The translations under genes were made by a program, and so were the position numbers. A stretch of 50,232 bases of DNA, taken from a bacterium. GTDB lineage: Bacteria > Vulcanimicrobiota > Vulcanimicrobiia > Vulcanimicrobiales > SCRA01. Positions 1-50,232 of this stretch are shown piece by piece. The DNA lies in assembly GCA_004298675.1 (NCBI GenBank), contig SCRI01000069.1, positions 1 to 50,232 of the forward strand, in the 5' to 3' direction. The notes beneath the pieces were generated by a model. It saw nothing but the letters and a program-made list of their open reading frames with translations. It did not search any database and was not told the origin of the DNA. Position 1 is the first letter of the stretch; every line of letters begins with the position of its first letter.

Positions 1-293
1 TCGTCGAGATCCAGCTCGCGCGCCTGCGCGCACGCTTGGCCGAGCGGCGCATCGCGCTGGAGCTGGACGAAGCGGCGAAACGCCATCTGGTGCGGACGGG
101 TTACGACCCTGCCTACGGCGCGCGCCCGCTCAAGCGCGCGATTCAACGCGAGCTGGAGACCCCGCTAGGACGAAAGATCCTAGCCGGCGAGATTCACGAG
201 GGCCAAGACGTGCGCGTCGATTTCGACGCTCAGCGCGAGGAGATGACGTTCACGCCGCTCGCGGCGGCCACTCCGGCCACCGCCGCGACTTAG
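1..293 (+). CDS. clpB: ClpB disaggregase, C-terminal fragment
   Basis: This is the 3' end of a gene that begins outside the window. Reading in frame from base 3 gives about 96 residues of the small subdomain that closes the second AAA+ module of ClpB. It contains VEIQLARLRARLAERRIAL, then GYDPAYGARPLKRAIQ, the sensor-2 region whose Arg contacts nucleotide, and then ETPLGRKILAGE. ClpB works with DnaK to pull polypeptides out of aggregates in the cytosol. No start codon is needed because the frame is open to the window edge. The stop overlaps by four bases the stop of the converging EamA gene. Assignment to ClpB rather than ClpC rests on the exact wording of the sensor-2 block. A second, unusual Clp-type ATPase lies at 44832-46787. 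Confidence 0.9.
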   Translation, partial: VEIQLARLRARLAERRIALELDEAAKRHLVRTGYDPAYGARPLKRAIQRELETPLGRKILAGEIHEGQDVRVDFDAQREEMTFTPLAAATPATAAT

Positions 294-1216
294 CCTTCGG
301 ACTCACGGATCGCCGCGGGACTAGCAAACATCAGCGCGAGGCTCGCCGCCAACAATGCGCCGCTGAGTAAGACGTCCGGCGTCAGGTGCTCGTGCACCAG
401 CGCCACCGCGGCGATCAAGCCGGTGGCGACGGCCGCGTAGAGCCCGCCGGTCGTCGCGATCGTGGCACTGGAGCGCCGGATCGCCATCACGTTGGCGATC
501 GGTCCGACCAATCCCAACGCCACGACCATCTCGCCGAAGAACGCCCACGCCACGTGGGGCGCCACGAAAGGGTGGGCGATGGCACCTCCTACGCCGGCCA
601 GCATTCCCGCCACGGCGACGATCAGAGCACCCAGCCCCGTGCTGGCCACGGAGACGAAGGCCGAGGGAAATCGCGTCGTGAGCTCGCGCGTGCCCAACGC
701 GAAGAGCGCATAGATCACGATCCAAGCGAGCATCAGCGCATCGCCTTGCAGCGAGGAGCCTTGCGCGGAGCGGGTGGCGGAGAGTACTGCCACGCCGGCC
801 ACGCCGCACGCGATCGAGAGCCAAGCGCGCCCGCGCAGCGGTTGACGGTAGAGCGCCGACTCCAGCAACGCCGTGGCCGGTGGCGTGAGACCACTGATCA
901 GCACCACGTGCGCGGCGCTCGTCCACTGCGAAGCCACGGCATACAGCCCCGTCAGCCCCGGTCCAAACAAGAGCCCCAGCCACGCCAGGCGCCCGGCATC
1001 GGCCACAGCGATCGAGCGCCCGCGCGGCCACACCGCCCAAGCCGCGACCGCGAAGATCGGGACCGACCAGAATCCGCGCGCGACCGCCAGCGTCACCCCG
1101 TCGAAGAGGGCGCCGCCTCCGGCCGCATAGAGCACCTTGGAGACCGGCGCGTTCAAGCCCCACGCTAGGCCGGCCACGACCACCAGCGCAAAGACGAGCA
1201 GTGGAGATGCCTTCAC
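290..1216 (-). CDS. EamA/DMT-family transporter
   Basis: A 308-residue integral membrane protein with about ten hydrophobic helices arranged as two EamA repeats, the pattern of drug/metabolite transporters. The first helix carries GLAWGLNAPVSKVLY, the usual first-helix signature. The substrate cannot be read from sequence; relatives export amino acids or other metabolites. The start is GTG at 1216, with a GAGGGG ribosome site four bases upstream. Longer in-frame starts are absent. The gene is divergent from metF with about 80 bases between the two starts, and its stop runs into the end of clpB. Two more EamA proteins occur at 18673 and 20280, so this is one of three in the window. Confidence 0.85.
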   Translation of the reverse strand: MKASPLLVFALVVVAGLAWGLNAPVSKVLYAAGGGALFDGVTLAVARGFWSVPIFAVAAWAVWPRGRSIAVADAGRLAWLGLLFGPGLTGLYAVASQWTSAAHVVLISGLTPPATALLESALYRQPLRGRAWLSIACGVAGVAVLSATRSAQGSSLQGDALMLAWIVIYALFALGTRELTTRFPSAFVSVASTGLGALIVAVAGMLAGVGGAIAHPFVAPHVAWAFFGEMVVALGLVGPIANVMAIRRSSATIATTGGLYAAVATGLIAAVALVHEHLTPDVLLSGALLAASLALMFASPAAIRESEG

Positions 1217-1296
1217 GCCCCCTCATGCGCCGCAAGGGGGCGCACGCCCCTCTTCACGAGAGGCCGCCCGCGCGCGCAAGGCGTAGTCTCGACCGC

Positions 1297-2250
1297 ATGA
1301 AGATCGCCGAGATCCTCGCTGCGCGGCGGCCGTCGTTCTCGTTCGAGTTCTTTCCACCCAAGAGCGAGGCGGCGATGGCGGCGTTGCTCGAAACGGTGGC
1401 CACGTTGCGCCCCCTGCAACCGGCATTCGTCTCCGTCACCTACGGCGCCGGTGGAGGCACGCGCGCACGCACCATCGAGATCACCAAGACGATGAAGCGC
1501 GATCTGGGCATCGAGGCGATGGCACACCTCACCTGCGTGGGCGCTACCCGCGACGAGTTGCGGGCGACCCTCACCGATATTCGCGGCGCCGGCATCGAGA
1601 ACGTCCTGGCGCTGCGTGGCGATCCCCCCGCCGGCGAGGCCGCGTTCGCCGCCGTCACGGGCGGACTCGCCCATGGAGCCGATCTCGTGCGCCTGGTTCG
1701 CGAGGACCACTCGCTCTGCGTCGGCGCCGCCTGCTACCCCGAGAAGCACGTCGAGGCCGCCGACCCCGCCGACGACTTGCGCCATCTGCGCCACAAAGTC
1801 GAGGCAGGGGCGCAATTCCTCATCACGCAGTTGTTTTTCGACAATCAGCGCTATTTCTCGTTCGTCGAGCGCGCACGCCGCGCCGGCATCGACGTGCCCA
1901 TCATCCCCGGTATCATGCCGATCACGAACGCCGCGCAGATCGAGCGCTTCACGCGCATGTGCGGCGCCACCATCCCGCCCGCGCTCGTGGCCGAACTGGA
2001 GGCGCGCGGCGAAGAGCCTGAGGCCGTCATCGACCTCGGAGTGGCCTACGCCACACTTCAGTGCGTCGATCTGCTGGCGCGCGGCGTGCCGGCGATCCAC
2101 TTCTACACGCTCAACAAGTCGCCGGCCACGCGTGCGGTGGTCTCGGCTTTACTGGCTGCACGCCCGTGGGAGCCGGCCCGCGGGCGCCGGTACGTGGAGA
2201 ACGCGGATAGTGTCGCCGAATCGGCGCTCTCGCTGCCGACGACGCTGTAG
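1297..2250 (+). CDS. metF: Methylenetetrahydrofolate reductase
   Basis: A 317-residue TIM-barrel flavoprotein that reduces 5,10-methylenetetrahydrofolate to 5-methyltetrahydrofolate, the methyl donor for methionine synthesis. The N-terminus reads PSFSFEFFPPKSEAA, with the conserved catalytic Glu in FEFFPPK. Further family blocks are SVTYGAGG, LALRGDPP, ITQLFFDN, PGIMPITN and, near the end, HFYTLNKS. The frame is open for 32 codons upstream of the ATG at 1297, but that extra stretch is Arg/Pro-rich and not conserved, so 1297 is chosen. I see no strong Shine-Dalgarno site. The gene is divergent from an EamA transporter and followed after 95 bases by a cupredoxin gene with its own likely promoter. 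One-carbon supply fits the glycine-producing enzymes elsewhere in the window. Confidence 0.95.
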   Translation: MKIAEILAARRPSFSFEFFPPKSEAAMAALLETVATLRPLQPAFVSVTYGAGGGTRARTIEITKTMKRDLGIEAMAHLTCVGATRDELRATLTDIRGAGIENVLALRGDPPAGEAAFAAVTGGLAHGADLVRLVREDHSLCVGAACYPEKHVEAADPADDLRHLRHKVEAGAQFLITQLFFDNQRYFSFVERARRAGIDVPIIPGIMPITNAAQIERFTRMCGATIPPALVAELEARGEEPEAVIDLGVAYATLQCVDLLARGVPAIHFYTLNKSPATRAVVSALLAARPWEPARGRRYVENADSVAESALSLPTTL

Positions 2251-2296
2251 CGCAATCGTTGCTACATTCGTCGCTGTGGACGCTCGCGCAGGGGCG

Positions 2297-2302
2297 TAGA
2301 AT
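2297..2302 (+). promoter_or_regulatory. Possible -10 element before the cupredoxin gene
   Basis: TAGAAT lies 44 bases before the TTG start of the cupredoxin gene and differs from TATAAT at one position. No convincing -35 sits 16-18 bases upstream, so this is a weak call. The metF stop is 47 bases upstream, so the element would give the cupredoxin gene a promoter of its own. Confidence 0.3.
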
Positions 2303-2345
2303 CGTGCGGGATTTTATTGCCTCTCATCCGCGAAAGGACCACAAG

Positions 2346-2702
2346 TTGAAGTTCGGTACATCCCTGATGGCCGCGGCCATCGTGCTCGGCATGACCGGTA
2401 TCGCCGGTGCCGCCGCCCCCGCGTCCAAGACGGTCAACATCTCGGCTAAGAACTTTGCTTTCACGCCTGCGGTTGTGACCCTCAAGGAGGGCCAGCCCAC
2501 CACGCTCAAGCTCGTCGCCACCGAGGGCGCCCATGGCCTGACCGCTCCGGAGATCGGACTCACCAAGATGGTGACCATCACGAGCGCCCCGACCACCGTC
2601 ACGGTGACCCCGCAGAAGGTTGGAACGTTCGTTGAGCACTGCGCCCTCTTCTGCGGCGCGGGCCACGCCAACATGGTGATCACCTTCAAGGTCGTCAAGT
2701 AG
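2346..2702 (+). CDS. Exported single-domain Cu-A-type cupredoxin
   Basis: A 118-residue protein with a signal peptide (MKFGTSLMAAAIVLGMTGIA, cleavage near AGAAA) and one cupredoxin domain. The metal site reads His63 ... Cys99-x3-Cys103-x3-His107-x2-Met110 (CALFCGAGHANM). This is the spacing of the binuclear Cu-A centre of cytochrome oxidase subunit II, and His63 to Cys99 is 36 residues, also as in Cu-A. The residue whose backbone ligates copper in oxidase (Glu) is Leu here. The start is TTG at 2346, preceded seven bases upstream by AAAGGA. An ATG at 2259 would add a non-conserved leader and spoil the signal peptide. It probably acts in the periplasm as an electron carrier or copper donor; the partner is unknown and no oxidase gene is in view. 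Confidence 0.85.
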   Translation: MKFGTSLMAAAIVLGMTGIAGAAAPASKTVNISAKNFAFTPAVVTLKEGQPTTLKLVATEGAHGLTAPEIGLTKMVTITSAPTTVTVTPQKVGTFVEHCALFCGAGHANMVITFKVVK

Positions 2703-2747
2703 CTCGAAACCCTCGCCGTCCTTGCTGGGGCGGTCGTTCCCAACGAG

Positions 2748-2774
2748 CCCTCGCCGTGATCTTGACGGCGGGGG
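2748..2774. terminator. Hairpin between convergent genes
   Basis: CCCTCGCCGT and ACGGCGGGGG form a 10-pair stem (one G-T pair) around a 7-base loop. It lies between the cupredoxin stop at 2702 and the stop of the converging GGDEF-EAL gene at 2779. The T tract is poor on both strands, so efficient rho-independent termination is uncertain. Confidence 0.4.
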
Positions 2775-2778
2775 TTCG

Positions 2779-5436
2779 TCATACCATGGAGACACGACTC
2801 AGCAGACGTTCCATCTCCCCAGCCGGCACCGGGGCCGAGAATAGGAAGCCCTGCCCTAGGAGGCAACCGAGGTCGACGAGCCGGCGCCGCTGCGCGTCGC
2901 TCTCGACGCCTTCGGCAACCGCTTCCATCCGCAGGCCCTCGGCAACACCCAGCAACGTCGCGATGACCGCACCGGCGGCCTCGTCGCCGTCCACTCGCTC
3001 CACGAGCGCATGGTCGATCTTCATCCAGCCGGCGCCCATACGCCGCAGCGCCGTGATCGAGGAGCTCCCCGCACCGTAGCCGTCAACGGCGATCCGGATG
3101 CCGGCGTCGCACAGCGCGCGCACCGTACGCTCCGCGCCCTGATGCCCCTCGGTGGTCACGGCTTCCGGAATCTCCACCACGACACGCTTGGGATCGACAC
3201 GTGCTTCGCGTAGCAAGGCTAACAGCTGCGCAGCTCCGTCGACGCGCGCCAACTGGACCAGCGAGAGATTGAGCGAGAGCACGCGCAAGAGGCCCGACTC
3301 CAGCCACGGTGCGGCGTGACGGATGGCCTCACGATTGGCCCATGTACCGACGGACTCGATGAGGCCGCTCGACTCGAGGTATGGCAGGAACGACGCCGGG
3401 GTGGTCAGCACATCGCGGTCGCACCAGCGCAGCAGTGCCTCTGCCCCCACGATCCCGCCGCGCGCCAGCTCGGGGCCGGCCGAGCGCAGATCGACGATCG
3501 GCTGGAAATAGACGACGAACTCGTGCCGCTCCGCGGCGTGGAAGAGGCGCAAACTGAGCGCGTCTTGCGTTTGCGCATCCGCCAGCTCCCCGAAGCGCTG
3601 CGTGCGCCCGGTACCGGCACGCTTGGCCAAGTACATCGCTTCGTCCGCGTGCCGGACGAGCGTCTCGCCGTCTTGCGCATCCGTAGGAAAGATGCTGACG
3701 CCGATGCTGGCTTGGATGGAGATCTCGCCCCGTGCCGTATCGATCGGCTGCGTCAGCGAGCGATGGATGTTCGCGGAAACCGCGAGCGGAACGTGCGCGT
3801 AGCCCCCGCTCCCCTCTCCGGCTCCCACCCGCTCGATGTCGGAGATCATCACCAAGAACTCGTCACCGGAGAGGCGCACCACCAGATCCGTGGCGCGTGC
3901 GGAGTGCCGTAGACGCGAGGCCGCGACCTGCAGGACGGCGTCGCCTGTGGCATGACCGAGCGAGTCGTTGATCGCTTTGAAACCGTCGAGATCGACGAAG
4001 ACGGCGGCTACGGCGCGGCCGCTTCTGCGTGCGCGCTCCAGTGCCGGAGCCAAATGCTCGTCGAGCATGCTGCGATTCGGCAGACCGGTAAGGGCGTCGT
4101 GATACGCGAGATACGCCACTTCCTCGCTCTCGAGCCGCTGCGAGGTAATGTCGTTGGCGAACACCAGCACGAACTCGGGCCGGCCGCTCATGTCGCGCAC
4201 ACCCGACATGTTGAGATGCAGCCAATGCTGGTGTCCGACTCCGTCGACGAAGCGCGCCTGCAGATCTGCCGCGTGCGCCTCGCCGTCGATGATCCTCTGC
4301 AATGCGCGCTGCACCGCCGGGCGGTCATCCGGCGCGACGAATCGCACCAACGGCTCCGCGCGTGTCTCTCCGGGCGTCCGTTTGAGCAGCGCGCTGAACG
4401 CAGGCGGAGTCTTCCGGCAATGCGCGTCGATCCCAACGTGCAGCACCATCGTCGACGACGCCTCTTCGGCCCGCGAGAGCTGCTCTTGTGCGGCGCGAAG
4501 TTGGCGCTCCATGCGCGCTCGCGCGCTCACGACGCCGCCCATCAAGAGGCTCGTCAACGTGGCGCCAAGCATGAACTCTTGAACGCCGGTGGTGGCGGCC
4601 GCCGTATAGCCGAACCATGTGCTTAGCACGATCACGGCCAACTCCGTGGCGGCGTTGACCACGATCGCTCCGGAGAGACCGCGCCGTACGACGATCCACG
4701 CCAGCGGCAGAAAGTAGAAATACAGGAAACTCAGAGCCTGCGATCCCGTCGTCGATACGGCGTATGCCAGCGTCAGGATAGCCGCCGTCGACAAGGCCTG
4801 CCCGATCGTCTCCACGCGCGAGAGCGGCGCAAGCGAAGGAACCCTCCGCCGCTGCGGGACGGGCAGGCGCACGAGCCGGCGAACCAACGGCGTACCGTAT
4901 ACCACAAGGAACGGAAGTATCGCTACGGTACCGGCAGCGCGCCCGATCCAGCCGCCGGCAATCGTCGCCGGAACGTGCTGCCACTCGGCCATGCCGGTGG
5001 CAGCGGCGTAGAGCGCTGAGGCCGCGGCGGCGCAGAGGGTAGCCAGGAGCCCCGCGACCACGACCACATTGGTCATGTCGCGAATGCGGCGCCGCAGCGG
5101 ATCGTAGCCGAGCGGCCCCATCAAGATCAGGCCGGTGCCGCCATAGATCAGCATGTCGAGCACGCCCTGCGTGAGGACCTGTACAGAACGGGCAGCCGCG
5201 AACGGCTGCCCGAGCAGACTCACGGCATGCGCGACGAGGATCAGCGGCGCATACCCCACGCCGAACGCCAGCACGGCAAACAGTGAAAGAGTAGGCGGAA
5301 GATACCACGCGGGCACGCCGGGCTGCGCCAAGGCCACCGCGCGGCTAAGCGCGTTCAGCAAGTTCCAGGCTGCGATGAAGGAGATGGACACCGCAAGAGT
5401 GCGCGCGCATTTGCCGAGCAGGCTGGTGCGACTCAT
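2779..5436 (-). CDS. MASE1-PAS-GGDEF-EAL cyclic-di-GMP protein
   Basis: An 885-residue membrane protein. Residues 1 to about 310 form a multi-helix MASE1-like sensor. A PAS domain follows (about 325-440), then a GGDEF domain (about 445-620) with active-site RLSGDEF near 525, then an EAL domain (about 635-885) with AEALLRW near 666. GGDEF domains make cyclic-di-GMP and EAL domains hydrolyse it. The EAL domain keeps the catalytic Glu, Asn (LNLS), Glu (VEIPE), Lys (MKID), EGVE and Gln. The paired Asp motif DDFG reads DGYG near 782, so the second metal-binding Asp is Gly and hydrolysis may be weak or lost. The start is ATG at 5436, with GAGGA seven bases upstream. A TTG at 5478 is less likely. 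It appears monocistronic. Confidence 0.9.
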   Translation of the reverse strand: MSRTSLLGKCARTLAVSISFIAAWNLLNALSRAVALAQPGVPAWYLPPTLSLFAVLAFGVGYAPLILVAHAVSLLGQPFAAARSVQVLTQGVLDMLIYGGTGLILMGPLGYDPLRRRIRDMTNVVVVAGLLATLCAAAASALYAAATGMAEWQHVPATIAGGWIGRAAGTVAILPFLVVYGTPLVRRLVRLPVPQRRRVPSLAPLSRVETIGQALSTAAILTLAYAVSTTGSQALSFLYFYFLPLAWIVVRRGLSGAIVVNAATELAVIVLSTWFGYTAAATTGVQEFMLGATLTSLLMGGVVSARARMERQLRAAQEQLSRAEEASSTMVLHVGIDAHCRKTPPAFSALLKRTPGETRAEPLVRFVAPDDRPAVQRALQRIIDGEAHAADLQARFVDGVGHQHWLHLNMSGVRDMSGRPEFVLVFANDITSQRLESEEVAYLAYHDALTGLPNRSMLDEHLAPALERARRSGRAVAAVFVDLDGFKAINDSLGHATGDAVLQVAASRLRHSARATDLVVRLSGDEFLVMISDIERVGAGEGSGGYAHVPLAVSANIHRSLTQPIDTARGEISIQASIGVSIFPTDAQDGETLVRHADEAMYLAKRAGTGRTQRFGELADAQTQDALSLRLFHAAERHEFVVYFQPIVDLRSAGPELARGGIVGAEALLRWCDRDVLTTPASFLPYLESSGLIESVGTWANREAIRHAAPWLESGLLRVLSLNLSLVQLARVDGAAQLLALLREARVDPKRVVVEIPEAVTTEGHQGAERTVRALCDAGIRIAVDGYGAGSSSITALRRMGAGWMKIDHALVERVDGDEAAGAVIATLLGVAEGLRMEAVAEGVESDAQRRRLVDLGCLLGQGFLFSAPVPAGEMERLLSRVSMV

Positions 5437-5500
5437 CGACGCGTCCTCGGCCACCCGGCTGCGGTATGCAATGCGCAAGGAGCAGATGTTCTGCCCGCTA

Positions 5501-5516
5501 CGGCGGCCTCCCGCCG
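5501..5516. terminator. GC-rich hairpin downstream of the dehydratase gene
   Basis: CGGCGG and CCGCCG form a perfect six-pair stem with a four-base loop between the threonine dehydratase stop (5535) and the GGDEF-EAL start (5436). No T run follows on the minus strand. It may end the GH125-YeiH-dehydratase transcript, but the evidence is only the stem. Confidence 0.25.
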
Positions 5517-5534
5517 CCCAAGTGTCCTCTTGTG

Positions 5535-6515
5535 TTAGGACTTTGTGAACATGATGTCACGCAGCGATGCCAGCGAAATGTTGGCGCCGGTTACCGGGAG
5601 CAAGACGCTGGCACCCGCGATCTCCGTACGTAGACGGCGGGCACACGCTAGGGCTGCCGCACCGGCAGGCTCCGCCAATTGATGCGCATGTTCGATGAGA
5701 AAACGCACGCCTTCCGCGATTTCGCGATCGTCTACGAGCACGAAATCATCGAGATATTCGGCCAGCAGGCTCTGCGGCAGATCGTAGGATTCGCGGGTAG
5801 CCAGCCCCTCCGCCAACGTCGACTGGGATTCGTAGCGTACGTGCTCCCGGCGCAGCCACGCGTCGTGCGCGGCGGGCGCCTGCGCGCTGCAGACGGCGAT
5901 CACCCGCGTTTGCGCGGAGAGTGCCTTGGCCACCAAGGCCGCCCCGGCGGCGTTCGATCCCCCTCCTACCGGCACGATCAGCACGTCGAACGAACGCCGG
6001 GCAAAGGCCTCCAGCGCCATCGTCGCGACCCCCGCGATCAACAACGGCTCGTCGCCCGAGGAGATAAATCGCCTCCCCTCCTCCTGCGCTGCGCGCTCGG
6101 CAACGGCAACGCTGGCCTGGAAGTCTTGCCCCTCCAGCCGCACCTCTGCTCCCATCGCCTCCATCGCACGTACCTTGAACGGATTGGCGCCTGCCGGCGC
6201 GTAGATCACCGCGGGGACGCCGTAGAGCGCTGCGGCGTAGGCGATCGATTGTCCGTGGTTCCCCGTCGATGCCGTGACGACGCCGCGCTCACGCACTTGC
6301 TCGACGTTGACCGCCATCCAGTTGACGCCGCCGCGGACTTTGAACGCGCCGGTAGGCTGAGCCGACTCCAGCTTCAGCCAGGCATCGCAGCCCAGCGCGC
6401 GCGCAAAGGCGGGATGCTGCACGAGCGGCGTCTCAGGGAGATAGCGCGCGATGCGGTCGTAGGCCGCGCGCACGTCCGCAATATCCAATCGGCTCACTTC
6501 ATCTTCTCCAAACAT
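5535..6515 (-). CDS. Threonine/serine dehydratase-like PLP enzyme
   Basis: A 326-residue fold-type II PLP enzyme. The PLP lysine is in PTGAFKVRGG, the substrate carboxylate loop is ASTGNHGQS, and the phosphate-binding Gly-rich loop is VGGGSNAAG. The family deaminates threonine to 2-oxobutyrate or serine to pyruvate. There is no C-terminal ACT domain, so this is the short catabolic type without isoleucine feedback; serine racemase-like activity is an alternative. The start is the ATG at 6515, which overlaps the stop of the upstream YeiH-like gene as TAATG, implying coupled translation. It is the third gene of a trio with GH125 and the YeiH-like transporter. A longer open frame upstream runs antisense-like through the YeiH gene and is not coding. 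Confidence 0.85.
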   Translation of the reverse strand: MFGEDEVSRLDIADVRAAYDRIARYLPETPLVQHPAFARALGCDAWLKLESAQPTGAFKVRGGVNWMAVNVEQVRERGVVTASTGNHGQSIAYAAALYGVPAVIYAPAGANPFKVRAMEAMGAEVRLEGQDFQASVAVAERAAQEEGRRFISSGDEPLLIAGVATMALEAFARRSFDVLIVPVGGGSNAAGAALVAKALSAQTRVIAVCSAQAPAAHDAWLRREHVRYESQSTLAEGLATRESYDLPQSLLAEYLDDFVLVDDREIAEGVRFLIEHAHQLAEPAGAAALACARRLRTEIAGASVLLPVTGANISLASLRDIMFTKS

Positions 6516-7513
6516 TACAGGACGTGCTGCATGATCAAGCTGGTGATCGCAACCAGCGCCCAGATCGCGGCGCCCAGCGCCACCGGGCGCACGCCGGCGG
6601 AGCCGAACGCACGCACGTCCACGCGCAATCCGACGCCCGCCAGCGCCACGACGATGAGAAAGGTGCCCAGCTGCGCCAGCGCCGCCGTGGCCGCATGCGG
6701 CAGCACGTGCACGGAGTTGACCGCCGCCGCCAGCACGAAGGCGAGGATGAACCACGGCAGCATGCGGGCAAACGTCTGCGGCTCGCGCTGCAACGGTCCG
6801 CGCTCGCGCGCGCGCCACGCAACCGCCGCCGCCACGCCCAGAGAGACCGGCACGATCATCACCGTGCGTGCAAGCTTGACGATCGTGGCGATGATGCCCG
6901 CAGCGTGGCTGAAGCTGTACCCGGCCGCAACCACGGACGACGTATCGTTGACCGCCGTGCCCGCCCAAATACCGAACGTCGTGTCGCTCATATGCAAGAC
7001 GTGGCCGAAGAGCGGAAAGAGAAAGACCGCGAGCACGTTGTAGAGGAAGATCGTGGAGATGGCGTACGCGATCTCGCCGGCCTCGGCCGCGACGATCGGC
7101 GCCACCGCGGCGATGGCCGACGCGCCGCAGATGGAGGTCCCCACCGCGATCAGCAGACCCGCGCGTGTATCGACGCGCAGCAGCCGCCCGAGCACCAAGC
7201 CGCCCGCGAGGCCCGCCGCCAACGTCACCAGCATGACTCCGGCACTCGCGCGTCCCACGCTCCACAAGCCGGGCAGATCGATGCCGAAACCCAGCAGCAC
7301 GATGGCGGCTTGCAGCATTTGCTTGGAGGCGAGCGCAACCCCGGCGGAGCTCGCTTTCGAGTCACCCGCAACGTTACGCACGATGATGCCGAGCAGGATC
7401 GCGAAGACGGGCGCACCGACGATCGGGGCGGCCCGGCCGATCAGCGCCGCGATCACCGCCAGCGTCAGCACCAGCGCGAGACCCGGGAGAGTTTCGAGCC
7501 ATGTCGAGATCAT
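6515..7513 (-). CDS. YeiH-family putative sulfate exporter
   Basis: A 332-residue polytopic inner-membrane protein with about ten helices, of the YeiH/UPF0324 family (Cons_hypoth698). Recognisable blocks are GAPVFAILLGIIVRN, VLLGFGIDL, GTSICGASAIAAVAPI and GTAVNDTSSVVAAGYSFS. The family is described as putative sulfate or organosulfonate-related exporters, and its substrate is not proven. The start ATG overlaps the stop of the GH125 gene by four bases (ATGA), and its own stop overlaps the start of the dehydratase gene. Tight linkage of a deaminating PLP enzyme and this exporter suggests handling of an amino or sulfur compound, which is inference. Confidence 0.85.
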   Translation of the reverse strand: MISTWLETLPGLALVLTLAVIAALIGRAAPIVGAPVFAILLGIIVRNVAGDSKASSAGVALASKQMLQAAIVLLGFGIDLPGLWSVGRASAGVMLVTLAAGLAGGLVLGRLLRVDTRAGLLIAVGTSICGASAIAAVAPIVAAEAGEIAYAISTIFLYNVLAVFLFPLFGHVLHMSDTTFGIWAGTAVNDTSSVVAAGYSFSHAAGIIATIVKLARTVMIVPVSLGVAAAVAWRARERGPLQREPQTFARMLPWFILAFVLAAAVNSVHVLPHAATAALAQLGTFLIVVALAGVGLRVDVRAFGSAGVRPVALGAAIWALVAITSLIMQHVL

Positions 7514-8895
7514 GGCAGACGCATTCCGAACATGGGTTCGCTCAGCCTCTCGAGCGCCGCTACGACCGCGGCGCGATTACGCCATTGCAGCAGTAGCGGC
7601 GCTAGAACGGGCGTGTGCGCCTCGCGCAATACCTGACCGAAGGGCGCCGGACTGAAGCGCTCCGCCGGCATGCCCGCGGCGGTGCGGAAAATCAACTCGG
7701 CATACATGGCATTGGCCCAGCCGAACTCCGCGCGCGTGAAATGCCAGGGCCGGCGCGGATCGAAGCTCTCGTGCATCAGCCCGTCCACGCCATCGGTTGC
7801 GGCAAGCGCCCGCAGCCCGTCAGCGGTTTCGAGCGGATCGTCCGCGGTGAGCGAGCGCATGATGATGCCGAGCGGCCAGATCCAGCCCCGCGGAGTGTGC
7901 GCGCTGCCCAACCCCTCCGCGTAGCCGGCGTGATAGAAATACGGATTGGCGCTCGAGAGTATGAAACGCCGCGTATTTTGGTACAGCGCGTCGTCCGGTG
8001 AGAGATAGTCGAAATAGGTGGCGGAGATGAGGTTGGGAATGTTGGCGTCACCAATCACAGCCGCATGCCCCAGGCCGTCGACCTCGTAGGCATAGACCCA
8101 ACCCACGCGCATCTGATAGACGCGGCCGAAGCGGCCGATCGCGCCGCGCACCTGGGCGGCAAGGCCGGCGGCAGCGTCCGCTAGCGCATGGTCCCCGTAC
8201 CCGCGCTCGGCCAGCACCGCCAGCTCGTTCAACGCCACGACGGCCAGCATGTTCTGCGGGATGTTGAACGGATAGACGCAGGCGTCGTCGGAGGGGCGGA
8301 AACCGCTCCAGATCATCCCCGTCTCGGCAAACGGCGCACCGCGGCCGCCGTGCGGCAACTCACCGTAGAAGTAGTGCGAACATTCCGCATGCCGCTGCTC
8401 GCAGGCATAGACGGCAACGACGTGCTGCAGCATCCAGCGGACGCGCGGTGTAAAGACGCGCGCGTCGTGCGTATGCCGCCAATAGACCCAGAGCAGCGTC
8501 ACGGGAAAGGCCGGGGAGTCGACCTCCCATTTCTGCTCCCAAACCCGATAGCGCGCAGTGAAGGCATTGGCGTACGGATCGGTGAGAACGTTGCGGGCTT
8601 CGTGCTCGATCACGCCGCGCACCAGGCTGGCCAGCCCAGGTTCCTGCTCCGCGAAGCGGACGTAGGGCAGCGCCTGGGCCGCTGCATCCCGCAGCCACAT
8701 CGCCGGTATATCCCCGGTCTGAACGTAAGCGGTCCCGTCGTCCTCCGGGAAGAAATCGCTGGTGAGCGTGTGAAAGAGCGTACCGGCATCGAGCGCGAGC
8801 GTGGGGCCGCCCACGGTAGGCACCAGGACGGGCTCGTTTGGCCAACCCGACCCCAGCCATGCGAGCGTCCCGATCAGCGCCAACATGCGAACCAT
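7510..8895 (-). CDS. Exported glycoside hydrolase family 125 protein
   Basis: A 461-residue protein of GH125, metal-independent exo-alpha-1,6-mannosidases that fold as an (alpha/alpha)6 barrel. The N-terminal block TGDIPAMWLRDAAAQALPY is diagnostic, and later blocks ETGMIWSGFRPSDDA and DANIPNLISATYFDYL also fit. The first helix (MVRMLALIGTLAWLGSG) looks like a short signal peptide or anchor, suggesting an extracytoplasmic enzyme trimming mannosides. Start choice is ATG at 8895 or 8886. The frame continues further upstream, but that region crosses the promoter of the divergent NRAMP gene. It is first in a three-gene coupled set with YeiH and a PLP dehydratase, an odd combination for a mannosidase. 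Confidence 0.85.
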   Translation of the reverse strand: MVRMLALIGTLAWLGSGWPNEPVLVPTVGGPTLALDAGTLFHTLTSDFFPEDDGTAYVQTGDIPAMWLRDAAAQALPYVRFAEQEPGLASLVRGVIEHEARNVLTDPYANAFTARYRVWEQKWEVDSPAFPVTLLWVYWRHTHDARVFTPRVRWMLQHVVAVYACEQRHAECSHYFYGELPHGGRGAPFAETGMIWSGFRPSDDACVYPFNIPQNMLAVVALNELAVLAERGYGDHALADAAAGLAAQVRGAIGRFGRVYQMRVGWVYAYEVDGLGHAAVIGDANIPNLISATYFDYLSPDDALYQNTRRFILSSANPYFYHAGYAEGLGSAHTPRGWIWPLGIIMRSLTADDPLETADGLRALAATDGVDGLMHESFDPRRPWHFTRAEFGWANAMYAELIFRTAAGMPAERFSPAPFGQVLREAHTPVLAPLLLQWRNRAAVVAALERLSEPMFGMRLP

Positions 8896-8923
8896 GTCGC
8901 AGGTCAGGCGGCGGGACGAGTCG

Positions 8924-8944
8924 TATAATTTAGCCGAACCTAAA
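8924..8944 (+). promoter_or_regulatory. -10 box overlapped by a TTTAG-N6-CTAAA operator-like dyad
   Basis: TATAAT at 8924-8929 matches the consensus -10 exactly. Directly downstream, sharing its last T, is the inverted repeat TTTAG (8929-8933), six bases, CTAAA (8940-8944). This covers the expected transcription start. The outer half-sites resemble those of DtxR/IdeR/MntR-type metal-dependent repressors (TTAG...CTAA). The site lies in the 82-base gap between divergent GH125 and NRAMP-family genes, so repression of the transporter by a metal-loaded regulator is the simple inference. No good -35 is visible. Confidence 0.6.
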
Positions 8945-8977
8945 GCGTTAACTCGTCTCACCGAGGTCAACTCGCAC

Positions 8978-10237
8978 GTGAACGACGCCCTTCCTCGTCC
9001 CCTCAACGCAACACCAGCCGCGCGCCGCTCTCCATGGCCGCGCCTGGTGGCGTTCTTTGCGATTGCCGGACCGGGGCTGGTGGTGATGCTCGCGGATACC
9101 GACGCGGGGAGCGTGATCACCGCGGCGCAGAGCGGCGCACGCTGGGGCTTCAAGCTCCTGGCGCTTCAGGTCTTACTCGTCCCCATCCTCTTCGTCGTCC
9201 AGGAGCTGACCGTCCGGCTGGGCCTGACCACCGGACGGGGGCACGGCGAGCTGATTCGCCTGCGCTTCGGTGCCGCTTGGGCGTGGATCTCCGTTTCAAC
9301 GCTGATGGTCGCGTGCTTGGGCGCCTTGGTCACCGAGCTCAGCGGCGTAGCGGGGGTGGGCCTGCTCTTCGGCGTCCCCGCGTGGATCAGCGTGCTGCTC
9401 ACGGTCGCGCTCTTGGTAAGCGTGGTCTGGACAGGCTCCTACCGCTCGGTCGAGCGCGTTGCCATCTTCGTCGGCGCCTTCGAACTGATCTTCCTCGGCG
9501 TGGCATGGCTCTCGCATCCGCAGATCGGCCTGCTGGCAGACGGCGTGGCGCATCCACCCCTGGGTAATCGCACGTATCTCTACCTCGCCGCGGCGAACAT
9601 CGGCGCGGTCATCATGCCGTGGATGGTCTTCTATCAGCAGTCGGCCGTCGTGGACAAAGGGCTGGACGTACGCCACCTGCGCGCAGCGCGTTGGGACACC
9701 GCCATCGGCGCGATCATCACGCAGGTCATCATGGCCGCCGTGCTCATCGCTACCGCGGCCACGATCGGGCGTCACAACCCGGGCGCGCCGCTCAACACCG
9801 TGCAGCAGATCTCGCAGGCCCTCGTCCCGTTCCTCGGCGAGAACGTCGGGCGCGTGCTCTTCGCGCTGGGCATGATCGGCGCGTCGCTGGTGGCCGCGAT
9901 CGTGGTCTCGCTCACGGCCGCCTGGGGTCTGGGCGAGGTTCTCTGTTACCGCCGCTCGCTCGAGCACTGCCCGCGCGAGGCCCCCTGGTTCTACGGCGTC
10001 TTCACGACCGCGCTCGTGCTCGGCGGCTTGCTGGTCGCCTCCGGCATCAACCTCGTCGATCTGAGCGTGGCCGTCGAAGTGATGAACGCACTGCTCCTGC
10101 CGATCGTACTCGGCTTCCTGTACATGCTGGCAGTCAAGGCGCTCCCCGCGCCGTACCGCCTGCGCGGCTGGTATGCCGTGGTCGTTGCGGTGTTGATGGT
10201 GGCGACGGCCGGCTTTGGCGTCTACGCCGCGCTCTAA
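8978..10237 (+). CDS. Divergent NRAMP-family metal ion transporter
   Basis: A 419-residue protein with about eleven membrane helices of the NRAMP (SLC11) fold. In helix 1 the canonical DPGN metal motif reads DAGS (Asp42, Ser45). In helix 6 the canonical MPHN reads MPWM (about 213-216, within MPWMVFYQQSAVV). Asp and the helix-6 Met remain but the Asn and His are lost, so metal choice may differ from classical Mn/Fe transporters. NRAMP relatives with altered motifs include magnesium transporters. The start is GTG at 8978 with GAGG eleven bases upstream. In-frame ATGs further up overlap the promoter. Its -10 element and operator-like dyad support metal-responsive control. It converges on an ABC transporter operon. 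Confidence 0.88.
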   Translation: MNDALPRPLNATPAARRSPWPRLVAFFAIAGPGLVVMLADTDAGSVITAAQSGARWGFKLLALQVLLVPILFVVQELTVRLGLTTGRGHGELIRLRFGAAWAWISVSTLMVACLGALVTELSGVAGVGLLFGVPAWISVLLTVALLVSVVWTGSYRSVERVAIFVGAFELIFLGVAWLSHPQIGLLADGVAHPPLGNRTYLYLAAANIGAVIMPWMVFYQQSAVVDKGLDVRHLRAARWDTAIGAIITQVIMAAVLIATAATIGRHNPGAPLNTVQQISQALVPFLGENVGRVLFALGMIGASLVAAIVVSLTAAWGLGEVLCYRRSLEHCPREAPWFYGVFTTALVLGGLLVASGINLVDLSVAVEVMNALLLPIVLGFLYMLAVKALPAPYRLRGWYAVVVAVLMVATAGFGVYAAL

Positions 10238-10255
10238 CGCTCGCGCAGCGCAGCA

Positions 10256-11008
10256 CTAGGTGGGGATCTTCTCCAAGAACTGACGCACGCGCGCGCTGGC
10301 AGGTGCGCCGAAGAAGCGCTCGGGCGGCGCCTGGGCAACGATGCTGCCCTCATCAACGAAGACGATGCGATCGGCCGCTCTGCGCGCGAAGCCCATCTCG
10401 TGCGTGACGACGACCATCGTCATCCCCTCGCGCACCAGCTCGTCCATCGTCGCGAGCACCTCCTGCACCATCTCCGGGTCGAGCGCACTGGTCGGCTCGT
10501 CGAAGAGCATGACAGCGGGACGCATCGCCAGCGCGCGGGCGATGGCCACACGCTGCTTCTGTCCCCCTGAGAGCGAGTTGGGATAGGCCTGCTCCTTGGC
10601 GGCCAGGCCCACCTTGGCCAGCAGCGCCCGGGCCCGCTCCTGGGCCTCGTCCCGGCCGGTGCGCAGCACCTTCGTCTGCGCCAGCGTCACGTTGTCCAGC
10701 ACGGTGAGATGCGGAAAGAGATTGAACAGCTGGAAGACCATCCCCATGCGCATGCGCACGCGATTGACGTCCACGCCGGGAAGGTTGATCTGGGTACCCT
10801 CGAACCAAACCTCGCCCGACGACGGCTGCTCGAGCAGATTCATACAGCGTAGAAGCGTGCTCTTGCCCGAGCCGCTGGGCCCGATGATCGCCACGACCTC
10901 TCCGCGCGCGACCGCGAGGTCGACGCCCTTGAGCACCTCGTGTTCCCCGAAGCTCTTACGCAGCGCGCGAACTTCGATCATCGGCGTGGCCCCGTGCTGG
11001 TCCGTCAT
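10256..11008 (-). CDS. Polar amino-acid ABC transporter ATPase
   Basis: A 250-residue GlnQ/HisP-type ATPase. Walker A is GPSGSGKST, the Q-loop lies in MVFQLFNLFPHLT, the signature is LSGGQKQRV, Walker B is VMLFDEPTS, and the switch His is in VVTHEMGFA. It drives uptake of an amino acid through the adjacent permease. The start ATG overlaps the permease stop by four bases; a second ATG nine codons in (10981) is also possible. It is last of the RpiR-amidase-binding protein-permease-ATPase set. Confidence 0.92.
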   Translation of the reverse strand: MTDQHGATPMIEVRALRKSFGEHEVLKGVDLAVARGEVVAIIGPSGSGKSTLLRCMNLLEQPSSGEVWFEGTQINLPGVDVNRVRMRMGMVFQLFNLFPHLTVLDNVTLAQTKVLRTGRDEAQERARALLAKVGLAAKEQAYPNSLSGGQKQRVAIARALAMRPAVMLFDEPTSALDPEMVQEVLATMDELVREGMTMVVVTHEMGFARRAADRIVFVDEGSIVAQAPPERFFGAPASARVRQFLEKIPT

Positions 11009-11661
11009 ACGTACACCTTGAGCCGGCGCTCCAAGAGCTGCGTCCCGGTGCTGACGATCGAGGTCATGACGTAGTACATGATGCCGATGGTGAGGTAGAC
11101 GGAAAAGTTCTGAAATGTCGCGCTGATGATCAACTGGGCGCTGAGCAGCAGCTCCTGCACGGTCACGAGCGACACCAGTGCCGAGTTCTTGGTCAGCGCG
11201 ACGAACTCGTTGCCTAGCGGCGGCAGCATGCGCAAGAATGCCTGCGGCAGCACGACGTAGCGCATCGACTGGGCCCGGCTGAGGCCCAGCGACCGCGCCG
11301 CCTCGATCTGTCCGCGCTCGATCGACTGGATGGCACCGCGCACGATCTCCGTCTGGTAAGCACCGCTGTAGACGGCCAGACAACACACGGCGGCCACCAT
11401 TGGGGGTACTCTGATGCCCAGTTGTGGAAAGGCGTAGTACACGAAGAAGAGCTGCACGATGAACGGCGTGCCACGAATGACGGAGACGTACGCAGCCGCC
11501 AGGCCTCGCAGCGGTGCCAGCGGCGAGACGCGCGCGAGCCCGCCGGCGAGGCCGGCGACGGCCCCGAGCACCAGGGCCATCGCCGTCACCTCCACCGTCA
11601 CGAGCGCACCGTGCAGCAGCAGCGGAAACGAGTCGTGAACCGCCTGCAAGCCCGCGGTCAC
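11005..11661 (-). CDS. Polar amino-acid ABC transporter permease
   Basis: A 218-residue HisM/GlnP-type inner-membrane permease with about five helices. It has the typical RGTPFIVQLFFVYYAFP block and an EAA loop reading EAARSLGLSRAQSMRYVVLPQA, which docks the ATPase. The start is GTG at 11661, 17 bases after the binding-protein stop. Only one permease gene is present, so it presumably works as a homodimer. It overlaps the ATPase gene by four bases. Confidence 0.92.
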   Translation of the reverse strand: MTAGLQAVHDSFPLLLHGALVTVEVTAMALVLGAVAGLAGGLARVSPLAPLRGLAAAYVSVIRGTPFIVQLFFVYYAFPQLGIRVPPMVAAVCCLAVYSGAYQTEIVRGAIQSIERGQIEAARSLGLSRAQSMRYVVLPQAFLRMLPPLGNEFVALTKNSALVSLVTVQELLLSAQLIISATFQNFSVYLTIGIMYYVMTSIVSTGTQLLERRLKVYV

Positions 11662-11678
11662 GTCACGAGACTCCGTGC

Positions 11679-12473
11679 CTACTCACTCTTACCGAACCAC
11701 TTCGTCTCGAGTGCTTTGAGCGCGCCGTCTTTCTCGAACGCGGCGAGAGCCTCGTCGGCGGCTTTCGTCAGCCCGGAGTCACTCTTACGGAAGGCGTAGC
11801 CGTACTGCTCGTGGGTGAGCAGAAACGGAGCCATCTTCGCGCCGCCGTGCGTCTTGATGTAGTAGCGCGCAGCCGGGTAGCCGGTGACCACCGCGTCAGC
11901 CTGCCCGTTCTGCAGCGAGAGGAACATCTGATCGTTGGTCTGCACGATCACCAGCTGCGCGCTTGGTATGTGCTCTTTGAGCCAGTTGACCGACTTGGTT
12001 CCCACCTGCACGGCGACATGTTTGCCGGCCAAGTCCTGCTCCGACTTGGTTGCCGTATCGTCGGGCTTGACCATCACGCTCAAGCCGCCGGTGAAATACG
12101 GATGGGTGAAGTCGACGACCTTCTGCCGCGCCGCGGTGATGTAGATGGCCGAAGCCGCCATGTCGATATGGCCAGCGGTCAGTCCTGGAACCAGCCCCCC
12201 GAACGGAACTTGGCGGAACTCGACGGTTTTGACGCCGATCTTCTTGGCGACGGCGTTGACGAGATCGATGTCGAAGCCGATCTTTTCGCCGGCCGCGGTC
12301 GTGTATTCGAAAGGCGGGAAGGTAGCGTCGGTACCGACGATCAGCGGCTGCTGGCCGGATCGCAATGCATCGAGCAAGTCTGCACCGCGTGCCGGTGAGA
12401 GCCGCGCCCCAACCGTAACGGCGGCGATGGTGGCGCCGGCTGAGGCAAGCAGCGTCTTTCGGTCAATGCGCAT
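11679..12473 (-). CDS. Amino-acid ABC transporter substrate-binding protein
   Basis: A 264-residue periplasmic binding protein of the SBP_bac_3 family. After a signal peptide (DRKTLLASAGATIAAVTVGA, cleaved near ARGAD) come VGTDATFPPFEY, IGFDIDLVNAVAKKIG and FGGLVPGLTAGHIDM. The start is ATG at 12473, because AAGGAG lies nine bases upstream; an in-frame ATG at 12482 abuts that site. Linkage to an M20 hydantoinase/carbamoylase-type amidase suggests the ligand is an amino acid derivative or a product of that enzyme. The exact ligand cannot be read. Confidence 0.92.
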   Translation of the reverse strand: MRIDRKTLLASAGATIAAVTVGARLSPARGADLLDALRSGQQPLIVGTDATFPPFEYTTAAGEKIGFDIDLVNAVAKKIGVKTVEFRQVPFGGLVPGLTAGHIDMAASAIYITAARQKVVDFTHPYFTGGLSVMVKPDDTATKSEQDLAGKHVAVQVGTKSVNWLKEHIPSAQLVIVQTNDQMFLSLQNGQADAVVTGYPAARYYIKTHGGAKMAPFLLTHEQYGYAFRKSDSGLTKAADEALAAFEKDGALKALETKWFGKSE

Positions 12474-12513
12474 GGTCTCCATCTCCTTGTCGTGGATGCG
12501 AGCAACACCCGGA

Positions 12514-13758
12514 TCAATCGAGCATACGGTCGAGCCGCACGAGAGCGTCGAGCATGACCGCCGCCGCCGCCGCAAGGCTCTCGGGCGGGGAATGCTCCTC
12601 GGGGACGTGGCTCTTCGCTCCCGTGCTGCGGATGAAGAGCATCCCCATCTTCGTGAGCGCGGCCATGTGCGAGGCGTCGTGGCCCGCCATGCTGCGCAGG
12701 AGGGGCGCCGTCAGGCCGCGCGCCGTACAGGCTTCCTCCAAGGCGTCACGCACCACAGGGTCCGCGGACGCGGGTACGGAGCCGGTTCGCGCGAGCTCCT
12801 CTAGACGCAGCCCGCGCCGCTCCACGATCGCGCGCGCCGCGCGCTCGACGGCGTTGCCGAGCGCCTGCAGATCCGCGGCGAAGCACGAACGAATCTCCCA
12901 GCGCAAATCGACGCACCCGGGAACGATATTGGCGGCGTTGGGCTCGACATTGATCACGCCGACCGTGCCGACCGCGCCCTCGTAGTTGCGCGCCAGGCGC
13001 TCGAGCTCGAGCGCGATCTCCGCACTGGCCATCAAGGCGTCACGCCGCTCCAGCATGCTGGTGGTCCCCGAGTGGTTTGGCTCGCCGATGACGCGCCAAC
13101 GCGCACGCTCGATGCCCGCGATCTCCGTCACCACGCCCAGCGGCAAGCCGGCGCGCTCCAGATGCGGCCCTTGTTCGTTGTGCACTTCCAGATACGCGGC
13201 GACGGCACCGGGGGACATCCGCACCGCGTCGATTTGGGCAGGCTCACCGCCCACGGCGCGCAGCGCCTCCCGCAAGCTGCATCCCGCGGCATCGACGGCG
13301 TCCAGCTCGCCAGGACGAACCCTCCCCGCCAGGGCACGGCTGCCGAAGGTCGACATCCCAAACGGGCTCGGCTCCTCCGCGCGAAAGACCACCACCTCGA
13401 ACGGATGACGCAGGCGCACGTCGCACTCAGCGATCACGCGCGCCACTTCGAGCGCGATCACCACGCCCGCCGCACCGTCGTACTTGCCACCGTTGGGCAC
13501 GGTGTCGAGGTGCGACCCGGACATGAGCGGCGCCAGCGCCGGTGCGCCTCCCTGCACGCGTGCGAAGAGATTGCCGGCGGCGTCGGAGCGCAGGCTCATA
13601 CCCGCCTCACGCGCCCGCTGCTTGAACCAGGTGTGGGCAAGCTGCTCCTGCGACGACAGCCCCAGGCGCGAGAGGCCACCCCGTGGATCGGTACCGATGC
13701 GTCCAAGCGCCTCGATATCCGCCAACATGCGCTCGAGAACGATCGTGAGTGCGGTCAT
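12514..13758 (-). CDS. Zn-dependent hydantoinase/carbamoylase-type amidase (M20)
   Basis: A 414-residue amidase of the N-carbamoyl-L-amino-acid hydrolase/allantoate amidohydrolase group. Metal ligands are visible in SGSHLDTVPNGGKYDG (His and Asp), RAEEPSPFG (Glu), EVHNEQGPHLE (His) and MAGHDASHMA (His near the C-terminus). The dimerisation lid lies between. These enzymes release free amino acids from N-carbamoyl derivatives or open ureido compounds. The start ATG overlaps the RpiR regulator stop by four bases. An amino-acid ABC transporter follows, so import and hydrolysis are likely coupled. The substrate is not determinable, and beta-ureidopropionase-like activity is an alternative. Confidence 0.9.
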   Translation of the reverse strand: MTALTIVLERMLADIEALGRIGTDPRGGLSRLGLSSQEQLAHTWFKQRAREAGMSLRSDAAGNLFARVQGGAPALAPLMSGSHLDTVPNGGKYDGAAGVVIALEVARVIAECDVRLRHPFEVVVFRAEEPSPFGMSTFGSRALAGRVRPGELDAVDAAGCSLREALRAVGGEPAQIDAVRMSPGAVAAYLEVHNEQGPHLERAGLPLGVVTEIAGIERARWRVIGEPNHSGTTSMLERRDALMASAEIALELERLARNYEGAVGTVGVINVEPNAANIVPGCVDLRWEIRSCFAADLQALGNAVERAARAIVERRGLRLEELARTGSVPASADPVVRDALEEACTARGLTAPLLRSMAGHDASHMAALTKMGMLFIRSTGAKSHVPEEHSPPESLAAAAAVMLDALVRLDRMLD

Positions 13759-14675
13759 GGAGTCTCCCGGTCGCGGGCGGCGTGAAGCGGCCCGGGATCT
13801 TGGCCGGTGAAAATGGCGGCGTCACGCGCGAAGCCTTCGAAGCGGCGTAAGTAGTCGTCCGCGCCGGCACCGTGCGTGGCGAGCACCGTAAAGAGAAAAC
13901 TCGCAAGCACCTGAAACGTGCAGTAGGAGTCGAAGACGCCGGTGCTGCTGGCCGGCGCAATCAGCGCAACCTCCGCGAGCTTGGCGGCCGGCGACAGCAC
14001 GCTGTCGGTGACGGCGGCAATCTTGACCGCGTGCTCCGCGGCATGAGCCAGCAGCTCGAGCGTCTCGCGCGGATAGCGCGGATACAGGAAGCCCACGGCG
14101 AGCGATCCCGGCGGCGTGGCGAGCGCGAGCAGCTCCAGCGCCTCGGACGAGGTATCGCGTAAGTGCACGACGTCGGGATGCAGCTTGCGCAGGAAGAACG
14201 CGAACTGCGTGGCGATTCCAGCCGCCGAGCGGAAGCCCACGACATAGACGCGGCCGGCCGCGGCAATCGCTCGCGCCATGCGTTCCACCGAGGCGAGTTG
14301 ATCCGAACTGCGTAGCGCGCGCAATTGCGCCAACTCCTCGTCGAGGATGCGGTCGAGCGCGCGCGGCACGGCGCGGCCCCGGCGCAGCCCCTCCACGCGG
14401 TCCACGCCCGTCAGCTCCGAGCGCACGATCCCTTGGATCGCCGTAACCAAAGACTGGTACCCGCCGAAGCCGAGCTGATTGGCAAAGCGCGTGACCGTCG
14501 CTTGGCTCACGCCGACGGCCTCGGCCAACTCGGAGGCGCTCATGAAGCACGCGCGGCGATAGTCTCGGATGAGATAGGACGCGATCTGGCGGTGTGCCGC
14601 CGAGAAGCCTTCTTCAGCGGCGATCAAACGAATGAGATCGTCTTTGCTGCGTAAGCGCAGCATGGAATCATTCAT
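13755..14675 (-). CDS. MurR/RpiR-family transcriptional regulator
   Basis: A 306-residue regulator. Residues about 1-80 form an RpiR-type helix-turn-helix (ASELAEAVGVSQATVTRFANQLG), and residues about 125-265 form a SIS sugar-phosphate-binding fold (VYVVGFRSAAG, VGFLYPRYP). Members sense phosphosugars or other small ligands. Here the linked genes are an amidase and an amino-acid transporter, so the ligand may be an amino acid derivative. It heads the five-gene operon and probably autoregulates: a 7-base dyad flanks its start. Confidence 0.9.
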   Translation of the reverse strand: MNDSMLRLRSKDDLIRLIAAEEGFSAAHRQIASYLIRDYRRACFMSASELAEAVGVSQATVTRFANQLGFGGYQSLVTAIQGIVRSELTGVDRVEGLRRGRAVPRALDRILDEELAQLRALRSSDQLASVERMARAIAAAGRVYVVGFRSAAGIATQFAFFLRKLHPDVVHLRDTSSEALELLALATPPGSLAVGFLYPRYPRETLELLAHAAEHAVKIAAVTDSVLSPAAKLAEVALIAPASSTGVFDSYCTFQVLASFLFTVLATHGAGADDYLRRFEGFARDAAIFTGQDPGPLHAARDRETP

Positions 14676-14695
14676 TCTTGTACATCCGTGAATGA
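14668..14695 (-). promoter_or_regulatory. Candidate RpiR operator dyad
   Basis: TCATTCA (14668-14674) and TGAATGA (14689-14695) form a perfect 7-base inverted repeat with a 14-base spacer. It overlaps the start codon of the RpiR gene. The AT-rich dyad stands out in GC-rich surroundings and is placed for autorepression. No clear -10/-35 pair is seen. Confidence 0.45.
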
Positions 14696-14809
14696 CTTGA
14701 TACGGATAGTCTACCCAGAGGCCGCGCTCGCTGTCAAGCCGGTGAGCGACGCTTTTCGTCCAGCGCTCGCGAAGAGGTTGCGCGCGCCCACGGCCGAGAA
14801 AGCGAAGGC

Positions 14810-15394
14810 GTGCGACGAATCTGTGTATTCTGCGGCTCGAAATCCGGTGTGCGCCCCGCCTACGCCGATGCGGCGCGCTCTCTCGGTAGCGCGATCGCGC
14901 AGCGGGGCCTCGAGCTCATCTACGGAGGGGGCAGCCTCGGCCTCATGGGCCAACTCGCGGACGCGGCTCTCGCCGCGGGTGGCCGCGTCACCGGCGTTCT
15001 GCCGCGGGGCCTCTTCTCACGGGAGGTGCCGCATCGGGGACTCAGCGAGCTCATCGAGGTCGCCAGCATGCACGAGCGCAAGTCGGTCATGGCCGACCTC
15101 TCCGACGCCTTCGTCGCGTTGCCGGGCGGTTTTGGGACCTGCGACGAGCTGTTCGAGATCGTGACGTGGGCACAGATCGGCATCCACACCAAGCCGATCG
15201 CGCTGATGGACGTCGACGGCTACTTCGCGCCGCTCGCCGCCTTCGCCGCGCAAGCCGAGCACGAGGGCTTCATCGCGGCGGCGCATACCCGGCTGCTGAC
15301 GCGCCTGCGCGGAGCCGACGAGGCGCTGGAGTTCTTGGCCGCCGCGGAGCGCGAAACCACTGCACCCACCGGCGCCGAGCTGCCCCAACGATAG
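14810..15394 (+). CDS. LOG-family (TIGR00730) nucleotide phosphoribohydrolase-like protein
   Basis: A 194-residue Rossmann-fold protein. The N-terminus reads RRICVFCGSKSG, followed by LIYGGGSLGLMG and the family signature LPGGFGTCDELFE, which contains the Arg/Glu catalytic environment of LONELY GUY proteins. Bacterial members cleave the N-glycosidic bond of adenosine or cytokinin monophosphates; many were formerly annotated as lysine decarboxylases. The start is GTG at 14810. It lies seven bases upstream of the threonine aldolase gene and is probably cotranscribed with it. The operon is divergent from the RpiR regulator. Confidence 0.9.
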   Translation: MRRICVFCGSKSGVRPAYADAARSLGSAIAQRGLELIYGGGSLGLMGQLADAALAAGGRVTGVLPRGLFSREVPHRGLSELIEVASMHERKSVMADLSDAFVALPGGFGTCDELFEIVTWAQIGIHTKPIALMDVDGYFAPLAAFAAQAEHEGFIAAAHTRLLTRLRGADEALEFLAAAERETTAPTGAELPQR

Positions 15395-15401
15395 GAGACC
15401 C

Positions 15402-16430
15402 ATGAACTTCGCCAGCGACAACGTGGCCGGCGCCGCGCCGGAGATCCTCGCGGCGCTGCTTGCCGCCAACGGCGGTGCGGCCGCTCCGTACGGTGCCGAC
15501 GACCTCTCGCGCCGCCTCGAACGGCGCTTCGCCGAAGTCTTCGAGCATGAGGTAGCCGCGTTTCCCGTTGCCACCGGTACCGCGGCCAACGCGTTGGCCC
15601 TGGCCTGCATCACGCCGCCGTTCGGCGCGGTGCTCTGTCACGAGCACGCGCACGTGCAGACCGACGAATGCGGCGCTCCTGAGTTCTTTAGCGGCGGCGC
15701 CAAGCTGCTCACTTCGCCCGGAGAGCACGGCAAGCTCGATGCGACGGCGCTCGAATATGCGCTGGCGCACACGCCCTTCGGCTCGCAGCATGCCATCCAG
15801 CCGGCGGCACTCAGCGTCTCGCAGGTTACGGAGGCCGGCACCGTCTACACGCCGGCTGAGCTCGCGGCCTTGGCGCAGATCGCGCACCGCTACGGATTGA
15901 CCGTCCACATGGACGGCTCACGTTTGGCCAATGCCTTGGTCTCGTTGGACGCTTCGCCCGCACAGGTCACGTGGCGCTGCGGTGTCGACGTGCTCTCGTT
16001 CGGCGCAACCAAGAACGGAGCGCTGGGCGCCGAGGCCGTGATCTTCTTCGACCGCGCACGCAGTAAAGAGCTCCTCTACCGGCGCAAGCGCGCCGGCCAC
16101 CTCTTCTCCAAACAGCGCTTTCTCTCGGCGCAGTTGGAGGCTTATCTCCACGACGGCCTCTGGCTGAGCAATGCGCGACACGCCAACGCTCAAGCGGCGC
16201 GCCTGGCGGTTGGACTGCGGAGCATCCCAGGAGTATCGCTACGCCATCCTGCCGACGCCAACATGGTCTTCGCGGACATGCCCGAGGAGATGATCCGGCG
16301 CCTGCTCGCGGCAGGCGCCTCCTTTCATCGTATCGGCGGGGAGGATGCGACGCTGGTGCGGCTCGTTACAGCGTTCGATACGGACGCGGGCGACGTCGAC
16401 CGCTTCGTCGACGCCGCCCGCGCGGGTTAG
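15402..16430 (+). CDS. ltaE: Low-specificity threonine aldolase
   Basis: A 342-residue fold-type I PLP enzyme that splits threonine into glycine and acetaldehyde. Visible blocks are FASDN at the N-terminus, PYGADDLSRRLE, the cofactor-stacking region HEHAHVQTDECGAPE, VHMDGSRLANA, and the PLP lysine in SFGATKNG. The start ATG has AGGAG five bases upstream and lies seven bases after the LOG gene. It is one of three different threonine-degrading activities in the window. The gene converges on the cytochrome b-c gene with 16 bases between them. Confidence 0.92.
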   Translation: MNFASDNVAGAAPEILAALLAANGGAAAPYGADDLSRRLERRFAEVFEHEVAAFPVATGTAANALALACITPPFGAVLCHEHAHVQTDECGAPEFFSGGAKLLTSPGEHGKLDATALEYALAHTPFGSQHAIQPAALSVSQVTEAGTVYTPAELAALAQIAHRYGLTVHMDGSRLANALVSLDASPAQVTWRCGVDVLSFGATKNGALGAEAVIFFDRARSKELLYRRKRAGHLFSKQRFLSAQLEAYLHDGLWLSNARHANAQAARLAVGLRSIPGVSLRHPADANMVFADMPEEMIRRLLAAGASFHRIGGEDATLVRLVTAFDTDAGDVDRFVDAARAG

Positions 16431-16439
16431 ACCGGCAGC

Positions 16440-16461
16440 GCCGAGGCTACTTGGCTTCGGC
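16440..16461. terminator. Hairpin at the convergent aldolase/cytochrome end
   Basis: GCCGAGGC and GCTTCGGC form an eight-pair stem (one G-T pair) with a six-base loop. It overlaps the stop codon of the cytochrome b-c gene and lies ten bases after the aldolase stop. No T tract follows. It may act on both strands. Confidence 0.3.
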
Positions 16462-17895
16462 CGCGACCTGAGCTTCGGTGACCGGACTGGCCTTGTTGCC
16501 CCAGTCGTTACGAATGTACGTGACGACGGAGGCAATCTGGGCGTTGGTGAGCTGCCCCTTCCACGCCGGCATCGCGCCGTTGTACGGCTTGCCGTCAACG
16601 GTGATCGGCCCGGTCTTGCCCTTCACGACGATATCGATCACGGCCTTGGGATCACCCGTCACCAGCGAATTCTTCGCGAGCGGAGGGAAGGTCCCAGCGA
16701 TGCCGGCGCCGCTGGCGTTGTGGCAAGCCGCGCACTTCTGCAGGTAGACGGCCTTGCCGGCCAGCAGCGGGCTGCCGGCGTTCGCCGCCACGGCCTGCTC
16801 GTGTCCGCAGGCATCGGCGCAGATGCCGACGTTACCACCGCTCTGCTCCGCAGCCTGATTGATCGCCGCCTGACCGTAGATGCCGGTGCCGATGATGCCC
16901 AACACCATGAGCACCGTGATGCCCACGATGAACGGCCGGCGGGAGATCACGCGCGAGGGATTGCGATCGATCCACGGCAGCAGCAGCAAGACGAGCAGGA
17001 AGAGCGTTGGGACGACGATCGTCGCCACCACTTCCATGCTGGGCGGCGCTAAGCGCAGAATGCCGTAGAGCGAGAGAAAGTACCATGCCGGCGAGGGGAC
17101 GAACGTCGAGTTGTTGGGGTCGGCCTTGTTCAGCAACTCCGGCGGGGCGACGATCGCCAGGATCACCATGATCGCGAAAGCCGCAACCGAGACGAGGGTG
17201 TCCATGAACAGCTGGTTCGGCCAGAAGCGACCGGGCTTACGCGTGGGCGGCTTGTCTGCCGCCGGGCCCGCCGCGCCGTTATGACGGAAGATCGTCAAGT
17301 GGCCAACGGCCAGCAGCACCAGCAGCGCCGGCACGAGCCAGACGTGGATGCCGAAGAAGCGATTGACGGTAAGGGTACCCATCGACGGGCCATCTTGCAG
17401 GAAGCCTTTGACCCATTCGCCCAGAATCGGAGCGCTGCCTGAGATGTTGATCGCTACCTGTGACGCGAAGTAGGCGTTCAGGTCCCACGGTAAGAGGTAG
17501 CCGGTCAAGCCCATGACGAGCGTGAACAGGAACAGGATCACGCCGACGACCCACATGATCTCGCGCGGCTTCTTGTAGGCGCCCCAGATCAATACCTGCA
17601 GCAAGTGGAGGGCCACCAGGGCGATCATCACCGAGGCGCCCCAATAGTGGACGCCGATGACGAACTCGCCGAAGTTCACCTTGTCATAGATGAACTTCGT
17701 CGACTCCCACGCCGTCGCCGCCGACGGTGCGTAGTAGAACGTCAGGAAGATACCGGTGACGATCTGAATGACGAGCGCGACCATGGTCGCGCTGCCGAAG
17801 ACGTACCAGTAGCTGGCACCGCCCGGCACGTCTTCCGTCAGGAACGTCTTGATCTGGCCAACGATGCCGGTACGTTCCTCGAGCCACTGTAACAT
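16447..17895 (-). CDS. Cytochrome b fused to a C-terminal cytochrome c domain
   Basis: A 482-residue membrane protein of a quinol:acceptor (bc-type) complex. Haem b ligands are paired in helix B (HYWGASVMIALVALH, 13 residues between His) and helix D (HVWLVPALLVLLAVGH, 14 between). The 13/14 pattern is that of b6-type cytochromes. The subunit IV-like half follows. The quinol-site PEWY motif reads PAWY near residue 268, losing the usual Glu. After the last helix a soluble domain has CAACH near 388 and a Met ligand in GAMPAWKG, so one c-type haem is fused on. The start is ATG at 17895 behind GGAGGT. It follows the Rieske gene by 22 bases. A nearby C-x3-C-x-H stretch is not a haem motif. Confidence 0.92.
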   Translation of the reverse strand: MLQWLEERTGIVGQIKTFLTEDVPGGASYWYVFGSATMVALVIQIVTGIFLTFYYAPSAATAWESTKFIYDKVNFGEFVIGVHYWGASVMIALVALHLLQVLIWGAYKKPREIMWVVGVILFLFTLVMGLTGYLLPWDLNAYFASQVAINISGSAPILGEWVKGFLQDGPSMGTLTVNRFFGIHVWLVPALLVLLAVGHLTIFRHNGAAGPAADKPPTRKPGRFWPNQLFMDTLVSVAAFAIMVILAIVAPPELLNKADPNNSTFVPSPAWYFLSLYGILRLAPPSMEVVATIVVPTLFLLVLLLLPWIDRNPSRVISRRPFIVGITVLMVLGIIGTGIYGQAAINQAAEQSGGNVGICADACGHEQAVAANAGSPLLAGKAVYLQKCAACHNASGAGIAGTFPPLAKNSLVTGDPKAVIDIVVKGKTGPITVDGKPYNGAMPAWKGQLTNAQIASVVTYIRNDWGNKASPVTEAQVAAEAK

Positions 17896-17917
17896 GGGAC
17901 CTCCTTGCGAGACGGGG

Positions 17918-18568
17918 CTAGCTGTAGGCGATGACGATGCGGTCGGGTACCGCCGTCTCGTACTGAATCCAGGTGATCTCCGCCGTTCCGGACTGTTCGC
18001 GCATCGGCAACGGATCCAGACCGCGCGGAGCGGGTCCGGACTCGTGCTTACCGAGTTTGCTGTAGACGGAGCCATGGCACGGGCAGATGAACTTACCTGC
18101 GCCGTCGTCCCAATTGTAACGGCAACCGAGGTGTGGACAGATCGGACTGAAGATGACGAAGCCCATCGTAACGACCGGGTATTTCACGTCGCCGCCCTTG
18201 ACCGCGAAAATGTCGGGACGTTCGGCTTGCAGCTGCTGCTGCTCGGCCCCCGTCAAGCGCAAACCCCACACGTACTCGCGGCTCGAGGTCTCCAGATAGC
18301 CGTCCTGAGCCTTGTGCGTAAAGTACAGTTTCATCGGCGCGGCGCTTCCACCGCTCGAAAGGGCATCGAACTCTTTGGATTCGAGTGGCGCCCAACGCTT
18401 GGTGCCGGAGAGCACTTCTTCGGTAGGAACGAGCGAGCCGATCAGCGATACGGCCAACGTCACTCCGACGAGGCCTCCAAGCGTGACGGTAGCCCGCGCT
18501 AGAAACGTCCGGCGCGAGATTTCTTGAGGTGTTCCGGGGTCATCGTAGGCGGTGGCGTGTTCTGCCAT
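17918..18568 (-). CDS. Rieske iron-sulfur subunit of the bc-type complex
   Basis: A 216-residue protein with a twin-arginine type N-terminus (ISRRTFLARA) followed by a membrane helix, and a Rieske domain. The cluster-binding boxes are CPHLGC near 148 and CPCHGS near 164. It passes one electron from quinol to the cytochrome c domain. The start ATG has GGAGG eight bases upstream. The gene order Rieske, cytochrome b-c forms a compact two-gene operon encoding all redox centres of the complex. It is divergent from an EamA transporter across 104 bases; that gap has a perfect TTGACA (18623-18628) facing the transporter, but no matching -10. Confidence 0.94.
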   Translation of the reverse strand: MAEHATAYDDPGTPQEISRRTFLARATVTLGGLVGVTLAVSLIGSLVPTEEVLSGTKRWAPLESKEFDALSSGGSAAPMKLYFTHKAQDGYLETSSREYVWGLRLTGAEQQQLQAERPDIFAVKGGDVKYPVVTMGFVIFSPICPHLGCRYNWDDGAGKFICPCHGSVYSKLGKHESGPAPRGLDPLPMREQSGTAEITWIQYETAVPDRIVIAYS

Positions 18569-18672
18569 TCAGGTGCCCTCCGGGGGAGGAGAATACGGGC
18601 CACGAGAACGGGCTCCTGCTTCTTGACAACTCGCTGTGGCATTTCCCGGCATGCATGCGGTACAGTTGAGAA

Positions 18673-19653
18673 ATGACCACGGCGCAGACGCAGCAGATCA
18701 CGACCGCGATGCGAGAACGGCGCTCGAGATTCGTGGGCGCCATACTGGTAGCCCTTTCCGCTTGCTGCTTCGCCACGCTGGGTATCTTCGGCAAGCTGCT
18801 GATGGCGCGCGGTCTGGACCTGCAAAGCACCCTGGCATGGCGCTTCGGCGGGGCAGCGTTGATCCTCTTGTTCTGGATGCTGCTGCGCGCGCGCTGGCGC
18901 ATCCCGCTTGCGCAATTCGCGATCGCCTTCGCGATGGGCGCGATCGGCTATGCCTTGCAAGCCACGCTGTACTTCGTGGCGATGGACCACATCGGGGTCG
19001 GTCTGACTTCACTGCTCCTCTACACGTATCCGGCCTTCGTGGCGCTGTTGGCGTGGCTGGTGGATCACGAGCGTCCGACGCGCCGGCGTCTGGTCGCGCT
19101 GGGGATCGCCTTTATCGGGACCTCGCTCGCCGCCGATCCGCGTGGTCCCCATCCCGACATGGTCGGGTTGGTCGTGGGGCTCGCCACCGGGGCCTGGTAT
19201 GCCGTCTATCTCACGGTTGGCACGCGCTTGGTGCGCGAGGTCGATTCGCTGGCGGCCAGCGGTTACGTCTGCTTAGGCGCCGCGGCCTCGTTCCTGACCG
19301 TCGCCATCGGAGGCCACGGTTTGGATCTGCCGCGCTCCGGCGTCTCACTTGCGCTCGTGGCGGGCATCGTGGTCGTGGCCACGGTCATCCCCATCATCGC
19401 GCTCTTCGCGGGGATGCGGCGGCTGGGGACCCCACGCGCGGCGCTGCTCTCCACGCTCGAGCCGGTGGTGACGGTGGCACTCGGTGCGATGATCCTCGGT
19501 GAGCGGTTCGGGGCGAGCGAACTAGGCGGCGGCGCCTTGATCGTGGCGGCGTTGATCCTCCTCCAAGTCGGCGTGTCTCCGGCGTCCGGCGGGCCGGACC
19601 CTAGCTTCGCAGGACGACAGGAAGACGCCAGGGGGCCGCGTATGCGTTCGTAG
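18673..19653 (+). CDS. EamA/DMT-family transporter
   Basis: A 326-residue membrane protein with two EamA repeats and about ten helices. The first repeat starts ACCFATLGIFGKLLMARG, and the second ends with LSTLEPVVTVALGAMILGE, the usual closing block of the family. An Arg/Gln-rich cytosolic N-terminus and a short polar C-terminal tail flank the core. The substrate is unknown. The start is ATG at 18673 with no strong ribosome site. The next gene, a TlpA-like redoxin, starts one base after this stop, so the two are coupled. Confidence 0.87.
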   Translation: MTTAQTQQITTAMRERRSRFVGAILVALSACCFATLGIFGKLLMARGLDLQSTLAWRFGGAALILLFWMLLRARWRIPLAQFAIAFAMGAIGYALQATLYFVAMDHIGVGLTSLLLYTYPAFVALLAWLVDHERPTRRRLVALGIAFIGTSLAADPRGPHPDMVGLVVGLATGAWYAVYLTVGTRLVREVDSLAASGYVCLGAAASFLTVAIGGHGLDLPRSGVSLALVAGIVVVATVIPIIALFAGMRRLGTPRAALLSTLEPVVTVALGAMILGERFGASELGGGALIVAALILLQVGVSPASGGPDPSFAGRQEDARGPRMRS

Positions 19654-19654
19654 G

Positions 19655-20212
19655 ATGAAGCGTGGTCGTTTTCTCATGGGGTTGGCTGCGGGCACGGCAC
19701 TCGTGCCGGAGCTCGACGGACGCGCCGTGGCCTCCAGGCTAGCCGGGGATCATGCCCGTGCCTCGTTCTCACGCGGCGCCATCGCGCCCGGACATCCCAT
19801 GCCTGCGATGACGGCCCCGCTCGTAGATGGGCAAGAATTTTCGCTTGCCTCATTACGCGGCCACCCGCTGTGGATCAACTGCTTCGCGACGTGGTGCCAG
19901 CCGTGCAACGAAGAGATGCCGACCATCGTCTCCATCGCGCGGCGCAACGCCGGGCGCGGCCTGCGGGTGCTGGGCATCTCGATGAGCGAGGACGCCGCCG
20001 TCATACCGCCCTTCGTTAAACGTTACGCCATCCCGTTTCCGGTCGTGCTCGACCACGAGCAGGCGACGAAGACCTGGGGCATTACCGACATCCCAACTTC
20101 CATCTTTCTCGATGCGCACGGAATCGTGCGCGAGGTACACCTCGGGGAATTGGATGCGGCCGGCGCGAGCCGAGCCGTCGCCGCCGTCCTCGCCAAATCC
20201 AAACGCGGCTGA
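19655..20212 (+). CDS. Exported TlpA/ResA-like thiol-disulfide redoxin
   Basis: A 185-residue protein with an N-terminal signal or anchor and a thioredoxin fold. The active site is FATWCQPCNEEMP, a CxxC as in TlpA/ResA, and the cis-Pro loop is TDIPTS. The segment between holds the AhpC/TSA-type core (RVLGISMSEDAAV). Such proteins reduce apocytochrome c or other extracytoplasmic thiols. The ATG is one base after the EamA stop. Nearby c-type haem and copper proteins give plausible clients, but this is inference. Confidence 0.87.
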   Translation: MKRGRFLMGLAAGTALVPELDGRAVASRLAGDHARASFSRGAIAPGHPMPAMTAPLVDGQEFSLASLRGHPLWINCFATWCQPCNEEMPTIVSIARRNAGRGLRVLGISMSEDAAVIPPFVKRYAIPFPVVLDHEQATKTWGITDIPTSIFLDAHGIVREVHLGELDAAGASRAVAAVLAKSKRG

Positions 20213-20279
20213 GCCTGTAACCGATCGCGCTCCGCGGGTGTTTCCGGTTCGTCACGCATACACCGCAAGGGCGCACCTC

Positions 20280-21206
20280 ATGAACAAATCACAGGCGATG
20301 GGTTCCGCCGAGTGGATCCTGCTGCTGGTACTCGCGACGATCTGGGGCGGATCGTTCTACCTTTTCAAAGTACTGGTGGCGGTTTTGCCACCGCTGACTA
20401 TCGTGCTCGGCCGCGTGAGTTTCGCAGCGGTCGCTCTGCTCGCCATCGTCTACCTCAGCGGCCAGCGCATGCCGGCCACGCCGCGTGCGTGGGCGCCGTT
20501 CTTCGTGCTGGGCGCCTTCAACAACGTGATACCGTTTGCGCTGATCATTTGGGGCGAGACGCGCATCGCCAGCGGCCTCGCGGCGATCCTCAACGCCACC
20601 ACGCCGCTGTTCACGATCGTGCTGGCACACCTGCTGACGCACGAGGAGCGCCTGACGCCGCCGAAACTCATCGGCGTCCTCTTCGGCCTCACCGGCGTCG
20701 TCGTGCTGATGGGCTCGTCGGCGCTGCACGGGTTGAGCCTACGCAGCATCGCGCAGCTCGCCGTCCTAGCGGCCGCCGTCTCCTACGGCTACGCCGGCAT
20801 CTACGGACGGCGTTTCAAAGCGACACCGCCGCTCGTTACCGCCGCGGGGCAGGTCAGTGCCTCGACGCTGATGGCGATTCCGCTGGCGTTGATGGTGGAC
20901 CGTCCGTGGACGTTGCCTGCACCGGGTTGGGAGACGTGGAGCGCGCTACTGGCGTTGGCGCTGCTCTGCACGGCCGTGGCTTACGTGATGTTCTTCCGCA
21001 TCCTCGCCGTCGCCGGTGCTACCAACGCATCGCTGGTGACGTTCTTGGTGCCGATCGGCGCGCTCGTGCTGGGGATGCGGCTGCTGGGAGAGCACCCGTC
21101 TGCCAGCGACATGCTCGGCATGCTGCTCATCTTCGGCGGGCTAGCCATGATCGACGGCCGCATCTTGACGTTGCGGCAGAGGCTGCGCGAACGCCGCGCG
21201 ACCTGA
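20280..21206 (+). CDS. EamA/DMT-family transporter
   Basis: A 308-residue ten-helix EamA protein. The first helix has ATIWGGSFYLFKVLV, repeat 1 has ALIIWGETRIASGLAAILNATTPLF, and repeat 2 ends FLVPIGALVLGMRLLGE. The start is ATG at 20280, 67 bases after the redoxin stop; the open frame upstream overlaps the redoxin gene and is not conserved. A strong hairpin terminator follows at 21223. The substrate is unknown; close relatives are annotated as amino-acid or metabolite exporters. Confidence 0.88.
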   Translation: MNKSQAMGSAEWILLLVLATIWGGSFYLFKVLVAVLPPLTIVLGRVSFAAVALLAIVYLSGQRMPATPRAWAPFFVLGAFNNVIPFALIIWGETRIASGLAAILNATTPLFTIVLAHLLTHEERLTPPKLIGVLFGLTGVVVLMGSSALHGLSLRSIAQLAVLAAAVSYGYAGIYGRRFKATPPLVTAAGQVSASTLMAIPLALMVDRPWTLPAPGWETWSALLALALLCTAVAYVMFFRILAVAGATNASLVTFLVPIGALVLGMRLLGEHPSASDMLGMLLIFGGLAMIDGRILTLRQRLRERRAT

Positions 21207-21222
21207 CGCCGGCACGCAAGCA

Positions 21223-21255
21223 AGAAGCCCCGCTCCCTGACGGGACGGGGCTTCT
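21223..21255. terminator. Strong bidirectional hairpin between EamA gene and tRNA
   Basis: AGAAGCCCCG and CGGGGCTTCT form a perfect ten-pair stem whose loop contains an inner TCCC/GGGA pairing. It sits 16 bases after the EamA stop and 4 bases beyond the tRNA 3' end. On the tRNA strand the stem ends in CTTCTTGCTT, a modest T-rich tail. It probably ends both transcripts. Confidence 0.7.
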
Positions 21256-21259
21256 ACGA

Positions 21260-21335
21260 TGGAGCGGGAGACGAGGCTCGAACTCGCGACCCTCAGCTTG
21301 GGAAGCTGATGCTCTACCAACTGAGCTACTCCCGC
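21260..21335 (-). tRNA. tRNA-Gly (anticodon CCC)
   Basis: On the minus strand a 73-base cloverleaf followed by an encoded CCA. Acceptor arms are GCGGGAG and CTCCCGC with discriminator T. The D arm is GCTC...GAGC. The anticodon arm is TCAGC-TTCCCAA-GCTGA, giving anticodon CCC, which reads GGG. The T arm is GCGAG-TTCGAGC-CTCGT. CCA is in the DNA at 21260-21262. All stems pair, with one G-T in the T stem. Confidence 0.96.
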
Positions 21336-21459
21336 GTCGAGGCTCCGGGGTTCGCCGCTACCGTTGCCCCTCCTGCCGCAAGCCCCAGACGCGGAAGGGC
21401 GCTATTCGCAAGCCCGAGAAAGGCCATCGCAACTCCATGCGGATCGAGGGAGCGCGCTT

Positions 21460-21954
21460 TTGACCCAAAGTATTGTCGCGGGACTCTTCGTCGCCGCTTT
21501 TCTCGTCGTCGCTGTCTACCGGCAGTCGCGCGAGCGCCGCGTTTCGCCGGTGGGCATGTGGATCTCGCCCGCGATTCTGCTGCTGCTCACCGCCGCCGTC
21601 GTCGCCCTCGACCGGCTCGCCTCGCCGCTCACGATGACGGTGGTTGCGCTAGCCGTCGTGGCCGGCGTACCGCTGGGCATCGCACAGGGCTCCCACTGCA
21701 GCATCGAGATCGATCGCGCCGCCCGCCGCATCGTCTACAAGTCCAACCCCGCCGCCATCGCCATCTTTCTTGCCGCACTGGGCTTTCGCTTCGGTGTCAA
21801 GATGGCTACCGGTGCACTCGCCTCACCGCATCCGCTGACGGGTCTGCCCGCGCTAGCCAGCACCGCCGCTCTGGCACTAGCGGTAGGGATGGTGATCGGC
21901 GTCCGCATTCACTTGCAGCGCTGCTACCGCGCGGCGATTCTGCCGGCGGCGTGA
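21460..21954 (+). CDS. Small integral membrane protein, DUF1453/CcdC-like
   Basis: A 164-residue protein with about five hydrophobic helices separated by short basic loops; the middle has the small-protein pattern SIEIDRAARRIVYKSNP. Overall helix layout and the RVSPVGMWISPAILL start resemble DUF1453 (CcdC-type) proteins, whose role is unknown or linked to cytochrome maturation. That match is by eye and tentative. The start is TTG at 21460, with GAGGGAG seven bases upstream; the frame extends to 21364 but without a ribosome site. It is followed after nine bases by a 69-residue gene, likely cotranscribed. Confidence 0.65.
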   Translation: MTQSIVAGLFVAAFLVVAVYRQSRERRVSPVGMWISPAILLLLTAAVVALDRLASPLTMTVVALAVVAGVPLGIAQGSHCSIEIDRAARRIVYKSNPAAIAIFLAALGFRFGVKMATGALASPHPLTGLPALASTAALALAVGMVIGVRIHLQRCYRAAILPAA

Positions 21955-21963
21955 GGAGGAGCG

Positions 21964-22173
21964 ATGGGTGAGGAGCACATCGATCCGCTGCTGCGCGAAA
22001 TCGCCGCGAAGACCGGACCGATCACCCTCAACGTCCGCGCCGACAACGGCCACGTCACCGCGGAATGGTACGACTACGGTAACGTCTACGGGTGTTACCG
22101 GAGCGCCGAGGGCGCCACGCTCGCAGAGGCCCTCGCGGCGGCGGTCTCCGAGATTCGCGCTGAGCGCGACTAA
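21964..22173 (+). CDS. Hypothetical 69-residue cytosolic protein
   Basis: A short acidic protein without signal or membrane segment. It has a beta-rich middle (ITLNVRADNGHVTAEWYDYG) and a helical Ala/Glu-rich end (EGATLAEALAAAVSEIRAE). I do not recognise the family. Its reality is supported by an excellent ribosome site (GAGGAG) just before ATG and tight spacing after the DUF1453-like gene. Its stop overlaps by four bases the stop of the converging SCO gene. Confidence 0.7.
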   Translation: MGEEHIDPLLREIAAKTGPITLNVRADNGHVTAEWYDYGNVYGCYRSAEGATLAEALAAAVSEIRAERD

Positions 22174-22718
22174 AGCGCTGGAAGCGCGGAGAGCACCGCG
22201 TCCGCCGCAGCAGTCGAGAGCAGCAGCCGCTTAGCCAGACGCCCCCTGCGGTCGATCAGGTAGATCACCGTGCTATGCACGTCTGGCACTCCATCCTTGC
22301 CCGCCTGCGCCACCACGCCGTACGCGCGCATGAAGCGCGCGACGTCGCCGGGCGCACCGCTCGCTAGGATCCAACGCCCGCTGTTAGCACCCATCGTCGT
22401 GGCCAAGCGCGCCATCACAAACGGCGTGTCGTAGCGCGGATCGAGCGTCACCGTCAAGAGCCGCGCATCGCGATGCGCCGCGGACAACCGTCGCTGCAAC
22501 TGTGCGAAGACGGCATTGGCCAGAGGGCAGGCATCGGTACAGCGCGTGGCCGCGAACGTCATGACGACCGGATGCCCGCGCAGCGCCGCCAGCGTGAACC
22601 GCTCACCCCGCTGATCGATCAACGGTATCGTACTCACAACCGGTGTAAGGACCGCGCGCGCAGGCACGGCGTGCGCTCCAGCGGCAAGCAGGACGAGCAG
22701 CGCAAGCATCCATCGCAT
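22170..22718 (-). CDS. SCO1/SenC-family copper chaperone or thiol reductase
   Basis: A 182-residue exported protein with a signal peptide (MLALLVLLAAGAHAVPARA) and a thioredoxin-like SCO fold. The copper/redox motif is TRCTDACPL (C-x3-C-P), and the distal His is in DVHSTVIYLID. The family delivers copper to, or reduces, the Cu-A site of cytochrome oxidase subunit II. It is divergent from a type-1 cupredoxin lipoprotein across 116 bases, and a Cu-A-like cupredoxin lies at 2346. No oxidase is in view, so the client is inferred only. Confidence 0.9.
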   Translation of the reverse strand: MRWMLALLVLLAAGAHAVPARAVLTPVVSTIPLIDQRGERFTLAALRGHPVVMTFAATRCTDACPLANAVFAQLQRRLSAAHRDARLLTVTLDPRYDTPFVMARLATTMGANSGRWILASGAPGDVARFMRAYGVVAQAGKDGVPDVHSTVIYLIDRRGRLAKRLLLSTAAADAVLSALPAL

Positions 22719-22749
22719 CGCCGTTCTTCTACACCGGAAACATGAAGAG

Positions 22750-22773
22750 TGGCTGAATGGATTACTTCAGCCA
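22750..22773. promoter_or_regulatory. Hairpin in the SCO/cupredoxin divergent gap
   Basis: TGGCTGAA and TTCAGCCA form a perfect eight-pair inverted repeat with an eight-base spacer. It lies 31 bases upstream of the SCO start on one side and 61 bases upstream of the cupredoxin start on the other. It could be an operator for a dimeric regulator serving both copper genes, or an RNA stem in the leader. I recognise no known metal-regulator consensus. Confidence 0.35.
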
Positions 22774-22834
22774 TTTCTCAGTCGACGGCCATACCGTCAT
22801 GGTAACGCTTCCAGTCACACCCAAAGGAGCAACC

Positions 22835-23467
22835 ATGGCCGTCGCCACTTCCGCTAAAGTCCTCAGGATCGCACTGTCGTCGGCCTGCATCGCCGCGCTC
22901 GCCGCCTGCGGCGGCGGCGGGTCGAGCGGCAGCGCTTACTCGCCGCCCCAAATGGGTACGCCGCCAACCAGCTCGCCGACCTCAATGCCGACGTCCACCC
23001 AGCAAGTGATCTCGCTGGCGTTGCCGCAAAGCACCATCGGGCAAGTCAACGATCCAACCTGGGGCCTCATCGGCGGATACACGCAGAGCACCGGCTCGCA
23101 AGTACTCGCCTTCGCCCCCGGCTCCCAAGTCATGCTGCGCAATCTCGCCTCGAGCACGCCGCATACTCTAAACGTGATCGCCTCCGGCGTAACTCCCGGA
23201 ACGCCCTTCCCAGCCACGGCGCCCTCGCTGAACGCGTCGGGCGGCTCCACCATCGGCTCCGGATTCGCCAGCGGCTCGCTGAACGGCGGGCAACTCGCCG
23301 GACCGTTCACGCTGACACAGGGAACGTACTATATCGGCTGCGCCTACCATTACGCGAGCAACGGCATGCGTGACGTGCTGATCGTGCAAACCGGCGCGGT
23401 GCCGGGGCCCCAGGCAACGCCACCGCCGTCGGGCGGCGGGAATCCGTGCCCCGGCGGTTACTGCTGA
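22835..23467 (+). CDS. Type-1 cupredoxin lipoprotein
   Basis: A 210-residue protein. A lipobox reading LAAC follows a short hydrophobic signal, and a Gly/Ser/Thr/Pro-rich linker follows the lipidated Cys. The C-terminal half is a plastocyanin-like domain: first His in SSTPHTLNV, then GCAYHYASNGM, giving Cys-x2-His-x5-Met, close to the type-1 copper pattern Cys-x2-His-x4-Met. A Gly/Pro-rich tail ends in CPGGYC. It is probably a membrane-attached electron carrier. The start is ATG at 22835 with AAAGGAG five bases upstream; an ATG-less extension to 22757 would run through the hairpin. The SCO gene is its divergent neighbour. Confidence 0.8.
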   Translation: MAVATSAKVLRIALSSACIAALAACGGGGSSGSAYSPPQMGTPPTSSPTSMPTSTQQVISLALPQSTIGQVNDPTWGLIGGYTQSTGSQVLAFAPGSQVMLRNLASSTPHTLNVIASGVTPGTPFPATAPSLNASGGSTIGSGFASGSLNGGQLAGPFTLTQGTYYIGCAYHYASNGMRDVLIVQTGAVPGPQATPPPSGGGNPCPGGYC

Positions 23468-23486
23468 TCCGCGCGATCGCTGTGGC

Positions 23487-23524
23487 GGCGGCACCGCTCG
23501 ACACCCGGTCCGGGCGGTGCCGCC
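23487..23524. terminator. Hairpin between convergent cupredoxin and anti-sigma genes
   Basis: GGCGGCACCGC and GCGGTGCCGCC pair perfectly over eleven bases with a 16-base loop. The hairpin sits in the 91-base gap between the cupredoxin stop and the anti-sigma stop. Neither side has a T run, so it may be a rho-type pause or an mRNA-stabilising end. Confidence 0.45.
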
Positions 23525-23558
23525 CGCGCGCGTACGAGATGCCGCAAACCAAGCGAAT

Positions 23559-23903
23559 CTAGACGCGCAGCAGTAGCGCCATCAAGGCGAGCAGCGCCGC
23601 TACCGCCACCGCAAGCGCGATCCAACGTGCGGCGCTCCCGCGCTTGCGCCGCTGCGGGATCCGCGCCACGGCCGCCAACAGCCGCTGTTTCAACTCCGCA
23701 GGCGGCGCTTCGGCGGCGCTGCGGGCCACCATCGCCGTTCCCACCTGGGCAAATGCCACCTCAGCCCGGCACTCTTCGCACTCGTGCAGGTGCGCCTCGA
23801 TCGCGCGCGCCTCCGCGCAGTCGGCGAGATTGGTCTCCAGCGCGCCCAACGTATAGAGCACCGCAAGGTCGTGCAGCTCGCCGTGACGCTCCGCCTCGCT
23901 CAT
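23559..23903 (-). CDS. Short zinc-finger anti-sigma factor, tail-anchored
   Basis: A 114-residue protein with an N-terminal zinc anti-sigma (ZAS) domain: His38-x3-Cys42-x2-Cys45 in HLHECEECRAE. A basic stretch (PQRRKRGSAAR) precedes one membrane helix at about 94-113, and the protein ends right there (LLLRV). Unlike RskA or typical anti-SigK proteins it has no extracytoplasmic domain. It should bind and restrain the sigma factor encoded just upstream, with which it overlaps by four bases. How the signal is sensed is therefore unclear; redox at the zinc site is one possibility. Confidence 0.85.
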   Translation of the reverse strand: MSEAERHGELHDLAVLYTLGALETNLADCAEARAIEAHLHECEECRAEVAFAQVGTAMVARSAAEAPPAELKQRLLAAVARIPQRRKRGSAARWIALAVAVAALLALMALLLRV

Positions 23904-24484
23904 CCTCTCACCGCCTCGTTCAGCGCGGAGCGTAGCCGCTGCAGCCCCGCACGGATGCGCGTTTTGATCGTGCCCAGCGGCGTGTCGAGACGCTCCGCCA
24001 CCTCGCGATAGGTCAATCCGCCGAAGTAGGCTTGCTCGATCGCGACGCGCTCGCTCTCCGGCAGGCTGGCGACGGCGCGCACCACGACGTCGCGATCTAG
24101 ATCGGCGAAGACCGTCTCCTCCAGATCGCCCAGCGCGGCCAGCGTCTGCGGAATCTCCGGCTCGCGCATCCGCACCGCGCTCGAGCGCAGCACGTCCAGC
24201 GAGGCGTTGCGCGCGACGCGCGCGATCCAAGCGCCGAAGCTCCCGCCGCTGAAGAGCCCCGGACGGCTCCAGAGCTTGAGGAAGATGCTCTGCGTCACGT
24301 CCTGAGCCTGCTCGGGACTGCGCAGGATACGGTGAGCCACACCGTAGACGAGATCGCCATAATGGTCGTACAGCGCGGAGAATGCAGCCGCGTCACCGGA
24401 CGCGATGCGCTCCAGCAGCCCTTCGTCAATGCTCCGCGACATCGTGCGCTCGCCATTCGGACGGCTCCTCCTACCCCCCTTCAT
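23900..24484 (-). CDS. ECF RNA polymerase sigma factor
   Basis: A protein of up to 194 residues. Region 2 is visible in FSALYDHYGDLVYGVAHRIL and QDVTQSIFLKLW, and region 4 in LTYREVAERLDTPLGTIKTR, the helix-turn-helix for the -35 element. It is SigK-like in length and partner type. The start is uncertain: 24484, or the ATG at 24442 (180 residues), where conserved sequence begins. A strong GGAGGAG lies between the two but is not well placed for either. It is followed, with an ATGA overlap, by its anti-sigma gene, so the two are made in step. Confidence 0.9.
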   Translation of the reverse strand: MKGGRRSRPNGERTMSRSIDEGLLERIASGDAAAFSALYDHYGDLVYGVAHRILRSPEQAQDVTQSIFLKLWSRPGLFSGGSFGAWIARVARNASLDVLRSSAVRMREPEIPQTLAALGDLEETVFADLDRDVVVRAVASLPESERVAIEQAYFGGLTYREVAERLDTPLGTIKTRIRAGLQRLRSALNEAVRG

Positions 24485-24520
24485 ACGGGCAGCGTGCGTT
24501 CGCGGATGGCCCGCTCCGCT

Positions 24521-25720
24521 CTAGGCCGTCGCCAGCAGGCCCAGCTCCCGGCCCACGCGCTCGAAGATCTCCAGCGCTCGCTCGAGTTGCGGGCGCTGCA
24601 GCGCCGCCGACATCTGTACCCGGATGCGTGCCGTGCCCTCCGGCACCACCGGATAGCCGAAGCCCGTGACGAACAGCCCCTGGCCGAGCAATCTCTCGCT
24701 CATCGCGATGGCAAACGAGGTCCCCCCCACGATGATGGGGATGATCGCGGCCTCACCGTCGAGCGGACGGTAGCCGATCTCGCGCAGGCGCTCGCGGAAC
24801 CAGCGCGTATTCTCGCGCAGCGTCGCGACCAACTCTGGACGCCCCTCGAGCGCATGCAGCGCAGCCAGCGCGCTGCCCGCGACCGTGCACGGCAGAGCGT
24901 TCGAAAAGAGCTGCGGACGCGAACGCTGGATCAGCGTGTCGATCACGTTCGCGGAGCCGCAGACGAAGCCGCCCGCGGCGCCTCCCAATGCCTTGCCAAG
25001 CGTGCTGGTGAGGATGTCGATCCGGCCCTCGAGCCCGTAATGCTCGATGGTACCGCGTCCGGTCCTACCCGTCACGCCGGTGCCATGACTGTCGTCGACG
25101 ATGGTCACGGCGTTGTAGCGTTCGGCCAGTTCGACGATCTCGGGCAGCTTGGCGAGATCGCCCTCCATCGAGAACACGCCGTCGGTGACGATGAACTTCG
25201 TCATCTCGTGCGGCAGCGCCGCCAACTGCGCCTGGAGATCCGCCATGTCGCCATGCTTGTAGCGCAGACGCTGCGCCTGCGTGGCCAAGCGGCAGCCGTC
25301 GATGATCGAGGCATGGTTCAGCTCGTCGGAGAGGATGGCCGTGCCCTCCACGGCGAGGGTGGGTATGAGCCCGGTGTTAGCGTTCCAGCACGAGACGTAC
25401 GTCAGCGCCCCACCGAAGCCGAAGACCCGCGTGAGCTCGCTCTCCAGCTCGCGATGGATGTCGAAGGTACCGCAGATGAAGCGCACGCTGGCGGTACCGG
25501 CGCCGTACTTACGCAGCGCCGCCACCCCCGCTTCGATGACTCCGGGATCGTCGGCCAACCCAAGATAATTGTTGCTGGAGAGCACCAGCACGTCGCCGGC
25601 CTCCTCCATGTGCACCTGCGACGCCATCGGCGTGGTCAAGTGGCGCAGCCGCTTATAGGTACCCGCGTTCCTCAAGGCCTCCAGCTCACCCGACAGTTTG
25701 CTCTCGAACGCCGCGTTCAT
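24521..25720 (-). CDS. kbl: 2-amino-3-ketobutyrate CoA ligase (glycine C-acetyltransferase)
   Basis: A 399-residue PLP enzyme, the usual Kbl length. It converts 2-amino-3-oxobutyrate plus CoA to glycine and acetyl-CoA, completing threonine breakdown. Blocks: LSSNNYLGLADDP, SVRFICGTFDIHRELE, the cofactor-stacking SDELNHASIIDGCRL, DDSHGTGVTG, and the PLP lysine in TSTLGKALGGAAGG near 240. The start ATG (GGGAGGGG just upstream) overlaps the tdh stop by four bases. Operon order tdh-kbl matches the pathway. A 512-codon open frame on the opposite strand is a GC-rich shadow. Confidence 0.96.
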   Translation of the reverse strand: MNAAFESKLSGELEALRNAGTYKRLRHLTTPMASQVHMEEAGDVLVLSSNNYLGLADDPGVIEAGVAALRKYGAGTASVRFICGTFDIHRELESELTRVFGFGGALTYVSCWNANTGLIPTLAVEGTAILSDELNHASIIDGCRLATQAQRLRYKHGDMADLQAQLAALPHEMTKFIVTDGVFSMEGDLAKLPEIVELAERYNAVTIVDDSHGTGVTGRTGRGTIEHYGLEGRIDILTSTLGKALGGAAGGFVCGSANVIDTLIQRSRPQLFSNALPCTVAGSALAALHALEGRPELVATLRENTRWFRERLREIGYRPLDGEAAIIPIIVGGTSFAIAMSERLLGQGLFVTGFGYPVVPEGTARIRVQMSAALQRPQLERALEIFERVGRELGLLATA

Positions 25721-26811
25721 TGCCCCTCCCCCTGCACGTCCAATACGATCTTTGCCGCCTTCCCCTGCTGCATGAGCGCGAAGGCATCCTCGAACTGCGC
25801 GAACGGCAACACGTGCGTGATGATGGGGCGCAGATCGATGCGGCCGCTCTTGACCAGCGCCTGCGTCTGATACCACGTCTCGAACATCTTGCGTCCGTTG
25901 ATGCCGAGTACCGTTAGGCCCTTGAAGATGATGCGCTCGGCGAGATTGATCTGTACTTCATCCGAAGGGATGCCCAGCAAGGCCGCGCGCCCGCCGTTGC
26001 GCACGGCGGCAAGGCCCAGATTGATCGCTTGCCCGCTGCCGCTCATCTCCAGCAGCACGTCGGCACCGTCGCCGTTGGTCAGCGCGAAGATGCGGTCCAC
26101 CACGCTGGCATCACGCGCGTCGAAGACCGCATCGGCGCCTAGGCGCTCGGCCAAGGCGAGCTTGTCCGCATTGACGTCGACGGCGATCACGCTCGCGGCG
26201 CCGGCGGCCCGCGCCACGGGTATGGCCATGAGCCCGATCGATCCCACGCCGGTGATCACCACGGCCTTCCCGCTGACACCCGCCTCCATCACCGTATGTA
26301 CCGCGTTGCCCAGCGGGTCGAAGACCGCAGCGAACTCGTCGGGGATGGCTGGATCGAGCTTCCACACGTTGTGCTCGGGCATGACGATATACTCGGCAAA
26401 AGCGCCGTCGCGGTCGACTCCAATGATCTTCACGTGCTCGCAGATGTGCGCTTGCCCGGTGCGGCACTGAAAGCAGTATCCACACGAGATATGGCCCTCG
26501 GCGGAGACGCGGTCCCCCGGCCGCACGGAACGCACGCCCGCGCCGGCGGCCGCCACCACGCCCATGAACTCGTGGCCAACCACCAGCGGCGGCACGACGC
26601 GGCGCTGCGCCCAGGCGTCCCAGCGGTAGATATGCTGATCGGTGCCGCAGATGCCGGCCTTGCGCACCGCGATCAAGACGTCGCCCGCGCCCACCGGCGG
26701 CACGGGGACCTCGCGCAGGGTCATGCCCGCAGCGGCCGAGCCTTTCACGAGCGCGCGCATGGTCGAACCCGCGGAGGGTATCCGCGGTAGGAGGGAGGGA
26801 GATGCGTTCAT
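25717..26811 (-). CDS. tdh: L-threonine 3-dehydrogenase
   Basis: A 364-residue zinc-dependent medium-chain dehydrogenase that oxidises threonine to 2-amino-3-oxobutyrate with NAD. Catalytic zinc ligands lie in GICGTDQHIY and GHEFMG. The structural zinc loop has four Cys in CGYCFQCRTGQAHIC. The nucleotide site is ITGVGSIGLMA. The start ATG at 26811 is preserved behind AAAGG nine bases upstream; an internal ATG at 26760 (MRALVKG) matches the usual N-terminus and is an alternative. It follows the lone DHp gene by 22 bases and overlaps kbl by four. Confidence 0.95.
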   Translation of the reverse strand: MNASPSLLPRIPSAGSTMRALVKGSAAAGMTLREVPVPPVGAGDVLIAVRKAGICGTDQHIYRWDAWAQRRVVPPLVVGHEFMGVVAAAGAGVRSVRPGDRVSAEGHISCGYCFQCRTGQAHICEHVKIIGVDRDGAFAEYIVMPEHNVWKLDPAIPDEFAAVFDPLGNAVHTVMEAGVSGKAVVITGVGSIGLMAIPVARAAGAASVIAVDVNADKLALAERLGADAVFDARDASVVDRIFALTNGDGADVLLEMSGSGQAINLGLAAVRNGGRAALLGIPSDEVQINLAERIIFKGLTVLGINGRKMFETWYQTQALVKSGRIDLRPIITHVLPFAQFEDAFALMQQGKAAKIVLDVQGEGQ

Positions 26812-26833
26812 GTCCGGCGCCTTTCGCGATCCG

Positions 26834-27055
26834 CTAAAGCGGCCCCTCGGGGCGTTCCGCGTCGTGCGCGATCCGGTCCGCCAGAGCCCGCAGACGCTCG
26901 GTGGCTCGCTCAATGGCGCGCAGGTACGTCAGGCGTTCGTCGCCCTCTTCGAGCGTCTGCTCCAACAGCTCCGCAAAACCGCCGATCGAAGTGATCGGGC
27001 TGCGGATGTCGTGAGCGACGCGGGCGAGATACTCGCCCAACTCGGGTTCAAGCAT
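26834..27055 (-). CDS. Lone histidine-kinase dimerisation (DHp/HisKA) domain protein
   Basis: A 73-residue protein that is essentially one HisKA helical hairpin. The H-box is RVAHDIRSPITSIGGFAELL with phospho-acceptor His15 and the following Asp and Pro. The second helix is LRAIERATERLRALADRIA. No ATPase (HATPase_c) domain follows; the frame stops before tdh. Its ATG lies inside the last codons of the TSUP gene (eight-base overlap), so translation is probably coupled. It may be a phosphotransfer or dimerisation partner for the PhoR-like kinase two genes upstream, or a decayed kinase. The family has no settled function. Confidence 0.75.
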   Translation of the reverse strand: MLEPELGEYLARVAHDIRSPITSIGGFAELLEQTLEEGDERLTYLRAIERATERLRALADRIAHDAERPEGPL

Positions 27056-27863
27056 GCAGATTGGTCCAACCCAAGAGCAGGAGGCGCACCGCCACCGATG
27101 CCAGCGCCAGCGCCAGGATGCGCGTGATGGCGCGGCCGGGGAGATGGGTCGAGAGGCGCGCCCCTAGCGGCGCACCGGCGACGGCTCCAGCTGCGACGAG
27201 CAGCGTAAGCACACCTTCCCCACCAAAGTCGCCGCCGACGACGTGCACCACCGTGGCGGCGAGCGCGGTCACCGCGAGCACCGCATGCGAGGTGGCGGTG
27301 GCCACGTGCTCGGGGAAGCCCAAGACCGTCACCATGAAGGGCACGTGGATGATACCGCCGCCAATCCCCAAGATGCTGGAGAGCAAACCGACTCCGGCGC
27401 TCCCCGCCATCCCCAACCGCAGATCGAAAGACCACTCGTAGCGGTTGCCTCTGCGATCGACGATCACACGGTGGGCGCCGCCGGCCACACCGCGTTGACG
27501 GCGTGCGGGGCGGATGAGCAGCACCGTTGCAACGCCCAACAACACCACGCCAAAGGCGAGATCGAATTCCGCACGCGGGATGAACGCCGAGAGCCACGCA
27601 CCGGCGATCGCCCCGGGAATCGCGGCCAAGGCGAAGAGCGGAAAGCTACGCAGATCCACGCGCAGTTGACGAGCGTAACTGAGCCCGCCGGCGCTGGCGT
27701 TGGCGGCCACCACGGCCAGCGAGAAGGCCGTCACCGTGCGCGTCGCCCAACTCGGCTCCGCGAGCGCCAGAATCGGGACCAGGAGAAAGCCTCCGCCGGC
27801 CCCCACGAGCGTCCCCAGCACGCCGACGACGACGCCAACGACGACGGCCAGCGCGCCGATCAT
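27048..27863 (-). CDS. TSUP-family (TauE/SafE) transporter
   Basis: A 271-residue membrane protein with about eight helices in two halves. Half 1 starts VLGTLVGAGGGFLLVPIL, and half 2 has LSSILGIGGGIIHVPFM, the duplicated Gly-rich signature of TauE/SafE proteins. The family moves sulfite, sulfonates, sulfoacetate or related small anions. The start ATG overlaps the PhoR stop by four bases, tying it to the phosphate two-component system, so a link to anion balance under phosphate control is possible. The open frame upstream overlaps phoR and is not coding. Confidence 0.88.
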   Translation of the reverse strand: MIGALAVVVGVVVGVLGTLVGAGGGFLLVPILALAEPSWATRTVTAFSLAVVAANASAGGLSYARQLRVDLRSFPLFALAAIPGAIAGAWLSAFIPRAEFDLAFGVVLLGVATVLLIRPARRQRGVAGGAHRVIVDRRGNRYEWSFDLRLGMAGSAGVGLLSSILGIGGGIIHVPFMVTVLGFPEHVATATSHAVLAVTALAATVVHVVGGDFGGEGVLTLLVAAGAVAGAPLGARLSTHLPGRAITRILALALASVAVRLLLLGWTNLHA

Positions 27864-29026
27864 GCGGCTAAGGGCCAGCGGCAAGTAAACGTCGAGCCGT
27901 GGCCCAGCTCCGATTCGGCCTCGACGTGCCCGCCATGCGCCTCGATCAGGTGCTTGACGATCGCGAGCCCCAAACCCGTGCCGCTGACGCCGCGGCGCCG
28001 CGATCGGTCGACCACGTAAAAGCGCTCGAAAACGTGCGGCAGGTCGCCGTAGGGAATCCCCGTACCGGTGTCGCGCACGCTGAGGAAGGCCTCGCCGCCG
28101 CGACACTCCGCACCGATCTCGATGCTGCCACCGCGCGGCGTATAACGCAGCGCGTTGTCGATCAAGTTCACCAGCACTTGTACGAGGCGGTCGCGATCGC
28201 CACGCGCCCGCACACGCTGCGGTGCCTCCACGCGCAGCGCCACACCCTGCTCTCGCGCGCGCGCTTCGAAACGCTTGGAGACGTCGCGCGCAAGCGGTGC
28301 GAGGTCAACATCGGTTATCCGCAGCTCCAGCCGTCCCGACTCCGCGCGAGCCAACTGCAGCAGATCCTCCGTGAGCGCAATCATGCGATCGACCTCCTGC
28401 GACATCTGGGGCAGGAAGATCGCCCGCGCCTCCTCGTCGTCACTCTCCAACAGCGTCTCGACCGCCAGTTTGAGTGACGCCAAGGGCGTGCGCAGCTCGT
28501 GCGAGACGTTGGCCACGAACTCCCGGCGTACGCGCTCGAGGCGAATCAGGCGCGTCTCGTCGCGAACCAGGACGATGGCCTCGCCGCCCGTGACCGGAAA
28601 GGCCAAGGTGGCCAGCGTGCGCTCGAGAGGCGACTCGCGGAAGACGACCTCGGTCTCCACCACCTCTCCGTCGAGCGCGCGGTGCACGATGCGGTCGAAC
28701 TCGTACGAGTGCACCAACTCGATCAGCGCACGTCCGGGGGCCAACTGCGCGGGAATGCCCAAGATCTCCGTGGCGGCTGCATTCGCGCGCGCGACCCGTC
28801 CGGCGCGATCGATCTGCAGCGCCGCGGCGGGGAGGCGCGCCAGCAGCTCCTCCAAGCGCGCGTCCTGAACCTCGGACTCCAACGGGTGGAGTGTTGTCTC
28901 TTCTTCACGCGGAGCGGAGCGACGCTCAACGCTCGAGCGCCGTCCGCTACTCCATCCCACGGCGGCGCCGGCCAGCGCAAACGCCGCGACGAGCGCGGTG
29001 ACGGCACCCGGCTCCAGCGCCATCAT
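27860..29026 (-). CDS. phoR: PhoR-like sensor histidine kinase
   Basis: A 388-residue kinase. One N-terminal membrane helix (AVTALVAAFALAGAAVG) is followed by a charged linker, a PAS domain (about 60-150, RAGRVARANAAATEILGI), HisKA with H-box FVANVSHELRTPLASLK, and HATPase_c with N, G1 and G2 boxes (LVNLIDNALRYT, VRDTGTGIP, GTGLGLAIVKHLIEAHGG). This single-helix plus PAS design is that of PhoR, which senses phosphate supply through the Pst system. The start ATG overlaps the response-regulator stop by four bases. No pst/phoU genes are visible here, so the signal is inferred from type and from the ppx neighbour. Confidence 0.9.
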   Translation of the reverse strand: MMALEPGAVTALVAAFALAGAAVGWSSGRRSSVERRSAPREEETTLHPLESEVQDARLEELLARLPAAALQIDRAGRVARANAAATEILGIPAQLAPGRALIELVHSYEFDRIVHRALDGEVVETEVVFRESPLERTLATLAFPVTGGEAIVLVRDETRLIRLERVRREFVANVSHELRTPLASLKLAVETLLESDDEEARAIFLPQMSQEVDRMIALTEDLLQLARAESGRLELRITDVDLAPLARDVSKRFEARAREQGVALRVEAPQRVRARGDRDRLVQVLVNLIDNALRYTPRGGSIEIGAECRGGEAFLSVRDTGTGIPYGDLPHVFERFYVVDRSRRRGVSGTGLGLAIVKHLIEAHGGHVEAESELGHGSTFTCRWPLAA

Positions 29027-29715
29027 GCCTTGAACATGTAACCGCGCCCGCGCACGGTGACGATGCGCTCGGGGTTGTTGGGGTCGCGCTCGATCTTCTC
29101 GCGCAGCCAGCGCACGTGCACGTTGATGGTCTGCGCCTCGCCCTCGAAATCGTAGCCCCAGACTTTGTCGAGCAGCAACTGGCGCGTCACGACGCGCCCC
29201 TCGTTCTCCATCAGTACTTGCAGGAGACTGAACTCCTTGGGCGCGAGGGCGACGTCCTCACCGCGCACGGTGAGCTGACCGCGCTCGGGATCCAAACGTA
29301 CCTCTGCGTACTCCAGCGCGCGCTCGCGCGGCCGCCCCCCGCCCTCGTTACGCCGCAGCCGCGCCTTCACGCGCGCGAGAAACTCGTGCAGCGAGAAGGG
29401 CTTGGTCACGTAGTCGTCGGCACCCAGCTCGAGGGCCAGCACCTTGTCGATCTCCTGGTCCTTGGCGGTGAGCATGATGATCGGGACGTCCGACTCGCGC
29501 CGGATCTGCTTGCACGCCTCCACGCCGTCAAGCACCGGCAACATGATGTCCAGCACCACCAAATCCGGGCGCTCCGAGATCACCATCGAAACCGCACTGC
29601 GCCCGTCACCCGCGCAGCAGACGTGGTAGCCGTTGCGCTCGAGGTTGAAGCGCAGCGTCCGCACGATCGAGACCTCGTCGTCCACTACCAGAATCTTGCG
29701 CTTGCTCTCCGCCAT
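29023..29715 (-). CDS. phoB: PhoB-like OmpR-family response regulator
   Basis: A 230-residue regulator. The receiver has the acidic pair in VVDDE, the phospho-acceptor Asp in LVVLDIMLPVLDG, Thr in IMLTAKD and Lys in VTKPF. The winged-helix DNA-binding domain includes PKEFSLLQVLMENEGRVVTR, LLDKVWGYDFEGE and VRWLREKIE. The start ATG has AGGGA four bases upstream. It lies 27 bases after ppx and overlaps phoR. Paired with a PhoR-type kinase and Ppx it most likely controls phosphate genes; the exact regulon is not visible. Confidence 0.92.
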   Translation of the reverse strand: MAESKRKILVVDDEVSIVRTLRFNLERNGYHVCCAGDGRSAVSMVISERPDLVVLDIMLPVLDGVEACKQIRRESDVPIIMLTAKDQEIDKVLALELGADDYVTKPFSLHEFLARVKARLRRNEGGGRPRERALEYAEVRLDPERGQLTVRGEDVALAPKEFSLLQVLMENEGRVVTRQLLLDKVWGYDFEGEAQTINVHVRWLREKIERDPNNPERIVTVRGRGYMFKA

Positions 29716-29742
29716 CGCGTCCCTGGTTACACCCGGCGACGG

Positions 29743-31326
29743 TCAATATCCCGCAACGGCGCGCCGGTCGGCGTCGCGCTCGACCTGAACGGCGCCGGCG
29801 CTCACCGGTAGCCCCAAGGCCGCGGCCAAGAGATCCCCCTTCTGCCGGACCGCCGCAAGCTCGGCGTCGATCTCCTGGGCGGCCTCGGCCTCCAGCTCCA
29901 GGATCCCCTCCCGCACCCGCGCGCGCACCGCGGTCACGACGCCCAACTCCCGCACGTCCAACGCATCGGCTACGCGCAGCAGGCCCGCTAGCTTCGCCAC
30001 CCGATCGCGCGCCTCCGGGGAGAGTAACGCAAACTCAGGATGGCGCTCCTTGGGCATGGAACGCCGGTGATAACGCGCCACGGCCGAGACGACCATCAGC
30101 TCTCCCGGCGACCACCCCCGCAGGTCGGCGTTGCGGATGAGATAGGCCGAGTGCTTGTGATGCGAGGTTTGCGTGAGGTAGCAGCCGACGTCGTGCAGCA
30201 TGGCGGCGGCGTAGAGCACCTCGCGGTCGGCCGCGCCAAGCTGATGGAGCGGGCGCGTTTGGTCGAAGAGCGAGAGTGCCAGCGAGAGCACGGTACGCTC
30301 GTGCTCGCCGCCGGCCCCGAAGCGCTCGGCGAACTCCTGCACCGCCTCCGCCCGGATCGCGTGCGGATCGCCGGACTGCGAAGCGCGCTCCAGGCGCTCG
30401 TCGACGAACTCCGCCACCAGCCCTTCGCGCAGCGCCCGGTCGCAGACCACCAGCCCCGCGCGCCCCAGCAAGTCCAGGACCGCGATCAGAACGGCGGCGC
30501 CCGCGACTACGATATCGGCACGGCGCGGATTCATGCCCGGCAAGTGGCGGCGCTGCGCAACCGACATGCGCAGCAACGAGCGCTGCAGCTCGCGTAAACG
30601 CGCCGCAGTCAGCTCGTATCCGTGCACGCGGCCCGCGGGCAAGCCGCGCGCCGCCGCATCGGCGCCGGCCAGTCCTAGCGCCGTCCCAGAGGTAGCAATC
30701 ACGACGTCGTACGCATACTCCCGCAGGCTCTTGCGCAGCGGGCGCAAGCTGCGCTCGATGTGGCGCTGCAGGCGCCGGTAGTCGCCGGGATCGACGGGGT
30801 CGTGAGCGGCGAGGAACTCCTCGTACAGGCGCAGACTTCCTAGACGTACGGAGCGCAGGTAGCGCGGCCGTTCGGCATCGGCGATGATGATCTCGGTCGA
30901 GCCGCCGCCCACGTCGACGATGCACGCCAAGCGTCCATGCAGCGGATAGCCGCGCGCGACGCCCAGCTGAATCAAGCGCGCTTCGTCGGCGCCGCTGATG
31001 ATGCGCACGTCGATGCCGGCGGCCTCCCGCACGGCACCCACGAACTCACGTCCGTTGAGCGCCTCACGCACGGCCGAGGTGGCCACGGCACGGATCTCGT
31101 CGGCGCCGGCGGCGCGCGCGATGGCCGCGAAGCGGGAGAGCGCCTCGACGCCGCGCGCAAAGGGCTTGCGCCCAATGCGGCGGTGTTTCATCGCCTCACC
31201 GGCGCCCAAGCGCACCATCTCGCGCTCTTTGCGCAACTGCCGCGTCGCGCCGGTCGACTCGTCGACCTCGACGAGGATCAGGTGGATCGAGTTCGTTCCG
31301 ATGTCGATGGCGGCCAGAACGGCCAT
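29743..31326 (-). CDS. ppx: Ppx/GppA exopolyphosphatase with HD-type C-terminal domain
   Basis: A 527-residue protein. The actin-like phosphatase core starts AAIDIGTNSIHLILVEV and has ATSAVREALN, catalytic Glu in ISGADEARL, and the phosphate loop IVDVGGGSTEI. From about 330 the C-terminal half is an HD-like helical domain with MLHDVGCYLTQTSHHKHS. The family degrades polyphosphate or the alarmone pppGpp. The ATG lies seven bases after the IclR gene, with no clear ribosome site, so it may depend on upstream translation. It precedes phoBR, which supports a role in phosphate storage. Confidence 0.92.
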   Translation of the reverse strand: MAVLAAIDIGTNSIHLILVEVDESTGATRQLRKEREMVRLGAGEAMKHRRIGRKPFARGVEALSRFAAIARAAGADEIRAVATSAVREALNGREFVGAVREAAGIDVRIISGADEARLIQLGVARGYPLHGRLACIVDVGGGSTEIIIADAERPRYLRSVRLGSLRLYEEFLAAHDPVDPGDYRRLQRHIERSLRPLRKSLREYAYDVVIATSGTALGLAGADAAARGLPAGRVHGYELTAARLRELQRSLLRMSVAQRRHLPGMNPRRADIVVAGAAVLIAVLDLLGRAGLVVCDRALREGLVAEFVDERLERASQSGDPHAIRAEAVQEFAERFGAGGEHERTVLSLALSLFDQTRPLHQLGAADREVLYAAAMLHDVGCYLTQTSHHKHSAYLIRNADLRGWSPGELMVVSAVARYHRRSMPKERHPEFALLSPEARDRVAKLAGLLRVADALDVRELGVVTAVRARVREGILELEAEAAQEIDAELAAVRQKGDLLAAALGLPVSAGAVQVERDADRRAVAGY

Positions 31327-31333
31327 AGGTCGG

Positions 31334-32179
31334 TTAGCGGGCTGCCGCCCCGATTCGTGCGCGCTGCGGAACGGAGGCTTCGGGGACCAACTGCTGACCG
31401 TACCCCAGTTGCGCGGAGAGTTCGTGGGCGACGGTGAGCAGCGGGGTCACGCAGTTCTGAGCCTTATCGGGCGTCATGCGCGTGGTGGGTCCCGAAACCG
31501 AAAGCGCGCCCACGACGTTACCGCGGCGGTCGAACAGCGGAGCCGCCACGCAGCGCACACCGTCCTCCATCTCCTCGTTGTCGTAACCGAACCCCATGCG
31601 CCGGATCTCCGTCAGCTCGCGCTCGAGCTGATCGCGCTCGATCAGCGTGTGCGAAGTGCGCGGACGCATTCGCTGCGAGAGCAGCGTAAAACGGCGATCG
31701 TCCGGCAGGTACGCCAGGCAAACCTTCCCGCTGCCGGTGCAGTAGAGCGGTGCGCGCGTCCCCGGCTGCGTGAACATCTTGACGAGATGGTTCGACTCGA
31801 CTTGATCGAGGTAGACGATCTCTTCTTCTGCCAGCGTCACGAGATTGGAGGTCTCGCCCGTCGTCCGCATCAGTCGCTCCAGGTACGGGCGCCCCAACAA
31901 CCGTAGATCGAGATGGACCTCGGCCGCACTGGAGAGCGAGAAGATCCGCGCACCGAGGTGATAGCGCGCTGTCTCCGGATCCTGGCGCACGTAGCCGCGG
32001 TCGACGAGCGTCGCCAAGAGGCGGTGGACGGTGGAGACATGGAGTCCCACGATGTGAGAGAGTTCGCTGATTCCGGTAGCGGTGCGTCGCGTCGCGAGGG
32101 CCTCCAATACATCGAGGGTCCGATCGACGGACTGTACCGTTGGGCGACCAAGAGCGGTCTTCCGACGTTCTTTCGGCAT
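31334..32179 (-). CDS. IclR-family transcriptional regulator
   Basis: A 281-residue regulator with an IclR helix-turn-helix (about 18-75: VQSVDRTLDVLEAL, ISELSHIVGLHVSTVHRLL) and a C-terminal ligand domain (EEIVYLDQVES, PLYCTGSGKVCLAYL, GYDNEEMEDGVRCVAAPLFD). Members sense small aromatic or carboxylic acids. The start is ATG at 32179; a longer frame runs through a non-conserved upstream stretch. It lies seven bases from ppx, so it is likely cotranscribed with it, although its targets may lie elsewhere. The upstream alpha/beta hydrolase gene, 46 bases away, is a candidate target. Confidence 0.9.
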   Translation of the reverse strand: MPKERRKTALGRPTVQSVDRTLDVLEALATRRTATGISELSHIVGLHVSTVHRLLATLVDRGYVRQDPETARYHLGARIFSLSSAAEVHLDLRLLGRPYLERLMRTTGETSNLVTLAEEEIVYLDQVESNHLVKMFTQPGTRAPLYCTGSGKVCLAYLPDDRRFTLLSQRMRPRTSHTLIERDQLERELTEIRRMGFGYDNEEMEDGVRCVAAPLFDRRGNVVGALSVSGPTTRMTPDKAQNCVTPLLTVAHELSAQLGYGQQLVPEASVPQRARIGAAAR

Positions 32180-32225
32180 CCGGCCTTCGCTCCTATGCCA
32201 TGGTGAGAGAGCCCACTCTTTTTGC

Positions 32226-33224
32226 TTAGTGGATTCCAGTTCCTGTCGCTGAAAGAAACTTCGCGATGCGTTCGGCTGCTTCCATGCCGCCGGGCTCCCA
32301 CGGCAGGCGGTGATCTCCCGGTACGTCCAGCACCGTGGCATGGGCGCAGGCACCGGCTAACGCGCGTGCCGCATCGCCGCCGAAGAGCGCGTCGAGCTGC
32401 CCTCGCACCACCAGCAGCGGCATGGCGAGCGCAGCGGCGGGGAGCGCCGGCGGCTGTGCTAGGCTTGCGCGCACGCCGGCGGGAATCAGCAGCGCAGGCG
32501 GGTCGCGGCGTCCCACGTCCCGTGTCCCCACCAGCGCCATCCCGATCGCGCGTTCGGCAACGCCCTCACCTACGTCATCACCCAGCCAAGAGCGCAGCAT
32601 CGGCGCCGTCAGCGCCGCGTCGGTCAGCGCCGGATCGAGCGGCTGCAGCAGCGGTGCCACCAGGACCAGCGCCGCGACAGGGTGCGCCGCCGCGTAGAGC
32701 GCGGCGGCATCGGCCCCGTAGTCGTAACCCACCAACGCAACCCCGCGTGGATGACTGGCCGCGATCACCGCCACGGCGGCGGCCACGTCGCTCACGGCGC
32801 GCGGCAGGCTCGCGCCGCCACTTGCTGCCAGCGGCGGCATCGACTCGCCATAGCCGTCGAGGTCGAGCGCGTAGGCGTCGAAGCCCTGGTTCATCGCGGC
32901 TCGCAGCCACGAGTCACCCGGATCCCGGTCGAAGGTCGGGACGCCCGGAAGGACGGCGCCATGGATGAAGAGCACCGCCGCCTGCGCCGGGGTGGACGTG
33001 GCGTCGAAACGCTCACGCAGCCGCAACCACAGGTCACCCGAGACGATATGGGTATCGCGCACCTGGCCGGGGCGCGGGGGCGGCGTCGCGGTAGCGGAGG
33101 GCGTGGGCGTTGGCGACGGTGGGTGCGGCCCCGCGCGCCGCGCCGACGCAGGACCCGGAAGCAGTGCCGCCAGCATCAGCAGCACCGCCACCCCGCGGGT
33201 TCCAGAGCCTCTACGCGGCAGCAC
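32226..33224 (-). CDS. Exported alpha/beta hydrolase with Asp nucleophile
   Basis: A 332-residue protein with a signal peptide and Pro/Thr-rich linker (residues to about 55), then an alpha/beta hydrolase domain. The oxyanion region is LFIHGAVLPG. The nucleophile elbow reads VGYDYGADAA, so Asp stands where esterases carry Ser; this is the pattern of haloalkane dehalogenases and epoxide hydrolases (HDWGA). The likely acid is in RGQLDALF and the catalytic His in PGDHRLPWE. The substrate is unknown. The start is GTG at 33224, sharing one base with the stop of the upstream SH3-like gene (TAGTG), so translation is coupled. Confidence 0.85.
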   Translation of the reverse strand: MLPRRGSGTRGVAVLLMLAALLPGPASARRAGPHPPSPTPTPSATATPPPRPGQVRDTHIVSGDLWLRLRERFDATSTPAQAAVLFIHGAVLPGVPTFDRDPGDSWLRAAMNQGFDAYALDLDGYGESMPPLAASGGASLPRAVSDVAAAVAVIAASHPRGVALVGYDYGADAAALYAAAHPVAALVLVAPLLQPLDPALTDAALTAPMLRSWLGDDVGEGVAERAIGMALVGTRDVGRRDPPALLIPAGVRASLAQPPALPAAALAMPLLVVRGQLDALFGGDAARALAGACAHATVLDVPGDHRLPWEPGGMEAAERIAKFLSATGTGIH

Positions 33225-33415
33225 TAAGCCGGCTCGAGCTCGGTGTCTTGGAAGGCATAGAGTTCCCCGTTGACCTCGACCAGGTACGGGAGGTAGGGCG
33301 AGTTTTCCATGCTCTTGAGAATGCCGACGGTGCCCGCGGGAACCATCCCCAGACTGCCGAGATCCAAGTCCCGTTTGAGCCGCACGCGCTGTCCGATGTC
33401 GAATGCTTCCGCCAT
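33224..33415 (-). CDS. Small SH3-like (KOW/DUF4926-like) protein
   Basis: A 63-residue protein of beta-strand pattern: GQRVRLKRDL, GMVPAGTVGILKSM, YLVEVNGELYAFQDTELE. The Gly-Thr-Val-Gly turn and ordering resemble small SH3/KOW-type proteins such as DUF4926. The function is unknown. The ATG at 33415 has AGGAG nine bases upstream; a longer frame runs antisense through the aldolase gene and is rejected. Its stop shares a base with the start of the exported hydrolase, and it is divergent from the aldolase gene across 123 bases. Confidence 0.7.
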   Translation of the reverse strand: MAEAFDIGQRVRLKRDLDLGSLGMVPAGTVGILKSMENSPYLPYLVEVNGELYAFQDTELEPA

Positions 33416-33538
33416 ACCCGTCGGCTCCTGCGCCGACGAAACTATCTCCTCCGCCGTAGGCGCAAGGGCGGGCTCACCCGCGGCTGGAATGGTTCTAGGT
33501 TTCGTCCCACACGACATCAGCAAAGGATAGATCGAGCC

Positions 33539-34447
33539 ATGTTGACGAGCCTTCGGCGCCCCACCTTCGACGAGCTGAACCTCTCGCTGGGGAAGCGCGC
33601 GCGTCTGCACCGGTTGATGTACGAGCACGGCACCGCTAACGGCACCCTGCTGCTCCTGCCCCTCGACCAGGGCCTCGAGCACGGGCCGGTCGATTTCTTC
33701 GAGAACCCCGACTCGGTGGATACCGACTGGGTGCTGCGGCTGGCAGTCGAGGGTAAGTTCTCGGGCTTTGCCTGCCACGTGGGTCTGGCCGAGAAGTACA
33801 TGACGGCGTACGCGGGACGCGTGCCGCTCATCCTCAAGGTCAACGGCAAGACCAACGTACCGCCCGACGACGCCTCCTTCTCGCCGCTCACCTCCAGCGT
33901 CGAGGATGCGGTTCGCCTGGGCGCCGATGCGGTGGGCTACACGCTCTACGTCGGCTCGCCCTCGCAGGACCGCGACCTCGCGCAGTGCGATGCCGTTCGT
34001 AAGGACTGCGAGAAGTACGGCATGCCGCTGATCGTCTGGTCGTATCCGCGCGGCAGCGCCGTCAAGGCCAAGGGCGGCCAGGACTCACTCTATGCCGTCG
34101 ACTACGCGGCACGCGTCGCCTGCGAGGTCGGTGCCGACATCGTCAAGCTCAACGTCCCCAAGTGGGAGGAAGAGAAGGCGGCCGCGCTCCCCAAACCCTA
34201 CAACAGCCTGAAGCTCGACGAGATCGAGGCGTTGCGCAAGGTCGTGAAGAGCGCCGGCCGCACGCTCGTGCTGGTCTCCGGCGGCTCGAAGATCTCCGAC
34301 GAGGACACCTATCACAAAGCGCAGGTGGCCATGGAGGCCGGCTGCGTCGGCTTGATCTTCGGCCGCAACATGTGGCAGCGCACCTGGGAGAGCGCCACGG
34401 CGATGTCCACCCGCATGCACGCGCTGATGGAGCAGTACGGGCAGTAG
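33539..34447 (+). CDS. fbaB: Class I fructose-bisphosphate aldolase (DhnA type)
   Basis: A 302-residue TIM-barrel aldolase that cleaves fructose 1,6-bisphosphate by Schiff base. Blocks: LLLLPLDQGLEHGP, ILKVNGKTN, LGADAVGYTLYVGS, WSYPRGSAV, and the Schiff-base lysine in DIVKLNVPKW. The phosphate site is VSGGSKI and FGRNMWQR. This archaeal/bacterial FbaB group includes enzymes with FBP phosphatase-like relatives, but the length and motifs suit a plain aldolase. The start is ATG at 33539, with AAGGA about 12 bases upstream; a longer open frame upstream is not conserved. It converges on the binding-protein gene with ten bases between stops. Confidence 0.92.
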   Translation: MLTSLRRPTFDELNLSLGKRARLHRLMYEHGTANGTLLLLPLDQGLEHGPVDFFENPDSVDTDWVLRLAVEGKFSGFACHVGLAEKYMTAYAGRVPLILKVNGKTNVPPDDASFSPLTSSVEDAVRLGADAVGYTLYVGSPSQDRDLAQCDAVRKDCEKYGMPLIVWSYPRGSAVKAKGGQDSLYAVDYAARVACEVGADIVKLNVPKWEEEKAAALPKPYNSLKLDEIEALRKVVKSAGRTLVLVSGGSKISDEDTYHKAQVAMEAGCVGLIFGRNMWQRTWESATAMSTRMHALMEQYGQ

Positions 34448-34457
34448 TTAGCGGTAG

Positions 34458-35330
34458 CTAATGGAAGCGCGCGCCGGCGGAGATCGGCGCCGTGCGCAGC
34501 GCTCCCTCCGCTAGGTCCCACTTGGTGAGGATGCGATCGTACTCACCGTCGGCGATGATCGCCTTGAGCGCCGCTTGCAGCGCATCCCGCAGGTGGCGAT
34601 CCTCCTTGCGCACGCCGATGCCGTACGCCGCGACGGCGAACTGCTTGCCCACCACCTCAAAGAGCGCGCCACCGCCTTCGGTGCGGGCATCGTATGCGGC
34701 AACCGGATAATCCGCGACATGGGCCGCTGAGCGCCCCAACTTCAGCTGCTCCAGTGCGTCGGTGTCGGTGGCAAAGGCTAGGACGGTGATCGCGCCCTTG
34801 TGCGCGGCCTCGCAGCGCTTGGACTGATTCTTGAGATACGTGACCTGTGCAGTCCCCTGCTCGGCATCCGCGGTCTTACCGCAGAGGTCGGCCAGCGAAC
34901 GAACGTGCTCGGGATTGCCCTTACGCACCAGAACGCCGCTGCCCGCCAGGAAGTAGTCGATGAAGTCGATGCGCTGCTCGCGCTCGGGCGTGTCGTTCAT
35001 CGCCGAGAAGACGATGTCGAAGCGATGTGACAAGAGTGCCGGGATGATGCCGTCAAACGTGGTGTTGATAAAGTCGAATCTCACGCCCAGCCGCTTGCCC
35101 ATGGCGGCAGCAAGGTCGTAGTCGAGGCCCTTCACGTCGTGAGTCCCCGGTGCATAGAACTCCACCGGCGCATACGAGATATCCGAGGCCACATGGATCA
35201 CGCCGGCACGGGCGACAGCGGGCGGTAAGAGGTGCTTCAGACTCCCCGCGCCGGCTGCACCGGGACTCGATGCGCCCAGCGTTGCGCCGAGGGCCAGCAC
35301 CCCGATCAGCGCTGCGAGTGTTCGTGACAT
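34458..35330 (-). CDS. Amino-acid-type ABC solute-binding protein (orphan)
   Basis: A 290-residue exported binding protein of SBP_bac_3 type: signal peptide (LAALIGVLALGATLGA), then IHVASDISYAPVEFY, GLDYDLAAAMGKRLGV and FDGIIPALLSHRFDIVFSAM. Two Cys (LADLCGKT, KSKRCEAAHK region) may form a disulfide. No permease or ATPase of the matching type is adjacent; the closest system is the AttEFGH-like set in the same direction, of a different class. It starts 28 bases after the P1 peptidase gene. The ligand is unknown. Confidence 0.9.
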   Translation of the reverse strand: MSRTLAALIGVLALGATLGASSPGAAGAGSLKHLLPPAVARAGVIHVASDISYAPVEFYAPGTHDVKGLDYDLAAAMGKRLGVRFDFINTTFDGIIPALLSHRFDIVFSAMNDTPEREQRIDFIDYFLAGSGVLVRKGNPEHVRSLADLCGKTADAEQGTAQVTYLKNQSKRCEAAHKGAITVLAFATDTDALEQLKLGRSAAHVADYPVAAYDARTEGGGALFEVVGKQFAVAAYGIGVRKEDRHLRDALQAALKAIIADGEYDRILTKWDLAEGALRTAPISAGARFH

Positions 35331-35358
35331 CGTGGACTTTGCTCCCTTCCCGTTAGCG

Positions 35359-36543
35359 TTAGCGATGCTCCGCGAGCAGGGCGCTCAGGCGCGCGTGCGG
35401 CAGGGCGTAGGCTGTGTTCCCGTCGCGCCCCGTCATCGTCCTTGCCGCCAGCAGGGCATTGAGGATCGCCTCCTCGGTGGCGTCCTGAGCGGCCGTGAAG
35501 ACCGGATCGATATGGTAGCGCGAGAGGATGGTGAGCGGATAGGTGGCCGCCTCAGGATAGTGCGGGATGACGTTGGCAGTGGAGAAGGCGATCACCAGAT
35601 CGCCGCTGCCGGGCATCGAGGTGGCGCCCGTGCGTGCCAGCCCCAGCGCCGCACGGCGCGCGACCCCCAGCAGCTCGGCGTGGTCCAAGGGGGCGTCGGT
35701 GGCGATGACGATGATGATCGATCCATCCGGCGTGCCGCGCTTGGGCATGAGGCCGGTGATGGCACGGCCCACCGCCACGCCGTCCACCGTCAACTGCGGG
35801 CGGCGCCCCATGTTGGCGTTGACGAGCACGCCGACGGTGTACCCGCCTTCCGGCGCGGGGAGCACGCGTGAGGCGGTGCCGATCCCGGCCTTGAATTGGA
35901 AGGCCATCATCCCGGTCCCCGCGCCGACGCCGCCCTGCTGCGGCGGTGCGGTCGAGGCGCCGTCGAGCGCCGCCACGGCGTCCGCGGCGACGGCGTGGCG
36001 CCCTTGGATGTCGTTGAGGAACTGATCGTCGCACTCCGCCACCACCGGCAGCGGCACGTCGTCATCGATGCCGATCCCGGGATAGTGCTGGATCATCCAC
36101 GAGACGACGCCGTCGTCCACACGCCCCACGGAGAGCGTGTCGGTCAAGAGAATCGGCACCTCGAGCATGCCGGCCTCGTTCACCCAATGCGCACCGGTCA
36201 TCTCGCCGTTGCCGTTGAGGGCCCAGATCGCTGCCGGCACCTTGCGGTGCCAGAGGTCGTTGCGCGGGATGATGGCGGTGACGCCCGTGCGCACGGGGCC
36301 GCTGCCGGGGCGCAGGCGCCCGGCGCCCTCGATGTGCGTGACTTGTCCGACGCGTACGCCCGCTACGTCCGTGATCGCATCGTTGGCGCCCGTGGGTAGC
36401 GCTCCGATCGTGATGCCCAGCGCCGGTGCCTTGGTGAAGGCGCCCTCGGACGCGACGTACGCGTTGCCGGCGGCCGCACTCGCGCACGGAGCAACGGATA
36501 GCGCCGCACTCAGCACCGCGGCGTACCATCCCAGCCTCGTCAC
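35359..36543 (-). CDS. Exported P1-family (S58, DmpA-like) aminopeptidase
   Basis: A 394-residue protein with a signal peptide (LGWYAAVLSAALSVAPCASA) and a P1/S58 fold. Blocks: ITIGALPTGANDAITDVAGV, GVTAIIPRND, MTGAHWVNEAGMLEVPILL, GGVGAGTGMMAFQFKAGIGT, DGSIIIVIATDAPLD and SGDLVIAFSTAN. S58 enzymes self-cleave before a Ser, likely the Ser in DGSIII here, which then serves as N-terminal nucleophile. They release N-terminal D-, L- or beta-amino acids from peptides. The start is GTG at 36543, overlapping the dehydrogenase stop (GTGA). It is the last coupled gene of the AttEFGH-like run. Confidence 0.88.
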   Translation of the reverse strand: MTRLGWYAAVLSAALSVAPCASAAAGNAYVASEGAFTKAPALGITIGALPTGANDAITDVAGVRVGQVTHIEGAGRLRPGSGPVRTGVTAIIPRNDLWHRKVPAAIWALNGNGEMTGAHWVNEAGMLEVPILLTDTLSVGRVDDGVVSWMIQHYPGIGIDDDVPLPVVAECDDQFLNDIQGRHAVAADAVAALDGASTAPPQQGGVGAGTGMMAFQFKAGIGTASRVLPAPEGGYTVGVLVNANMGRRPQLTVDGVAVGRAITGLMPKRGTPDGSIIIVIATDAPLDHAELLGVARRAALGLARTGATSMPGSGDLVIAFSTANVIPHYPEAATYPLTILSRYHIDPVFTAAQDATEEAILNALLAARTMTGRDGNTAYALPHARLSALLAEHR

Positions 36544-37565
36544 GGGAACTCCACGATGGTCTTGAGCGCGGCGCCGCCGGCGCGCATACGCGCGTAGGCT
36601 TGCGCCGCGCCGTCGAGCGTGACCCGGTCCGTGACGACCTGCGCGGGGGTCACGATGCCGCGGCCGAGCCACTGCAAAGCCTCACGCATGTCATTGGGGC
36701 CGGCCGAATACGATGGCACGAGCGTGATCTCGCGCAGGTAGAGCGAGCAGCCGTCGAGCGCGGTTTCGACACCTTCCGGCGTGGGCGTGAAGAGCACGAC
36801 GGTGCCGCCGGACGCACAGGCGTCGATGCCGGCGCGCCAGGCCTGCGGCGAGCCCGGCCCCACGATCACGACGTCGAAGGGTCCGTGCTCGCGCGCGGCC
36901 GCGCCGTCGTCTGGCGACCAGACCGCGTCGGCGCAGAGCGCGAGCGCGCGCTCGCGCCGCCAAGCGTTGAAATCAACGCCGCAGACCTCGGCGCCGCGGG
37001 CTTTGGCGGCTACGACGTGCAGCAGCCCCATGGCTCCCAGCCCGATCACGAGCACGCGACTGGCTTCGCCCACACCGCCACGGCGCAGGCTCTTCGCGAC
37101 GCAGGCCACAGGCTCGGTCATGCTCGCCGCATCGAACGGCAGCGCCGCGGGCAGCAGCAGCGTGTCGCCGAGATTCTCGCGCGGCACGAGAATGTATTCG
37201 GCGATACCCCCGGGCACCAAACGGCTCGAGCGCCAAGCCGGACAGTGCACGTAGGCGCCGCGCCGGCAGTAAGCGCAGGCAAAGCAGGGAGCGTGGTGAT
37301 GCAGCGCAACGCGATCACCGATCTGAAAGCCCTCGACGCCCTCGCCCAGCGCGACCACTTCCCCGGCCGGCTCGTGCCCTAGCACCAGCGGTGCCTTACG
37401 CCGCACGTACCAATCCATGAGATCTCCGGAGCAGATGCCGCTGGCGCGCGTGCGCACGAGCAGCTCGCCGGCGCGCGGCCGCGGCACCTCGAGCTCTTCG
37501 ATCTCGAGACGATCAACGTCGTACAGACGCAATGCGCGCATGCGCGCAGGGAGCGTAGCGCTCAT
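36540..37565 (-). CDS. Zinc-dependent medium-chain alcohol/polyol dehydrogenase
   Basis: A 341-residue dehydrogenase. The catalytic zinc Cys is in GICSGDLMDWY, followed by LGHEPAGEV. The structural zinc loop is CFACAYCRRGAYVHC with four Cys. The nucleotide-binding turn is VIGLGAMGLLHVV. The class includes sorbitol, threonine and other alcohol dehydrogenases; the substrate is unknown. It overlaps the second dehydrogenase gene upstream and the peptidase gene downstream by four bases each. Two paralogous dehydrogenases in tandem may catalyse successive steps or form a mixed complex. Confidence 0.88.
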   Translation of the reverse strand: MSATLPARMRALRLYDVDRLEIEELEVPRPRAGELLVRTRASGICSGDLMDWYVRRKAPLVLGHEPAGEVVALGEGVEGFQIGDRVALHHHAPCFACAYCRRGAYVHCPAWRSSRLVPGGIAEYILVPRENLGDTLLLPAALPFDAASMTEPVACVAKSLRRGGVGEASRVLVIGLGAMGLLHVVAAKARGAEVCGVDFNAWRRERALALCADAVWSPDDGAAAREHGPFDVVIVGPGSPQAWRAGIDACASGGTVVLFTPTPEGVETALDGCSLYLREITLVPSYSAGPNDMREALQWLGRGIVTPAQVVTDRVTLDGAAQAYARMRAGGAALKTIVEFP

Positions 37566-38602
37566 GGCAACACCGCGTACTTCACGCCCTCGCCCCGCTG
37601 CAGGCGCGCGAAAACGCCCTCGATGCCCTCGAGACCGCTGCGCCCGGAGATCAACGCCGACACGTCGATGGCGCCTCCGGCCAACAGTTCGTAGGCGCGC
37701 CGGACGTCGCGCGGGCGAAAGTGAAACGGCGAGAGCACGGAGATCTGATCGTAGTGCAAGCGCGACGTATCGACGTAGACGGTGCTGCCCGGCGCCGGAC
37801 CGCCGAAGAGCGAGACGACGCCGCCGCGCCGCGCCAGCGCCAGCCCCGCGTGCCAACCCTCCACTTGGCCGGTACACTCGATCACGCGATCGGCGCCGCG
37901 CCCGCCGCTGATCTCTTCGACGAATGCCCGCACGCCGTTCACCGACTCCCGCTCCAGCGTGACTTCACGCACCCACTCCGCGCCGGATGCACGCGCCAAT
38001 GCCAAGCGCGCGGTTCCGCGCCCGACAACCGCCACGCGCACCCCCAGCGTGCGCAGCAGGGCGACGTGCAGGAGGCCGAAACCGCCCGCACCGAGGACGA
38101 TCGCCAGATCGCCTGCACGCGGCGCGCAGAGCTCGACGCTGTGGACCACGCAGGCCAGCGGCTCGAGGAAGGCGGCGTGCTCGTACGGGAGCGCGGCGGG
38201 TTTGACAAAGGCGTTGCGCGCGACGATGTGGCGCGGCACCAGGATCTGCTGCGCATACGCGCCCAGGATCTTGGTCTCCATGAGCTCGACGCAGAGATTC
38301 TCTTGATCCGCGTGACACCAGTAACACCGTCCGCACGGCGCAGAGTGCACGGCCATGATCGCATCGCCCTCGCTGAAGCGCTCGACGCCGCTGCCAACGG
38401 CGGCCACGTCTCCGGAGAACTCGTGGCCAAACGGAGTTGGCATCGGCATCTTGGGATGACCGCGGCGGAAGGCTTTGAGATCGGTGCCATCGGTGAGCGC
38501 CGCGCGCACCCGCACCACGATCTCGCCGGGTCCCGGAGTGGGCGAGGGCAACTCTTGGAGCTCGACGCGCCCTGGAGCGACGAGAACTGCTGTCTGGTTC
38601 AT
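37562..38602 (-). CDS. Zinc-type medium-chain dehydrogenase with altered catalytic ligand
   Basis: A 346-residue dehydrogenase, paralogous to its downstream neighbour. The catalytic zinc position, usually Cys in CGTD, reads DGTD (ALTDGTDLKAF), so the ligand would be Asp. The next ligand block PFGHEFSGDV is intact, and the structural zinc loop CGRCYWCHADQENLC is complete. The nucleotide turn is VLGAGGFGLLHVA. Asp may still bind zinc, or catalysis may be changed. The start ATG overlaps the AttH-like stop by four bases. Confidence 0.88.
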   Translation of the reverse strand: MNQTAVLVAPGRVELQELPSPTPGPGEIVVRVRAALTDGTDLKAFRRGHPKMPMPTPFGHEFSGDVAAVGSGVERFSEGDAIMAVHSAPCGRCYWCHADQENLCVELMETKILGAYAQQILVPRHIVARNAFVKPAALPYEHAAFLEPLACVVHSVELCAPRAGDLAIVLGAGGFGLLHVALLRTLGVRVAVVGRGTARLALARASGAEWVREVTLERESVNGVRAFVEEISGGRGADRVIECTGQVEGWHAGLALARRGGVVSLFGGPAPGSTVYVDTSRLHYDQISVLSPFHFRPRDVRRAYELLAGGAIDVSALISGRSGLEGIEGVFARLQRGEGVKYAVLP

Positions 38603-39687
38603 CGAGGTACCTCGCCCGCATACCCCGTGAGCTCGACGTACCCCTGCCCCGCGCCGCAGGCGCGCCGCGCGGCGCCGTCTGCGGGCGCGCTCAGCGGCAC
38701 GAGACAGACGTCGCCCTCCCAGTAGCTGACCCCGCGGCTGACCAGTTCCTGATCGCGCAGGCGCGGAACGACGCGTACGTCCACCCCGGCGCGTGGTACA
38801 CGCACGATCCAACCGCTCGGATAGCGAGCCCGGCTCTGGGGGCTGCGCCACGCACCCGTCGCTTGGATCGAGAAATCGGCGGCCCGCAGATGCTCCACGC
38901 TGCCGTCGCGCCCGATCAAGCTGCCGCTAGAGGCAGGGATGAAGCTCCCGTCGCGTCTACGCAGGTGATAGAGCATGACGTCGCGCCCGTCCGCCAACTG
39001 CATCGCAAACCAGTCCCAGCCGACGACGCCGGCGTCCAGATCGCCGCTGCCGAATTCGTGATCCAGCCACGCCAGCGCTCGAACCGCCCTGCGCTGCGTT
39101 CCAACTCGCACGCTGCCCTCGCCGCTCAGGCGCGTCAGCGAGTAGTAGTGCGAAGCGCATCCGGCGCACGCTCCCTTGCGCGATATACCGTCTTGGCCGT
39201 GAACCGCCGGCGGTTTCAGGCTGCGCAGGCGTAAAGAGATCGCCGCAGCACGCGTCTGGGCGTGGAGGCGGAGCGGCTCCAGGCCGCGGATCCACCAGTC
39301 CCCGGCGTGGACGTCAAGCCCGTCGCTCGACGCTCCCGCTTGATCCAGCGCCGGACGCGCCAGACGTTCGGCATAGAGGAACCGCCCCGCCGTATCGTCG
39401 CTGACGGCAAAGTGCGCGGGGAAGATCTCGCCGTTACGCCAGCGCGACTCCCCTGGGCGCGGCGAAGGCGCTCCCGGCACGATTCCAACGCGAAAGAGCG
39501 TCAGCTCGAAGCCGTAGCGGTGGCCATCGGCTGCGAGGAGATGACCTGTGACGTACCACCACTCCAGACGATCTCCGCGATGGCTGCCGTGATCGCGCGG
39601 AAAGGTGAACGCGTACGGTCTCAGGGCCGCGGGCCAACTCGCAGCGCAGCACGCGGCTATCAGCAGCAACGCCAGCAAGCGCCTCAC
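38599..39687 (-). CDS. Exported AttH/CrtC-like lipocalin-fold protein
   Basis: A 362-residue protein with a signal peptide (RRLLALLLIAACCAASWPAA). The opening FPRDHGSHRGDRLEWWYVTGHL and YGFELTLFRVG are typical of the AttH/carotenoid 1,2-hydratase lipocalin family; later blocks are AWLDHEFGSGDL and DWFAMQLADGRDVMLYHLR. AttH accompanies the AttEFG ABC transporter in other bacteria, and here it directly follows such an ATPase and permease. Its role may be to bind or modify a lipid-like substrate; this is unproven. The start is GTG at 39687, overlapping the permease stop (GTGA). Confidence 0.85.
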   Translation of the reverse strand: MRRLLALLLIAACCAASWPAALRPYAFTFPRDHGSHRGDRLEWWYVTGHLLAADGHRYGFELTLFRVGIVPGAPSPRPGESRWRNGEIFPAHFAVSDDTAGRFLYAERLARPALDQAGASSDGLDVHAGDWWIRGLEPLRLHAQTRAAAISLRLRSLKPPAVHGQDGISRKGACAGCASHYYSLTRLSGEGSVRVGTQRRAVRALAWLDHEFGSGDLDAGVVGWDWFAMQLADGRDVMLYHLRRRDGSFIPASSGSLIGRDGSVEHLRAADFSIQATGAWRSPQSRARYPSGWIVRVPRAGVDVRVVPRLRDQELVSRGVSYWEGDVCLVPLSAPADGAARRACGAGQGYVELTGYAGEVPR

Positions 39688-42263
39688 TCTTCGCGCACCG
39701 CTTCGGCGGTCGGCATGCGCGCGGCGGCACCGGCGGGTAAGACCGCCGCCGCCAACGCCGCCACCACCACCGCCGCCGCGAGCTCGGCAAACGAGCGCCA
39801 GGGCACGCGCAACTCGATGAGCCAACCGAACGTCTGCGCGTTGATCACGTAGATCAGCACCAGTCCCAGAGCCAAGCCCAGTACCAGCCCCGCGATGGCC
39901 GCACCCACGCCGAGCAAGCCGGCCTCGATCAGCACCATCGCACGTACCTCGGCGCGGCGTAGTCCCAAGTAGCGCAACAAGCCGATCTCCCGGCGGCGCT
40001 CGAGCACCAGAGCGGCTAACGCCGTGGTAACCCCGAGCATGGCGATGGCGATCGAGATGACGTAGAGCGCGGACGTGATCGCGAAGGTGCGATCGAAGAC
40101 GCGCAGCACCTGCGCGCGCAGCTCGCGCGTGGTCTGGACGTTCAAGCGCGCCGGTTGCGCGGCTCGCTCGATGCGCGTGCGCAGCGCCCCCGGATCGACT
40201 CCCGGCTTGGCGTAGACGGCGATCGAGTTGAGCGCGCGGTCGTGCCACCAGCGGCGGTACGTCGCGATATCCATCACCACGAAGCCGGCGTCGCTAGAGT
40301 AGTCGTTATAGATCGCGCTCACCGCGAAGGGGTGCCGCCCCAGCGGCGTCGTGAGATCGATCCTCTCCCCGGGCCGTACGTTGAAGCGCACGGCGAAGGG
40401 GCGGCTGATCACCACGGCGTCATGCCCCACCAGCTCGCGCTGCAGTTGCGGGCGGTCGACGCGTCCGATGAACTCCATCTTCGCGCGCCGCTCCAAGCTC
40501 GAGAAATTGGTGGCCCCCAGATTGGTCAAACGGCCGCGAAAGGTGATATCCGTGCCGCGAAAGACGTCGACCGCGTCTACCGCAGGCAGGGCCTTTATGC
40601 GCGCGTATAGCTGCGCTCCCGTGGAGGCATCGAAACCCACGTTCTGTGGACCCGGCGGGGTGATGAAGAGATCGGCTTTGAGGGTCTGACCGGTCCACGC
40701 CGCAACCGTGCTGCGGAACGACGAGACCAGCGTACCGACGGCCACGCTCATTCCCACAGCCACCGCTAGCGCTGCCAACGCCACGCCGTTGCGCCGGAGC
40801 GAGACGCCGAGGCTGCGCGCTCCCAGCGCCGCGCTGGGATAGCGCGCCAACAGCACTGCCGCTACGCGCGCCAACACCCCCAGCCCAAGCGGTGACGCCA
40901 ACGAGATGCCAAAGACGAATGACAACCCGGCCGCGAAGCCGGCGACGGGCACGCCGTCAAGCGGAGGCAGCAACGTCAAGGCCCCGCCCAAGAGCAGCAG
41001 CGCCAAGCCCACCGCGGCACTGCGCCGCAGCCAGTCCGGGGAGCGGCGCTCGAAGGCACCGGCACGCATGGTCGTGGCCGGCTCGGTGCCGGCGGCTTCA
41101 CGCGCGGGCGGCAGCGTCGAGAGCGTCGACGCGATCACCCCGATCGCGAAGACGAACAGAAAGACGCGCCAATCGTAGACCACTCGATCCGCATGCTCGA
41201 AGACGTAGAGCGAGCTCACGGTCCGCGTGACCGCGGCGACGGCACTGCGTGCCGCCAACGCCCCCAACCCGAGACCGAGAAGCGATCCCAGCACGCCCAC
41301 GATCGCGCCCTCGGCGACGAACGCGGCGAAGATCGCCCGTCGCGAGACGCCCAGTGCGCGCAAGACGCCGATCTCGCCGCGGCGCTGCACCACCGCGATG
41401 GCCACGGCGTTGTAGATGAGATAGGTTCCAACGAGCAACGCCACGTACGCCAAGGCCGCGAGGTTTAGCTGGAACGAGCGCAGCAGGGAGGCGATCTCTC
41501 CCGTGCGCCGCCGCGGCGTGGTTATCTGCGCGTTGGGAGGCAAGACCTTGCGCAACGCCGCCTCTGCCGCCGCGAGCTTCGAGGCGGGCTCGACCACGCA
41601 GTCGATACGATCGAGGCGTCCCACGGCTCCGAGCAGTTCCTGCGCCGTCGAGATGTCGGTGAACACCACGCTCGAGTCCACCCCCACGAGCGTAGGCAGC
41701 ACCGCCGCTACCGGCAGGCTCACGTGGCGCGTGCCGGCGACCACGTTCCAATGCGACCCTTGCTGCACGTGGTACTGCGCCGCGACGCGGCGCGAGATCA
41801 GCACGCCGTCACGCGCGATGAGCGTGCTCAAGCTTGGTGGATGCTGCCCCTGCGCGCCGGCTCCGGTGGCCGCCTCCTGCGCCTGCGCACCCGGGTAGGG
41901 TCTCAGCACGTCGACGCCGATGACCTCCAGCAGCTCACCCGAGCGTGCGTCGTTTGCGCGCGCGCCCGCGAGGATCGTCCCGGTCACCGCCGGCTGCGCG
42001 TACACGATCGATGGCAGGCGCTCCACGGCCAGCAGCGCGCGCTCGTCGAACGGCGCGCCGTCGGCGAGGATCTGCAGATTCACGCGGCTGCTGACGACGT
42101 TGACGCTGCTTTGAAACGAGCGGACGGCCGTGGCATTGGCGAGCTGCACGGCTACCGCAACGGCCACGCCCAGAGCCACCGCGCTCACCGTCATGAGCGT
42201 GCGCCACGGATGCTCGCGCACGTAACCAAGGACCAGCGCGCGCAACACCCAAGCGAGGGTCAC
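39684..42263 (-). CDS. ABC transporter permease with two FtsX domains (AttFG-like)
   Basis: An 859-residue membrane protein. An N-terminal helix precedes a large extracytoplasmic domain, then an FtsX core (LAALAYVALLVGTYLIYNAV), a middle helix pair, a second extracytoplasmic domain and a C-terminal FtsX core ending at TAEAVREE. The cytosolic helix RRGEIGVLRALGVSRRAIF and its repeat RRREIGLLRYLGLRRAEVR are the coupling segments. Such mechanotransmission-type permeases move lipids or lipoproteins, or work with the LolCDE/MacB class. In AttEFGH two permease genes are separate; here they appear fused. The start is GTG at 42263, overlapping the ATPase stop. Confidence 0.9.
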   Translation of the reverse strand: MTLAWVLRALVLGYVREHPWRTLMTVSAVALGVAVAVAVQLANATAVRSFQSSVNVVSSRVNLQILADGAPFDERALLAVERLPSIVYAQPAVTGTILAGARANDARSGELLEVIGVDVLRPYPGAQAQEAATGAGAQGQHPPSLSTLIARDGVLISRRVAAQYHVQQGSHWNVVAGTRHVSLPVAAVLPTLVGVDSSVVFTDISTAQELLGAVGRLDRIDCVVEPASKLAAAEAALRKVLPPNAQITTPRRRTGEIASLLRSFQLNLAALAYVALLVGTYLIYNAVAIAVVQRRGEIGVLRALGVSRRAIFAAFVAEGAIVGVLGSLLGLGLGALAARSAVAAVTRTVSSLYVFEHADRVVYDWRVFLFVFAIGVIASTLSTLPPAREAAGTEPATTMRAGAFERRSPDWLRRSAAVGLALLLLGGALTLLPPLDGVPVAGFAAGLSFVFGISLASPLGLGVLARVAAVLLARYPSAALGARSLGVSLRRNGVALAALAVAVGMSVAVGTLVSSFRSTVAAWTGQTLKADLFITPPGPQNVGFDASTGAQLYARIKALPAVDAVDVFRGTDITFRGRLTNLGATNFSSLERRAKMEFIGRVDRPQLQRELVGHDAVVISRPFAVRFNVRPGERIDLTTPLGRHPFAVSAIYNDYSSDAGFVVMDIATYRRWWHDRALNSIAVYAKPGVDPGALRTRIERAAQPARLNVQTTRELRAQVLRVFDRTFAITSALYVISIAIAMLGVTTALAALVLERRREIGLLRYLGLRRAEVRAMVLIEAGLLGVGAAIAGLVLGLALGLVLIYVINAQTFGWLIELRVPWRSFAELAAAVVVAALAAAVLPAGAAARMPTAEAVREE

Positions 42264-42931
42264 GCCACGATCCGCCCATCGCGCATCTGCACCACGCGGT
42301 CGGCGATGCGCGCGGCCTCCGCGCTGTGCGTCACCATGAGGATCGTCTGCCCCTCGTCGGCGATCTCTCGCAGCAGGGCGAGCACCGCGGCGCCCGAGGC
42401 CGAGTCGAGGTTGCCTGTAGGCTCATCGGCTAGTACCACCGCCGGCCGATGAGCGACCGCTCGCGCCACGGCGGCACGCTGCAGCTGCCCGCCGGAGACT
42501 TGCGCGGGATACTTGCGCGCCTGCGCCGCCACACCCACGCGTTCCAAGAGCTCGTGCACGCGGGCGGCACGGCGCTCGGCCGGCTCGCCCGTCAGCACGA
42601 GCGGCAAGGCAACGTTCTCCTCCAGCGTCATCGTGGGCAGAAAATTGAAGAACTGAAAAACCGTGCCGACGAAGGTGCGCCGCAGCGCCGTCAACTGCTC
42701 GTCGTCCAGCCCGGACGTGAACCGGCCGGCCACGCAGACCTTACCGCGCGTGGGTACGTCGACGCACCCGATCACGTTGAGCAGCGTCGACTTACCGGAG
42801 CCGCTGGCCCCCACCAGCGCCGCCAGCTCGCCGCGCGCGACGCTCAGGTCGACGCCGCGCAGGGCCTCGACACGCTCTTCGCCTGCGCCGTAGATTTTCC
42901 AAACACCGGCGCAGGCGATGGGATCCGGCAT
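42260..42931 (-). CDS. LolD/MacB-class ABC transporter ATPase (AttE-like)
   Basis: A 223-residue ATPase. Walker A is GASGSGKSTLL, the Q-loop is in TVFQFFNFLPTMTLEENVALP, the signature is VSGGQLQRAAVARA, Walker B is VVLADEPTGNLDS, and the His switch is in MVTHSAEAA. The GNLD tail after Walker B is typical of MacB/LolD ATPases. It powers the fused permease. It is first of a run of six genes each overlapping the next by four bases. A strong terminator separates it from the upstream ferredoxin gene. Confidence 0.92.
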   Translation of the reverse strand: MPDPIACAGVWKIYGAGEERVEALRGVDLSVARGELAALVGASGSGKSTLLNVIGCVDVPTRGKVCVAGRFTSGLDDEQLTALRRTFVGTVFQFFNFLPTMTLEENVALPLVLTGEPAERRAARVHELLERVGVAAQARKYPAQVSGGQLQRAAVARAVAHRPAVVLADEPTGNLDSASGAAVLALLREIADEGQTILMVTHSAEAARIADRVVQMRDGRIVA

Positions 42932-42947
42932 CCCGCTAACGAACGAA

Positions 42948-42967
42948 GCGGCTCCTCGCGGAGCCGC
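42948..42967 (-). terminator. Rho-independent terminator after the ferredoxin gene
   Basis: On the minus strand GCGGCTCC-GCGA-GGAGCCGC is a perfect eight-pair stem with a four-base loop, followed by TTCGTTCGTT. It sits 27 bases after the ferredoxin stop and 17 bases before the ABC ATPase start, so the ABC operon needs its own promoter or readthrough. Confidence 0.7.
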
Positions 42968-42994
42968 CTCGCCGGAGATACCTGACGGTTCGCG

Positions 42995-43237
42995 CTACTT
43001 CTTGTAGTAGTCGGCGTTTTTCTGAATGTATGATTGCCACTTATCAGGGACGTCCGTATCCGCATAGATCGCTTCGACCGGGCACGCGGAGACGCACGCT
43101 CCGCAATCGATGCAAACTTCGGGATCGATGTAGAGCTGTTCGTCCTCGTCCGTACCGTGAATGCAGTCGACCGGGCATACATCGACGCACGCTCTATCCT
43201 TCACGCCGATGCAGGGCTCGCAGATCACATAGGCCAT
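42995..43237 (-). CDS. Seven-iron type bacterial ferredoxin
   Basis: An 80-residue ferredoxin. The first cluster box is CEPCIGVKDRACVDVCPVDC, with the spacing of [3Fe-4S]/[4Fe-4S] ferredoxins of thermophile type, and the second is CIDCGACVSACP. The C-terminal tail DVPDKWQSYIQKNADYY is typical. It is a small electron carrier in the cytosol; partners are not adjacent. The gene ends at a strong terminator and is divergent from the MarC gene. Confidence 0.95.
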   Translation of the reverse strand: MAYVICEPCIGVKDRACVDVCPVDCIHGTDEDEQLYIDPEVCIDCGACVSACPVEAIYADTDVPDKWQSYIQKNADYYKK

Positions 43238-43350
43238 GATGAGACGGTAACCTTTCTAGACTCTCCCCAGCGAACCAATCGAAGCAATCTCTCTCGCCGC
43301 CCGCATTCTCGCGGCATACCGCCGTGTCCTTGCCTCATGGGTGCAGCACT

Positions 43351-43369
43351 GCTGGAGGTTGCCTCCAGC
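43351..43369. promoter_or_regulatory. Perfect hairpin in the MarC leader
   Basis: GCTGGAGG and CCTCCAGC pair perfectly over eight bases with a three-base loop TTG. It lies 22 bases upstream of the MarC start and contains a GGAGG element inside the stem. It may mask a ribosome site or be an operator; no regulator is recognised. Confidence 0.35.
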
Positions 43370-43391
43370 GTCGCACATAATGGGACGAGCG

Positions 43392-44042
43392 ATGGCAAGC
43401 CTTCTCCATTTCTCGGCGGCGGCGGTGGCGACGATCTTCACGATGATCGATCCGTTCGGCCTCGTTCCGATGTATCTCGCTGCCGTCTCGGGCGTGCCCG
43501 CCCCGGTTCGCAAGCGCGTTCCGCTGAAAGCGGCGGTCATTGCCGGCATCGTCGTTCTGCTCGCGGGCGTAGCAGGGCGAGTCGTCCTCCACGTGCTGGG
43601 CATCACGCTGCCGGCCTTCTCGATCTCCGGGGGAGCGCTGCTGTTCCTGGTGGCGCTGGACATGATCTTCGGACGCCCCACGGGGGCGCGTGAGACCGAA
43701 ACCGAGCGCAGCGAGGCGATCACCCGTTCCGATCCGAGCGTCTTCCCGATCGCCTTTCCGATGATCGCGGGACCGGGCAGCATTCTGACCGTCATCCTGC
43801 TCGTGGAACTCGCCAAGGGCGAACCGTTGAAACTGATCGTGGTGATCGGCGCGCTGCTGCTCGCGATCGCCACCTGCTATCTCACGATGCTCTTCGCCGA
43901 GCGGCTGATGCGGTTGGCGGGCCAGACGGGAATGCACGTGCTCACGCGCCTCGCGGGGGTCGTACTGGCGGCGCTCGCGGTGCAGTTCGTGCTGAACGGG
44001 ATCACGGGGTATATCCATCCCGAGGTGCTGCCAACGCCGTAG
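43392..44042 (+). CDS. MarC-family membrane protein
   Basis: A 216-residue protein with six hydrophobic helices. Signature blocks are TIFTMIDPFGLVPMYLA, FSISGGALLFLVALDM and FPIAFPMIAGPGSI. The family (UPF0056) was once thought to cause multidrug resistance, but this is not supported; some members are small amino-acid exporters. The start is ATG at 43392, with GGACGA about six bases upstream; an in-frame ATG at 43380 lacks a ribosome site. It is followed by the SIMPL gene after 37 bases. Confidence 0.9.
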   Translation: MASLLHFSAAAVATIFTMIDPFGLVPMYLAAVSGVPAPVRKRVPLKAAVIAGIVVLLAGVAGRVVLHVLGITLPAFSISGGALLFLVALDMIFGRPTGARETETERSEAITRSDPSVFPIAFPMIAGPGSILTVILLVELAKGEPLKLIVVIGALLLAIATCYLTMLFAERLMRLAGQTGMHVLTRLAGVVLAALAVQFVLNGITGYIHPEVLPTP

Positions 44043-44079
44043 CGAGACGTCGCGACGCATCCATGCGTTTTGGAGTGTG

Positions 44080-44835
44080 ATGAACGTTCGAATGATGGGG
44101 ACTCTCTCGCTCATGCTGTTGGCCACCCTCCCCGTGGCAGCTCTAGCCCAAGCCGGGCCCGCGGGCGCGCACCCAGCGATACTCACCGTCAACGGTACCG
44201 CATCGGTTGCGCGCGAGCCCGACGTCGCGCACGTCAACCTCTCCGTCGAGACCAGCGCCGCCACGGCCGCGGCGGCCACCGGACAGAACGCCGCCCTGAC
44301 CGCGCGCGTACGCTCGGCCCTGGCTGGGCAAGGCGTTCCCGCCGGCGCCGTCGTCACCCAGTACTACAACCTGCGGTATGTCCCGCGTCCCGAGCAGACA
44401 CCGCCGCCATCCGTCCTGCGCCGTCCCGCTACGATGCTCTCGCCGCAGGGCGAGCGCTATGGCTACGTGGTGACCCACACGCTCGAGATCACGACGACGC
44501 CGGCCAAGGCGGGAGCGGTCATCGACGCGGCTGTCGGCGCAGGGGCGACCAGCGTTGGCAACGTCGTCTACGACCTCGCCAACCGCCACGAAGCCTTGCT
44601 CGAGGCCCTGCGCGCGGCCGTAGCCGACGCGCAGTCGCAGGCGCGAGCGGCCGCGTCCGCCTCCGGCCTGCGGCTCGGAACGGTCCAGCGTCTGTTCGTG
44701 GGCGGCGAGCCGCGGATCGCGCCGCTGCAAACCCCCATGATGCGAACGTTGGCGGCACCGGTGGCAACGCAGGTGGAGCCGGGTGAGGTGCGGGTCTTTG
44801 CCACCGTCAGCGTGACGTACGAGCTCATGCCATGA
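44080..44835 (+). CDS. Exported SIMPL-domain (DUF541) protein
   Basis: A 251-residue protein with a signal peptide (MMGTLSLMLLATLPVAALA) and a SIMPL/DUF541 domain. Family blocks are LTVNGTASVAREPDVAHVNLSV and, at the end, VRVFATVSVTYEL. Members are periplasmic or surface proteins linked to stress responses, and some form oligomeric rings. The start is ATG at 44080, with GGAG five bases upstream. Its stop overlaps the ATG of the Clp-type ATPase by four bases, an uncommon partnership that suggests joint function at the envelope. Confidence 0.9.
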   Translation: MNVRMMGTLSLMLLATLPVAALAQAGPAGAHPAILTVNGTASVAREPDVAHVNLSVETSAATAAAATGQNAALTARVRSALAGQGVPAGAVVTQYYNLRYVPRPEQTPPPSVLRRPATMLSPQGERYGYVVTHTLEITTTPAKAGAVIDAAVGAGATSVGNVVYDLANRHEALLEALRAAVADAQSQARAAASASGLRLGTVQRLFVGGEPRIAPLQTPMMRTLAAPVATQVEPGEVRVFATVSVTYELMP

Positions 44836-46787
44836 ACGCGGCTCTGTGCGACCTCTGCGGAGAGCGTCCGGCTACCGTCACCGACTTCGCCTTCCGGGGC
44901 GGACGCGCGCAGCGTCAGGAGCTCTGCGCGCAATGCGCCTCCGCGCGCCGGCACGCCAACCTGCCGCTGGCCGGTGCCGCGCTGCTCTCGCTCGGACTGG
45001 CGCTGGGAGCGGCACTGATCGCCGACCGTACACGCCGGCGCGGCCAGGGACCCGGCGAGAACGGCGGCGCAGCGGCGCTGCAGAACCCGCTGGAGTGGGC
45101 CAAGCGCCTGCGCGGCGGGACGCCGACGCTCTCCGCCTTCTCGCGTGATCTCAGCGCGCTGGCCGCGCAGGGACGCCTGGACCCCGTTATCGGCCGCGAA
45201 CGCGAGGTCGAGCGCGTCATCAACGTGTTGGCGCGCCGCGCGAAGAACAACCCCGTCCTCATCGGCGAGCCCGGAGTCGGCAAGACCGCCGTGGTCGAGG
45301 GCCTGGCCGCGCGCATCGTGGCCGGCGCCGTGCCGCACGCGCTCAAAGGGAAGCGCGTGTTGGCACTCGCGGTGGGGCCGCTGGTCGCGGGGACGAAGTA
45401 CCGCGGCGAGTTCGAGGGGCGCGTGAAGCGTATCCTCGACGAGATCCGCGGCGCCTCGCGCGACGTCATTCTCTTCATCGACGAACTGCATACGTTGGTG
45501 GGTGCGGGCAGCGCCGAGGGAGCACTGGATCTCGCCGCGATGATCAAGCCGGAGCTCGCGCGCGGCGAGCTGCAATGCATCGGCGCCACCACGCTGGACG
45601 AGTACCGCCGCTACGTCGAGGCGGACGCCGCGCTCGAGCGGCGCTTCCAGCCCGTCTTCGTCGACGAGCCCAGCGTGGAAGAGACCATCGAGATCCTACG
45701 CGGCTTGCGAGAGCGCTATGCCGAACACCACGGCGTGGAGATCGCGGACGAGGCGCTGGCCGCGGCGGCGGCGCTCTCCGCGCAATACGTCGCCGAACGG
45801 CGCCTGCCCGACAAGGCCATCGACCTCGTCGACGAGGCGGCCGCGGGCGTAGCGCTACGCGGCGGCCGCTACGTCACGCCGGATCACGTCGCGGCCGTAG
45901 TCTCGCAGTGGACCGGCGTGCCGCAGCGTCATCTGGACGAAGGCGAGGCGGCACGCCTGCTTTCGCTGGAGCAGACGCTGGCGCAGCGCGTCATCGGCCA
46001 AGATGCAGCCGTCCACGCCGTCGCCGACGCCGTGCGGCGCGCGCGCGCCGGGCTCAAGGATCCGCGCCGTCCGTTGAGCATGCTCTTCTCGGGACCCACG
46101 GGCGTCGGCAAGACCGAGTTGGCGCGCGCCCTGGCGCAGTTTCTGTTCGGCTCGGACGAGGCGATGGTGCGCCTGGACATGTCGGAGTACATGGAAGGCC
46201 ACGCCGCCTCCCGGCTCTTGGGCGCGCCGCCGGGATACGTAGGGCACGAAGAAGCGGGACTGTTGACGGAGCCGGTGCGCCGCCGCCCGTACAGCGTCGT
46301 GCTCTTCGACGAGATCGAGAAGGCTCACGCCGACGTTGCGGGCATCTTGCTGCAGCTGCTGGACGAAGGACGCGTCACCGATGCCCACGGCCGCACCGTC
46401 GATTTCCGTCATACGATCGTCGTCATGACCACGCATGCCGAGGATAGCACGCTCTCCTTGGCGCTCGACGCCGAACTGCTAGGCCGAATCGACGAGGTGG
46501 TGCAATTCGGAACGCTGGAGATCGAACAGCTGGCGCGCATCGTCGATCTGCACCTGCGCGAGGTGGGGGAGCGCCTGCGTGAACGCGGCATCAACCTGTT
46601 GGTGGACGATGCAGCACGCGTCGCGCTGGCAGCGGCTGCGCAACAGGACGGACCAGGGGCACGCATGATTCGCCGTACCGTCGCGCGCTTGGTTTCCAAC
46701 CCACTCTCGGCGGCGCTGTTGCGCGGCGCCTTCCCTAAGGGCTCCACGGTACGGCTGCGTGACGACCTCACGCTCGCAGGCGCGTAG
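44832..46787 (+). CDS. Membrane-tethered zinc-finger Clp-type AAA+ ATPase
   Basis: A 651-residue protein. Cys6-x2-Cys9 and Cys32-x2-Cys35 form a zinc finger of ClpC-adaptor (UvrB/McsA-like) type. A hydrophobic helix follows at about 45-66, then an AAA+ D1 domain (Walker A GEPGVGKT near 144, Walker B LFIDELHT) and D2 (Walker A GPTGVGKTE near 419, Walker B VVLFDEIEKAH). The ClpB M-domain coiled coil is absent. In D2 sensor 1 reads TTHAED rather than TSN, and the stretch to GRIDEVVQF is about half the usual length, so the ClpP-binding IGF-type loop appears missing. It ends with GPGARMIRR (sensor 2). It may be an unfoldase or remodeller at the membrane, not a ClpP partner. Confidence 0.88.
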   Translation: MNAALCDLCGERPATVTDFAFRGGRAQRQELCAQCASARRHANLPLAGAALLSLGLALGAALIADRTRRRGQGPGENGGAAALQNPLEWAKRLRGGTPTLSAFSRDLSALAAQGRLDPVIGREREVERVINVLARRAKNNPVLIGEPGVGKTAVVEGLAARIVAGAVPHALKGKRVLALAVGPLVAGTKYRGEFEGRVKRILDEIRGASRDVILFIDELHTLVGAGSAEGALDLAAMIKPELARGELQCIGATTLDEYRRYVEADAALERRFQPVFVDEPSVEETIEILRGLRERYAEHHGVEIADEALAAAAALSAQYVAERRLPDKAIDLVDEAAAGVALRGGRYVTPDHVAAVVSQWTGVPQRHLDEGEAARLLSLEQTLAQRVIGQDAAVHAVADAVRRARAGLKDPRRPLSMLFSGPTGVGKTELARALAQFLFGSDEAMVRLDMSEYMEGHAASRLLGAPPGYVGHEEAGLLTEPVRRRPYSVVLFDEIEKAHADVAGILLQLLDEGRVTDAHGRTVDFRHTIVVMTTHAEDSTLSLALDAELLGRIDEVVQFGTLEIEQLARIVDLHLREVGERLRERGINLLVDDAARVALAAAAQQDGPGARMIRRTVARLVSNPLSAALLRGAFPKGSTVRLRDDLTLAGA

Positions 46788-46790
46788 GCG

Positions 46791-47309
46791 CTAGCGCGCG
46801 GCCAGCACGCGCTTCAGCACGCCGCGCAAGGCCGCCGGATTGATGGGGCCCGGCTGATCGAAGACGATCCTGCCGTCGGCGCCGATCAACACTTGCACCG
46901 GCAGACCCACCACACCGTAACGCGCGCCGACGGAGCCGTCGTCGTCGATGGCGATCCGGTACGGAAGGCCGTATTTGTGCGCGAACTGCTGAGCTTTCTT
47001 GGAGCTCTCCAGCTCGTCGATGCCGATGAAGACCAGACCCTTGGAGCGATACTCCTGCGCGATCTTCTTCAGATCCGGCGCCTCGTCATTACACGGCTGA
47101 CACCATGACGCGAAGTAGTTGAGATAGACGGGATGCCCTTTGAACTGCGCGAGGCTGATGGAGCCCCGGCCGCCGGCAAGCGGAAGCGTAAAAGCCGGTG
47201 CTGCCGCCCGTGGCTGCGGCGCGGCCGCCGCGTTCACCGGCATGCGGCGCGCGAGGAGCGCCGCTGCGGCGATCGTCAGCGCAAGGAGCAAGGGACGCAA
47301 TCGGATCAT
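46791..47309 (-). CDS. Exported TlpA/ResA-like thiol-disulfide redoxin
   Basis: A 172-residue protein with a signal peptide (MIRLRPLLLALTIAAAALLA) and a thioredoxin-like domain. The active site is YFASWCQPCNDEAPDLKK, and the cis-Pro loop is VVGLPVQVLI. It resembles TlpA/ResA, reducers of extracytoplasmic disulfides and c-type haem apoproteins. The start is ATG at 47309; a GTG at 47318 is an alternative. It converges on the Clp-type ATPase gene with three bases between stops, and follows pntB by 27 bases, so it may be read through from the transhydrogenase operon. Confidence 0.87.
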   Translation of the reverse strand: MIRLRPLLLALTIAAAALLARRMPVNAAAAPQPRAAAPAFTLPLAGGRGSISLAQFKGHPVYLNYFASWCQPCNDEAPDLKKIAQEYRSKGLVFIGIDELESSKKAQQFAHKYGLPYRIAIDDDGSVGARYGVVGLPVQVLIGADGRIVFDQPGPINPAALRGVLKRVLAAR

Positions 47310-47336
47310 GCGCCCCACTTCGCCGGCCGGCGCGGC

Positions 47337-48737
47337 TCACACCTTGGCGACGGCGCTCACCAGCTTGACGACCGATTCCTTGGCATCACCGAAGAGCATC
47401 GAGCACTTCGGGTCGTAGAAGACGGGATTCTCAACACCGGCAAAGCCGGATCTCATGCTGCGCTTGAGCACGACGATCGCCTTGGCCTTATCGACGTCGA
47501 GGATCGGCATCCCGTAGATCGGGCTATCGCGTACAGTCCTTGCGGCGGGGTTGACGACGTCGTTCGCGCCGATCACCAACACGACGTCCGTGCGCGGGAA
47601 CTCCGGGTTGATCTGCTCCATCTCGTAGAGCTGGGTATAGGGAACGTTGGCCTCCGCCAGCAGCACGTTCATGTGACCGGGCATGCGCCCGGCCACTGGG
47701 TGAATCGCGTACTTGACGGCTACGCCGCGCTTCTCCAGCGCATCGGCCAACTCGCGCACGTTGTGCTGCGCCTGCGCCACCGCTAGCCCGTAGCCGGGGA
47801 CGACGATCACCTGACCCGCGTATGCCAGCATCGTGGCCACGTCTTCCACCGTGGTGGGGCGCACGCTCCCGCCGGCCGTCCCCGCGGCCGCCTGGCCGCC
47901 GCCGGCACCGACGCCGGCAAAGAGCACGTTGAGCAACGAGCGGTTCATGGCTTTACTCATCAGCTGCGTGAGCAGCGTGCCGGAGGCCCCTACCAAAGCA
48001 CCGCTGATGATGAGCACGTCGTTGCCGAGCACGAATCCCGTAAACGCCGCCGCTAGACCGGTAAACGAGTTCAGCAACGAGATCACGACCGGCATGTCGG
48101 CGCCGCCGATCGGCAGCACGATCAACAGCCCCAGCGCCAGCGCGCCCGCAACGAGCGCGTAGAGCGCCGGGTCGCCTCCTCCGAAGCCGACGATCAGCAC
48201 CGCCATCGTTGCGATGAAGAGCAGCACCAGCACGGAGAAGATTCGCATCCCGGGAAAGCCCACGGGGCGCCCCGACATGATCTCCTGGAGTTTGGAGAAT
48301 GCGATGATCGAGCCGGCGAAGCTCACCGAGCCGATGACGGTGCTCAGCACGACGGTCACCGAGACGTCCGGCGTGAGTATGACTCCGCCCCGCTCCGCCT
48401 GCAGAAAGTCCATCATCGAGACCAGCGCCGCGGCGCCGCCGCCCGCGCCGTTGAAGATCGCCACCATCTGCGGCATCGCCGTCATCTTGACCCGCCGCGC
48501 CCCGACGGCACCCAAGACCGCACCGACGACCACACCGACGGCGATGTCGCCCAGCGTGTGGATCGCTCCGGAGAACACCGTTGCGAGCAGCGCCAGCACC
48601 ATGCCAACCGCGGCGATCTGATTGCCTTGACGCGCTTGGCTGGGCGAGCTCAGCCATTTCAGGCCGAGGATGAAGCAGATACCGGTAACGAGATAGGTAA
48701 GCGTGATCCAGGGAGCAGCAGCGATCGTCTCGCTCAT
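47337..48737 (-). CDS. pntB: NAD(P) transhydrogenase beta subunit
   Basis: A 466-residue protein with about nine membrane helices and a C-terminal NADP(H)-binding domain III. Blocks: MPQMVAIFNGAGGGAAALVS, GGADMPVVISLLNSFTGLA, VIVVPGYGLAVAQAQHNV, HPVAGRMPGHMNVLLAEA and GANDVVNPAA. With the alpha subunits it couples proton entry to hydride transfer from NADH to NADP, supplying NADPH. The ATG overlaps the pntAB stop by four bases. The upstream open frame is not coding. Confidence 0.95.
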   Translation of the reverse strand: MSETIAAAPWITLTYLVTGICFILGLKWLSSPSQARQGNQIAAVGMVLALLATVFSGAIHTLGDIAVGVVVGAVLGAVGARRVKMTAMPQMVAIFNGAGGGAAALVSMMDFLQAERGGVILTPDVSVTVVLSTVIGSVSFAGSIIAFSKLQEIMSGRPVGFPGMRIFSVLVLLFIATMAVLIVGFGGGDPALYALVAGALALGLLIVLPIGGADMPVVISLLNSFTGLAAAFTGFVLGNDVLIISGALVGASGTLLTQLMSKAMNRSLLNVLFAGVGAGGGQAAAGTAGGSVRPTTVEDVATMLAYAGQVIVVPGYGLAVAQAQHNVRELADALEKRGVAVKYAIHPVAGRMPGHMNVLLAEANVPYTQLYEMEQINPEFPRTDVVLVIGANDVVNPAARTVRDSPIYGMPILDVDKAKAIVVLKRSMRSGFAGVENPVFYDPKCSMLFGDAKESVVKLVSAVAKV

Positions 48738-49021
48738 GACTGCGGCTTCTTCTTGAACATCTCGAGCATACGGTCCGTGACCAGGAATCCGCCGACCACG
48801 TTCACGGTCGCGAGCGTCACCGCCGCGATCGCGAGCACATGCTCGAGCGGGCCGTGGGCAACCCCTGCCACCAGCAACGCCCCGACCAGCACGATGCCGT
48901 GGATGGCGTTCGTGCCGGACATCAGCGGCGTATGCAGCAGCGTCGGCACCTTTGAGATGACCTCGAAGCCGACGAAGACGGCCAAGATGAAGACCGTCAG
49001 CTCCGATAATAGGTGAGCCAT
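48734..49021 (-). CDS. pntAB: NAD(P) transhydrogenase alpha subunit, membrane part
   Basis: A 95-residue protein with three membrane helices: FILAVFVGFEVISKVP, HTPLMSGTNAIHGIVLVGA and LATVNVVGGFLVTDRML. It is domain II of the split alpha subunit (PntAB), as in Rhodospirillum-type three-subunit enzymes. The start ATG shares one base with the pntAA stop (TGATG), and its stop overlaps the pntB start. A longer frame upstream lies inside pntAA and is rejected. Confidence 0.93.
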   Translation of the reverse strand: MAHLLSELTVFILAVFVGFEVISKVPTLLHTPLMSGTNAIHGIVLVGALLVAGVAHGPLEHVLAIAAVTLATVNVVGGFLVTDRMLEMFKKKPQS

Positions 49022-50193
49022 CACTTCCTCTCCGTCGTCTGAAGTAATGCCGCCGTCGCGGCATGCGTGATCGCGCGGTCGTGCGTAAGACACGTTCCAC
49101 GCACGACATCGTCCTCGAGATCGATGTTGATCGCACCCTCCTTCACGACCAGCGCCAACAGATTGGCAACGTTGCGTGCGTAGAGCTGACTTGCATGCGT
49201 CGGCACGCTGCTCGGCACGTTGAGCGGTGCGATCACGGTGACGCCGTGCCGCACGACGCTCTCCCCGGGTACCGCCCCCTCGCAATTTCCGCCGGCCTCC
49301 GCCGCGAGGTCTACCACCACCGCGCCCGGGCGCATCGCGGCCACCGTCGCGTCCGTGATCAGGATCGGGGCGCGCTTACCCGGCACCAGCGCCGTGGTCA
49401 CCACGACGTCGCTCTCACTCACGGCTTTAGCGACCAATGCGCGCTCCTGCTCTTCCTCCTCGTGCGTCAAGGCGCGCGCATATCCGCCCGCCGCCTCGGC
49501 GTCACGCGCCGGCAGCTCCAGCGCGAGAAACGTGGCGCCGAGGCTTTCGACTTGCTCTTTCACCACCGCGCGCGTGTCGAATGCGCTGACCACCGCGCCC
49601 AGACGGCGCGCCGTGGCGATCGCCTGCAGTCCTGCGACGCCCGCCCCCAGCACCAGCACGCGCGCCGGAGCGATCGTGCCTGCCGCCGTCATCAGCAGCG
49701 GAAAGAGCTTTGGCAACGCAGCTGCGGCGAGAATCACCGCTTTGTAACCCGCCACCGTGCTCATCGACGAGAGCGCGTCCATACTCTGCGCACGTGAGAT
49801 TCGCGGAATCAGCTCCATCGCCAACGTCGTCACGCCGCGTTCCGCCAACACGCGCGCACGCTGCGGATCCCCCAGCGGGTTGACGAATGCGACCAGCACG
49901 CTGCCGGGGCGCAGACGCGCAATCTCGTCGTCGCTGGGCCGCGCGACTTTGGTGACGACGTCGGCTTGCGCCCACAGCGCGGCGGTATCGTCGGCGATCT
50001 GCGCGCCCGCGGCGCGGTAGGCATCATCGGTGAATCCAGCCGCGGCGCCGGCGGAGGCCTCCACGTGTATGCGCGCGCCGAGCGCGGCAAGGCGTGAGAC
50101 CGTATCCGGAACGGCGGCAACACGGCGTTCGCCCTCCAGCGTCTCGCGCGGGACGGCAATCAGCAACCCATCCATGGCGCCGGGTTGGACCAA
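49021..50193 (-). CDS. pntAA: NAD(P) transhydrogenase alpha subunit, NAD-binding part
   Basis: A 390-residue (or 384-residue) soluble subunit, domain I. Blocks: IAVPRETLEGERRVAAVP, MELIPRISRAQSMDALSSM, the NAD turn VLGAGVAGLQAIATARRLGA, FDTRAVVKEQVESLGA and TTALVPGKRAPILI. It binds NAD(H) at the cytosolic face. The start is unresolved: TTG at 50193 has AGGAGG eleven bases upstream, while ATG at 50175 matches the family N-terminus but lacks a ribosome site. This is the first gene of pntAA-AB-B. Confidence 0.93.
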   Translation of the reverse strand: MVQPGAMDGLLIAVPRETLEGERRVAAVPDTVSRLAALGARIHVEASAGAAAGFTDDAYRAAGAQIADDTAALWAQADVVTKVARPSDDEIARLRPGSVLVAFVNPLGDPQRARVLAERGVTTLAMELIPRISRAQSMDALSSMSTVAGYKAVILAAAALPKLFPLLMTAAGTIAPARVLVLGAGVAGLQAIATARRLGAVVSAFDTRAVVKEQVESLGATFLALELPARDAEAAGGYARALTHEEEEQERALVAKAVSESDVVVTTALVPGKRAPILITDATVAAMRPGAVVVDLAAEAGGNCEGAVPGESVVRHGVTVIAPLNVPSSVPTHASQLYARNVANLLALVVKEGAINIDLEDDVVRGTCLTHDRAITHAATAALLQTTERK

Positions 50194-50197
50194 GGGA

Positions 50198-50216
50198 GGG
50201 GGAGCCTCCTTCCCCC
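50198..50216 (-). promoter_or_regulatory. Hairpin presenting the pntAA ribosome-binding site
   Basis: On the minus strand GGGGGA-AGGAGGC-TCCCCC forms a perfect six-pair stem with AGGAGG in the seven-base loop. It lies just upstream of the TTG at 50193. Placing the Shine-Dalgarno sequence in a loop may influence initiation of the transhydrogenase operon. There is no sign of a ligand-binding aptamer in what is visible. Confidence 0.4.
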
Positions 50217-50232
50217 GGGCGGGGATCTTCGA

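Follow-up and report, generated by a model that had tools for sequence, protein, structure and literature searches.

The closest known counterpart of the transporter considered here is YbbAP-TesA of E. coli (PDB 9GE6-9GE8, PMC12646458), a type VII ABC system in which a separate ATPase is combined with a single fused permease some 800-860 aa long, and which reportedly extracts hydrophobic compounds (PMC12646458). Other systems with FtsX and MacB_PCD domains are assembled in a different manner: LolCDE has LolC and LolE as two distinct subunits, and MacB forms one chain with its ATPase. In the case of the AttH lipocalins, the paper on PDB 2ICH (NE1406, an AttH/DUF2006 lipocalin) noted in 2009 the link of the family to a LolD-like ABC ATPase, proposed lipid transport for NE1406 in connection with an ABC system, and also proposed from 2ICH a role in isoprenoid metabolism (PMC2954199). 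We found almost nothing on AttEFGH systems beyond that paper.

The locus described here lies in a stretch of 50,232 nucleotides (hereafter the window) from a bacterium of the order Vulcanimicrobiales. It has the separate ATPase and single fused permease of YbbAP-TesA, whereas its periplasmic partner gene encodes the lipocalin AttH and not the hydrolase TesA. It differs from the NE1406 system in that the AttH gene is followed by four further genes, called here the tail, in its own genus only.

Gene content and junctions of the row

The minus strand carries seven tightly packed open reading frames, running from 42931 down to 34458 between two flanking genes:

42260-42931, minus strand: ABC ATPase of the LolD/MacB/YbbA type, 223 aa (Pfam ABC_tran, 6.4e-29)
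39684-42263, minus strand: fused double-FtsX permease, 859 aa (Pfam, AlphaFold2, Foldseek)
38599-39687, minus strand: AttH-like two-barrel lipocalin, 362 aa (CrtC, Lipocalin_9, PDB 2ICH)
37562-38602, minus strand: zinc-type dehydrogenase ADH1, 346 aa (ADH_N, ADH_zinc_N)
36540-37565, minus strand: zinc-type dehydrogenase ADH2, 341 aa (ADH_N, ADH_zinc_N)
35359-36543, minus strand: P1/S58 (DmpA/BapA) peptidase (Peptidase_S58, 3.2e-111)
34458-35330, minus strand: family-3 (polar amino acid type) solute-binding protein (SBP_bac_3, 3.3e-35)
33539-34447, plus strand: flanking, convergent class I aldolase (DeoC/LacD family)
about 43000-43240 (approximate), minus strand: flanking 4Fe-4S ferredoxin upstream of the ATPase (Fer4)

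All of these gene positions in the row, the 4-nt GTGA/ATGA overlaps at five of its junctions and the 28 nt between the peptidase gene and the last gene, that of the solute-binding protein, agree with a preliminary description of this DNA, and the gene identities given there are borne out by Pfam and NCBIfam. The aldolase gene, which converges on the row, ends 10 nt past the solute-binding protein gene, and the ferredoxin, 96% identical in relatives, marks a conserved upstream boundary.

The strictness of this coupling had been taken as a sign of an undescribed pathway common to the seven genes. The 4-nt overlaps are not special, because exactly such an overlap is possible in 15 of the 35 same-strand neighbour pairs of the window. 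The compact operon that had been described is nevertheless retained within the genus: the two best relatives (G002 and G003) keep the 4-nt overlaps at the junctions, with the exception of the ADH2/P1 junction, which is a 1-nt TAATG overlap in one genus relative, so that co-translation of the row is likely in the genus. The promoter scan, which yields about one site by chance, found no promoter-like site on the coding strand inside the operon, and the promoter and terminator scans stayed at chance level.

The ATPase-permease-AttH trio

The transporter shares with LolCDE and MacB the FtsX and MacB_PCD domains and an ATPase that resembles LolD and MacB; its scores against these systems lie under the NCBIfam cut-offs, as do those of the best models for the ATPase (MacB, DarD and LolD). 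In the permease, Pfam recognises two FtsX (PF02687) and two MacB_PCD (PF12704) stretches, which is the type VII combination: a membrane protein of the FtsX type whose periplasmic core domains resemble those of MacB. For this protein AlphaFold2 (mean pLDDT 79.5, 40 sequences in the alignment) predicts ten long helices (19-58, 250-293, 308-352, 365-391, 409-429, 440-471, 489-527, 712-755, 770-812 and 822-839) and two periplasmic MacB-like domains in one chain, an arrangement that is that of YbbP. Short helices at 295-303 and 757-765 follow long helices 2 and 8, that is, they stand between helices 2/3 and 8/9, the sites of the coupling helices in YbbP. In Foldseek, E. coli YbbP (9ge6_A, E 9.6e-21, near full length) comes first among the PDB matches of this model and is also the best full-length fold match, the YbbP entries 9GE6 and 9GE7 (E about 1e-20) ranking above LolE, MacB and BceB; the TM-score with YbbP is moderate (0.60, rmsd 8.1).

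The AttH protein matches CrtC (PF07143, 1.1e-50) and Lipocalin_9 (PF17186, 1.9e-39), both above cut-off, which indicates two lipocalin-like barrels. Residues 25-357 match PDB 2ICH (E 4e-45), and the N-terminus is hydrophobic at residues 4-22. That an AttH-type lipocalin is associated here with an ABC system of type VII (mechanotransmission), as already suggested in the preliminary description, is supported by Pfam, 2ICH, AlphaFold2 and Foldseek. A lipobox on AttH, suggested by the window sequence, was discarded, being kept in only 1 of 79 relatives. Apparent permease-AttH fusions of 1171-1241 aa (L037 and L065) proved to be wrong-frame gene calls, and the long ORF of L036, another candidate fusion, contains no permease part.

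AttH was then used as a bait in 61 genomes of the order and in a species-level genome collection, the families being designated f1 (own family), f2 (sister family) and f3 (in another order of the class). The permease directly adjoins AttH at 98 of the 104 loci with room to judge (69/75 in the species-level collection and 29/29 in the order), while four loci of Nitrospirae carry AttH with the permease not adjoining. What surrounds AttH is an ABC ATPase and an FtsX permease, the composition of an AttEFGH-type cassette, and this trio stands alone across Verrucomicrobia, Acidobacteria, Gemmatimonadetes, Gammaproteobacteria and Vampirovibrionales. No further gene family recurs beside it at the AttH-bait loci beyond close relatives, and no TesA-like gene was found among the neighbours adjoining the trio there. 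The trio is a free-standing unit in many phyla. Dehydrogenases occur at most 1.5 kb from AttH in the own genus only, and neither they nor the peptidase and the binding protein, which share this restriction to one genus, are members of the cassette.

In three genomes of f2 (L150:276-3709, L152:80-3601 and L147), a ketosynthase gene and a polyketide-cyclase-like (SRPBCC) gene lie upstream of the trio, preceded in L150 and L152 by a methyltransferase and an FAD oxidoreductase; these genes may constitute a small cluster for the synthesis of a lipophilic compound.

The four tail genes and their other locations

The frame into which the tail was inserted is found in the sister family. At the f2 loci L151, L154, L155 and L182, ClpC is followed by the ATPase, the permease and AttH, without the four tail genes, and in L154, L155 and L182 the convergent aldolase lies downstream of the trio, as in the window. 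In the window itself, ADH1, ADH2, the P1 peptidase and the solute-binding protein stand between AttH and the aldolase, the frame being otherwise as in f2. The AttH unit and the dehydrogenase pair are joined in one genus only (4 genomes), and the conserved co-occurrence in relatives that a neighbourhood search for AttH and the dehydrogenases should have revealed, had the preliminary description been right, was not encountered outside that genus. Among the 57 f2 genomes, AttH and the pair are found together in 11, against 15.5 expected, an association that is, if anything, negative (Fisher p 0.018, a value uncorrected for shared ancestry). The operon thus consists of separate modules whose stacking is specific to this lineage and, as the tail was added behind the trio in one genus, the gene row is not evidence of a new pathway.

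The dehydrogenase pair changes its place from family to family. The f2 orthologues (about 50-58% identity) belong to the locus lysC-dapA-wecG-NTP transferase-comF-ribD-ribE-thioesterase-ADH1-ADH2-ribBA-ribH-mtnA; in the own genus, this lysine/riboflavin operon is present and the pair is missing from it; in f3, the pair lies beside a GarR-like (2-hydroxy-3-oxopropionate) reductase and a cupin. The maximum-likelihood tree of ADH1 places f1 next to f2, and f3 apart, with support of 96/96 or better. Judged from this family-wise tree and the changed loci, the pair is vertically inherited and has moved as a block. Its presence in a different operon in each family constitutes a second, smaller question, and no literature on a riboflavin operon with dehydrogenases was found.

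Two side observations concern these riboflavin loci. In L127-L146 of f2 (for example L133:6370-8474), the tandem dehydrogenases are placed between a 4HBT thioesterase gene and ribBA, and the fused ribBA at L133:8516-9925 bears at its N-terminus an HTH_3 domain (Pfam 1.3e-07), perhaps an integral regulator. The lysine/riboflavin row of the own genome also contains, on the opposite strand, a set of ABC export genes of the MacA/MacB kind (L173:3995-7288, G000 contig C20).

In ADH1, aligned to 4EJ6, Asp38 replaces the usual catalytic-zinc Cys, the His/Glu ligands and the four-Cys lobe being kept, and ADH2, whose nearest PDB relative is L-threonine 3-dehydrogenase, keeps Cys45/His64/Glu65 and the four-Cys structural-zinc lobe. 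Of the 43 readable ADH1 sequences, 33 have Asp and 10 have Cys at this catalytic-zinc position; since f3 supplies 10 sequences, the Cys type is probably that of f3. The closest solved relatives of both enzymes include polyol, sugar and threonine dehydrogenases. In one genome of the genus (G001), ADH2 is directly followed by a DHDPS-family lyase gene (L042:2639-3556) related to L-2-keto-3-deoxyarabonate dehydratase, and the contig ends just past it, inside an ORF whose start resembles a signal sequence and which may encode the peptidase. The other three genomes have the peptidase gene after ADH2, and only distant DHDPS-family members (about 30% identity), located elsewhere.

The peptidase, which matches 2DRH (2.9e-92), 1B65 and 3N2W in the PDB, resembles DmpA/BapA over its whole length and possesses the Gly-Ser autoproteolysis motif (Gly274-Ser275 in DGSII, aligned to 2DRH), between the two residues of which it is presumed to be cleaved; it differs from DmpA/BapA by its signal-like N-terminus. 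Of the 57 f2 genomes, 51 encode it, and wherever its surroundings were inspected in that family they were different ones. As to the solute-binding protein, its PDB matches are amino-acid binding proteins. Elsewhere in the window, the genes at 10256-12482 encode what looks like a complete polar amino-acid ABC importer (ATPase, permease and solute-binding protein), with which the orphan binding protein at 34458-35330 might work.

A model for the trio and its tail

The model we propose, to which we give a probability of roughly two thirds, is that of an ancient YbbAP-type three-gene core with the lipocalin AttH, behind which four genes of separate origin were stacked in one genus. We interpret the trio as a motor of the YbbAP type whose acceptor is a lipocalin because of the YbbP-like model and Foldseek ranking of the permease, the hydrophobic segment of AttH and its match to NE1406. 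The ATPase and the fused 10-helix permease would constitute a mechanotransmission motor acting on the periplasmic side. The binding of ATP would move the periplasmic domains, and a hydrophobic, presumably lipid-like molecule would thereby be lifted out of the inner membrane's outer leaflet. In the periplasm, AttH would receive or bind this molecule in the place held by TesA in YbbAP-TesA. The ketosynthase and polyketide-cyclase-like genes that precede the trio in three f2 genomes would be in keeping with a lipophilic product in those genomes. The tail, made of the nomadic dehydrogenase pair, the P1 peptidase and the family-3 binding protein, would share the transcript of the ABC-AttH unit and probably not its substrate: its genes are probably co-transcribed with the unit but metabolically separate from it.

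A single pathway of all seven genes, in which the dehydrogenases would build or modify a lipid- or amino-acid-like molecule for the ABC-AttH system to move, with its processing or recovery outside left to the peptidase and the binding protein, seems very unlikely to us. The retention of the operon and of its tight junctions in the genus speaks for it, and the position of the trio behind polyketide cyclase/SRPBCC and ketosynthase genes in three f2 genomes indicates that coupling to a product pathway can occur. Yet the overlaps are the local norm, the trio is independent in many phyla and lacks the tail in f2, the joint occurrence is restricted to one genus with no positive association in f2, the vertically inherited dehydrogenase pair belongs elsewhere to other operons (the riboflavin operon, or beside the GarR-like gene), and in G001 a DHDPS-family lyase gene takes the position of the peptidase gene of the other three genomes. 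We would give a slimmer chance still to the proposal that the trio is a widespread second YbbAP class with a lipocalin acceptor, and that this genus recruited the tail to work on the extracted molecule. Selection for a joint function would nonetheless also explain why the tail is retained over the genus with tight junctions, and the seven genes could still act together within their own genus.

The tail might instead be a small set for the scavenging of sugar acids or amino acids that does no more than borrow the ABC-AttH promoter. A polyol or sugar acid would then be oxidised by the dehydrogenases, while the peptidase and the binding protein would recover unusual peptides or amino acids. We regard this as possible, if somewhat doubtful: the pair adjoins the GarR-like reductase in f3, the lyase beside it in G001 is a relative of a sugar-acid dehydratase, its nearest solved relatives include polyol, sugar and threonine dehydrogenases, and the peptidase is related to D- and beta-aminopeptidases, but the f2 pair lies among riboflavin and lysine genes and not among sugar-acid genes. 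With regard to the trio, AttH could be an isoprenoid enzyme like the hydratase CrtC, to which the ABC system would present membrane isoprenoids. The strong match to the CrtC domain, the hydratase being in the same Pfam family, and the role proposed from 2ICH agree with this idea; however, a family match alone does not show catalysis, and the inspected neighbours included no recognisable carotenoid gene, so that we consider it unlikely.

In conclusion, this locus illustrates how a pathway suggested by the gene order of one genome can be undone by comparison, the boundary genes being kept and the tail absent in the sister family. It also leads to an idea that can be put to the test: AttEFGH-type systems, on which little work exists, may extract lipids in the manner of YbbAP, with a lipocalin as the receiver.
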